Shown one piece after another: positions 1 to 64,000 of a stretch of DNA of 64,000 nucleotides. The position numbers were made by a program, and so were the translations under genes. This DNA is from Cucumis sativus (Eukaryota > Streptophyta > Magnoliopsida > Cucurbitales > Cucurbitaceae). Under the pieces are notes generated by a model that was given only the letters and a program-made list of their open reading frames with translations, did not search any database and was not told the DNA's origin. The stretch spans positions 6,882,001 to 6,946,000 of the forward strand of contig NC_026655.2 in NCBI RefSeq assembly GCF_000004075.3. The letters run 5' to 3'. The number at the start of each line of letters is the position of its first letter. Within the stretch, counting starts at the first letter, position 1.

Positions 1-45
1 TGAAAAGCAATTTTGTATATAGAAATAGATCTTTTTATATTTCAG

Positions 46-2745
<2,700 letters not shown>

Positions 2746-3908
2746 TGACTTGAATGTTGAAGATAATGAACTGTTATTGTGTTGGAAAGTGGAATATTAT
2801 TTGAGGGTTGGGTTGAAAACGGGTGTTAGATATAAGATTATGTGGTTCAAAACCAGACATCGTGGGTTAGTCTTTGAAGATTATGTTGAAATTGGTTATG
2901 GTCATGGGCAAATGCTAGGAACAACACAAATGAAGTTAATTAAAGCTAAGTTTTACCAATCTGTAGTTAACCCTTGGCTTTGCAAATTTCTTTGGGTTTT
3001 ATAGATCCAGCATCTTCTGTTTTCTTTTCTGTTGTTTGAGATTTGTAGTTTGAAAAATACTTAGATATATTTGGAGTCGTTGCACTAGTTTTTATATAAC
3101 TCACTCAAATTATTCTCACAACGGTTTATTGTGTGTGGTTGGAGTGGGTTGCATAGTTTAAGATATAAACTTATAAATCAAGTGTAGCTGAAAAAACTAA
3201 AACTTAATCGAACAAAACTTTGATTTGTTGTCAACTAAGTTAAAATTACAAATGTCTAATTAATTAACATAGAATGTTTAGCAAAAAGCAATTATAAATT
3301 ATCACATAAAATTCTCCCTTTCCAGAAATGATTGAAAGACAACTTTATAAAAGAATCATAAAATGTTGTGTAAAAGGAAAAGCATGATGTGTACGTCATT
3401 ACCTTGAACCTACTACAGTTTACCGGATTAATAGTTCAATACATACTTAAGATTTAATGACTCCATTGCATTTTAAAGAGTACTTTATCTACTACTATAA
3501 CCCTACTAACATCTAACCATCAAAATAAGAAATTAACACTACTTCCATTCAAGAATAAAATTGAAACAACCAACAAAAGCTTAGCTCAACTAGTATTAAT
3601 ACATGTTAAGGATGATAATAATGTTCATGGTTCAAATTCCTTAATCCCCAATTTGTACTAGATAAAGGGAAAAAAAAAATTTGATACACTGTTTTGGTCT
3701 CAAATGTGACCTAATCCATTGATCTCCCTCCTTCACACCCGTTATAGAACCTAATGGCTGATGCTATTTGTTAACATTTTGGTTTCTAGGTTTAGTTATT
3801 TTTTAAAATTAAAGATATGTTTAATTTAATTTTAAAATAAGTCATTTTGGAGAAAAATTAATGAAGTATTTTCCAACCAATCAAAATAGTTTTTGAATTG
3901 TAGTAAAT
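2746..3908. other. Intergenic, no supported gene
   Basis: This is AT-rich DNA after the end of duplication copy A. An 84-residue open frame at 2750-3004 resembles no family I know and has no splice or promoter support. I see no RNA gene or clear repeat here. Confidence 0.5.
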
Positions 3909-4088
3909 ATTAATTAAGATGATGAATTGTAGTCAAGACTTAAAAAATTGCACTTGATTTGGTCAGCCATAATTATGATAGTGAATAATAGTCAATATTT
4001 TGGAAATTCTGGTTCAATATGGTTACCCATAATTAAGATGATGAATCATAGTCAAGATTTTCAAATTTCCGGTTCATATAGGTTAGGC
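3909..4088. repeat. Three tandem copies of a 60-bp unit
   Basis: The words ATAATTAAGATGATGAAT and AGTCAAGATTTT recur at exact 60-base steps (3909, 3969, 4029). The unit ends in a GGTTCATATAGGTTA-like tail. A partial fourth start lies at 4089. The copies are imperfect, so the array is not very recent. Confidence 0.75.
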
Positions 4089-4189
4089 ATAATTATAAAA
4101 TGTGGAAGACCAATTCTCTAATTAATTCATACCATCCTAATTAATTCATTAAACTCTAAACTTTTAGTTTATTTTAGGGGTCTTTTGAA

Positions 4190-4770
4190 AAACATAACAA
4201 ATGATAAAAAATTTTACTTACAACAATTTTAAAAGCCGAAAAAGTCCACATGTCTTCAATAACAAATACAAAAAATATCTCACGAATAATTTACACTCAA
4301 TAAGCAAAATATATTTGGTAAATTGGTATATTTGACTATTATTCTCTATGCAGATATTGATTATTGTTCGGTAGAGTATCATTTAGATTTGATAGCAAAC
4401 TAGTTTTTTCAAGATTTTTGGTTATACAATCTACCAAATCTAAATGATTTTTTAAAAAGATTGTTTAGCAATATTTCAACCATCTTTTTCACAAACATTT
4501 ATATTTGGCAACAAAATTTTCGAAATAAAAAAAACAGTAGATATTTTATATTTGATATATGATATTGAACCAAATAACAAAGAAAAGAAGGATGAGAAGG
4601 AAAAGAACAATTGTAGAAATGGAAAGAAGAGTAAACTCATAAATATTTTTAAAAAACTAGTTGGTTTGCTTTTTCTATTTTGTTACGCCTAAAATAAGTA
4701 TTTTGGTGTTTTGTCGTAGTAAGACAAATTAAAATATTTATAAGTATAACAAAATTTTAGATTATATCAA
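4190..4770. repeat. Dispersed AT-rich repeat (copy 1 of 2)
   Basis: The order of landmarks resembles the stretch at about 41990-42480: a segment with inverted ATTTAGATTTG / CAAATCTAAAT words, then GATATTGAACCAAATAA, a purine-rich AAAGAAGA tract, and an end with TATTTTGGTGTTTT. This suggests a MITE or another non-autonomous transposon. Borders are uncertain and no coding potential is seen. Confidence 0.4.
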
Positions 4771-5425
4771 TCTCTCAATACAATGCTACTACTAAAGCTT
4801 TTAAAGGCATTCATGCTTTTATGTAACTCTTGGGTTTGTTGGACTTTTCTCTAGCACTTTCCTTTCCTTACTTCTCGTACTCACGGAAATGATGATAGTG
4901 CTGAGGGTGTCCATCTGGTGGAGATATCCATATGCATCTATTGACACATGTATCCTTTTTTTTTAAAAAAAATATTTATCTATATAATCTGAAATTTTGA
5001 GTAAATATTTTTTTAAATTTACTATTCTTGAATAAGAAATTTCCCTATTATGGATTCCAACGTTGTATTTCCTCCTCACTTCCTAACATTTATAGAGTGG
5101 AAAATGGTTGTGATTCACGGAATGAAAGGAATTTAAATCGACACTCAATAATGGGTCTTGAGAGATGTTGAAGAGTTAATTCAAATCAATTTGGAATTTA
5201 AATGGACATTGAAGAAGACATTTGAATGATTCAAATGAATCATTATAATATAGAAATACATATACTTATAATATATTGGAAGAACATTTGACCTTTAAGT
5301 CAAGTAATATATGCTTAGATAAACTACCTGTTCTCAAATTTTGATACATGTGATCGGACCCTTAATTAAAGAAACACGAAAACTAATTAATTTTTCTAGC
5401 AAATGTCTCATCTTCTTTCTCAAAC
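4771..5425. other. Intergenic upstream of gene 2
   Basis: AT-rich DNA with no gene-like frame. It presumably includes the distal promoter of gene 2, but I recognise no specific element apart from the TATA box listed separately. Confidence 0.4.
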
Positions 5426-5430
5426 TTGGT

Positions 5431-5438
5431 TATAAATA
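5431..5438 (+). promoter_or_regulatory. TATA box of gene 2
   Basis: TATAAATA lies 48 bases before the chosen ATG at 5486. It overlaps the start of the longer open frame at 5426, which is one reason to prefer the downstream ATG with its clean signal peptide. Confidence 0.55.
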
Positions 5439-5485
5439 ATAAAAAAAGCAAAAATCTGATTCCTTCAAGAGTTGGGCAATTGAAA

Positions 5486-7461
5486 ATGCTGAATTCTGCC
5501 ATTATTTTTCACTACTTCTCACTTTCCTTATCCATGCATGCAAATGCTCTAACTCTTTACAAATGCAACACCAACAACTTCTTCACTGCTAATAGCAGTT
5601 ACGAGTCCAGTCTTAATCTCCTCTTTTCAACTCTCTCAACCAACGCCCCAGGTACCAACGGATTCTTCAATTATTCTGTCATCCGTACACCAAACGACAC
5701 CGTTTACGGCATCTTCCAATGCCGTGGGGACACCACCGACGGCTCGTGTCGGGATTGCGTTATGGAAGCTACTAGAAACGTAGCCTATCAATTCTGTCCC
5801 TTTAGGAAAAGCGCTGTGGTTTGGTATGACGATTGTCTGTTGCGTTATTCCGATCAAAATTTCTTTTCTGTTGTGTCCACTGAGCCACTTTACGAGTTGG
5901 ATAGCCGCGTTGATATTGCGTTCGACACGACCCGGTTTAACCAATTAGTGATGGCCACTTTGACGGCCATCGCGGCTAATGCCTCCTCGTTGGTAGTAGG
6001 GGAAATGTTTGCAACGCATGAGGCGATTTTTACATCAAATATAACGCTTTACACTTTGGCACAGTGTAATTCGGATTTGTCAAACACGGAGTGCCAAGAT
6101 TGCTTAACACGAGTGATTAGGGGTATTCCTGGTTGTTGTCGTAATAAAATTGGTGGGAGACTTTTGTTCCCGAGCTGTTATGTTCGTTATGAACTTTACC
6201 CGTTTTATCAGCTCAGTTGGACTAACCAGGTACCGCCTTCTGAATCCGCAACTCCTGATCAACAACCACCACTTCATTCCTCAGGTCACCATCCTCTTAT
6301 TTTCCTTTCAAAACACAATCTTACTAACTCAAACATATTAACTCTACACTTATAAACTTCACTCAAAGAAAGATTTATATTTATTTATTTAATTCAAACC
6401 ATTTACTAAACAAAAGTATGTCTGAGTTTGTAGAGCAGGGGAAAAGCAAATCCTTGAATGTGATGATTATAGCCATCGTGCTTCCAATAACTGCTTCCAT
6501 TCTGCTTTTGGTTTTGTGCTTGAGTGTCCTTCTCTGGAGAGCAAACAGGAAATACATGATTCTTGTTAAGCAAGAGAGTGGTATATATATAATATATAAA
6601 TTTATGTTATTGTTTTTCTCTAAATAATGTTATTTCAAAATATGAAATCCATTTGATTAATATTATTTGTGGGGGTTGGATATATTGTCCAGTTTTAAAT
6701 GAATCCAAAGATTTCGGATTTTGGTATGGCAAGAATTATTCAAATTGATGAAACTCACATAAACACACGTCGTATTGCTGGTACCTTGTAAGTTATATAT
6801 TATTCCATTTTGTAAACTTCTTAGTCTTGCTTTGAAAAAAAACGACTTAAAACAACTTTATCCTTGTTTCTGGATAATATTTGCCTGTTTTTTTTTTTAG
6901 CTGTTACATGTCTCCTGAATATGCAATGCATGGAATCTTCTCTATAAAATCTGATGTGTATAGCTTTGGTGTATTGCTGTTGGAGATTATAACTGGAAAG
7001 AAACATCAAACATTTTCTTTGTTAGGTATTGGTGAAGACATCTCGACTTATGTAAGTCATTAAGGGGGAAGATTTTCATTTCTTACTTGATATTGTTATA
7101 TAGTTAATTAATTAAAGGCAAGTTAATTTGTTTCGGTGGCCAGGCTTGGAAGCTATGGAATGATGGAACTCCATTAGAAATACTGGAGTCGAGTTTGAGA
7201 GACAAGTGCTCAAGAGATATGGTGATTAGATGCATCCATATTGCTTTACTTTGTGTTCACGATGATCCTGTACAAAGACCCTCCATGGCATCCATTGTTC
7301 TTATGTTGAATAGTTATTCGGTTACTTTGCCTGAACCTAAAGAGCCAACGTTCTTCAAGAGCAATATTAGAGAGAATAATGATAGTGCAGCAGTAGATGG
7401 TGATCAATCTAAGGGACTATCTTCCAATATAATATCTACAAGTGAGATGGATCGAGGATGA
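5486..7461 (+). pseudogene. Gene 2: CRK lacking the kinase N-lobe and catalytic loop
   Basis: Exon 1 (5486-6284) encodes a signal peptide starting MLNSAIIF and two intact DUF26 domains with C-x8-C-x2-C motifs (CRGDTTDGSC.DC and CNSDLSNTEC.DC). Exon 2 (6434-6580) encodes a membrane helix. The exons for the glycine loop, ATP lysine and HRD loop are absent. Kinase sequence resumes abruptly near 6698 at NPKISDFG and continues at 6901-7051 and 7144-7461. At the exon junction after DFG the usual YGYM reads FCYM. The missing block fits one deletion. If intron 2 is retained, translation ends at 6627 and gives an ectodomain plus membrane anchor of about 330 residues. I infer that it is dead as a kinase; a receptor-like protein without a kinase remains possible. 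Confidence 0.8.
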
Positions 7462-9199
7462 AGTATATGCCTTGAAATCACTTATTTTTAGTGGTTGTAA
7501 TGTAGCAGAGTGTATGTATGTTCCATTAATTTCAAAGTTCCATTGAGTAGTGCACATGACATTATTTACGAAAATTTGTGTTTAGGCTTTTACTCTATTT
7601 GCAAATTAAATGGATTATTTGACGTAGAAGTTATGTAGCTAGAGATGTAGAGGTGATGCAACTTATGACAATATAAGTGTTTTAAAATTTCGATAGTGTA
7701 AGAAAAAAGTGATGGAAATCAAGGAAAAGTAACATTTTATAGCGATTTTCAAAACTTAATTTTATTTTCTCTTCGAACATGAATTTTTTTAGTTGAAAGT
7801 GATTTTGTTGACATGTAATGAAAAGAGATTCTAGCTATGTAAATATCACTCTCAAAACACAACCTAATATTCTTTCCATATGTATTTTTAAATTTTAAAA
7901 CCTCTTTCTTTTCTCCAATCATTATCTCCTTCTTTTTTTTTCTTTTCCTCTTCAACATCATGCATGCTAATTATTCCACTTTCATTATATATTGTATTTT
8001 AGTTTTGTTTGATTCTATCTTTCAAAAGATTTCACAAAACATGAATATCAGCTTCATGCACTAAAAAACAAAAGGAAAGGATAGCTAACAAGAAGTGCTA
8101 TGATTGATATTTTCTAGCCTTTTTGAAAGTTATCAAAGCTCAATGTTATTAAAAAGTTAAAGATTTTATATATATATATATATATATTTGTTGATTATGC
8201 TGAATGCTTTTAAAAACCTTAGAAATATAGCAATGTAGATATATAATAGCATTACTTATCAAAACTATAATAAGTTCATATAGCTAAATAAAGGGTAGTG
8301 TTGTGGGTTTGTAATAGCATTTTTATGAAGCTTTATAAGTTTCCATGATAGGTGTCCACTGACCTAAATTAGGACTTGAAAATTCCCAATGAAAAAGGTA
8401 TACACGGTGGACGGGTTCGAAACAATGAATCAATAATGGCCACATTGATGCCCATAGTGTGGATAAGTTCTTAAATATTGTTAGAGATCGATTTTCTCAT
8501 GAAAATAAACCAAACCCGACCAGTTTCACACCCGGATTCGACAACTGCCAACTGTCCAGCCACACTACTTATGCATCAACAAACAATATCAATATTTCAC
8601 AAATAACAAAAGAAATGGAAAACATTAGTATTATAATTAATTAGGGTTATTTTGTTATAATAAAATTTTAGATTATACCGATGATAGAAACTTACGGATA
8701 GAATCTAAAAGTAAAGTTTTGCTGTATGTTATATATATTTGGTTAAATTTGCTATTTTTGACAATTTTTTTCTAATTAATATTACCATAATTTTATTTTG
8801 AAAAATTATAAAAAGTAGACCATTTGAGAAAATATTTAAATTTATAGAAAAATGAGGGTGTAATAAATTTTATTTTGTAGTGGTTTCGTTTTGCTGAGGG
8901 GTAAATAGTTTATAAATTTTTTCAATTTTTGAAAAATCCTTTTTATTATATATTTTTAAATGATAATTGGTACCAAAAGATAAAAAAGAGTTGAGATTTG
9001 ACTAAACCATCGAATCAAATGTGTTTTCGAGATATATCAGAGAAGCTGAATGTGCGACTAATGAAAAAATATTCATGGGACGTGAATTTTTTATGCTTTT
9101 CAAATGGTTGAAAAGTAACAGGGATTTTATATTTTTAAAAGTCTATTTTACCATTTCGACAGTCTCTTTCACTATTTTCCCTCTCAACATTTTCCACAA

Positions 9200-9232
<33 letters not shown>

Positions 9233-9425
9233 TTCATTAAATATTGTGTCCAACCTTTTACTTTTCCAAATTTTTGAAGTCTCTTTTTCATCCCATCAAG
9301 TCTCCTCGTCATCTTCTTCTTCTTTCATTTTCAATCCTTCTTTTTCTTCTCTTTTTCCACTGGTTTGAGAGTGTTTTCTTTACCCCTTCTCTCTTCTCCT
9401 TCTCTTGCTTTTCAGTAAATACTAT
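6698..9425 (+). repeat. Segmental duplication, copy B
   Basis: Partner of copy A (503-2745), collinear through the last exons of gene 2, its 3' flank and the pyrimidine-rich tract ending at TCTCTTGCTTTTC. About 0.5 kb of DNA near 8600-9130 has no counterpart in copy A and is either an insertion here or a loss there. A TA microsatellite at about 8166-8188 and an AAT microsatellite at about 9200-9232 have expanded only in this copy. Confidence 0.75.
9200..9232. repeat. AAT trinucleotide microsatellite
   Basis: About eleven uninterrupted AAT units. The matching place in duplication copy A (about 2555-2575) lacks the expansion, so it arose after the duplication. Confidence 0.85.
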
Positions 9426-9475
9426 TAAGCTTTTTTCTTTATAATTCTTTTTTGTTCTTTTTTTTTTTTTTTGTC

Positions 9476-9616
9476 ATGTCGTCGACAACCAGAGACGATA
9501 TAGTTCCAAAATCGATGAGGAGAACCGATCCACCGGTGGGTTTAAGCCCAACACCTTTCCGAATGCAATCGAAGATCACCGCTACAACCCACCACCAACA
9601 AATTCTTTTATGGTAA
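9476..9616 (+). other. Exon-like fragment of an unrecognised gene
   Basis: After a pyrimidine-rich, 5'-UTR-like tract, an ATG opens a 46-codon frame beginning MSSTTRDDIVPKSMRR and continuing with PPVGLSPTPF. Its base composition is much more GC-rich than its surroundings. A possible donor (GTAATTT) lies just before the stop. This looks like the first exon of a non-CRK gene, perhaps carried here as a fragment. I do not recognise the protein and see no following exon. Confidence 0.35.
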
Positions 9617-10214
9617 TTTGAAATTAATAAATACACTTTTCTCACCAAACTTTTACGGAAAAAGCACTTAGAAAAAAATTGTCAAAACACAAAGGTGTTT
9701 AAAAGAAAAACGAAAACTTGACAACATTTCTTTTTTTCTAAATTGAATCCAAACATATTGTAAATTAGTATAAATTTCAGAGTATATAGTAGGCCAAATG
9801 GTTACAGTTTACAAGTGTAAGTAAGATATAAATTAAATTACGAAACTACAGTTCGCTAAATTGTTCTTAAATGGAAATTAAAATAATTTTCGGTTGAATA
9901 GTTTTAGAGTTAGATGAAAAAAAGATGAAAGTGACTTAAGAGAAAGGGTGACAATTCTAAAGGAGAAGAATGGTTCACCTCCCCTGGAGGAAGAAGAAGA
10001 CCAATTATTTACTACTGGAACTGTTTAAAATGAAAATGAGATTTGAAATTCAAAAAATAAAATTTGTCAATTTGTCCTCACTGATTAATACGTTTTCCAA
10101 ATACAAATGAGTTGGGTCTCATTAGCACTTCATTTCCAATATTAACTTCTTCCTTGAAAATTCTCCTATAATCGCCCCAACCAGTACGAAACTGAAACTA
10201 CTACTTCAACAATA
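9617..10214. other. Intergenic / promoter region of gene 3
   Basis: AT-rich with no gene-like frame. The last 80 bases before the ATG become C-rich, as expected for a leader. Confidence 0.4.
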
Positions 10215-12893
<2,679 letters not shown>

Positions 12894-13480
12894 AGAATGT
12901 CTCACTGCATTCTAAATCTTTTGTATTTGTTTGTTGCGATGAATCAACTTAATTAGTGTTCCATCCTTTGTAACCAGTCTTTTTTTAGAATAATTTAGAT
13001 AAAGGTTTAAAATAAGGTTTTGATTATGGCTTTTATATTTGCAGTAGTGATGCTTGATTGTCATTTTTTAAGGCATTGGATTGTTATAAAATGGACTTAA
13101 ACACCAAAACATGAGGTCAAGCCGCCAACAATCCTTAGAGACGAAGTTTCTCGGTTCATGTACTAAAGGAAGCCCCAAGGTCAAAGACACTTGCAACAAC
13201 AAATAAGAACCTTAGAGTGAACAATGAAATTAACTAACCACCTGGGGGGACTCAATGCATAACCATGGATATGCCTATTACCCTCGCGACAGTAGCATCA
13301 AAAATAACAACTCTCCAACACCTACAAATTACTGGTAGACTTTCAATTCAACTAGTTAGAGTGGAGCATAATAACAAATTTAATTTTGATAAAGTCACTT
13401 ATTTCAATCTAAATATTATTACAACAGTTCGACTTCTTAAAAAATATTATTGTACTTTTTAATGAATAAAAAGTAATAAT
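12894..13480. other. 3' flank of gene 3, no supported gene
   Basis: The first about 150 bases are probable 3' UTR. A GTAGTGATGCTTGATTGTCA-like segment resembles one downstream of gene 4, supporting shared ancestry of the flanks. The small open frame at 13265 is not credible. Confidence 0.4.
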
Positions 13481-13539
13481 TGAAAAAAACAGTAAAGATT
13501 TAAGAATATTATTACTGATGAATATCGTGTTTTCTAAGC

Positions 13540-14140
13540 CTGTAAACTTTGATGAATATCGCGGAAAATAGTTGTTCATTAAGATATCATTTTTCTTGAT
13601 AGGTCATGTCCATAATCTTATCCTCAACCTAAAATTATAAATTTTTTTATTGATGAACAATGCCTATCAAAATATCATTTTTCTTGATGGACCTTGTCCC
13701 ACGATTGTTCTTTTTTTTGTCCATCAAGAAACCCCAGACCCACCAAGAAATCAAAAACAAATATATTAGTTTTTTTCTATGACGATGATCATTGCAAATC
13801 AAGAAAATTCATCTATTGATGGGCCACGTTCATCAAGAAAATCCAATTAACTTATCAGCATTGTCAGTCAACTAATATTTCATTATTCTTGACTTTTACT
13901 GTTCATCGAGAAATAGTAATTTTCTTGACGTTTGTAGACTATTAACAAAATTAAGGAAACTTTGCCAAGAAAACTAAGAATCCACATTTTTTAACGTTTT
14001 TTTTCGTATTTTTTCAACAAAATAAGGAGACTTTTCTTGACGTACATGATCGTCAATATAAACATTGTATCAAGAAAAATATCAATATTTGCCATGACCA
14101 TAAAAAAAAATCTATATTTGTGTCCATTAAGAAAGACCAA
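13540..14140. repeat. Array of short inverted and direct CATCAAGAAA / TTTCTTGATG words
   Basis: The motif TTTCTTGA or its complement TCAAGAAA occurs roughly ten times on both strands in 600 bases, often extended to TTTCTTGATGG or CCATCAAGAAA. Dense subterminal repeats of this kind are typical of non-autonomous DNA transposons (CACTA or Mutator type). I could not find clean terminal inverted repeats or a target-site duplication, so the class is open. Confidence 0.45.
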
Positions 14141-14334
14141 ATTTGTAGCCGTGTTTGACAAGTTGTGTGCATATCATTATTTACCATAGTAGTTAATTTT
14201 TTTAGTTATAGTATATTTGTTGTTTTTTTTTCTTTTTTAATGGTTTAGAAATTCTCTAGCCTCAATATGTGAACATTATCGGGTCTTTTATTTTAGGAAA
14301 ATTGCATGACATATCAAACATTTAGAAAAAAAAA

Positions 14335-14515
14335 AAACTCATGACATATTTCTTTTGCATATTGTGATTATGACAAATATAACAAGTAATTAGTGATATC
14401 AGCTATAGAAGGATTATCACCTTTTAAATTTGTTACTTTTGCAATTTAGAAAATGGAGTGATATGAGCTCTATTATCATAATTTTTTTTTGCTATTTTTA
14501 CAAGTGTCCTTTTAT
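14335..14515 (+). repeat. Dispersed repeat, inverse partner at 50.9 kb
   Basis: Landmarks TATTTGTCATA-like, ACAAGTAATTA, AAATTTGTTACTTTTGCAA and GCTCTATTATCATAATTTT recur in the same order on the opposite strand at about 50880-51070. This is a MITE or LTR-fragment type repeat with no coding potential. Confidence 0.65.
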
Positions 14516-14899
14516 TTTACGTACATGTCACATTATTATTATTTAATTCTATTTTGCCATTTTCACTCTTTTTAAAACATTTGGTTATTTTTCCAAATGA
14601 AATTATACAATTGAAAAAGATTATCCATTATTTTTTCTAATTAGGTATTACATTTTGGCCATCTTGCACAATTAAGTTATAATAGAAAATAGATGCAAAA
14701 TACCATTCAAACTTTCAAAAAAATATTTTAAAAAATACCCTTAGTTTCGGAGGAAAAGTAATGTTAAACTTTTATTTAAAAAAATACCCTTAAAACAATT
14801 CAAAAATTACCTTAATAGTAAGCATTTGAACAAAAATATCACTAATTCAATTCCTCACAAAAATATTAAAAAAAAAAAAAAACTTTCTGTCCATTAATA

Positions 14900-15080
14900 T
14901 AGTAATAAAATTGTTTGAAGTTTTTTTTGATAAAAGTACAATGGATCAGTAGGTACAACAAAATTGATAAAATTGTTTGAAGTTTTTTTTGATAAAAGTA
15001 CAATAAAATTCTCTACTAGGTGAACACCTCTTAACACTCTCATTATTCTCGCTTCATTAATAAAATTGTTTGATGTTAAG
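14900..15080. repeat. Short tandem duplication of a 62-bp segment
   Basis: AAATTGTTTGAAG followed by a T-run and GATAAAAGTACAAT occurs at about 14905 and again at about 14967, with a shortened third AAATTGTTTGATG at about 15063. The intervening CTCTACTAGGTGAACAC segment has a relative at about 16460, so it belongs to a dispersed family. Confidence 0.65.
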
Positions 15081-15764
15081 TTCATGCAAAAATTAATGTA
15101 CTAAATTTTAATACAAATTGTATAGAATTCTTCATCTTTTTTTCATGGAGAGACTCATATTTCTCTTAGATTTTCAAATCTTAGCGTAGACAAATTTTCT
15201 CAACAAACCAAATAAAAACCAATATTAAACCAAAATTTTAAGTTAATAATTAAAATCTCATAGAATTCCAAAATTAAATTATCCTCTTAAAATATACAAA
15301 AACAATAAATAGTATAGTAAAAAAAGTATTTCGAGTTCATATACCTTTATATAATCATTTATTATCTTTTTTCTTGTTATTATTCATATACCTTAGTTAA
15401 AGTGCGTAGTTTTATTTATTTATTTATTAATCATTTCTTCATTTTAATGTATGGGTATTTTTTAACTTTTATTTTTGTTTTCAAAACTTTTACTATTTCT
15501 TTTCCACTTCACTAATAAAACTACTTGTTAATAGAAAGAAAAATTATCTAAGAGGTAACTTTGTAAAATTTTAGATTTAATCAACTATAAAGATCGATCA
15601 TGGATGAAATAAAAAGAGTTTACTACATTTTATAAAGAGAAATTGCAAAAATGACAAAATAAGTTATAATAATTAAGTCCATAGCACACGCACTTTATTA
15701 TTTGTAAAAATGGCAAAAATGAAGTCCAACTCACACATCAAGAGGCAAAGTGTCACAAATATCC

Positions 15765-16135
15765 TCGTTACTAATATACGTTTGATACACCTTTATACAT
15801 GTCTGAAACATCTAATACACCATTTGATACACCCAATACATTTAATTGATACACTTAATGCACCATATACTTTTTGATACACTCGATACCTTTTGATACA
15901 CACCTGAAACATTACTAATATATGTTTGATACACTTGATACACTGCAAATATATTTAGTATTCTTAACTTATACAATTGATTAATTAAATGCATTTGATA
16001 TGCTTGAAGTTCTACTTATACACTTGATATACACTTGAAAATTTGATTCATATACTTGATAATAATTCACTTTACTAATATGTTTTAACAATATATTGTT
16101 GATATACTTGATAATGATACACTGAGTTACATCAT
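15765..16135. repeat. Degenerate array of TTGATACAC words
   Basis: TTGATACAC, TTGATACACT, CTTGATATAC and close variants recur more than fifteen times in about 370 bases, with irregular spacing. It reads as an old, decayed short-unit array. No gene is seen in it. Confidence 0.6.
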
Positions 16136-16850
16136 TCATATACATCTAATGAACGACATAAAATTTGAAAAAACAAAAATCATGTAGTAAGTATATTAAC
16201 CAATTAATACATATAATATAAGTATATCACAACACTGATTTATTAAACTGAGACAAAATAAAACAAAAAAAATTAATATAAAAAAATAAAACAAAATCAT
16301 TTGGAATCATATTTAACTCAAAATACACATAGAAGAAAGTTTAAAAAAAAAAATCACAAATGAAGTTAAATTACTTCGATCAACAACCATTATAATATAT
16401 TTCATATTGCATTTGTACTATTAAAAAATATACGTTAGGTCAGTTGGTGCCCTAAGACATCTCTACTAGGTAGACACATCATTTAGCACTATCATCATTT
16501 TCGCTTCATTAATAATAAGAGATAAGTACAAGAAGCAAGAAAGTACCAAAAAGGCTAGAGTGAAGCCCAAGAGACTCGAGAACTAAAGTTGAAAAGCATT
16601 GAGATTGCAAGCTATGTTATGGTCAAGTAGTTTTTTAAAAGTGGAGATCGATCGGTCCAAATACCCGTTAAAGCTTGAATATCTAATAACTATAATTAAT
16701 TGTTTTAGTTATAGTGTATTTGTTGCTCTTTTTCTCCTGCCTCAATATTTGTATTTATGTATAAAATGATGCTAAGTAGACCTTAGTTATTGTTTCTAAA
16801 ATTGCTACTCAGGGTAATTAACCTATTTTTATTTTGTTTTAAAAAAATGA
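16136..16850. other. Intergenic, no supported gene
   Basis: AT-rich DNA. It holds a second copy of the CTCTACTAGGTAGACACA segment at about 16460-16515 that resembles 15015-15070. Nothing else is recognised. Confidence 0.4.
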
Positions 16851-17555
16851 TTGATATCATATTTACAACTTAAGAAGAGGTAATATCAGTGGTACATACT
16901 TTTTTCAGTCACTATAGGATTGTTAAAAGAGAAAGATTGAGGGGTTGATGTATTCAAAATCCACTTGACTAGTTTGATAGCAAAATTAAAGAAAAAAGAA
17001 TATTCAATGAATAGAATTTAGGGAACTAAAAGTTGGGAAAACAATCAATAGGGTTTTGATATAGATTATTATGGATCCAAATTAAGTGGTTAAATTATAA
17101 ATGTAAAGAGGATAATTAAAAGTGCTAAATTGAATTGAATAAAAGAGTAGAAATTAAATAATGATGAACAGTAACTTTGATGGAAAAGGAGAAATAAGGA
17201 GAAATAAAAATATCAAACTTTTGCACTTTAACTTCATTTTCCAGATGATTTTAAATGAGAATAGCACAACGATGGCCTACCAATGGCCGACTCTCTCTTT
17301 ACTGAAAAATGAAAATACTTCTTAACATTACTTTTGTTAGTTTACACATTCATCTGCCCCACCAATAAATGTGCTTTCCCACACCCACTTGACTCTCTAT
17401 ATCGTAACTTTCTGTCCAGGGGTTCCCAACTTGGAGATTCACCTATCATTCATCGTTTCTCCCCTTAATTCTACAAAATCCCTCTTCTTGCTTCTCATAA
17501 TTCCTACAATTTGTTCATAAACCTTAAACCAGACCCACTTTTTTTTATCGAGCAT
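16850..17555 (+). promoter_or_regulatory. Orphan copy of the gene 4 promoter and leader
   Basis: This stretch is collinear with about 20825-21475, the region just before gene 4. Shared landmarks include CATTTTCCAGATGATTTT, GGCCTACCAATGGC, CAGGGGTTCCCAACTTGGAG, CTTGCTTCTCATAATTCC and ACCTTAAACCAGACCCACTT. Identity stops a few bases after the last landmark, and no CRK start follows. The G-box segment present in the gene 4 copy is missing here. It is the remnant of a duplicated gene whose body is gone. Confidence 0.7.
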
Positions 17556-18025
17556 ATGAAACTAATTCTAATTTAACATCACTGTCTAATATTTTGATGG
17601 AGCATATGTCTTAAATGCTTGAATTACATTTAAATTTGGTCCAACTTGTCAATAATAAAAGTTTAGTTCAGTAGTAACTATTAGAAGTCTATGATTGGAA
17701 GTTCCTATCTCAATCGTTGTGGTTGGAGGGGAATACGTCTGTTGAATGATTCTATTAAATACAACAAAACAAAACAACCATTTTCTCCTAAATTGTTTTT
17801 AAAAGTAGCCATTTTTTTTTAATTAAAAAAAAAACCATCCTATTTAACTTCCCAATATAATCCTTTCACCTCTATGAGAAAAGCTTATTATCCTAACTTT
17901 CCTATTTCTTTATCCTAACCTTCCACCCTTTCTCGTGGGACATCCGTGGAATTGTATAACAAAATTATTTCTGTAAACAAAGGGGGATAGTTTCAATATC
18001 ATTCCCCTTTAAATAGTAATGCAAA
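17556..18025. other. Upstream region of the 18-kb CRK relic
   Basis: No gene is seen. The last 60 bases share the GTATAAGATTTGTAAATATG-type leader with gene 5 (about 26985-27025), which shows that the relic belongs to the gene 5/6 subgroup. Confidence 0.45.
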
Positions 18026-18635
18026 ATGAAAAGGTATAGTATAAGATTTGTAAATATGCGGAGTTTTGTGGTGTTTTTAGTTTCCTCCTTAGTTTCCCTA
18101 TCCATGGCCATGGAAGCTCCCACGAATATTTTGATACACCCTTCCCTTTCTGCACCAATTTCACCTTCTCACCAAACTCTACTTACCTCTCTTCACCTCC
18201 TAAATGCTTCCGCCTTTGATCCTCCAACTCCAAATACTTTTCCTCCACCTCCTCTGGATGCGCCTCCTCCAGCTCAATCTTCGACGAAATCGAACCCATC
18301 TCCCTCACCTTCTTCCTCGCTCTCCTCTCCTTCCACGCCACTACCACCCCCTACCTCGCGTCGTTCACCAATTTCAGGTTATATAACTCATTTCTTCTCA
18401 AATTTAAGTGCTCCTAATCTTTTAGGTTTATATTTATTTTCTTACGCACGGATCTTGCTCAGCCAGTTACCCGACCAAAATTAAACTTATTTCATTATAT
18501 ATATTTTGTTGAACAGTGGGAAACAGATCCGCACCAGTGCAAATTGTGGCGATTGTGATTGCAACTACAATTATTTTCATAGGTGCACTTGTTGGGGGAT
18601 TTTGTTACCTACGCCGACGAGTGTTACAAAATCCC
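18026..18635 (+). pseudogene. CRK relic: leader, proline-rich stalk and membrane exon, no DUF26 or kinase
   Basis: The first exon (18026-18377) opens with a leader like that of gene 5 (SIRFVNM, then a hydrophobic stretch). It keeps traces of the DUF26-1 start (SPSHQTLLTSLHLLNAS), then jumps to a stalk rich in Pro and Ser (PPPPLDAPPPAQSS). Essentially the whole ectodomain is gone. A second exon (18517 to about 18635) encodes a membrane helix, VQIVAIVIATTIIFIG, with a basic stop-transfer stretch. No kinase exon follows; about 200 bases later a copia fossil begins. The frame is open, so a short secreted or anchored peptide is conceivable, but decay is the simpler reading. Confidence 0.7.
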
Positions 18636-18849
18636 GTATATTAGCTTCTGGATTTCTCCTCTTCTTTTACTCTTTTTGTATTCGTAAAAATATAGCGACT
18701 CATTTTTTTTTTTTTGGTTTTCCCTTTTCCTTAAATATCAAATCTTTAATAATAACTCCATTTTCATTTCTCTTCTGTACTTCTGTTCCCTTTCTTGTCA
18801 AAGTCTGTAATGCCTATATATATTTTGTATATCTTCCATTGGCTAATAC

Positions 18850-20725
18850 ATAGTGAAATATATTACTTTCTGCCTTCTGTTAAACTGAATGACAAAAATT
18901 TTGGACTATGGAGAGACATGGTTCTTGCTGTTCTTCGAGGTCAAAAGGTCGATGGATATGTTCTTGGCACAAAAACTCAACCACCTTAGTCCTTAAAGTC
19001 TAATGGTGAAGTTGGTTCTTCTACTTCAATTATTAATCCAACCTTTTAAGAATGGACAACAACAAACTAAGCTCTCCTTGGATGGTTACTTGGTTCGATG
19101 ACCCTAGCCGCTTGTGGCATCAGAGGTCGTTAATCTGATAATGTCAAGAGAGTTATGGTTGGCCTTAGAGGAACTCTATGGTGCAACTAGCAAGAGTCCA
19201 TATAAATCAATTGGGATAATCCTTCAAAATACTAGAAAAGGAACAATGAGAATGACAGAATATCTATCCATGATGAAACAAACATTGGAAAATATGCAAC
19301 TAGCAGGATCACCAATTTCTCATGAAGATTTATTCTCTTATGTCTTAGTAGGCCTTGACGTCGAATATATTCCAATTGTGTGTGATATAGAAGGTAAGAA
19401 CTCTCCAACCTGGCATGATGTTTAATTTATTCAACCTCGATAACCTTTTAAAACCAAACCTAGTTGGTTGATTTTTGGAGATACTAGTGCACATTATGTC
19501 TACAGCAGGCAAACTAGCAATGTTAAGAATGAGCAACAACATCGTTTTCCAGGATATAGCTCTTGAAATCATAACAACAATCCTACCTTTAGGCTTTAAC
19601 AATAATCAATCTCAAGGAAGAGGTAACAATGTTAATGGTGACACACTTCAAAATAGACAAGGCGGAGGTAGGTTCAACCGTCATAGAGATAATAATTGTA
19701 AACCCACTTGTGCACTCTGTGGAAAATTTAGTCATGGAGTTGTTGTTTGCTATCATCGTTTTGAAGAAGAATTTAATAATCCAATTAGAGGAAACAACAT
19801 TCAGGTGAACAATAATACAACAGCCTTTATTGCTACTCCTGAAATTGTGACATATCCAAATTGGTCGGAAGATAGTGGAGCCATAAACCATGTCACCAAC
19901 GATTTTGGTAATCTCCAATTCAAAACTAAATACTATGATACTGGGTCTTTAACTGTTGGTGATGGAACAAAATTGACTATAGCACATGTTGGTAATATTA
20001 ATGTTTCTTTAGATCAAATGCCCCTTAAATTGAAAAGTGTTCTACATGTGCCACATATTCAACAAAATTTGTTGGGTGTTGCTAAGTTAAACTAGTGATA
20101 ATGATGTTTTTGTTGAATTTCCCTTCTAATTTTTGCTTTGTAAAGGTCAAGGAAATCACAAAGGTGGTGCCGCAAGGAACACTTAAAAATGGACTCTACC
20201 AACTATCTCTCCCTCATCAATCCCCTCCTAATGGCAAAGTTCAAATCTCCTTTACTTCTCCATCTCCTCTCCAAAAGTCGTTCGAGTCTACTAATAGTCT
20301 TACTGTAAAAAGTTTTGTCCCGTCTTCCAATCTATCTTCTCGAAGTCCTCATAAATCCACTAATGTCGTGTCTAAAGAAATGTGACATCAAAAATTAAGC
20401 CATACTTTTGATCATATTTTAAATTTAGTAGTCAAAAGTTGTAATATTTCTTTTTTCCTTAATGAAAAATCCTTAATATTTTTTTTTTTACTTCTCAACC
20501 ACTAGAGCTCATCCATTGTGATCTTTGGGGACGGTCTCCAATTTCTTCTACTGTTGGTTTCTGTTTCTATATTAGTTTTGTTGACAACTATACTCGTTTC
20601 ACTCACATTTATCCTCTAAAACACAAAAATGAAGCATTTTCTGCTTTTATTCAATACAAAAACCTTGTTGAAAACAAATTTAAAAAGAAAATTAAAACCC
20701 TCCAATCCAATGGTCGTAATAAGGA
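18850..20725 (+). mobile_element. Ty1/copia retrotransposon fossil (gag, protease and integrase parts)
   Basis: Translated pieces in order are a copia-type gag start (KLNDKNFGLWRDMVLAVLRG), a CCHC zinc knuckle of the form C-x2-C-x4-H-x4-C near 19710, a protease-like segment, a pre-integrase segment ending in GTLKNGLYQLS, and an integrase-core segment near 20510-20710. Reverse transcriptase, RNase H and both LTRs are not seen. The element is truncated and clearly broken, with several interruptions, so it is old. It lies between the CRK relic and the gene 4 promoter copy. Confidence 0.85.
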
Positions 20726-20824
20726 TATCAATAAGATAGCAACCTCCTAATTAACAGTACCTCATATGGTAATCATAACAGCAATCACAAGCTAAATAAG
20801 TTACACGATATCCATTATAATTAC

Positions 20825-21475
20825 ATCATATTTAAAACTTAAGAAAGGGAGATGGTTGAACTAATATCAATCACACATATTTTTCGGTTGCTGTAGCATT
20901 GTTAAAAGGAAAATATATGGAGGTGTCAATTTTATGGATTGACGTATTTAAAGTGACCTATCTAACTAGATAGCAAAATTAAAAAAAAAAAAAAAAAAGA
21001 AGAATACTCAATGAATAGAATTTAGGGTACTAAATTGGGGAATACAATGAATATGGTTTTGATATGAAATAATTATGGATCAAAATTGAGTGGTTAAATC
21101 ATAAAAGTAAAGAGGAATATTGAAGGTAAGGGAAAGTAAGTTTGATGGAAGATTGGAAAGGTAAGGGAAAAGGAGGCATCTACGGCTCCAATATATAAGC
21201 GCCACGTAATGTGAAACCCCCCACGTGGAAAAGGATAAAATTAGGAGAAGGAAATATAAAACATTGAACTTTTCCACATGGCTTCATTTTCCAGATGATT
21301 TTCCACATGTTATACAACACCACGTTGGCCTACCAATGGCTGACTTCACTTGACTCTCTCTTTCCTAACTTTCTGCCCAGGGGTTCCCAACTTGGAGATT
21401 CTACAATATCCTTCTTCTTGCTTCTCATAATTCCTACAATTTGTTCATAAACCTTAAACCAGACCCACTTTTTTT
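20825..21475 (+). promoter_or_regulatory. Promoter and leader region of gene 4 (duplicated at 16.85 kb)
   Basis: This is the functional-context copy of the duplicated promoter. It ends 30 bases before the gene 4 ATG. Compared with the orphan copy it has extra DNA around 21170-21250 containing AATATATAAG (possible TATA, about 21190) and the G-box. A TTGACT word (W-box core) is present in both copies at matching places (about 21349 and 17390). Confidence 0.6.
21222..21227. promoter_or_regulatory. G-box CACGTG
   Basis: A palindromic CACGTG in the context CCCACGTGGAA, with a second ACGT core (GCCACGTAAT) 20 bases upstream. Paired ACGT elements are known binding sites for plant bZIP and bHLH factors. 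Function here is inferred from the motif alone. Confidence 0.45.
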
Positions 21476-21506
21476 ATATAAAAAAATCTCAAATAACTCC
21501 TTTACC

Positions 21507-24111
<2,605 letters not shown>

Positions 24112-25980
24112 AGCTAACTAAGTATGTCTCATTAGCACCAATAAATGTTCTCTATTTGATTATTATTGTACTAGAGCCTTGCATTATTTATGGCTATATG
24201 TTTTAACTTCTAAGATATATCGGAACTTCTCAATATGTATATAATTAAGTAGATTTTTGCAAGAGAATTTTTTTTTTTTAATTTGGCTAGAGTCTTTTGT
24301 AGTAATGATGTTTGGTTATCATTGTTGTTTGAATCCTCATATAATATGAACTTATTGATGCTTGGTTATCATTGTTCTTTGAATCATCTAACCCCAATAA
24401 TTCCTCCTCCATTAACTATAATTTTTAAAATTAAATGGAGTGTTAGTGATTTTAACTGATATAAATTAAAAAATTCACACCATTTTCCCATTGATTTTAG
24501 TATAATTTGAAAATTGATATATTTTGTAAATATTCTCACCATTTTCTCTTATTACTTGTTAATCAGTTTTCTAAAAATGAAAAGAAAAAGGAAAGGGAAT
24601 CATGTTATTAATTAATGTGAAAAGGACAAGTTATACACATAAGGTCAATTATTATAGCAACTAGTTGCTGTTTTGGGTGAAAGTATGAGTTTGTTATGAG
24701 TTAGATATGAACTCAAACTCAATATTTTGGAGGTCTATTTTGTATGTCACTCGTATTTTATATTCATATCTATCAAAGATATTCACTGCCCTCATTGTGA
24801 GGCTTCCACACCAGATCTAACCATCACCAGCCAACTTTTGACAATACTTTTGATGGTGCTGCCACTTCTACAAACTTTGACAATCATTTTTAACATAAAC
24901 ACAAACGAAACAAATTTTTATATAAAAACATACTGATCTTTAGAAAGAGTTGTTATCATATACTTGAGTGTTTCTATTTTAAATAGCTTTCATAGAACAT
25001 GTTTAAATGAAATTACTTTTTAAAAAACATGATTTTTAAAGTTAATCCAAAAAGAAGCTTGCACATAGCAAAAAGATAGGTATAAACTGACGTCGGGGAG
25101 GTACAAGAAAGTTGTCAAATATATTTATAAAAGACAAGACTAGAGTGGATGTTTATTATTAAAAAGAAAATAAATTATCCAAATTTGACGAGACGTTAAA
25201 TTTTATCGATAATAAAGAGTGATAATTAAGTTGCTACTGTTAAAAATGCTGAAAAAGAAAGCTACTCTTCCTTTCTGTGATGTGAATTGTTAAAATGACA
25301 TATGAATTCCGTATAAAAGAAGGTTTGGTTTCATTTAATTTTATGAGTTTTTTTCTCTTATCTCCTGACTTGACCACAAAGACTTGGTATGAACATATGA
25401 CCAAATGCTCCCATTCATTACTCTCTTTTCATTTTCTACCTAACTTTTGCATTACGGCCGGGTTCGACTTCATGAGTTCAAATGTCATATTAAACTCAAT
25501 TTTCTAATCATTTTATTTTATATTTCTACTTTATTTCAAAAAAAATTATTAAACATATTTTCTTCTCCTTTCTTACCTTCATTTATTTGTATATTTCTTT
25601 TTAAGTGCAATGGTTTAATTTTCAAGCTATAAATTTCAAAAATAAAAATAAGTTTTTAATATTTACTTTTTTTTTTTGTTTTTAAATTTTGATTTGGTTT
25701 TTCAATTACTAATAAAAAGTATGCAACAAAGGTGGAATTAGCATCGATATGCACTTAATGTTCAAAAATAAAAAATAAAAAACCAAATGGTTATCAATTT
25801 TTCTTTTTTTTTGAAAAAGATACTCATGTGAATCTCATCAAGTAGACACCCTTTTAGCACCTTTATCATACCCAATATATATTTGATAAGCACGGGGTAC
25901 AAAAGTTGTGGGGCTAGAGATAAATTTGTTTTAGTCACATCAAAACATTGATATTTAAAGATATTACTGAGAGTGAATAA
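24112..25980. other. Intergenic, no supported gene
   Basis: It starts with probable 3' UTR. Near 24305-24390 the phrase TTGGTTATCATTGTT followed by TTTGAATC occurs twice, about 57 bases apart. Several small open frames (for example 24727, 25295) are AT-rich noise. An A-run of about 22 bases sits at 25986-26007. Confidence 0.45.
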
Positions 25981-26044
25981 TTAGCAAAAAAAAAAAAAAA
26001 AAAAAAGTTTTTGATGTCCATACTCCCATGTAGTTGCATGTATC

Positions 26045-26345
26045 TTTCTATAACTTGGTGGGACTTTGAATACAATCTTTGAATATTCTTTTGTTTCTTT
26101 TTAGCCAAATAACTAATAAAACAACAACCATGAAGTTGAATCGAATAGCACCTGATTTTGTCTTTGCGTTGATGGATGCAAGTTTATTGGAGAGATTGTT
26201 GGATGGCATTTTGATGCTATCAAGCTTGTTCCATAGGTATTGGGCTGTCCGACATTGTAAAAAGAGATGATCAATGAATTTGGTCTCAGATTTGCACATC
26301 ACACACCCATTTGGACTTGTTTGATTCTTTTCTGAAGGATATCAG
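26045..26345 (-). mobile_element. LINE-type (non-LTR) reverse transcriptase 3' fragment
   Basis: On the minus strand the reading CVMCKSETKFIDHLFLQC followed by YLWNKL matches the zinc-binding region (zf-RVT) at the end of plant L1-type reverse transcriptases (C-x2-C, later H-x4-C, then W). A stretch with VIWLKRNKRIFKD follows, also typical. Only this about 300-base tail is present; the RT core and endonuclease are missing and no poly(A) tail is seen on the matching side, so it is a truncated relic. Confidence 0.65.
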
Positions 26346-26988
26346 TATCAAATTAAACCGTAACATTTATTTGTTTGAATTTAAATTGGGAGAATAGTTG
26401 TATCTCTAACTAGCTATTATAAGTTGTAAATATACTGCAGCTTTGTCCTGTCATATTATTAACACCAAAGTAAGTGAATTTAATCATGCATGTCTTTCCT
26501 TCGATATACAGTTCAGAGATAGAAGTTATTGATGAATATAATCCAAAACTTAAAGTGGACACAAATTTATATTAGGTTTATTATAACTTTAACCCACGAT
26601 CAACTTTTAGATTTGTGTCCATATATAAGCTTCAAACTTTAAAAAAGTTGACTAACATGTTCTTAAGTTCTCAAATTTTGTGTTTATAAATAAATCCTTA
26701 AATATAAATTCGATCATTATCATCTAAATCATGTGGGACTTTAATCATATTCCCTACATATACCATTAGTTTACTAACATAATGTACTTCATATTTGTGT
26801 ATTCAACTTAAGAAATATACAAATTTCTGAATATGAATAATTAATGGTAGAATTTTGGGGTCATATGTTGTTAGTCACATTTCGACCCTTTTATTGGGAT
26901 AACCGTGGAATTCGCTCCACTTTAAATTTCTGAATTCGTTGCTTAAAGAATAAGAGGTTTTGAGGTTTTCAAATAATAATGCTGCAAA
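26346..26988. other. Upstream region of gene 5
   Basis: AT-rich. No gene or repeat recognised. Confidence 0.4.
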
Positions 26989-28265
26989 ATGAAACTTAGG
27001 CAAAGTATAAGATTTGTGAATATGGAGACTACTTTTGTTATGTTTGTAGTATTTTTCCTCCTTAGTTTCCCCATCCATGGGAGGCACCATCGAATTAGTT
27101 CCGACCAATATTTGGATAATCCGTTCCGTTACTGCTCCAATGCCACCTTCTCACCAAGCTCCACCTACTTTTCAAATCTCAAATCCCTCTCTTCCTCTCT
27201 CTCCTCCAATGCTTCTCACAGATTATTCTACCACAATGCTTCCGCCACCACCGTATACGGCGATTACCAATGCCGTGGCGATCTCAACGCCACAGCGTGC
27301 AAACACTGTGTCGCCAATGCCACCACCAATTCGTCGCAAACGTACTGCCCATTCAGTGTAGAGGCGGTTATTTGGAAGGATGAGTGTTTTTTGCGCTATT
27401 CCAACCGCTCATTCTTCTCGTTGCTGAGAGAAGAGCCGTTGCGGCACATAAATAACCAGGATAATTTCACTGGGGATGGCTTGGAAGCGTTTAAGAAAAT
27501 TGTAGAGACCACGTTGAACGATACGGTTAGAAATGCTTCTTCTTCTTCTTCTTCACACGTCAGATTATTCGGGACTAAAGAAGCGAGTTTTGGGTCGGAA
27601 ACGGTTTACACAATGGCACAGTGTACGAATGATTTGTCGTCTTCGAATTGTAGGAAATGTTTGAAACGTGCTGTACAAATAATTCCGTCATGCTGTAGTG
27701 GCAGAAGAGGAGCTAGAGTTTTGCTTTTTAGTTGTACTGTCCGTTATGAACTTTATCCATTTTACGATGGTGTTTCCCTCAATATTTCCCTTTCTCCTTC
27801 ACCTGCTTTTTCTCCACTATCATCACCACTAGCTCCTGAATTGGCTCCTCCGGCACAGTCTCCGTCCGACACAAACGACCCTTTTCCTGAACTGCCTCCT
27901 CCGGCTCAATCTCCCTCGAATTCGATCCCTTCTCCTCCTCCTCCTGATACATTGCCCTCCTCTCCTTCCATACCGCTACCACCCTCTACGGCGCCTTCTT
28001 CACTACTTTCAGGTGACACTAGCTCATATTCTTAATTCATGTAGTTCATCCAAGTTTTTAATTACCTTTTTTTTTTCGTTTGTGATTGGAGGAGAGTGCA
28101 TGCAAATAGGTGCGCAATCAAGTATTATTTACCATATGATTTATCAGAAAAGAGTATAAGAACTTAATCTAAATTAAACTATTTCGTTCTTTCTATGCAG
28201 GAAAAGGGAAAAAGATGACGGTGGCTATGGTGATAGGCATCGTTGTTGGAGGCGTTTTTGTGTGA
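26989..28265 (+). CDS. Gene 5: double-DUF26 protein with C-terminal hydrophobic tail, no kinase
   Basis: Exon 1 (26989-28012) and exon 2 (28201-28265) join in frame to 362 residues. The signal peptide may start at Met1 or at Met12 (METTFVMF). DUF26-1 has CRGDLNATAC.HC and DUF26-2 has CTNDLSSSNC.KC; the other conserved cysteines (TYCP, WKDECFLRYS, CC, FSC) are present. A long linker rich in Pro and Ser follows. Exon 2 sits where CRKs have their membrane exon but ends after KKMTVAMVIGIVVGGVFV with a stop. The protein therefore has a terminal hydrophobic helix and no cytoplasmic domain. That could be a membrane anchor or a GPI-attachment signal. No kinase exons are seen in the 2.3 kb that follow. 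I infer a CRK-derived receptor-like or secretory protein. Confidence 0.82.
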
Positions 28266-30590
28266 GTTAAATTGTCTGAGGTGCGAAGAGGTTGTATTGT
28301 AATACTTGGATCTGATTCAAACATCTCTGATAATCTCTCTCCAACTCATCTTCTACTACTTAATAAATTATATATGGTGAATTATGATTGAATGATGCAA
28401 TTAGTTTTGCGTATTTGTTTTTAAAGTAATCTTTGAGCCAAGTAATCCATGCTATATCCATGTTGATGCATTATTATTTCCTTGGATACAAAGAGAAAAT
28501 ATATGAAAAATTATCATTTTGTCAAAAAGAAAAAAAAAAGGTTGTAATGAATTGTACAGAACACACCTAAGTAATTTTTTTATTTGTGAAAAAAGTTGAA
28601 TATTTTTCCAAATTTATACAGTAATTTCCAAAATGTTGAAAAAAGTTTTTAGAAATATTAGATGACACTTTTCTCACATTAAGATATTTTTCTTATACTT
28701 TCATCGAACTTCTCAAAATCCTTGACCAAGAATGTTCAAAGATTATTTTAACCAAAAAATCTTTAAAGTTTACTTTTCAAATTATCCCTTCTATATATAT
28801 ATATAAAAGAAAATCTATTATAGAATTAGGAGTTTCAAACTTATAAAAGCATTAAAATTACTAAACTTGGAAATGTGTAGCAATCCTTTCCACTTTTAAT
28901 TAATTACATCATTAATTGTTAAAATAGGTTGCTTATTTTTAGTTTTTTTCTTTTTGGATGGAACGTAACATAATACAAATCTCACAAACAATACTTTTCT
29001 TATTCTTTGATTTGTTATTTCTAACCGTTCATAGACTAGTTTTAAATTTTTAAAAAAATAGTACAAAAAAAGAACGTCGAATTACTATAAAAGAAGACGA
29101 TTAAGACGATGACTAGTCGTCACAAAAATTGATGGTTGGAGGTAGTTTGGCTAGACTTTGTTGTTGAAGTTGAACATTCTCTATAACCTATAGCTGTTTT
29201 GATTTCTTTTTCCAATTGTATTATTGTTAAAGACACATACCCCAAAGACAAGTTTCATTTTAATTGAGAGTTACTTTTCATTCATATATATACATTTCAT
29301 CGTCTAGTAAAATTATTCAAAACAAACTATAAGACCTTGAGGTTTACTTGGCCATTGACTTGACTCACCTCCCAAGTCTTCTAGTAGGGCCATATCGTTA
29401 AATCTTAACATTCATTCCTTACTCTATTTTTCTAATTTCTACCCAACATTTACAACACTTGGTGAAATGAAATCTTGTATTAACTTTTATTTCTTTCAAC
29501 TACAACTTCATAATAGTTACACTCACGAAGGATTCAAGTTTTTAATTATATCAATTAAGGGTTGTACTACAACTACTTTAAACTATAAATGGTAATAGGA
29601 TGTCATGCATTTAAATTCTAAATGTTTGGTTGTTTGTTCAGTGTATCAATTAAGGTAAAGCTAGAAAGAACAAAACGGAAAATCATATAGCGTCGAATTC
29701 ATAAAATGATAGAATAGTGATACGTCAATTGAAATTTAATGATGGTGATAAGTAGTATATTTAAATATAACCATGACAGCTAAAATAAAGCCTTAAACAT
29801 TGGTAGTCAAATGTTTGTAGAAATATAACTATTTGTTTATTGTAAATTATGAAAGGGAATTGAGGAGACTTTGAATGTAATATATTTTAAGTGTGATTAA
29901 CTACAAAAGAAAAAAGTATTTAATATCCCAAACAAAGAGCCATGAAAGACCAAATTAAAATATATAGAAGGATTAATTATATCCCTACTCTATACAGAAA
30001 TGAAAAATGTTATAAAATTAAGACAGTTTATTAATATGTACTTTCAATATTTTGGTTTGAATGTGAAATTATAATCTACATTTCTCCAACTCCATCAACA
30101 CTATTTTATTTCTAAAAAAATTGTTGCATTTTTTATACATTTCATTTCATTATTCAACCATATATTATAACATATGTTTCATTTTTCTTTTCTAACCATT
30201 TTTTTATAGACTGTTTCTTAAACTACATTCCATAATGTTTATATTTTCAACTTTTCCTTTTATATTTCTTAGGCAAACATTTAAACCTTAACCGATTTTC
30301 AAAAATAAAACTGTCTTTTGATAACAAAAAATACAACAAATATATGAGATGAAATAAAAATCCAAAGGTTTAATTAGAAGGATAGTTGCAAATAAATCAG
30401 CAAAATTTGTTAAAATCTATCAAAGATATTTGTATATTATTGGTAGATACAAGAGTACACGATGACAATTTATAAATATGGTTATATTTACCATTTTAAA
30501 AAAATGTTACTACATATTTAATTATAAAATTGTAAAATTGTGATGGAAGGGCTTATTGTTGTCTCCTCCCCAAGATCTAAAAACATTTCA
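28266..30590. other. Intergenic, no supported gene
   Basis: A 2.3-kb AT-rich gap. I looked for kinase exons belonging to gene 5 (glycine loop, HRD, DFG, PEY) and saw none. No clear transposon ends are visible. Confidence 0.5.
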
Positions 30591-30594
30591 TTAA

Positions 30595-30602
30595 TATAAA
30601 AG
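30595..30602 (+). promoter_or_regulatory. TATA box of gene 6
   Basis: TATAAAAG lies 70 bases before the gene 6 ATG at 30665, a normal distance for a short leader. Confidence 0.6.
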
Positions 30603-30664
30603 GATGCCTTCGGGTTGGGAATTAATTGAAATAAACAACCAAAGAAAAAGGAGAAGCCTCCAAT

Positions 30665-31710
30665 ATGAAATTTCTACTCCATCTCTTCTTCTTCACCTTC
30701 CTTGTCACCCATGGCAGCTCAGAAACTTTTATGGATCCTTTCCGTTACTGCTCCAACACCACCATCTCACCAAATTCCAACTTCTTTTCCAACCTCAATA
30801 CCCTCTCTTCATATCTCTCCTCCAATTCTTCTCGAAAATTCTACCACAAATCTTCTGTCCCCCCAGTTTATGCCCACTTCCAGTGCCGTGGCGATCTAAA
30901 CGCCACTGCATGCCACCAGTGCGTTGCCACAGCCACCTCCAATTCCTCTCAACAATACTGCCCTCTTAGTGTAGAGGCCATTATTTGGTTCGACGATTGC
31001 TTTTTCCGCTATTCCAACCGATCCTTCTTCTCCATCGTGGCAGAGCAGCCGTCGATGATTTTGATTAACCTCCAAGAAATTGGGGAGGAAAAAAGCAGTT
31101 TTGACCAAATTGTGGGTTCTGCGTTGAACGATACGGTGGTTAAGGCTTCTTCCCGGAAAGGGGATTTGAAATTTGCTACTAAAGAAGCTAGTTTTGGAAA
31201 TGAGACGGTTTACACGCTGGCGCAGTGTACAGGGGATTTGTCCAACTCAAATTGTAGGAAATGCTTGAGCAATGCTACTCGAAGATTTCCTGATTGTTGT
31301 AGTGGTAAAAAGGGCGGTAGGATTTTGTTTCCCAGTTGTAGTGTTCGTTATGAGCTTTATCCGTTTTACGAGAGCGTTTCGCCTTCCTCTGTTTCACCTC
31401 CACCGGCATCTGTCCCTCCTCCAACAGTGTCTTCTCCGCCGGCATTTTTCCCTCCTACAACAGCGCCTTCTCCACCGGCTTCAATATTAGCTCCACCTCC
31501 TACGTTGTCCTCACCGGCACCCTCTACGGCCGCTCCTCAACTGCTTTCAGGTGATAACATACTCATTCTTCGTAAAATTTTATTGGTCCTGTTTGAGTTA
31601 CAAACATTTAATTAAATCATTGTGTTGTTTTTGTTCTGTTTTGGACAGGAAACCTGGCGGCGACGGTGGCGTTGGTGATGGCCATTTTTGTTGGAAGCTA
31701 TTTTCCTTGA
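30665..31710 (+). CDS. Gene 6: double-DUF26 protein with C-terminal hydrophobic tail, no kinase
   Basis: Exon 1 (30665-31550) and exon 2 (31649-31710) join in frame to 315 residues. The order is a signal peptide MKFLLHLFFFTFLVTHGSS, DUF26-1 (CRGDLNATAC.QC), DUF26-2 (CTGDLSNSNC.KC), and a repetitive proline-rich stalk with SPPAFFPP / SPPASI-like units. The last exon, ending LAATVALVMAIFVGSYFP, is purely hydrophobic and stops. It is a paralogue of gene 5 with the same exon plan and the same lack of a kinase, so the kinase was probably lost before the two separated. It is likely extracellular and anchored by a helix or a GPI signal. Extensins and arabinogalactan proteins have similar stalk composition, but the DUF26 domains settle the family. 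Confidence 0.85.
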
Positions 31711-32690
31711 TTTGAATCCACGCACATCCGTTGTAGATTTCTATTTGTTTTACTTTAAAATTATAAGTTCATAGACTTGAATTTTGAAGAATTTGTTTCT
31801 TTTCTTAAAAAATATATTGGTTTTTGAACTTCCAAAAATACTTGAAATTGAGTGTGTATCTAACACAAAAGCTCACAAAACACACACAATGTTATAATAA
31901 GATCAATAGACTTTTGGAATAAGCAATGAAGAGATAAAGAGATACCGAGATTAGGTAAACAATGTTTTGGTGAAATATAATCTACATCTAGCGTTGTATG
32001 TATGCCCCAAGGAAAGAGAGTTCAGGAGTTAATACGAAGTTAAGCAATTGGAATGAAATACTTATCCCTTAAACATTTTCTACACTAACTCACACAACTT
32101 ATCTTTTAGTGAACAACTTTAGGCTCTATCTTAGCGTCGTGAGAATTCCTCTCACCAAACCAAACTCAACTTACATCGAGATAATTCGAAGAATACCTGA
32201 ATACAAGTACATAGGAAGCTTCTTGAGACTCATACAAAAATTCTGAGTTATTAAGACTGTGACTTAGTTTAATACAGTGAGGCAGGTATACATTCTGCTT
32301 CTACCAAATTCTCATCAAATTGAACAATCTTCAAACATGACACTATTAGGTAGGTATACACTATTTTGTTTTAAAAATCTAGTAGGAGCATTCTCCAAAA
32401 GAACCAAATATTTATAAAATATACAAAATTTTTAAAGTCTATCAATTGGTGGGCAAAAACAGGACTGAGGTTTTACTGAGTGTTAAATCTCTATGCATCC
32501 AATACATGTAACTAGCTAAATCTAAATCAACAGCATTCGAACTTTTATACTATTACCTTGATACCAATTGTTATCAGCATCTGAAATGGGAATTTCATAT
32601 ATCATGTTCAGCATGAGAAGAGAAATGGTTTCATTCGAGTTCACTAAATCTAGAAAAACCATAAACACAGAAGATTAAACTAAGCACTTA
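31711..32690. other. Intergenic, flank of gypsy fossil
   Basis: No gene is seen. Near 32555-32575 the plus strand reads TTGATACCAATTGTTATCAG. Its complement resembles an LTR end followed by a tRNA-Met type primer-binding site, so part of this region may belong to a retroelement in minus orientation. Confidence 0.35.
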
Positions 32691-32748
32691 GCATGATCAT
32701 GATGAGTGAACTTCAAAAAACTAACCGCATTTCAGAATGGTTGATGAA

Positions 32749-33792
32749 TCAGAGAGATGGATCTTTTCTTAAAGTAACAATCTCCTTCCCCACCTCCAGC
32801 TTCATCGTAAGGTTTTTCCAATCAACTTCCATCTTGCCTAAATCCACCAGCCACAGATTTCCCAATATCACCTCATCATCCTCTCCCATTTGAAGGGGAA
32901 AGAAATCCTCCGCATAGGTTTCATTCCCGATCTGCAGCAACACTCCACGGCAAATTCCGTCTCCTTTCACCGTCTTTCCGGAACCTAAAACCACACTGTA
33001 GTCGCCATACATGTCCAATTTAAGCTTCAAGTCTGTAGCTAAGTTTTTAGAGATTAAGTTATAGTCTGTCCAACTGACGACCTTAACAACCACAGACCTC
33101 TCCTTGACCGTGCCCTTACGCTTGGTTGAGTTGAAAGCGACGTTGTTCTTAATTTCCGCTAACCTTGCTCTATGCATAATGTCCAGTATACCTTCTGTAT
33201 CTAACATCCGAACCTCCCCTCGAATCTCTGTCTTCAAGCCGTTCATAAATTTAGCTTCAACAACACAGTGAGAGAGTTCTGGAAGGAGCGCCCCTAGTGA
33301 CTCGAACTTGCTACAATATTCCCCAACACTCCCCTCTTGCTGCAAGCCAATGAACCTGGAAAGCACCCTGTGACCGTCTCCAAATCTCTTATACAATGAA
33401 CCCCGGAACTCACCCCACGATTCCGGCGGATTTCCCCAGTTTTGAAAGCACCGGAACCAGGCAAGGGCTTGGCCAGACATACAGAGAAGGATGGTCTCCA
33501 TCATCTGGGCAATGTCGTCGATGTGGTGAACTTCAAAGTATCGCTCCATTTTCAAGATCCACATGAGGGTATCTGTTCCGTCGAACATGGGTAGCTCCAG
33601 GTTGGGCATCCGGTGGGTGGGTGCATATTGAAGTAGGCGTTGTTGGTGTGCGTTCAGGAGCAGAGCCATTTGGTGTAAGAGGGTGGTGTGGTTGTTGTCA
33701 GTTATTGGGATGTTGTGAACTTCTTCATCCTCAACCTTCTTCAATTTGGCTTCTAATGCTTCTACTGGGTTTTCCATTTTGTTTCTTAGCAA
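32749..33792 (-). mobile_element. Ty3/gypsy retrotransposon fossil (gag plus protease-like part)
   Basis: The minus strand encodes an N-terminal coiled stretch, a gypsy-type gag core (LPMFDGTD, MERYFEVHHID and the WGEFRGSLYKRFGD segment), and a pepsin-like protease-related C-terminal part (VILGNLWLVDLG). No reverse transcriptase, integrase or paired LTRs are seen near it. It is an incomplete, broken element. Absence of the rest suggests an old insertion. Confidence 0.8.
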
Positions 33793-33899
33793 ATTTCCAA
33801 TGGGTGATTGCTAAGAAAATGAAGAACAAAAGATTGGAGGGAATATATATGAAACGGAATACCTTCCCACTCTAGAGATTGTAAGTGGCCCCATCTTCC

Positions 33900-35843
33900 G
33901 CCACCAATTTGCGAAAACGGTTTGAGTTAGATTTAGTGGTATTTGGAAAAACCCAAATCACCCCAATTCCCAATCATGTGATCACCATTTGATTCCGTTC
34001 CAATTCAAGCTAAAACCGTACTCAACCCCGAAATGCAAAAACAAAAAATATATATATATCTCATATGAAAACCCAAACTGAATCGCACATTTGTGTATCA
34101 TACCTTCCAGTTTAATAATTTTTTTCTTTTTGTTTTAAAAAGGAGATTATGAGATAAGCCATTTTAGAGAAAAAACGCATCCAACCAAATTTTAGAAAAA
34201 ATATTTATTTGGTGTAATCCCTCCCAAATATCTTTTTCTCTTCATTTATTGCTGTAATTCATTTTTTCTATCTATTTTTCACGCCCTATTTCTTTGATTT
34301 TTAAATACTTTGAATACTTTTTCAATGTGTTCATATACATATTTTACAGCTGTTTGTAAATTTTTCTCTTTTAGCCAAATCTATTATACTTTAACATTTC
34401 TAAAAGAAATCATGAGGACGTCAAGGAAGAACATGACAGTCCAGTTCCTGAAATGAAGATGAATGAAGAACGTGGTCGAATTGCACACCTCTTTGTCTCG
34501 TTGATATTATATTGTCTCGAAAAAATTTATTGATCTTATTTTTTTTATTATAAATCAATTATATATGTTTTTTATGGTCATGTATTTACCTTTCAAGATA
34601 TTTGTGCTTCTAAAATTGAATTGTCCAAAAACAAATTAATAAAAAAAATTAATGTTTTGTTTAAACTTCAATAATTTTAAATAACTAAAAATGAATAATT
34701 TCAAGATAACATGCAATTATTTTCAAAATATATTTTTAAAACAAAAGATTGAAAATGTGTATTTCTGTATGAAATTAGTTCATTATGTTAATAGTTTATT
34801 ATGGTCATTTGACCTAAATATAAACATGGTTAGTATAGAATAAACCAAACACATTTTTGCATATAAACATTTATAAAGAGATTAAACCAAACATGCCAGT
34901 GTTTAGATTTTTAACTCATTTTATAAAAAGTATTTTTTAAAATATGTATTCTTAAGAAACCATTTTTTTCATAGATAAATCCAAATGCGCCCTAAATTTA
35001 AAACCAAAATTAGATGACTAAAAATGTAGTTTTCTTCTACAAAACTCTAAACCCTAAACCTTAAACCTAGTTTTAAAAAAATAAAGACTAAAAATGTACA
35101 TTTCAAAAACTCGAGATCGCACCCGTCTATTCTATACACGTAAGAGGTAATTAAAAAGAGACCAAAACCCACGTATATTTCAAAATACTTGGAAGACTAG
35201 AAAAGTAATTTTAGGTAAATAAATAAATATATGTACAAATGTTAAAGGGTAGAAATTTAGAACTTGAAATTAGGTGGAAACCCATTGTCTTGTTGAAAGA
35301 CTAAATCACACCAACCACAACACTAATTTATGAAAACTTCCTTCATTTCCCACCTAAACTTAAATTTGGAATATTTCACTTGTTATTTTAATATATTTGA
35401 AGTCAGAATACTAAATTTTCATCAAACAATCTATAGAAGTAGTAAAAAAAAAAGATATTGATAGAGTTCTTGCAATTTCTATCTCTAATAACAACTAGTT
35501 TTTTAGTCTTTTAAAACTTGTCTTTGGTCTCAAAACATAACAAGTGGATGAAAGCAAGAGGTGTATAAGTTGAATCATCAAAGATCAAAGTGTTATAAAG
35601 TGGCCTAATTGGAGATCTGTTCAACTTTAGTATTGAAGCCTTAAAGACAAAACAATGTCCTAAGAGTCAAGTCGTGAAGGTCAACACATTAACAGGTTTT
35701 GAAGATATTTTAATCCATATCAACCAATCCAAAAATTTTCCCTTGTGTTGCCCTGGTGTAACCACCAAAGAAAAGCAACGAAATATCAGTATAAATCCTA
35801 GAATTAAACTCACAATATCACAATAACCCACCCCATAGACCAA
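33900..35843. other. Intergenic / promoter region of gene 7
   Basis: AT-rich with no gene-like frame. The last about 200 bases (ATATCAACCAA words, AAGAAAAGCAAC) resemble the DNA just upstream of gene 8, so the promoters were duplicated with the genes. Confidence 0.45.
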
Positions 35844-38589
<2,746 letters not shown>

Positions 38590-39985
38590 AACTTTAATTT
38601 ACATGTCATATATTTTGTTTTAATGTTACAATTAAGGATATAGATCAGAAGCTAAGTTACAACATGTATAAACTTGTAACAATCTATATTGTCACTCTAT
38701 TTTCCTTTTTATTCATATGGTATGATATTACAACAAGAAATTACTTTTCCTATTATTTTAATATATGTTATTAAAAATAATTAACTTAAATTAGTTCCAT
38801 GACCACTTACCAAATTCCATATTAAATATAGATAATTCTCATGCTCAAACTCGTATAAGATCATAGCATTCCATTGTATTATTTATTTTCTTTCTAATTT
38901 ATAGAATTAGTAAAAGGAGCTTCCAAATACATATATGTAAGAGTAATTGGATCACTTGTTTTGTTTGTAATAATAAGTGTGACATAGATAAAAAGATTTA
39001 GGGAGACTATGAACCGATATAGTAGAGGTTTAGGAGGACTTGAGTCATACAACTTTATGCTCTTTAGATTATATGGTTTGAGGGAAGAATCATTTTTGGA
39101 CGATTCTACCCCTTGCCAACTTCTAAAATTACCAATATTACCCTACGTATATTAATGTTCCATGGACGCTTCTCTCCCTTGCCAAATTTTAAATTTTAAA
39201 TTTACAATACTGCCCTAATGTATCGTAAGTTTACAAATTTTATTTACCAAATTCTAGACATTCTTTCAATTTCTAAATTTATCACCTACATGTATTTGTT
39301 CATTATTTGATTATCAAATTATTTATTATAAACACTCAATATTAACATATAAACAAATTTAGTATTGGTAAATTAGTATGCTATAGTTACACTATTTGAT
39401 TATCAAATAGTAATATTTGATAGGTATTTTAGTAATATCAAATAGTAATATCAAATAGTAATATTTGATAGATATAAATAGGTATTTTAGTAAAATTACT
39501 ATATAGGAAATAAATTAAATTTGGTTTTCCAAATTTAAAACTATTGAAATAACCAACTTCATCTTCTCTATAAATAGTCTCGTGCATGTATTGTTAGTGA
39601 ATTTATTAAACAAAAATTAAGATAAAGTGACTATTTTGAGATTGATTCAAGATAAATCTCAATATGTTAATTTTAATTTTTACCTTTATTTTCCCTCGAC
39701 ATTTTATTTTGAAAAACTGTATTTTAATATTTTAAAATTACAAGTTAAGATTTATAATTATTTGTTTAAGTTCCAATTTAAACTACTGTTGGAGTGTTAG
39801 GCAATACATTGATAAAAAATCTCAAACATATTAGAAATATATTTGATAATTTAAAACATTCATCTTCTTAACAAAATATACTTATTTAAATTAGTTGGAA
39901 TCTTTGATCATTTTGTTATGTCTAGATTAAAAGAATAAAACGACTTTTATTTTTAAAGTCAAAGGTTTGATTTTCATCTTTGAAA
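38590..39985. other. Intergenic, no supported gene
   Basis: AT-rich. A short tandem stretch with ATCAAATAGTAATA words lies at about 39405-39470. No gene is seen. Confidence 0.45.
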
Positions 39986-41955
39986 TTGTTATACTAAGAA
40001 ACTTATAATTGATAGAAATAAGACATGCACAGCGGAAAAAGAATCGAAATTCTACCATAATTGCCACAATTAACAAGTAACCATAAACTAATCAAATTAG
40101 GGTTTTAGGAAATATTACCTTTGAAACTTTAAAAAAACTTTGATACCTCCTTAGCAATTCAAACTGAGACCACCACTAATGCTCAACTACTATCCTTTGG
40201 ACAAAGAACCGGGTTGTGAGACCCAATTTGATGTAAAAAGTAATAGAGATAAAATGAAATTGGAAGGTAGAAGTATTTTTTTCTTGGTTGAGATTTTTTG
40301 GAGTATATTAAAAAAAGGCAAAAGTTTTCAACCATTTGGAAACTCCCCTATTTATAACATAATTACATGAAAAAATGCATGTAATTAATTTGTCAAATCT
40401 CAACACCTAATGTTCCACTAACAATTAGTGGAACTTAGTGGGCTAGGTGTCTACTTCTCATATAGCCACATATCCCACTAAGAGTTAGTGGGATTATCCA
40501 ACAAAATGTTGGATTTTCCCACTAACTTAGTCCAAGGGTAAAATGGTCATTAGATATTTTAAGTCAAAAGTCAAACTTTGACTTTTCTAAGTCAAAAATC
40601 AATATTTTGACATTTTACCATTGTGTCCGTCTTGACTAATTTCAACCTCCCGAGCATGAATCTGCATTCATTTTTCTAAAATTCAAATCACATATGAATA
40701 TAAGACCGGTCAAAGTTTGACTTTTCAAAGTCAAAAGTCAACATTTTGACTTTTTACTATTTTTTGACCAATTCCATCAATTCCGAGCTTCTTAGTATGA
40801 ATCTGCATTCATACTTATAGTATGTAAAACATAAAGCTCTATTTCTAATTAGAAGACCGACAACTATATCACTATATTTGTCGGTTTCTCTTTCTTCTCC
40901 CAATTCGAACAATTCGACTTATTTCATCACACTGTTCTAAGTTTAATCCATATGAGCTAGCAGGGGAACCTAATGGACCTATAGATCATGGGCTTCAACG
41001 ATTCAAGATTAACTAGCTAAACTCTTTTAAACCGAGTTAATCAACATTCGTTAACTGACGGGTCATTCCACTAAAGTCCCGTAGTTGCACTCTCCTCACT
41101 ATAGATATATTTGTGTCCATTTGATAAAACCATAATCAGTAAGTTAATCCTTCACAGGTTGCTCGTAACCTTGGCTGGGTCAAAATACCGTTTTACCCCC
41201 AAGATTACATCTTGCTCCTTATGTCCCACTAATCCACTATTGAACAATTGGTTTAAGGTTCAACCTATAAACTTAATCCCTCCCAGGCGAATGAGAGGGT
41301 GGGGCCCCTTGTTCAAGGCTTGGATTCAGTGCTTAAGAGAACTACCTATCTACTAACCCTAAAGTGGGTAGGAGTGAATTCCATCTTGTATCCTATGTTC
41401 CCAACTATCCACTCGATCTTACCCCTGAAATGGGAGGCTTATTGGGCCAACATTGATGAGCTGCCCTCACCTATGCAGATCTAAGAATAATCTCGTGTAA
41501 ACAGGAGTTCATAGTTAACTTAGGATTAAGATTAAGTTACCTAGGTCATCAATAATCGAGATAGTCAGTTTTAAACAGTAAACGATGTTATAACGTAAAA
41601 AAGACTAATTCATGGTTCAGTTTTATGTAAACACTTTACATAGGATGCCCCCACTTTCATGTCTCTACATGAACGATTCAGGATCACCTCGTTTGTACTA
41701 CAAAATGGGCCGCATCCATAGTTTCTCTAAATAAGGCGCCCAACCTTTATTCATATATTATAGACTATTTAGGCTATATATACTCGAACTTGATCCACGT
41801 TTATGTTTACGCATAAAATTCAAGTTTATTAAAAAAAATAGCATTGGAACTTGATTTATTGGATTTAGGATTATAATATTTAATTTCTCAATAACAACTT
41901 TATTGAAACAGAATATGATTACAAACTACGAGTTTTAAGACAAAAAATTCCAACA
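39985..41955 (-). mobile_element. Non-coding LTR-type repeat (solo LTR or large retrotransposon derivative)
   Basis: About 2 kb of moderately GC-rich, gene-free DNA stands out from its AT-rich flanks. On the minus strand it starts TGTTGGAATTTTTTG at 41955. Inside are GTGGGGCCCC, a tract with AGTCAAA / TTTGACTTTT repeats and short inverted CCACTAA / TTAGTGG words. From memory this resembles an abundant LTR-type family of cucurbit genomes. The other end is not fixed: either near 39985-40030, or at a TGTTGGAGTG at 39787. No coding domains were found. It is a fossil. Confidence 0.5.
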
Positions 41956-41989
41956 ATAATAACATTATCATACGTGAAAAACGCACCTC

Positions 41990-42480
41990 AATATTTTATA
42001 GTATATAAAAGAGATTTTTTTAAAAATATAACAAAACGACAAAATAGTTACACACAGTACGAAAAAAACCTACACTCACAATAAAAAAGACAAAAAATGA
42101 CTCCATCAACACACCATGTATACAATTGTTTAGATTTGACTATTTTTTATACAAATCTAAATGGTCTTCGAACAACCAAATAACAATCTAAGAAAAATAG
42201 ATCTTTTATATTTTGTACACGATGTTGAACCAAATAAGAATTTGAAAAAAAAAGAAGATATAAAGTAGAAAAAGAGAGAAAAAAACGATGGAAATGAAAA
42301 TAAAATTGCACAAGAAAGAAGAGGGAAAGGAAAGAAAAAACATCTAATATTTTAAAAAAATACCTGACCTTTTTTAGAATTGCACTGCCGTAAATATTTT
42401 GATGTTTTCTTATATTTACGAAAATTTCTCTTAAAAAAACTTATACTATAATTAGTTGAATTGTTATGAATGGCAAAATA
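41990..42480. repeat. Dispersed AT-rich repeat (copy 2 of 2)
   Basis: Relative of the stretch at about 4190-4770, with the same order of landmarks: inverted TTTAGATTTG / CAAATCTAAA words, GATGTTGAACCAAATAA, a purine-rich tract, and TATTTTGATGTTTT. It looks like a non-autonomous transposon. The similarity is loose and the borders are approximate. Confidence 0.4.
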
Positions 42481-42947
42481 TTGAAGCTATTTATATAATA
42501 TAACAACAAAAAGAAAAAGAAAAAAAAACCTTAGATAGAATATAGAGAGGTAGATGGATTTTGCTATATTTTGTAAATAATTTCAATATTTCGGTATTTT
42601 TAACAATTCTTTTATTTATAATAACTTTTGATAGGAAGGTTGAAAATCTAAAATTTGTGGAACAAAGTTCATTATTGTCAAACATGATCACATTAGTCAT
42701 TAGAGGTTTGTTATACTTCAAATTTGAGCCATAAAAGAAATAAGAAAAAGTCATGAGTTATTTTTGTCAACACTATGAAGATACTTCATTCATATCAACC
42801 AAATACAAAGTTTTCATTTGTCGTGGTAACAAGAACTAAAAGAGCAACATGTCTCTTTCCAAAGAAATGGTGTAGCAACAAAAGGTCAGCATACACCTAA
42901 ATTAATATCACAATTCATCAATTACAATAACCCATGGCATTGACCAA
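42481..42947. other. Promoter region of gene 8
   Basis: AT-rich. CATATCAACCAAAT and the following words parallel the region before gene 7. No specific regulatory site is claimed. Confidence 0.4.
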
Positions 42948-45405
42948 ATGACGAGCTCAATGCTGATCATCCTCTGTTTCGCTTTATTCCTCCGCCAAGC
43001 AATCGCTCAGCCTGATTTTCAAATATACGATTGCGTCCAAAACCAAGGCAATTTCACCACCAACTCAACCTACAAAGCTAATCTCAATCACCTCCTCTCT
43101 ACCTTCACCACCCATCACCAAATTAACTATGGCTTTTACAACTTCTCTTATGGCCTTCAAAACAAAGCCAATGTGATTGGGCTATGCAGAGGAGACCTCA
43201 CGCTGCTCGCTTGCACCACCTGCCTAAACAACTCTAGAACTCTTCTCCCACTGCTCTGTCCCAACCATACAGAAGCCATCGGATGGTACGACGAATGTAT
43301 GCTCCGTTACTCAAACCGCTCCATATTCGCCTCCATGGAGACTTCCCCTGCTTTCCGTGCTTGGAATCCCAACAATGCTTCCGACCCACATCGATTCTTC
43401 CAGTTCGCTACAACTCTGCTCCAACAACTCACTCAAGAAGCTGCGTTCGGCGATTCTCGTTTAAAGTTCGCTACTGGAGTCACATCCATTCCAAGTTTCC
43501 CAACCATCTATGGAGCTGTGCAGTGTACACCGGATTTGTCTCCGCAAAATTGCACCACTTGCTTGCTTGGTGCTATTCAACGAATTCGATTATGTTGCGA
43601 TGGGAAAGCAGGAGGTAGAATTGGGAGACCCAGTTGTAATATTCGGTTCGAGAGCTACCTCTTTTATAAGCAATCCTCTGTTTCTTTAGCCCCATCTCCA
43701 AATCCGTCACTACCACCATCTCCTCCTCCTCAACGTGAGTTAATGACATTCTGAAATGCTATTTTTATCTTTGTCGACTAAACGGTTGCGTCATTGTTTC
43801 TCCAGGAAAAGCATCTTGGAGAGTGGCCGTCATAGTTGTGTCCGTCGTCGTTTGCGCTGTCATAATAACGGTCACAATCTGTATTTTCTTAACCAAAAGA
43901 AAGCGAAGAAACCCAGCAACTCAAGTACCTTCAAGTAAGTTAGCTGATTATTATAGATTAATTTAATTCAACGACAAGATCTCTGTTGGATTCGTTCCTA
44001 TGTAATTAACTCGCAGGGATGGCACTTGAGGATGAAGAAACCGTAATTGAATCTTGGCAATTTGATTTTGACACGATTAAAATTGCAACAAATGGATTCT
44101 CTGAAGAAAATAAACTTGGGGAAGGCGGTTTTGGGGTGGTTTATAAGGTAATAGAGTGAAGAATTTGAAATTTGATCTTTATAAAGATACGTAATTTTTG
44201 TTATGAATGTAATTGTGACAGGGTCGACTTCCCAATGGAGAAACTATTGCTGTCAAACGACTCTCTCGAGCTTCAAGTCAAGGAGATAATGAGTTCAAGA
44301 ATGAAATCTTATTGGTGGCTAAACTTCAACATCGAAATTTAGTTCAGCTATTGGGTTTCTGCTTCAAAGAAAATGAAAAGATTCTCATTTACGAGTTTGT
44401 AGAGAATTCTAGTCTCGAGAAATTCCTGTTTAGTAAGATTTTTCTATGCTCTGTTCACTTGTTTTTTCTCCATCTTCAATTCTGTTTTTTTACTAAAAAT
44501 TATATCTTTATCAATTTTGGAATATGGGATGGGGCAGATCCTAAAACACGAGTGAGTTTAGATTGGAAAGCTCGCTACAAGATTTTACATGGAATAACTC
44601 GAGGACTTGTTTACCTTCACGAAGAGTCTCAACTCAGAATTATACATAGAGATCTCAAAGCTAGTAATATTTTACTAGATGCAGATATGAATGCTAAGAT
44701 TTCAGATTTTGGTACTGCAAGATTATTTTTACATGATCAAATACAAGGAAATACAAGAAGAGTAGTTGGGACTTAGTAAGTATAAGCAAAACTACATTCT
44801 ACATTATTTTTATCTAATGAGAATACGACAATGTCATTAATTGTTTGTTTTTCAGTGGATACATGGCTCCCGAATATGTTCACAAGGGTCATTTCTCAAT
44901 CAAATCAGATGTCTTTAGCTTTGGTGTTTTAGTTTTGGAGATTGTGACAGGAATAAAAAATAATCAAGTTCATTTGTACAACGAGATTGTAGGTCTTGTA
45001 GACTATGTAAGTATGAGTTTTTTTTTTCCTGCATTGGAGACTTTGGTATCAATATTAGGTGATCAGTATGAAAGCTCATTTCAAATGCTACTCTTGCAGG
45101 CTTGGAGAAATTGGCAGAATGGAACTACTCAAAATATCATAGATCCTACCTTGAGAAGTGGTTCAAAGATGGAAATGGTTAGATGCATTCACATAGGGTT
45201 GCTATGTGTTCAAGAAAAGGTAGCTATGCGGCCAAACATGGGTACCGTACTTCTGATGCTTAACAGCTACTCTATTACCCTTCCAAGACCTTCTCAACCT
45301 GCTTTCATTTTGAGTACCATCAACTCTCAAATCTCTGAACACTCTAACCACAACTCTACTCAAGAACTAAATGATATGTCAATTACGGAGCTTTACCCTC
45401 GTTAG
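42948..45405 (+). CDS. Gene 8: complete cysteine-rich receptor-like kinase
   Basis: Exons 42948-43734, 43806-43934, 44017-44147, 44222-44432, 44538-44775, 44856-45006 and 45100-45405 join in frame to 650 residues. The signal peptide [20 protein letters not shown] is followed by DUF26-1 ([12 protein letters not shown]) and DUF26-2 ([12 protein letters not shown]), a short proline stalk, and a membrane helix ([19 protein letters not shown]). The kinase has [33 protein letters not shown] and YMAPEY, all intact. It is the sister of gene 7: the N-lobe exons differ at only a few bases, while introns and flanks are well diverged. The start gives a shorter leader than gene 7 but ends at the same QPDFQ.Y mature start. 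Confidence 0.93.
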
Positions 45406-47280
45406 CTTATGTATATAAATACACACACACATACATGTTCTCATCAAATCTTAATTTATAATTTGTATCGAAGTTAACCTTTTCTTTTCAAATGAATAGA
45501 ACCTTGATATTATTCAATGTTTTATTACAACAATTTCGATATCCAAAGGTCGTCCTACAGATATTTCTTTAATAATATCACAGTAGACGTTCAACAATAT
45601 TTTTAAAAAATCTTTAAATTTTTATTTTGCATTTATGTCAATGTTCATTGTCTGCAAAAAAACAATAATAATTGGTTTTATTCTGGTAGAAAGTTCCTTC
45701 AAATCTTATGAAATTTGTAGGTATATTTAAAGGGCTTTATGTCCAAACAAAGAAGCAGTAGATATGAATCATAGATGTTTGATATACCACAGAGAGGTAA
45801 AGGACATATACATTTGTTGTCACAACTTTTCTCGACGTTGCTTGTTTGGGCATCAATGTAGGCTTTTGTCCACGGTTTGTTTGAGGCAACCCTGTCGACC
45901 GTTCAAGTAGCATATAAAAGCTTTTTTCAAAAAAAATAAAAAATATATTTTCCAAGATTTTTCATTAGGGATACTGTAATTTTTGTAGCGATTATTGAAG
46001 TATAATTTTGATTTAGTTCTATTACAATTAAAATTCAGATGCCAAAGAACTTTGACCTTTAACTCTTTTGAGTTTGTATAATTAGTACCTTAGTCATGTC
46101 TATTGTGATAACAAGAACTTGTGAAAGTTCGTTGGTTGTAGGTTTATAAACTGTTGGAGATTCAAAATGGTTGCTTAAGACTTATGGTGGATTTTGAACT
46201 AATTTGGACCTTTTGAAGTAGACAACCAACTCTCTCAATATAACATTGTTTATAGGTTTGTTAAACTTAATTTCTTGCTTTCTTGGTTGTTGGAGTAAAG
46301 TTATTGTTTATATAAACACACAATATATATATATATTAAGATTTCATTTGGTGTATATACAAGTAAAAAAAAATTATAGTTTCTAAAAGAAAATTAATTT
46401 TATTGATTTGTTGGCGTAAGAAAAGAATATTTATATATTTGTTATATTTTTAATAACAAAATAATCATATACATTTTATCGACAAGTACTAACAAAATCA
46501 AGAGATATACTCACGCAGAAGAAGGTTTATAATGTCAGTTTAAAACCGACATCAAAAGCACAATCGACATTAAATACCTTTTAATAAAATGTTCATACAT
46601 GTATACTGTTGACTTCTATGCCGTGTGTTATCATTGAAAGTTCAATACATATATATATAGAACAACTAAAATGTGATTATTATATAGAGAATATTTATTT
46701 TTATTAGGTATTGTTTAATAAACTATTGAATCATATTTTGGACTCTAGTGAATACAAGTATTGTTGACTCCAATAATTTGATTTTGATCATCTAACTATT
46801 CTTTTCTTTTTTAAAAAAAAAAAAATCATCCCACACTATTGGATGTCTGCCAACAATAACATCAATAAAATAATTTTACTTGTTTCAAATACACAAATCA
46901 TTCAATACAAACAAATCAAAAGTCATCATCGATAACAGCTATCAATGATAACAATTGCTAGTTATTCTCACTAGTAGATGCCATAAGTGATAACTCACTT
47001 TAAATTCAAAAAATATGTTATTAGTTGATATCATTTATTAATGATATTTATAAAATTTTACATGTTGAGAAATGAATGTTGGCTATTTTTACATAATTTT
47101 AATTGTTTTTTTAGAATTGTGTTATTGGCTATAATCTAATAACCATTACATACCAACATTTTTTGAAATGTAAAAGTTCCTTCTAAAATAAAAGACTAAT
47201 AGGTATTTAAGTTGACCAAGTTATCTCCCACACCAAAAATCATTCATAGTCAATAGTCCAAATTTCAGTTTTTATAGTTA
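45406..47280. other. Intergenic, no supported gene
   Basis: AT-rich with short AT microsatellites near 46322-46340. A minus-strand 72-residue frame at 45737-45955 has no recognisable features. Confidence 0.45.
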
Positions 47281-47307
47281 TATAATCCCATCATAATCTC
47301 TTCATCA

Positions 47308-47667
47308 ATGGCGCTAAAACAACCATGTTCCACTCAAATCTTTTCAATTTCATCATCATCATCACCATCATCTTCATCTTCATCAGCCCAGCAATTTCTC
47401 AACCAAATTTTAGTTGTTCAAACAAGACTGGCAATTACACAGCCAACAGCATTTACAGCGCCAATCTCCAACACATCCTCTCTTCTCTCCCAACAGACGA
47501 GCGCATTGTCGAAGGCTTCCTCAACATCTCCTACGGCAAAGGCTCCAACAGAGTCAATGCCATTGCACTCTGCAGAGGAGACCTACCCCAAGAGGTATGC
47601 CGCAGTTGTTTCGGTGACTCTGTTTTGGAGCTTCCAACAAGATGTCCCAATGAAAAAGAAGCCGTGA
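47308..47667 (+). promoter_or_regulatory. Overlapping upstream ATG and frame before gene 9
   Basis: An ATG in the context CAATGGCG lies 17 bases before the gene 9 start in a different frame. It would give a 119-residue Ser-rich product overlapping the signal peptide and DUF26-1. The same upstream ATG at the same distance exists in gene 10 (52184), where its frame is only 35 codons. It may lower translation of the main frame. I do not claim that the overlapping product is real. Confidence 0.4.
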
Positions 47668-49958
47668 TTTGGTACCCCAATTGCATGTTTCGTTATTCGA
47701 ATCGATGGATTTTTGGGGTTGTGCAAGATGCTCCATCCTTTTGGATTTGGAATATTGAAGATGCACAAGACCTACAGGGGTTCAGTAAAGCAGTGCAGGG
47801 GCTGTTGACTCAGGTAGCAGAGGAGGCTGCTTTAGGAGATTCCAAGCTTAAATTTGCTGCTGGAAATGTCAGCATTGAGAATGAGGATTACTCGTCTGTT
47901 TATGGGCTGGTGCAATGCACGCCGGATATTTCACAGTCAGAATGCTTCGATTGCTTGCAAACTCTTGCTGGGGTTGTTCAAACCAGGTGTCCAGGGAAAA
48001 TTGGAGCCAGAATGATGAGACCCAATTGTATTCTTAGGTATGAGATTCAAAGTTTCTTTGATCCTGCTGTTTCCATACCTTCCCAGTCGACCCCACCACC
48101 GTCACCGCCATCCCCTCTCTTCCCAATCTCACCTCCCCCTCTTTCATCAAATACATCGACCAATGGAGAAGGTTTTCTCATTTTCTGTTTAAATTTGCAA
48201 GTTTAAGTCTTTCAAGTTATTGGCCAAACAAATTATTTAACCTTTTGTTTACATCAATGCTTATGTTTTACATTCATTATCTAACTCTGCAGAAAAGGAT
48301 TCCAAGAGATTGAAGACTGTCATCGTTATAGTTCTGCCCGTGGTTGTGGTTGTACTTGTGGTATTAATTGTCAGCATCTTCATCTTTTTAAGAGCAAGGA
48401 AACCAAGAGTTGGAGTTACATGTAAGAATCCCTTCCAAAAGGATTTAAGAAGTTTAGTTCTTGTGAATCTTTTGTAGGAAGGACTTGGAAAAAAGTTCAA
48501 CTTACACACATTTACTTGTTCTTCAGGTTCAGAAGTGGATGACACTGCAGATTTGGAAACTTTGGTATTTGATATCAGTACTATAAGAAATGCAACCGAT
48601 GACTTCTCAGATGAAAATCATATTGGACAAGGTGGATTTGGAACTGTTTACAAGGTTTGTGAGGAAAAATTCTTGGCTTTCTTTCTTTCTTTTGCTAATT
48701 CTTGAAAGTATTGAATAATGGAGTCTTTCAGATAACTCATTATATTTTTGTGTATTCTTTTGACAGGGAAGCCTTGTTAATGGACAAGAAATAGCAGTGA
48801 AAAGACTCTCCCAGAACTCCATGCAAGGAGAAAGTGAGTTCAAGAATGAAGTCCTGTTAGTGGCTAAACTTCAACACCGGAATTTGGTTCGGCTTCTCGG
48901 TTTCTGTCTGCACGAAGATGAAAGGATTCTTGTGTTCGAGTTTTTGCAGAACTCAAGTCTTGATAAATTCTTATTTGGTATGTTGTTTTTCCTCTCTAGT
49001 TAGAGTATCTTGAGACATTAATGCGTTGTGTTGTTCCTAATAAATCTCATTGTTTTAATGTTTAGATCCATTGAAAGGTCAAGATTTGGATTGGGGAATG
49101 CGCTACAAAATCATTTTAGGCATTGCTAGGGGCCTTGTTTATCTTCATGAAGATTCTCAAATTAAAGTTATTCATCGGGATCTAAAAGCCGCAAATATTT
49201 TATTAGATACAGAAATGAATCCTAAAATTTCAGATTTTGGCATGGCAAAGTTGTTTCAAGATGATGAAACGCGAGGAAATACAAATAAAATTGTTGGCAC
49301 TCAGTAAGTATAATATAAACAGTGGAAGAAACTCGTTAGCATACTCTTCATTCTATAAAGTATAGTATCATAAATTTTTTCTTCACACTTTAACTCATCT
49401 CTCACCATCTAGTCAATCTCAACAAATAATGTTCAAATTCAGGGGATATATGGCACCGGAATACGCAATATACGGAGCATTCTCAGACAAGTCAGACGTG
49501 TTTAGCTTCGGTGTATTAGTCTTGGAGATTGTGACTGGACAAAAAAACAGCTCTTTCTATCTGGAAAAGAACATAGATGATCTTATAAGCTACGTAAGTA
49601 TAAACATATCGTCAAATTACAAAATTCAGTCTCAATGACCTAAAAAGTAAATGCTCATTGCAATGAATTGGTGTAGGCATGGAGAAACTGGAGGGAAGGA
49701 ACAGCACTAAATGTTGTAGATCCCATATTGAAAGGTGGCCCAAGTAATGAAATAAAGAAATGTATCAACATCGGTTTGCTTTGTGCACAAGAACATTCAG
49801 CTGATAGGCCAACTATGGACACTGTACTTCTCATGCTGAGTAGTGACACAATCACTCTACCAATACTTTCTCCACCAGCTGATTTCATGAATAGGAAGCC
49901 CAAAACAGACATTTCTTCACCAGAAAGTTCTGGTTCACATGTGATAGAAATGGAATGA
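47325..49958 (+). CDS. Gene 9: complete cysteine-rich receptor-like kinase
   Basis: Exons 47325-48171, 48293-48421, 48527-48654, 48767-48977, 49066-49303, 49443-49593 and 49677-49958 join in frame to 661 residues. A strongly hydrophobic signal peptide ([17 protein letters not shown]) is followed by DUF26-1 ([12 protein letters not shown]), DUF26-2 ([12 protein letters not shown]), a Pro/Ser stalk and a valine-rich membrane helix. The kinase has [39 protein letters not shown] and YMAPEY. At the exon 5/6 junction the usual GTYGYM reads GTQGYM. All catalytic residues are present. It is the intact head of a tandem trio with genes 10 and 11, which share its leader, membrane exon and 3' flank. Confidence 0.92.
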
Positions 49959-50875
49959 GGCGGACCTCGAAGAAACATCATCCAATAATCAATTGCAAAA
50001 CATCGATTACTGAACGACGTCCTCGTTAATTTTGAGACTGATCACTTGTGTGCGCATTAATGTCTACAAATTTCCAAAAATAATCAGCAGATTTTTATCT
50101 TTGTCAAAACAAGCACTTCATTCAAGTCTATTTTTGTATTATAAGAAGATAATGACAGCAAAAAATGTACTCCCAATTTGTTTTATATTCTTTCTATGAG
50201 TCCATATTATGGATAATGCCAATTAGCAAGTGGGTTTTGATTTTGAACTCTTGCAATATCTTTTTATTCCTCGTTAAGTCAACACTCATTTGAGAGGATT
50301 ATCAGTTTCTACAGTACTGCAAAACTGTATATTGTTGCAAAGAGTTGGTTCTAAACTTCTTGCATTCCGGCTGAACGAAGGGTTATCCAACACACAGCGT
50401 GACTAGTTACACACAAGGTAAGAACAATTCTAAGAATATGTAATGAAGCACAGACAAAAATGCTAAAAGACAGACCAGTTTAGATACTCAGTTAGGAGCA
50501 AATACCCTTTTACATTTTGAACGCAGATAATTTCAATAATATAAAGTTAAGTGATTAAAATGAACTTATATGTAAATAAAGGAAAATTATAGTCACACAA
50601 ATAGCCTTACTGAATGAACACTTAGCTCGAGACTCAATCCAACTCGAAAATGATTAAAAGAAAAACTAACCCAACCCCATAATATGGGTTGGGTGTAGTC
50701 CAAGAGTTATTTTTACACATCTACGACAAAGAAGAAAAAAAATCCTCCAAAAACCATAACCAGAGTTTCCGAGATAGGAAAAAATATTATGACATAAACA
50801 ACATTGGGAGAGATATCCTAAGAGACAATCTAAACAGATGAGATAAGAAACATCTCATAAGACAACGGTCACAAC
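49959..50875. other. 3' flank of gene 9 and intergenic
   Basis: The first about 150 bases (TCCAATAATC, then ATTACTGAACGACG and TTTTGAGACTGA) recur after genes 10 and 11, marking the tandem duplication unit. No gene is seen beyond that. Confidence 0.5.
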
Positions 50876-50879
50876 AAGT

Positions 50880-51070
50880 GGCATTTGCAAAAATAGAAAA
50901 AAAAAATTATGATAATAGAGCCCATGTGACTCAATTTTTTGAATTGCAAAAGTAACAAATTTAAGAGCAAATAACCCTTTAATAACAGTTGTATGATATA
51001 TTTAATTACTTGTCATATTTGAAATATGCAAAAAAGAGGTGGTATGGGCAACTTTTTTTCTAAATTTTTT
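50880..51070 (-). repeat. Dispersed repeat, inverse partner of 14.4 kb
   Basis: Read on the minus strand it matches 14335-14515 through ATATGACAAGTAATTA, AAATTTGTTACTTTTGCAA and GCTCTATTATCATAATTTT. Confidence 0.65.
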
Positions 51071-51124
51071 TATCATCTATGCAATTTTTCAAAATAAAGT
51101 TAATACCAAAAGATTCAAAACTCT

Positions 51125-51460
51125 AAGGAGTCGCTGGAGCAAAGATTATCGGACTATAATAATCATCTCTTGCTACTGTAAATATTATTTAAAAGTTTCC
51201 AACTAGCTACTGTAAAGGCTGTTTCAGAACTCCCAATTTGTTACAATATTTACTATTTGCTATAGTTTTTACTATTTGACATTCACTATAGTGTTCACTA
51301 TTTTCTTATTAAACTAAAATAGTTTACATACCAAACACGTACTATTATAACTCAAACTAAAATAATCTACACTTTAAGCACAAACTATTCTAATCAAACT
51401 ATAATAACCTAGGATTATAATAACTCACTCTTTGTCTCAAACACGTACCCTAACAATGTA
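51125..51460. repeat. MITE-like segment
   Basis: The ends carry partly complementary material: GACTATAATAATCATCTC near the left and GGATTATAATAACTCACTC near the right. Inside are several TTACTATTTG / AAACTATT words and ACACGTAC motifs. This composition is typical of miniature inverted-repeat elements. A perfect terminal repeat or target duplication could not be established by eye. Confidence 0.4.
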
Positions 51461-52200
51461 GTTAAAGTAACATACAAACATTTGCTGAAAAGATTTTAGA
51501 AGTCGTCCAACAATCTCTAGAAGGAAATGGCTCTCCCTTAGGCAGGATTTGAGAACCCAAAAAAAGAAAAAAACAGCATCTTTTAACCAAGTTACAAAGT
51601 AGCCTAGACCAAGACCATACCAAGAAAAGAAAAACACACCAAAAGGATTTATAATAAAGAATACAAAACTAAAAGAAGAAACCAAGGGAAAGGAAAGTAG
51701 TATTCAAGTTGCAGATTTCAAGACTTTTCCATTCTCAAATAAAAAATGTTGGGACTTTTATACTAATTTTATAGGTTCCAACTTAAATTATATATACACC
51801 TCATTTTATTAAGTACGCCTCTGCATTTAAAAAATATATAAGCATTGTAATGATAAAAATATATACCTCATAGGCTATACTATATTATACAATGTATTTG
51901 ACAATTTATGGAATAAAACAATATATACCTTATGTCATTAATTGTGTACTCTAAAATTTATGGAATAAAAACGTGGAATGGAACACAAATATATAAATAT
52001 AAACTTACTCCATCCTTCAATGTATATATTTATATGAATAGTTAACTAAAGAGAAATCATACCCTGGTCTAATTAATGGGTTTTTAAATTGACCAAAGTT
52101 ATTCCTCCCACCAGAAACCATTAATGGTCAACAATCCAAGTTTCAGTTTTTATGGTTATATAATTCCATCATAGTCTTCACCAATGGCGCCAACACAACC
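51461..52200. other. Promoter region of gene 10
   Basis: The last 120 bases (GACCAAAGTTATTCCTCCCA, ACCATTAATGGTCAA, TTTCAGTTTTTATGGTTATATAA) are a clear duplicate of the DNA before gene 9 (about 47210-47290), including a TATATAA box. The remainder holds nothing recognised. Confidence 0.55.
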
Positions 52201-54430
52201 ATGTTCAACTCAAGCCTTCTCTTTTCTATCATCAACATCATCATCTTCTTCTTCTTCTTCTTCTTCATTAGCCCTGCCATTTGTCACCTAAATATCAGTT
52301 GTTCAAACGACAATGCCAATATCAGTTGTAATAATCTTAGGTTCAGTTTCTTTGACTCTGCAGCTGTTTCCAGAGTTTCCCGGTTGACCTTGCCGCCGAC
52401 ACCACCATCACATGATCTCTTGCCAGTCTCATCCCCCTCTCTTTCACCACATACAACAACCCATGTGAAAGGTTTATTTTTTCTCTTTTTCTTTTTCTTT
52501 TCAGATATGCAAGTTTGGTCTTTCAACTTTTAGTTTGTGTTTGGGTCTTCTTTTAATTTATTATGTTATAGAATCGATAAATAAAGAAAACGAAAATACC
52601 TAAATACTAAACAATAGACATACAAATTTATATGTTTCATTAACAATATGTTAGCTGCCTTCATGACCAGATAGAGCAATTTATTATTAGAGAGAAAATA
52701 TCACATGAACAGATTCTTTGCAATTTTTTTTGGAGTGTATTTGCTTATGTTTTACATTCATCTAGCTCTGCAGAAAAGAAGTCCAAGAGATTGAAGACTG
52801 TCGTCATTATAGTTCTGCCAGTGGTTGTTGTACTTGTGGTATTAATTGTTAGCATCATCATCTTTTTAAGAGCAAGAAAACGAAGGGATGAAGTTGCAAG
52901 TAAGAATCCATTCCAAAAGGATATAGCCAATTAATTCAAGCTGTGTGTTATCTTTTAAAGGAAGGACTTGGAAATGAGTTCAACTTGCAAATTAAATTTG
53001 TTGTACAGGTTTGGAAGTGGATGACACTGCAAGTTTGGAAACTTTGGCATTTGACATCGCTACTATAAGAACTGCAACGAATGACTTCTCGAGTGAAAAT
53101 TGTGTTGGAGATAGTGAACATGGAGTTGTTTACAAGGTTTGAGAGGAAATTCCTGGATTTCTTTTGCTAATTCTTAAAAGTATTGAATAATAATGGAAAG
53201 TCTCTTTTAAGTAACTCATTTATATTATATATGCTTTTGTGTATTCATTTGGCAGGGAAGCCTTGTTAATGGACAAGAAATAGCAGTGAAAAGACTCTTT
53301 GATCACGACTCCAAAAGTGAAGACAGTGTGTTTAAGAATGAAGTCCTGTTGTTGGCTAAACTTCAACACCCGAATCTAGTTCGATTTCTCGGTTTCTGCC
53401 TCCACGAGGAAGAAAGGATTCTCGTATTTGAGTTTTTGCAAAACTCAAGTCTTGATGAGTTCATATTTAGTATGTTTCTTTTTCTTCTCTCTTAGCATAC
53501 TTCAAAGGGTTTTGTTTAATTTGAGTATCTTGAGAGATTAATGCACTGTGTCCTGCCCAATTATAAATCTCCTTGTTTTAATGTTTAGATCCATTGAAAG
53601 GTCAAGAATTGGATTGGGGAACACGCTACAAAATTATTGGAGGCATTGCTAGAGCCCTTGTTTATCTTCACCATGATTCTGGAATGAAAGTTATTCATAA
53701 TAATCTTAAGCCTACAAATATTTTATTAGATGCAGAAATGAATCCGAAGATTTCTGATTTTTCCATGGTAACTCTGTTTCAACCTGGTTATCTACGAAAT
53801 TTGTGTCCGTAAGTATAAATATGGAAAGAAACTCATAATTAGCATATTCATCATACCTTAGTAACTTTCCTCACACCATCTAATTAATCTTACAAATGTC
53901 CAAATTCAGGGGATACAAGACTCCAGAATATGCAGTAATGGGAGCGATCTCAAAGAAGTCGGACGTGTTTAGTTTTGGTGTGATAGCTTTGGAGATTGTG
54001 ACTGGCAAAAGAAACAGCTCTTTACTAGAGAACTTTGATGATCTTATAAGCCATGTAAGTATAAAACATATGATTAAATTACAACACACTCAGTCTCAAG
54101 GACCAGAAAACTAATGTTCATTGCAATGAATTGGTGTAGGTATGGAGAAACTGGAGGGCAGGAACAGCACTAAATGTTGTTGATCCCATATTGAAAGATG
54201 GCCCAACTAATGAAATAATGAAATGTATGAACATTGGGTTGCTTTGTGCTCAACAAATAAAATCTGACAGGCCAACTATGGAAACTGTACTTCTGATGCT
54301 TAATAGTGACAAAATCACTCGACCAATAATTTCTCCACCAGATTATTACATGAATAAATTTAGGATCACCAGATCAGAATTTTCTTCCTCACCAAAGAGG
54401 TCCGGTTCCCATGTGATAGAGATAGAATGA
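52201..54430 (+). CDS. Gene 10: DUF26-less CRK-type membrane pseudokinase with open frame
   Basis: Exons 52201-52471, 52774-52899, 53009-53136, 53256-53469, 53589-53808, 53910-54054 and 54140-54430 all have GT/AG borders and join in frame to 464 residues. A signal peptide is followed by a stub that joins the start of DUF26-1 (NISCSN) to the end of DUF26-2 (FDSAAVS), so about 200 ectodomain residues are gone. Stalk and membrane helix are kept. In the kinase the glycine loop reads [10 protein letters not shown], the ATP lysine (IAVKRL) is kept, HRDLK has become HNNLK, DFG has become DFS, and YMAPEY reads YKTPEY. Changes in exon length against gene 9 are all multiples of three. Catalysis is very unlikely. 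It may be an expressed pseudokinase or a young pseudogene that still reads through. Confidence 0.75.
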
Positions 54431-55350
54431 GATGGGTCTCAAAGCAACTTCATCCAATCGTCGATTACTGAACCACGTATGTACTCATTAATTTTGAGAC
54501 TGACTTGTGTGTGCAATAATTTGTACGGATTTTCAAGAATCAGCAGACTTTTTTTTATTGGCCAAAGGAAGCATTATTGTTTCATATTCAAGTCTGTTTT
54601 TTATTCTGATCTCTTTCCTTCGACAATTTCTCATTAGTTCAGCAATCATAACATTGTAAAAATCCATAATGTTGCTATGAACCTAATTTATTAAACTTAT
54701 TCTGATAAATGTGCTCGAAGCCCTTATTTTAAATTAATTTGTGTAGTCAAAAGAGAGCATTCACAGAAAACTCAACCATAAAAATGTAAAATATTTGGGT
54801 TAATTAAATGATAATAATGTTAAAATTTGAAACCTTGTAAAACCAAATGAAATTTTGACTTCAGCCCTAAATATATATAAACAGAATGAATAATATTGTG
54901 CTCCATTCTTTTGCAAAAATAAAATTAAAAAAAAAAAAAAGGAAAAGAAAAAAGAGAGAATGTGTTCTAAGAAAATAAAACTATAATATTTGTTCTTCTT
55001 TCCATTAGCATAGTCTCATAATCTACTTGTTTCTTTTAATACAAATGAGACTAAGGGTACTGAACCAACTAGACTTCTTAATCTTGAACATAAATTGATA
55101 TCAGTCCAACTAAGCTATATCTACTTAAGAACAAACATATGAAGCATTAGTAGAGTCGAAGAGTTTGTATAACTCATTTCTCTAAATCCTAGGACCAAAA
55201 TTGTAAGGTGCTTAAATACTATAAATATGAATACAACTTAGATTATTGAGCAAACAAACAAATAATTTCATATGATAAGATTAAGCTTTTGGATCAATTT
55301 GTAGTTTAAGACTTTTCTTGTACTTATGTTATGGCATATTTTTTGGAGCC
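54431..55350. other. 3' flank of gene 10 and intergenic
   Basis: It begins with the shared 3' flank of the trio (CATCCAATCGTCGATTACTG, TTTTGAGACTGACTTGTGTG). No ectodomain exon for gene 11 could be found here. Confidence 0.5.
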
Positions 55351-56424
55351 TTTTTTGCTCAAGTTCTACATTCATCTAGCTCTGCAGAAAAGGAGTCCAA
55401 GAGATTGAAGGTTGTCATCATCATAGTTCTGCCAATAGTTGTGGTTGTTGTACTTATGGTATTAATTCTCAGCATCTTCATCAGGTTAATTAAGAGCAAG
55501 AAAACAAAGTCCATTCCAGAAGGATATAACCAATTAATTCAATTTTTGTGTTATTTTCTGAAGGAAGGACATGAAAATGAGTTCAACTTACACATTTACT
55601 CCTTCTATAGGTTCAGAAGTAGATGGCGAGAATGCAGATTTGGAGAGACTTTGGTATTTGATATCAATATTATAAGAACTGCAACAGATGACTTCTCAGA
55701 TAAAAATTATATTGGACAAGGGTGGATTTGGAGCTGTTTACAAGGTCTGTGAGGAAATTCTTGGGTTTCTTTCTTTCTTGTGCTAATTCTTAACAGTATT
55801 GAATAATAATGGAGTCTCTTTCAGGAAACTCATTATGTTTTTGGGTATTTTTTTGACAAGGAATCCTTGTTAAAGAACTAGAAATTGCAGTGAAAAGGCT
55901 CTACCATAACTCCATGGAATGAGAGAGTGAGTTTAAGAATGAAGTCCTGTTAGTGGCAACTTCAACACCAGAACTTTGGAGATTGTGACTGACCAGAAAA
56001 TCAACTCTTTCTATGAAGAAGAGGACATATATGGTATTATATGCCATGTGAGTATAGATAAATCATCAACTACAACACTCAATCTCAATGACCTAAAAGC
56101 TAATGTACATTGCAATGAATTGGTATAGGTATGGAGAAACTGGTGGGCAGGAACAACGCTAAATGTTGTAGATCCCATATTGATAGGTGGCCCGGCCCAA
56201 GTAATTGAATAAAGAAATGTATCAATGTTGGGTTGCTTTTTATCAGGAAAATTCAGCTGATAGGCCAAACTATGGACACTGTACTGTTCATGCTTAATAT
56301 AGTGACACAATCACTATACCAATACTTTATCCACTAGGTGATTATTACATGAATAAGTGCCCTAAATCAGGCATGTCTTCTTCACAGGAGAGGTCCGATT
56401 CCTATGTGTGATAGAAATTGAATG
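55351..56424 (+). pseudogene. Gene 11: collapsed CRK pseudogene
   Basis: A membrane exon begins near 55389 (EKESKRLKVVIIIVLPIVVVVV). The juxtamembrane and glycine-loop exon (about 55610-55745) carries an extra base inside the glycine loop, so the frame shifts near GQGGFG. The next exon (about 55860-55975) keeps traces of LVKELEIAVKRLYHNSM, then an in-frame stop in place of the Q-G turn. An internal deletion fuses it directly to EIVTDQKINSFYEEEDI, so HRD, DFG and PEY are missing. The last exon (about 56130-56424) has further frame breaks. No ectodomain precedes it. It is certainly non-functional and is the most decayed member of the trio. Confidence 0.85.
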
Positions 56425-57185
56425 AGATGGGCCTTGAAGCAACTTAGTCCAATCATCGATTACTGAATGACATCCTTGTTAATTTTGAGACTGACTTGTG
56501 TGTGCAATAACGTGTACAGATTTTCAAGAATCAGCCTGACTTTTTTATTGGCCAAAAGAAGACTTTTCATTCAAAGTGTGTTTGTGCAATATAAGGACAG
56601 CTAGAAATATACTCTCCCAATTTGTTTCATATTGTTTTTATGACTCAATATCTTCAGTAATGTCAATAGCAAATGGGTTTTGATTCAGATCTCTTGTATT
56701 CATAAATTTCTCATCAGTTCATCACTCATATCAGAGGGATTATTAGTTTCTACATTTCAAAAATGTATATTGTTTCTAAGAGTTTGTTCTAAACTTTCTA
56801 CATTGTAGCAAACTAACACAAACATCATGACAAAAATTTCATAAGTTCAATGTTTTCTCTAAAATGGCTCTCTTAGACAGTATTTAATTTGAGAACCACA
56901 AAAAGCAGCATCTTCTCACCAATTTACTAGAACAAAACGTGATAACCAAAACCAAGACCATATCCAGGAAAGAAAAAAAAAAAAAAATACAAAGTAGAAG
57001 AAATAAAATAAGCTTCCCCTCCTTAGAGAGTTGACTTTAGTTAGCTTTACAAGTTAAGAGTACAAGTAGGATTTATAATAAAGAATACAAAATAAAAGGA
57101 ACAAAACCAAGGAGAAGGAAAGTCTTTCAAGTTGCAGATTCATGACTTCCATCCTCAGATAAAAAAATGTTCCAACTTTCAACAA
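56425..57185. other. 3' flank of gene 11 and region between convergent genes
   Basis: It starts with the shared 3' flank of the trio (TCCAATCATCGATTACTGAA, TTTTGAGACTGACTTGTGTG). Genes 11 and 12 converge here. No gene is seen. Confidence 0.5.
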
Positions 57186-58096
57186 CTAGAGAATCATCAC
57201 AACCATCATTAATACTGCAAGGGAAATGCAAATTGTTCTTCCACCATCTGGAAAAGACCATCTTCCACCTGCATTCAAACAAGAAACTATTTTTACATTG
57301 TGATCTTGCAAACAACTCAAGCACAAACTACGAACTCACCTGCACTAGTTGAAAAATTGAAGTAAAACTGATGATCATGATACCACATAAAGCAATTGAA
57401 TCCATATATTTCCCAATCTTTCTTACTCCCAATGGTTGTCCTAAAGGTAGCCAATTGAGAGTTGAGACACTGAGCACAATCACTCCCACTGATATCTCTA
57501 GTACACTGAGCCATCCCATATCTCTTTCCTTTCATACCAGCATTCAAAACATCAGTTTGAAACATCAAGTTCTGATAAGAGGCAGATGAAGCCAATCCAC
57601 TCATTAGAGACAAACCATAAGAAACCAAAGATGGGTCATCATAATTGGTGTCATTAAAAATAGCCACTGAAGTTTGACTCAAAACCCCAACGAAGTTATC
57701 AGTGGAATACCTAAGAAAACACCATGTAAACCAAATCATAACATCTTTGCTTTCAGGACACTCAGACAAAGCAAAAGCAGAGGAGTTTTTTATGCAGCTA
57801 CCACAGTCGATTGAAGAAACGTCACCTCTGCATTGAACAAGACCAAAGATTTGGTTTGAACTCTCTCCATTGGAGGTGCTGTAAAAACCTCTAAAAAGAG
57901 GCCCATTTTCAGCCAAAGAGTCCAAAAGATTCTTCAGATTGGCCTTGAAATCGTTCTCGGTTGTAAAGCTATCAGATTTAGAACACTGTCGGCCACAGTT
58001 CAAGTTTGTATCAGCACAGCAAAAGAAAGAACCGAATATTATTAACAGTAAAGTTGTGGATAGATACAAGGTTGACAAGAATTTGAATGCTCCCAT
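57186..58096 (-). CDS. Gene 12: cysteine-rich repeat secretory-type protein (two DUF26), hydrophobic C-terminus
   Basis: On the minus strand, exon 1 (58096 down to 57340) and exon 2 (57268 down to 57186) join in frame to 279 residues. I chose the ATG at 58096 because MGAFKFLSTLYLSTTLLLIIFG is a good signal peptide; an upstream in-frame ATG at 58189 would add 31 polar residues. DUF26-1 has CRGDVSSIDC.SC and WFTWCFLRYS. DUF26-2 has CTRDISGSDC.QC and CFMWYHD, and lacks the CC pair common in CRKs. Exon 2 ends in ICISLAVLMMVVMIL and a stop, giving a terminal hydrophobic tail that could be a membrane span or GPI signal. There is no stalk and no kinase. It is only distantly related to the CRKs here. 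A plasmodesmata-located-protein relationship is possible, but a cytoplasmic tail is missing. Confidence 0.82.
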
Positions 58097-59453
58097 TTCA
58101 TTTGGATGGTGTTTTCCTCTCAAAGTTTGATGAAGTTGATATTGAAGTTGTTGAAGAAGTTTTAGGAGCTTGTTAAGATTAAAGAACACTCATTAAAGAA
58201 AGAAAGTCATAGCCTTTTTTCCCCCTTTGTTGTTCTTTGTGCACAAAAGTCAACTTCATTTCTATGATGGCTGGATAGATAATTAAATTAACAGCAACTT
58301 TGATAAAAGTCAACTCCAAATGTCATCCTAATTTGGCAATTGTTAGTGGCCTCTACATACTTTCAGGAGGCAAGATCAGTAAACTCAAGTGCCCAAGATT
58401 GACATTTCATTGTTCATCGATGAGAAAGGAAAAACAAAAAACTATTTTTATGAAACTATAGGTTTGATCTAACTTAAGGGATAAATAGTTTGTGTAATTA
58501 AAACCACTATGAAACATGTCTCTATTCACTCAAAATTGGTTTAAACTATTAAAATCGTATTTTGCATTACCTTTGGATACGGCAAAAATGATGTTCACCT
58601 CTATAAAATCACTCCCAAGTCTCCAACCATGTTTGTTACTAACGAGACCATAACATTAGTAATAGTTTAATTAGACATGGTAACATGTTAAAACTAATGA
58701 GTTGTTCACGCTAAGACTTAAGATATCTATAGCATTTCCTTTTTATCAATATTTCCATCAACGATTTAAAACCCAGTTTCCACTAAACTTGTATACAAAC
58801 ATGGAAAAAAGTAGAACTTTGCAGTAGTAGCTTTGATTCTTAATTAGCTAAGAATCATCAATGCCTGAAAATGCAGAAACCTAACTTTGAAAAGGGAAAT
58901 ATATATATAATAGCAAACACATCCAACTGTCACAGAAAAGCTATAAAGTAAAGTTGGTTATGCATTAATCCATATAATAACAATGGGAAAGCAATAAGAT
59001 TAGAAGATCAGAGCAAAATAAAGATAATGATGGGGTTAATTAGGGAATTGATGCTGGATCTGAGATGGATAAGATTATATTATATATCCATGGAAAAGAA
59101 GTTGATGGGGACAGCCAATTATATTTTGCTGTATTACTCTTTTTGCTTTTTCTGGGGAGATATATATAAATGAATGTGATAGTGATATATATATATTATA
59201 ATTCTATGAATGTTTAGGTTAGCTGTGAAATATTTTTTGATATGTACGAAATTCGTAGTATTGGATTCCAAGCCCACAGAATCACACCCTTTTTTCTTTT
59301 TCTTTTTTAGTTTAAAAGAAGAATGTCAGAGAGAGTTTAAATTTTGCATTGAAAGCTAAATATATACTAAAATATGGGTATCAGAGAAGTTTGTTTTAGT
59401 CAATTCTACAACGGTTTACTTAATTTCTAATGCTTGTGGTCTACATTTCAAGT
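58097..59453. other. Upstream region of gene 12 and intergenic
   Basis: It probably holds the minus-strand promoter of gene 12 just after 58100. Beyond that it is AT-rich with short TA runs (about 58905 and 59185). No gene-like frame. Confidence 0.45.
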
Positions 59454-59526
59454 TCCGTTGTAGTCTAGTTGGTTAGGATACTCGGCTCTCACCCGAGAGA
59501 CCCGGGTTCAAGTCCCGGCAACGGAA
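59454..59526 (+). tRNA. tRNA-Glu (CUC anticodon)
   Basis: The acceptor arms TCCGTTG and CAACGGA pair fully. The anticodon stem CTCGG/CCGAG encloses the loop CTCTCAC, giving anticodon CTC. The T arm is CCGGG/CCCGG around TTCAAGT. The internal Pol III A box (TAGTCTAGTTGG) and B box (GGTTCAAGTCC, 59505-59515) are intact. A T-run follows at 59529 as terminator. No intron and no encoded CCA, as expected for a plant nuclear tRNA. It looks functional. Confidence 0.97.
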
Positions 59527-61850
59527 ATGTTTTCTTTTTTCTTTTTTCTTTTTTCTTATAATTTGGTACATCACAAATTAATTATTTAATTTTTTTGTTA
59601 TAAAAATATGAAAATGATTTTAAATAATAAAACTGTTTACAAATTAGAAAAATTATGAATTCTATCCATAAACACGTATAAGCTTAACTTGAAAATTTTC
59701 TATGTTTTATAAATATTTGGATATAATCGATGAAAAACTCATTTTTCTAAACTTTTGTTTACTATATAATTTAAGAAGGAAAAAAAGAAGTAGATGAAAT
59801 TCAACAACCGAGACTAAACTTTGGACTAAAATCATGTACAACACAAAAAAGCCAACAACCATAAAGATAGAGAATATATAAGTAATATATTTTGAATCTA
59901 GGTGTGGGATTGAAGGATGAATGTATACCTAGTTGACAATAGATATATATTATTAAACTCAACTTATATAAGTCAATGTTTGTTGGAAAATTTTTGGCTT
60001 AAAAATACACATCAACTCTCCGTTAAAACATTGCTAATTTTATAATTTGGCGAAAATGACGTATAAAAAAAGGATTTTGATGCCAAGTCAAGAGATAAAG
60101 AACTACGTAGAATAGGGAATAAGTCATAAGTTTTAATTCAAATTTAAAATAAAGAATGAGATTTACCAACATATTTATTATAGGTCTCCTTAACTTGATG
60201 CACTCTATATATATAAAAAAATAAAAAAAATATAAATACAAATGTGTTAGAACAAAAAAAGATTATTATTATTATAATCTGCATAACAATAAAGGAGTAA
60301 TTGAATGAAGAAAAATAAGTAATATAATAATGGGACAAAATGGTTATAAATGGTAAAGTAATATCCAAGATATTTTGGAAAGAAGGAATAAAGAAAGTAA
60401 TGAAAAAGGAGAATGGTGTTTGAGATAAGATAAGAATTAAATTAAGACAATGGTGTATAAATCAAATATTATAGATTATGAATTATAAAATGATATACGT
60501 GTATTATTATTGCTGCTCTCTGCTTCAATACTCTCCCACTCACACGTACCATTTGGACAAACATTCCTCGACCAATTTCATATATCCCAACCTTCTCATC
60601 TACCTATTTTTTGAAAATGTAAGTATAGGATCATACGAACAGAGAAAAAAAAATAACAATAGAGAATTGAAGATGTTTAAAAGAGAAATCAAAGCGTTTC
60701 CTAGTCCTGTCCTTAACTAGAGAGGAAAAAAGAAAAGTACTGTACGCATTTAAAAAAGAGGAATACTTTAGATTCATAGGTAATATTAATAATGAAAATA
60801 ATTAGTTTTTTTTTCTTATTTTTTTTCTTCTTTCAAATAATTAATAATGAAAAGGTTGAGTGTAAGTTTTTTGCAAGTTGGCATTGCACTAGAAATAGTA
60901 AATAAAAAGAGAAAAAGGTAAGGGGTTGATTTAAATATATATTGAATGATTGGCACTTGTTAAGAATGGAACAATGCAAAGACAAGATTGTGTGATATTT
61001 TAGATTTGAGCCCATAGCTTTAATAAAAGAGTATAGAGAAAAGGTGAGTGCAGAGACAAAACCAAAATTGAAGATGGGATTCCAATTCCAAATCCCCATG
61101 TCCACCATCTCCACTTCTCTTACTCACATCTCATCTTCTCTTCTTACTTTACCTTTCTTCTTTTCAACTTTTTATGACAACTTTTTATCGTCATGTTGAA
61201 TTGATAAAAATTAGATCTTCAAATATCCAAATAAAGTCTAAATAGTTTTAAAAAATTTACAAAAAGGGAATTAGAAGAAAAGAAAAAGTGATTTTAAGCG
61301 GATGACCATAGTTTTTTAAAGTTTCACTCCCACCTGCCTCTACTACATGTTTAAAAGAAGTAAAAACAAAGTCAAATGTACATATTCATTCAACCATTAC
61401 TTTTCTTTAAAATATATACACACTTTCTAAAAAGAATCTAAACTAAAATAAACTATTACTTCAAAACAAATATCTTTTCAGAATATTTTTAAAAAAAATA
61501 TGTGTCAGCCGATAAGATCAAACAATAAATAAATAAACAGTCCTCTAACAGATTCCTTTCTTCTACATTTTATATGAATTTAACAAATCCGTATTCAAAA
61601 AGTCATAAGATGAACAAAACTTAGCATTATATTTTGTAATTACATTCTTTTCTATTCCTTTGCTTCACACGAAAATACTACAATACATTAACTTGTATTA
61701 TATATATATATAATATGAGTAATTTCGTTATTCAATTCCATCATTTTCGATTTGATTTCATCTTTTTTCGTTTGAGAAATTGCGGGGTAACTACTCGGGA
61801 GTCGGAACAGAACACTCTCGACACTCCATTCCTCTTCTTGCCTTCATCTT
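59527..61850. other. Intergenic, no supported gene
   Basis: It starts with repeated TTTTCTTTTTTC tracts after the tRNA. Several 70-90-residue frames on either strand (about 60023-60368 minus, 60478-60720 plus, 60833-61114 minus) are low-complexity, without motifs or splice support. Confidence 0.5.
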
Positions 61851-61858
61851 TTATATAA
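61850..61858 (+). promoter_or_regulatory. TATA box of gene 13
   Basis: TTATATAAAG in a CT-rich context, about 50 bases before the ATG at 61904. Spacing fits a short leader. Confidence 0.6.
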
Positions 61859-61903
61859 AGTTTAACAACCAAGAATTCAAGTTCGTTCTCTCATAATCGC
61901 CAG

Positions 61904-63878
61904 ATGAAGAAAACCCAGTTCGTCTTACTCTTTTTTGTTCTTTCTCTTGCCATTCATGTTTCTAACGCCAACCAAATCAAACCCTTTTCCGATTTCACTT
62001 CCATTCATCACTTCCTTAACAAAACCCAACAATGGCTAACCACCCACCAAGCCCCTTTCCATCAAACCCATCTTCCCATTTCTCCTCCCATTGTAGTTGC
62101 CGGAGTTCTCTGTTTTATCGCTGCTTCTTTATCCAGCGCCGGCGGGATTGGCGGCGGCGGCCTTTATTTACCTATTTTGACGATTGTAGCCGGTGTTGAC
62201 CTCAAAACAGCCTCAAGTCTCACGGCTTGTATGGTAACTGGAGGGTCGATTGCGAATGTGTTGAGTAATTTCTTTTCCAAATCAGGGGGGAAATGTTTGA
62301 TTAATTTTGATATTGCTCTTTTAACTGAACCTTGCATGTTGTTAGGAGTGAGTATTGGAGTTATATGCAACCTTTCGTTTCCTGAATGGGTTACTACTAT
62401 TTTATTTGCTATTTTTCTTGCTTGGTCTACCTTGAAAACTTGTAAAAGTGGGATGGTGTATTGGGAAAGGGAATCTGAAGGGCTTATGAATAATGGGTGT
62501 AAATTAGAAGATGGATTACAGAATGAAAACGAAGCTAAACTTGTTGAAGAACCTCTGTTGCCTACACAAGAAAATTGTAGATCGAGATTTCCTTCAATGA
62601 AATTGGGGGCTTTGGTTCTTGTCTGGTTTTGTTTCTATCTCATTTATCTTCTTCGTGGCGACCAAGATGGAAGGGTATGGATTTTACTATTCATGTTAAT
62701 TCATATTACTTTCCTATCATCTGATTCTGTCTGATTATAACATAATTGTTCATAGTTTGAAGAAGTTATCTTGATATGTCCTTTGATTGTTTTGAAAAGT
62801 ATATATTGTGAATTTGACAATTTGGAATAAGATAGTTATATATTAATTTAATAGTATGTTATTTAGTTAGCCCCAATGAAAAAGTGTTATATTAAAATAG
62901 ATCTATCAAATATTTCGTCACAGTAATGAATTGTTTATTGGATGTCTTTATATTCATTATTAGATGCTTTTTCCACTATTGAAAACTAACTTTCAGATTT
63001 GTCTGACATGATGAACATTAAATGATTTCGTTCCTTCAGTATAGTTACGTTTTTGCCTTCTGGCATGATATTTGACTTCAGATACCAAGTTGGAAATTGA
63101 TAATTTGTTGTTTTTAGTTTATTATAGGACCAAGGAAATTTGTGTTGTATTATTTTCATTCACTTTCTTAAATTTTGCACTTATTTCCTTCTTGATTTTC
63201 TTAATTGACCGAATTTGATTGCTGTTATATATTTTTTGAATTTATCATCGCATATTCAAAGTTTTATCTGGCCACGAATTTGAGTGTGACAAGGTGATAG
63301 TGCAACTTGGGTGGGGAATATTTGATGCCACTCCCTTGGTCCCATGTTTTACTCCCTTTTGGTAGCTTTTTATTCCATACACAAACTTTATATCCTTGGA
63401 CTTTGTTTACACTGGCTTTAAAGAATAGAGCTACCATACAAACCTTAGTTGTCTTAACTGTTTTTAGAATGAAGTCGATTCACTGTTTAAATTAGTAACT
63501 AGTACTTTTAAGGAAAATGTTTTCAAGTGGTATTTAGATTATGTACTAAAGTAAACAAATTCCTTGAAATTTTGACTAGTATTAAAGTACTTTTCACTCT
63601 TCAAAAATCATGTCAAACCCTTCCTCGTTGACATTGATGATTTACTCTAGGTGAACTTCTATGTTTGAGCAAATTTAATCCTTTGTAATGTAAAAGAAAA
63701 ATGGAATTGGGGTACTGTGTGACTGCTCTTCTTGTTTTTGCAGGGTCTTTTACCAATCGAGACATGTGGAACGGGTTACTGGATTCTCTCTTCGGTTCAA
63801 GTTCCAGTGGCCATAGCTTTCACTCTCTGGATTCTTTACAAACAGAAGAGCCCTCAGTCTGAAGATTCCTCTCAGAAG
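61904..63878 (+). CDS. Gene 13: TauE/SafE-family membrane transporter, 5' part (continues past window)
   Basis: Exon 1 (61904-62674) and exon 2 (63744-63878) join in phase 0, with a 1069-base intron. The protein starts with a signal peptide (MKKTQFVLLFFVLSLAIHVSNA). It then has a first membrane segment VVAGVLCFIAASLSSAGGIGGGG with the glycine-rich loop typical of plant TauE/SafE proteins (sulfite exporter family, Pfam TauE), then LYLPILTIVAG, TASSLTACMVTGGS and further helices. A hydrophilic loop with Glu-rich sequence and EEPLLPTQ separates two halves. Exon 2 gives ETCGTGYW and another helix. Exon 2 ends at AAG before GTGCAAAG, and the rest lies beyond base 64000. By family it moves a small anion or sulfur compound; the plant substrate is not settled. 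It is unrelated to the CRK cluster and marks its edge. Confidence 0.88.
62675..63743. other. Intron 1 of gene 13
   Basis: It begins GTATGG and ends TTTTTGCAG. Small open frames inside (for example 63307-63495) are intronic noise. Confidence 0.7.
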
Positions 63879-64000
63879 GTGCAAAGAATAAAACAAGTTC
63901 TCCGATATCTGATTGCTAGAACATATTTACTTCCATTTCTGAGATCTTTTTAAAAGATAAAAACTAATCTTGTGTGATGTTCTTTGTAAAGGAGTTAGAA

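Follow-up and report, generated by a model that had tools for sequence, protein, structure and literature searches.

Gene 10 of a cucumber CRK array keeps an open reading frame after loss of its ectodomain and of catalytic kinase residues

The window analyzed here, a stretch of 64,000 nucleotides of Cucumis sativus chromosome 1 (C1:6882001-6946000), holds a CRK-like locus (gene 10) that lacks a DUF26 ectodomain and canonical catalytic residues, and reads as one open frame over seven exons. Is such a locus a gene under constraint, or a copy on its way to decay? An earlier note on this DNA had leaned to the former, proposing a constrained membrane pseudokinase that perhaps modulates the neighboring gene 9. 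The array offers a three-copy comparison, consisting of an intact receptor kinase (gene 9), an open-frame pseudokinase (gene 10) and a dead copy of similar divergence (gene 11), whose features are collected in Table 1.

Table 1. Positions in the window of gene 10, its parts and its two neighbors.
Feature	Position	Strand	Description
Gene 9	47325..49958	+	661-aa intact paralogue with seven exons; TM, two DUF26 stretches and an HRD/DFG kinase
Gene 10	52201-54430	+	seven exons, 464-aa open frame
Gene 10 exon 1	52201..52471	+	N-terminal hydrophobic segment 52201-52284, ectodomain remnant, stalk; its counterpart in gene 9 is 576 nt longer
Ectodomain-loss junction, gene 10	52318..52344	+	NISCNNLRF; 12-nt repeat of 52291-52302 begins at 52318
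Intron-1 insert part, gene 10	52557..52715	+	matches dispersed genomic copies; repeat-like
Gene 10 exon 2	52774..52899	+	transmembrane segment 52800-52868, juxtamembrane RARK
Gene 10 exon 3	53009..53136	+	glycine loop GDSEHGVV at 53107-53130
Gene 10 exon 4	53256..53469	+	AVKRL (ATP Lys) 53283-53297; alpha-C Glu in NEVLL 53337-53351
Gene 10 exon 5	53589..53808	+	HNNLK 53696-53710 (gene 9: HRDLK); DFS 53756-53764 (a manual count in the exon frame); activation loop, shortened, from 53780
Gene 10 exon 6	53910..54054	+	GYKTPEY 53911-53931
Gene 10 exon 7	54140..54430	+	C-lobe and tail; ends in TGA
Gene 11	55356..56804 (about)	+	decayed third copy; deletion mid exon 4 to mid exon 6

The exons of gene 10 measure 271, 126, 128, 214, 220, 145 and 291 nt and those of gene 9 847, 129, 128, 211, 238, 151 and 282 nt, giving net differences for exons 1 to 7 of -576, -3, 0, +3, -18, -6 and +9 nt, all multiples of three; the values for exons 2, 4, 5 and 6 are exactly those given in the earlier note, and exons 1 and 7 are in frame as well. 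Each gene has six introns, all of them GT-AG, exon phases are identical between the copies, and the single stop in the gene 10 frame stands at its end. The claim that splice borders and frame were kept over seven exons is thereby borne out. An out-of-frame ATG located 17 nt before the coding ATG is common to genes 9 and 10 (47308 and 52184).

The loss in exon 1 takes out both DUF26 domains, as had been claimed: Pfam finds no PF01657 in gene 10, against two stretches in gene 9, and the C-X8-C-X2-C motif, which gene 9 has at residues 83 and 198, occurs nowhere in gene 10. The remnant retains three cysteines, the first of which lies at the end of the hydrophobic segment, and a Ser/Pro/Thr-rich stalk. 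At the junction a 12-nt repeat copies sequence 27 nt upstream (52291 and 52318), and it looks like filler from break repair. The transmembrane (TM) segment reaches a Kyte-Doolittle 19-residue mean of up to 3.66, within residues 94-127, and the N-terminus is hydrophobic with a mean of up to 2.73. Within intron 1, the insert sequence recurs on several chromosomes, as a dispersed repeat or small transposon would.

The kinase domain is recognized by Pfam (PF07714) with 120.8 bits, compared with 168.1 for gene 9. Its glycine loop, GDSEHG, keeps the first and third glycines and has serine for the second, while the VAIK lysine (AVK) and the alpha-C glutamate are both in place. The catalytic loop, HNN-L-K, has HNN for HRD and retains the lysine and the downstream asparagine; DFG has become DFS with the aspartate kept, APE has become TPE, and the activation loop is 6 aa shorter. 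The motif losses and the two retained residues named in the earlier note were thus all found, and the changes from HRD to HNN and from DFG to DFS place gene 10 among pseudokinases, taken as kinases that have lost a canonical catalytic residue. The glycine loop of gene 11 is still GQGGFG-like except for one inserted base, so the loop change is gene 10's own. In a census of 70 of the 150 genomic matches to exon 5 (the top 30 plus 40 from further down, not strictly rank-ordered), HRD is found in 66, with one each of HNN (gene 10), HRN (CsCRK13), HHD and HYN; DFG is found in 68 of the same 70, with one DFS (gene 10) and one DYG. Two of these unusual exons lie on other chromosomes, L012 (C6:28869859) with HHD (non-RD) and L080 (C4:2105607) with HYN plus DYG; CsCRK13 (L011, C1:6963994-6964188), outside the window, is an annotated full-length CRK with HRN for HRD and may be kinase-dead. 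Among solved structures, the gene 10 kinase matches best to receptor kinases of the BRI1 and BAK1 type, and no molecule named CRK stands among the best 60 of 2285 matches. Set against the CRK plan of seven exons coding for ectodomain, TM and five kinase exons, as described in the available part of PMC6368629, gene 10 lacks the DUF26 ectodomain and has the kinase of CRK descent, the seven-exon layout and the TM helix.

Genes 9, 10 and 11 form part of a tandem CRK array that continues beyond the window's right edge. Kinase exon positions fall within the CsaV3 coordinates of CsCRK4, CsCRK8, CsCRK15 and CsCRK13 on chromosome 1, as given in the available part of PMC10131431, and the window is accordingly taken to be Cucumis sativus Chinese Long v3; the same part of the paper lists 15 CsCRKs, all with DUF26, and gene 10 was not found in that listing. 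For CsaV3_1G011210 to 011250, no paper was found among main texts; that gene 10 is one of these is a guess from spacing. Exons were collected from plus-strand matches only, with 11 of 24 external loci (L024-L028, L033-L038) yielding none and the window's kinase genes at about 46-1234 and 6699-7356 left out, and in the resulting tree of exons 3-7 from 19 aligned genes, genes 10 and 9 group with a support of 100, with protein-level branches of 0.36 and 0.04, respectively. Gene 11 falls within this clade too (K 0.192 from gene 9 and 0.233 from gene 10; genes 9-10 0.222), and three rootings for the split order of the three genes lie within 2.6 lnL units. For gene 11, no credible match to exon 1 was found in 54431-55400. 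The downstream flanks of gene 9 (51525-51758) and gene 11 (56862-57179) are similar, which hints at a duplication unit. Beside gene 11, a DUF26-like open frame of 290 aa (57317-58189, minus strand) had no same-strand kinase exon matched alongside and resembles a secreted DUF26 protein; DUF26-like exon stretches also occur at 27271-27876 and 30866-31372, and from these up to 35886 no kinase exon was matched.

Whether the open frame of gene 10 was kept by selection can be judged from the indels. In the introns and flanks of genes 9 and 10, 25 of 30 indels are not multiples of three, whereas in a nucleotide alignment of the coding sequence 2 of 10-11 are off-frame (p 2e-4 to 6e-4 against non-coding DNA); exons 2-7 alone give 2 of 7 (p 0.009). 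The statement that no exon difference breaks the frame holds for the net lengths, but the -18 nt of exon 5 aligns, in all three settings, as two off-frame gaps that cancel each other (14+4 or 17+1). This pair represents either a break of the frame that was afterwards reversed or a single complex -18 event; if it is counted as one event, 0 of 11 coding indels are off-frame (p 1.4e-6). Gene 11 shows what free decay looks like, as the earlier note held, with 9 indels that break the frame, as well as 2 in-frame stops, over a retained coding stretch of 703 compared bases, besides its large deletion. Gene 10 has, over 1395 bases, at most two frame-breaking indels, mutually cancelling, and no internal stop. 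The expectations set against this are rough, because the rates come from one dead copy and AT-rich introns: about 18-30 frame breaks from gene 11's rate and 19 from non-coding rates, or 8.1 if equal time is assumed and the lower limit of gene 11's rate is taken, at which the probability of two or fewer is 0.012. Stops expected number 7.2-8.3 at a branch length of 0.38-0.44 (probability of none 2e-4 to 8e-4) and 4.7 at a length of 0.25 (0.009), with a range of 4.7-10.2 over lengths of 0.25-0.54. The 12 splice dinucleotides and the start codon would have been expected to take 3-5 mutations, and the probability of none is 0.008-0.03. Selection to keep the reading frame of gene 10 is well supported by these comparisons.

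The residues behave otherwise. A dN/dS near 1 in the kinase exons, named beforehand in the earlier note as an outcome speaking against its proposal, is what the gene 10 lineage gives; of the proposed constraint, the part that concerns the frame stood, through the shortage of breaks and stops, and the part that concerns the residues was not shown. Branch tests used 9 genes, 9 plus gene 11, or 17 genes, depending on the fit. With nine genes and 320 codons, a branch codon model run with our own script gave an omega of 0.17 for the background, 0.12 for gene 9 and 1.28 for gene 10, the last being compatible with 1 (2dlnL 0.31, p 0.58) and distinct from the background (2dlnL 42.6, p 7e-11). When the branches of genes 9 and 10 were given equal time in a joint fit, the omega of gene 10 was 0.89, and the likelihood had fallen by about two units near 0.6 on one side and near 1.3 on the other. 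Addition of gene 11, which contributes 187 usable codons here and 166 in the compared columns of the mixture model described below, gave 0.96-1.18 for gene 10 and 1.05-1.18 for gene 11 under three rootings, and equality of the two was not rejected. A 17-gene model gave 0.199 for the background, 0.13 for gene 9 and 1.24 for gene 10. Across the joint fits, gene 10 takes values of 0.89-1.28, with an interval of about 0.6-1.3, and gene 9 values of 0.10-0.16. Changes unique to one copy agree with this picture: at codon positions 1 and 2 they amount to 0.030 in gene 9, 0.098 in gene 10 and 0.087 in gene 11, compared with 0.110, 0.098 and 0.079 in non-coding DNA. Avoidance of family-invariant sites is no stronger in gene 10 (ratio 0.53) than in the dead gene 11 (0.48).

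Several values that might be taken as proof of residue constraint were rejected. The pairwise dN/dS of genes 9 and 10, at 0.47, is misleading, since a large part of the constraint comes from gene 9, where the branch tests place it. With a three-class background and gene 10 held to the time of gene 9 (0.634), omega takes a value of 0.70, and 1 is rejected (2dlnL 10.2); this was not relied upon, since neutral simulations in a related framework with free time average 0.72-0.78 (range 0.46-1.41). Relative to neutral simulations, gene 10 is also short of amino-acid changes (81 against 101.3) and rich in silent ones (39 against 25.6; P 0.000 and 0.002 of 1000), while gene 11 has 46 amino-acid changes against 43.8. 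Here, silent changes of gene 9 were credited to gene 10, as the parsimony ancestor equals gene 9 wherever gene 11 has no codon. Lastly, the single-base replacements of gene 10 are more conservative than would be predicted (z 3.2; gene 11, z 1.0), but with all changes included the values are 1.2 and 1.05. Constraint on the residues of gene 10 is therefore not shown, and its dN/dS of about 1 equals that of gene 11.

Few frame breaks together with a dN/dS of about 1 fit neither full neutrality, which would not produce so few breaks, nor constraint until a recent death, which would not produce a dN/dS near 1 with so few breaks; a loosely constrained coding gene, its residues mostly at liberty or in part driven to change, fits both observations. 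The account that we tentatively prefer, without giving it the greater part of our confidence, is that gene 10 remained a coding gene over most of its existence, as a membrane pseudokinase devoid of an ectodomain, while constraint on its residues was either relaxed or hidden by adaptive change. It would have been born as a tandem duplicate of a cucumber CRK, have lost the DUF26 ectodomain through a net in-frame loss inside exon 1 and the catalytic base through the change of HRD to HNN, and have retained its coding frame for most of the time while most residues were free, or driven, to change. The protein, if made, would be anchored by the TM segment, with a stub outside and inside a kinase fold incapable of the usual phosphate transfer; if it acts, it would do so non-catalytically, through retaining or blocking an active kinase as its partner, be it gene 9 or some other CRK; such a role has been proposed for ARLPK1 with AKIK1. 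The membrane pseudokinase of the earlier note fits this anatomy; we infer translation, membrane location, inactivity and partner. On this analogy, what gene 10 binds would be an active CRK or the substrate of one, and gene 9, as the closest intact relative and next door, is the natural candidate.

The chief alternative, an unlikely one but deserving serious weight, is that gene 10 is dying now: it would have gone on as a CRK-like protein of weak use, its residues little constrained, and have no present function, its frame being open since disabling changes were weeded out until recently or happen not to have fixed so far. A dN/dS of about 1, the same as in the dead gene 11, would be expected of such a gene, the ectodomain and the catalytic base are both gone, and the exon-5 gaps may record a frame break and its cancellation. 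Over the whole branch, however, about 26-27 disabling events would be expected, and the share of the branch free of frame selection is at most about 11% if no break occurred, or about 24% by our own arithmetic if the two exon-5 gaps count as breaks. Had normal constraint at 0.17 been followed by recent death inside these limits, dN/dS would, again by our arithmetic, lie near 0.26-0.37, below the supported range of about 0.6-1.3.

An average of about 1 could also arise if most sites were constrained and a minority driven, as in an adaptively changing pseudokinase that serves as a decoy or guarded protein, which we consider rather improbable. A mixture model bears on this directly: on the gene 10 branch (320 codons) it places 76% of sites in a constrained class and gives the fast sites an omega of 7.7, with a 2dlnL of 38 (38.07) over full neutrality, and it finds no constrained class in gene 11. 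For the 166 codons common to both genes, the gain for gene 10 is 14.7, and 0.4 of this is due to a constrained class with an omega of 1 elsewhere. Upon removal of codons near gaps, a 2dlnL of 18.4 remains, but removal of codons with two or more changed bases abolishes the signal. Work on codon models takes up multi-nucleotide substitutions (PMC10336034, available part). Between genes 9 and 10 such events, or local misalignment, do occur, since differences are clumped in non-coding DNA too (50 adjacent pairs against 32 expected). With the full alignment, none of 17 plain-neutral simulations and none of 46 with 20% multi-nucleotide events match the observed signal. With gap flanks removed and 20% multi-nucleotide events, however, 9 of 46 neutral simulations reach the observed value for the constrained class and 5 of 46 that for the total; without such events, 0 of 17 do so in either codon set. 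A cruder ancestor gave 0 of 82 simulations reaching the observed signal, the constrained-class part peaking at 1.33 against 11.94 observed, although the best neutral run with 15% multi-nucleotide events came to 37.75 against 38.07. Because it fails some multi-nucleotide controls, the mixture signal was rejected as proof of constraint, and a constrained core with fast sites in gene 10 is suggested rather than shown. A narrower form, to which we give a shade less credence still, would make gene 10 a membrane-anchored decoy or dominant-negative partner that descends from an active tandem CRK and has its pseudo-active face under diversifying selection; its core would be conserved and its glycine, catalytic and activation loops driven.

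Gene conversion from gene 9, in place of selection on gene 10, might have preserved the frame, and an identical run of 46 bp at the acceptor of exon 4 exceeds permutation expectation (P = 0.0065); this we regard as very improbable, as exons and introns alike have diverged (0.11-0.33 per 100 sites), no long tract is present, and the introns of genes 9 and 10 differ with a pooled K of 0.25. Tandem duplicates can feed small RNAs, but a locus acting only as RNA would not keep its frame, and we give this hardly any weight.

Two signals that are usually merged as constraint come apart in gene 10, the frame being gene-like and the residue change pseudogene-like. The locus is also a warning that a pairwise dN/dS or an intact frame alone is not proof of function. 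Were gene 10 transcribed and shared with relatives, it would provide a natural test of the passage from receptor kinase to non-catalytic partner.

The architecture of gene 10 resembles that of plant pseudokinases without an ectodomain, an already known kind represented by ARLPK1/2 and CORYNE (CRN). CORYNE is a long-conserved gene of another receptor-kinase family than that of gene 10. The available part of PMC4983110 describes it as a pseudokinase and co-receptor of the separate receptor protein CLV2. BRASSIKIN pseudokinases are, like gene 10, tandem and lineage-restricted in plants and have lost HRD and DFG, but they are receptor-like cytoplasmic kinases that have lost VAIK as well (PMC6907349, in part). 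The CRCKs, cytoplasmic CRK derivatives that have arisen at least three times by loss, share with gene 10 a CRK-type kinase without DUF26; unlike gene 10, which keeps both its TM segment and its hydrophobic N-terminus, they are also devoid of signal peptide and TM. The part of PMC6368629 that describes them judges most CRKs to be active kinases and sets gene models without full domain structure aside as pseudogenes. Closer to hand, CsCRK13 (CsaV3_1G011280) of the same cluster shares the change of the catalytic aspartate to asparagine, but it is annotated as a full-length CRK with DUF26 (PMC10131431, in part) and has a normal DFG.

The nearest parallel is with ARLPK1 and ARLPK2 of Arabidopsis (At5g61570, At5g07620), which, in the available part of PMC4848489, are negative immune regulators with no kinase activity detected; ARLPK1 associates with the active receptor kinase AKIK1, through which it may work. 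They have an N-terminal signal-peptide/TM region, to which the hydrophobic N-terminus and TM segment of gene 10 compare, and, like gene 10, no extracellular domain, serine for the second loop glycine, asparagine for the HRD aspartate (HGN in the ARLPKs, HNN in gene 10) and the DFG aspartate kept. They differ in lacking the VAIK lysine, which gene 10 keeps, and in an overlap of signal peptide and TM, whereas the two hydrophobic segments of gene 10 are separate; gene 10, for its part, has DFS, and AKIK1 is an LRR-I receptor kinase and no CRK. Gene 10 groups with the cucumber CRKs in the 19-gene tree, and its likeness to the ARLPKs is one of shared features.
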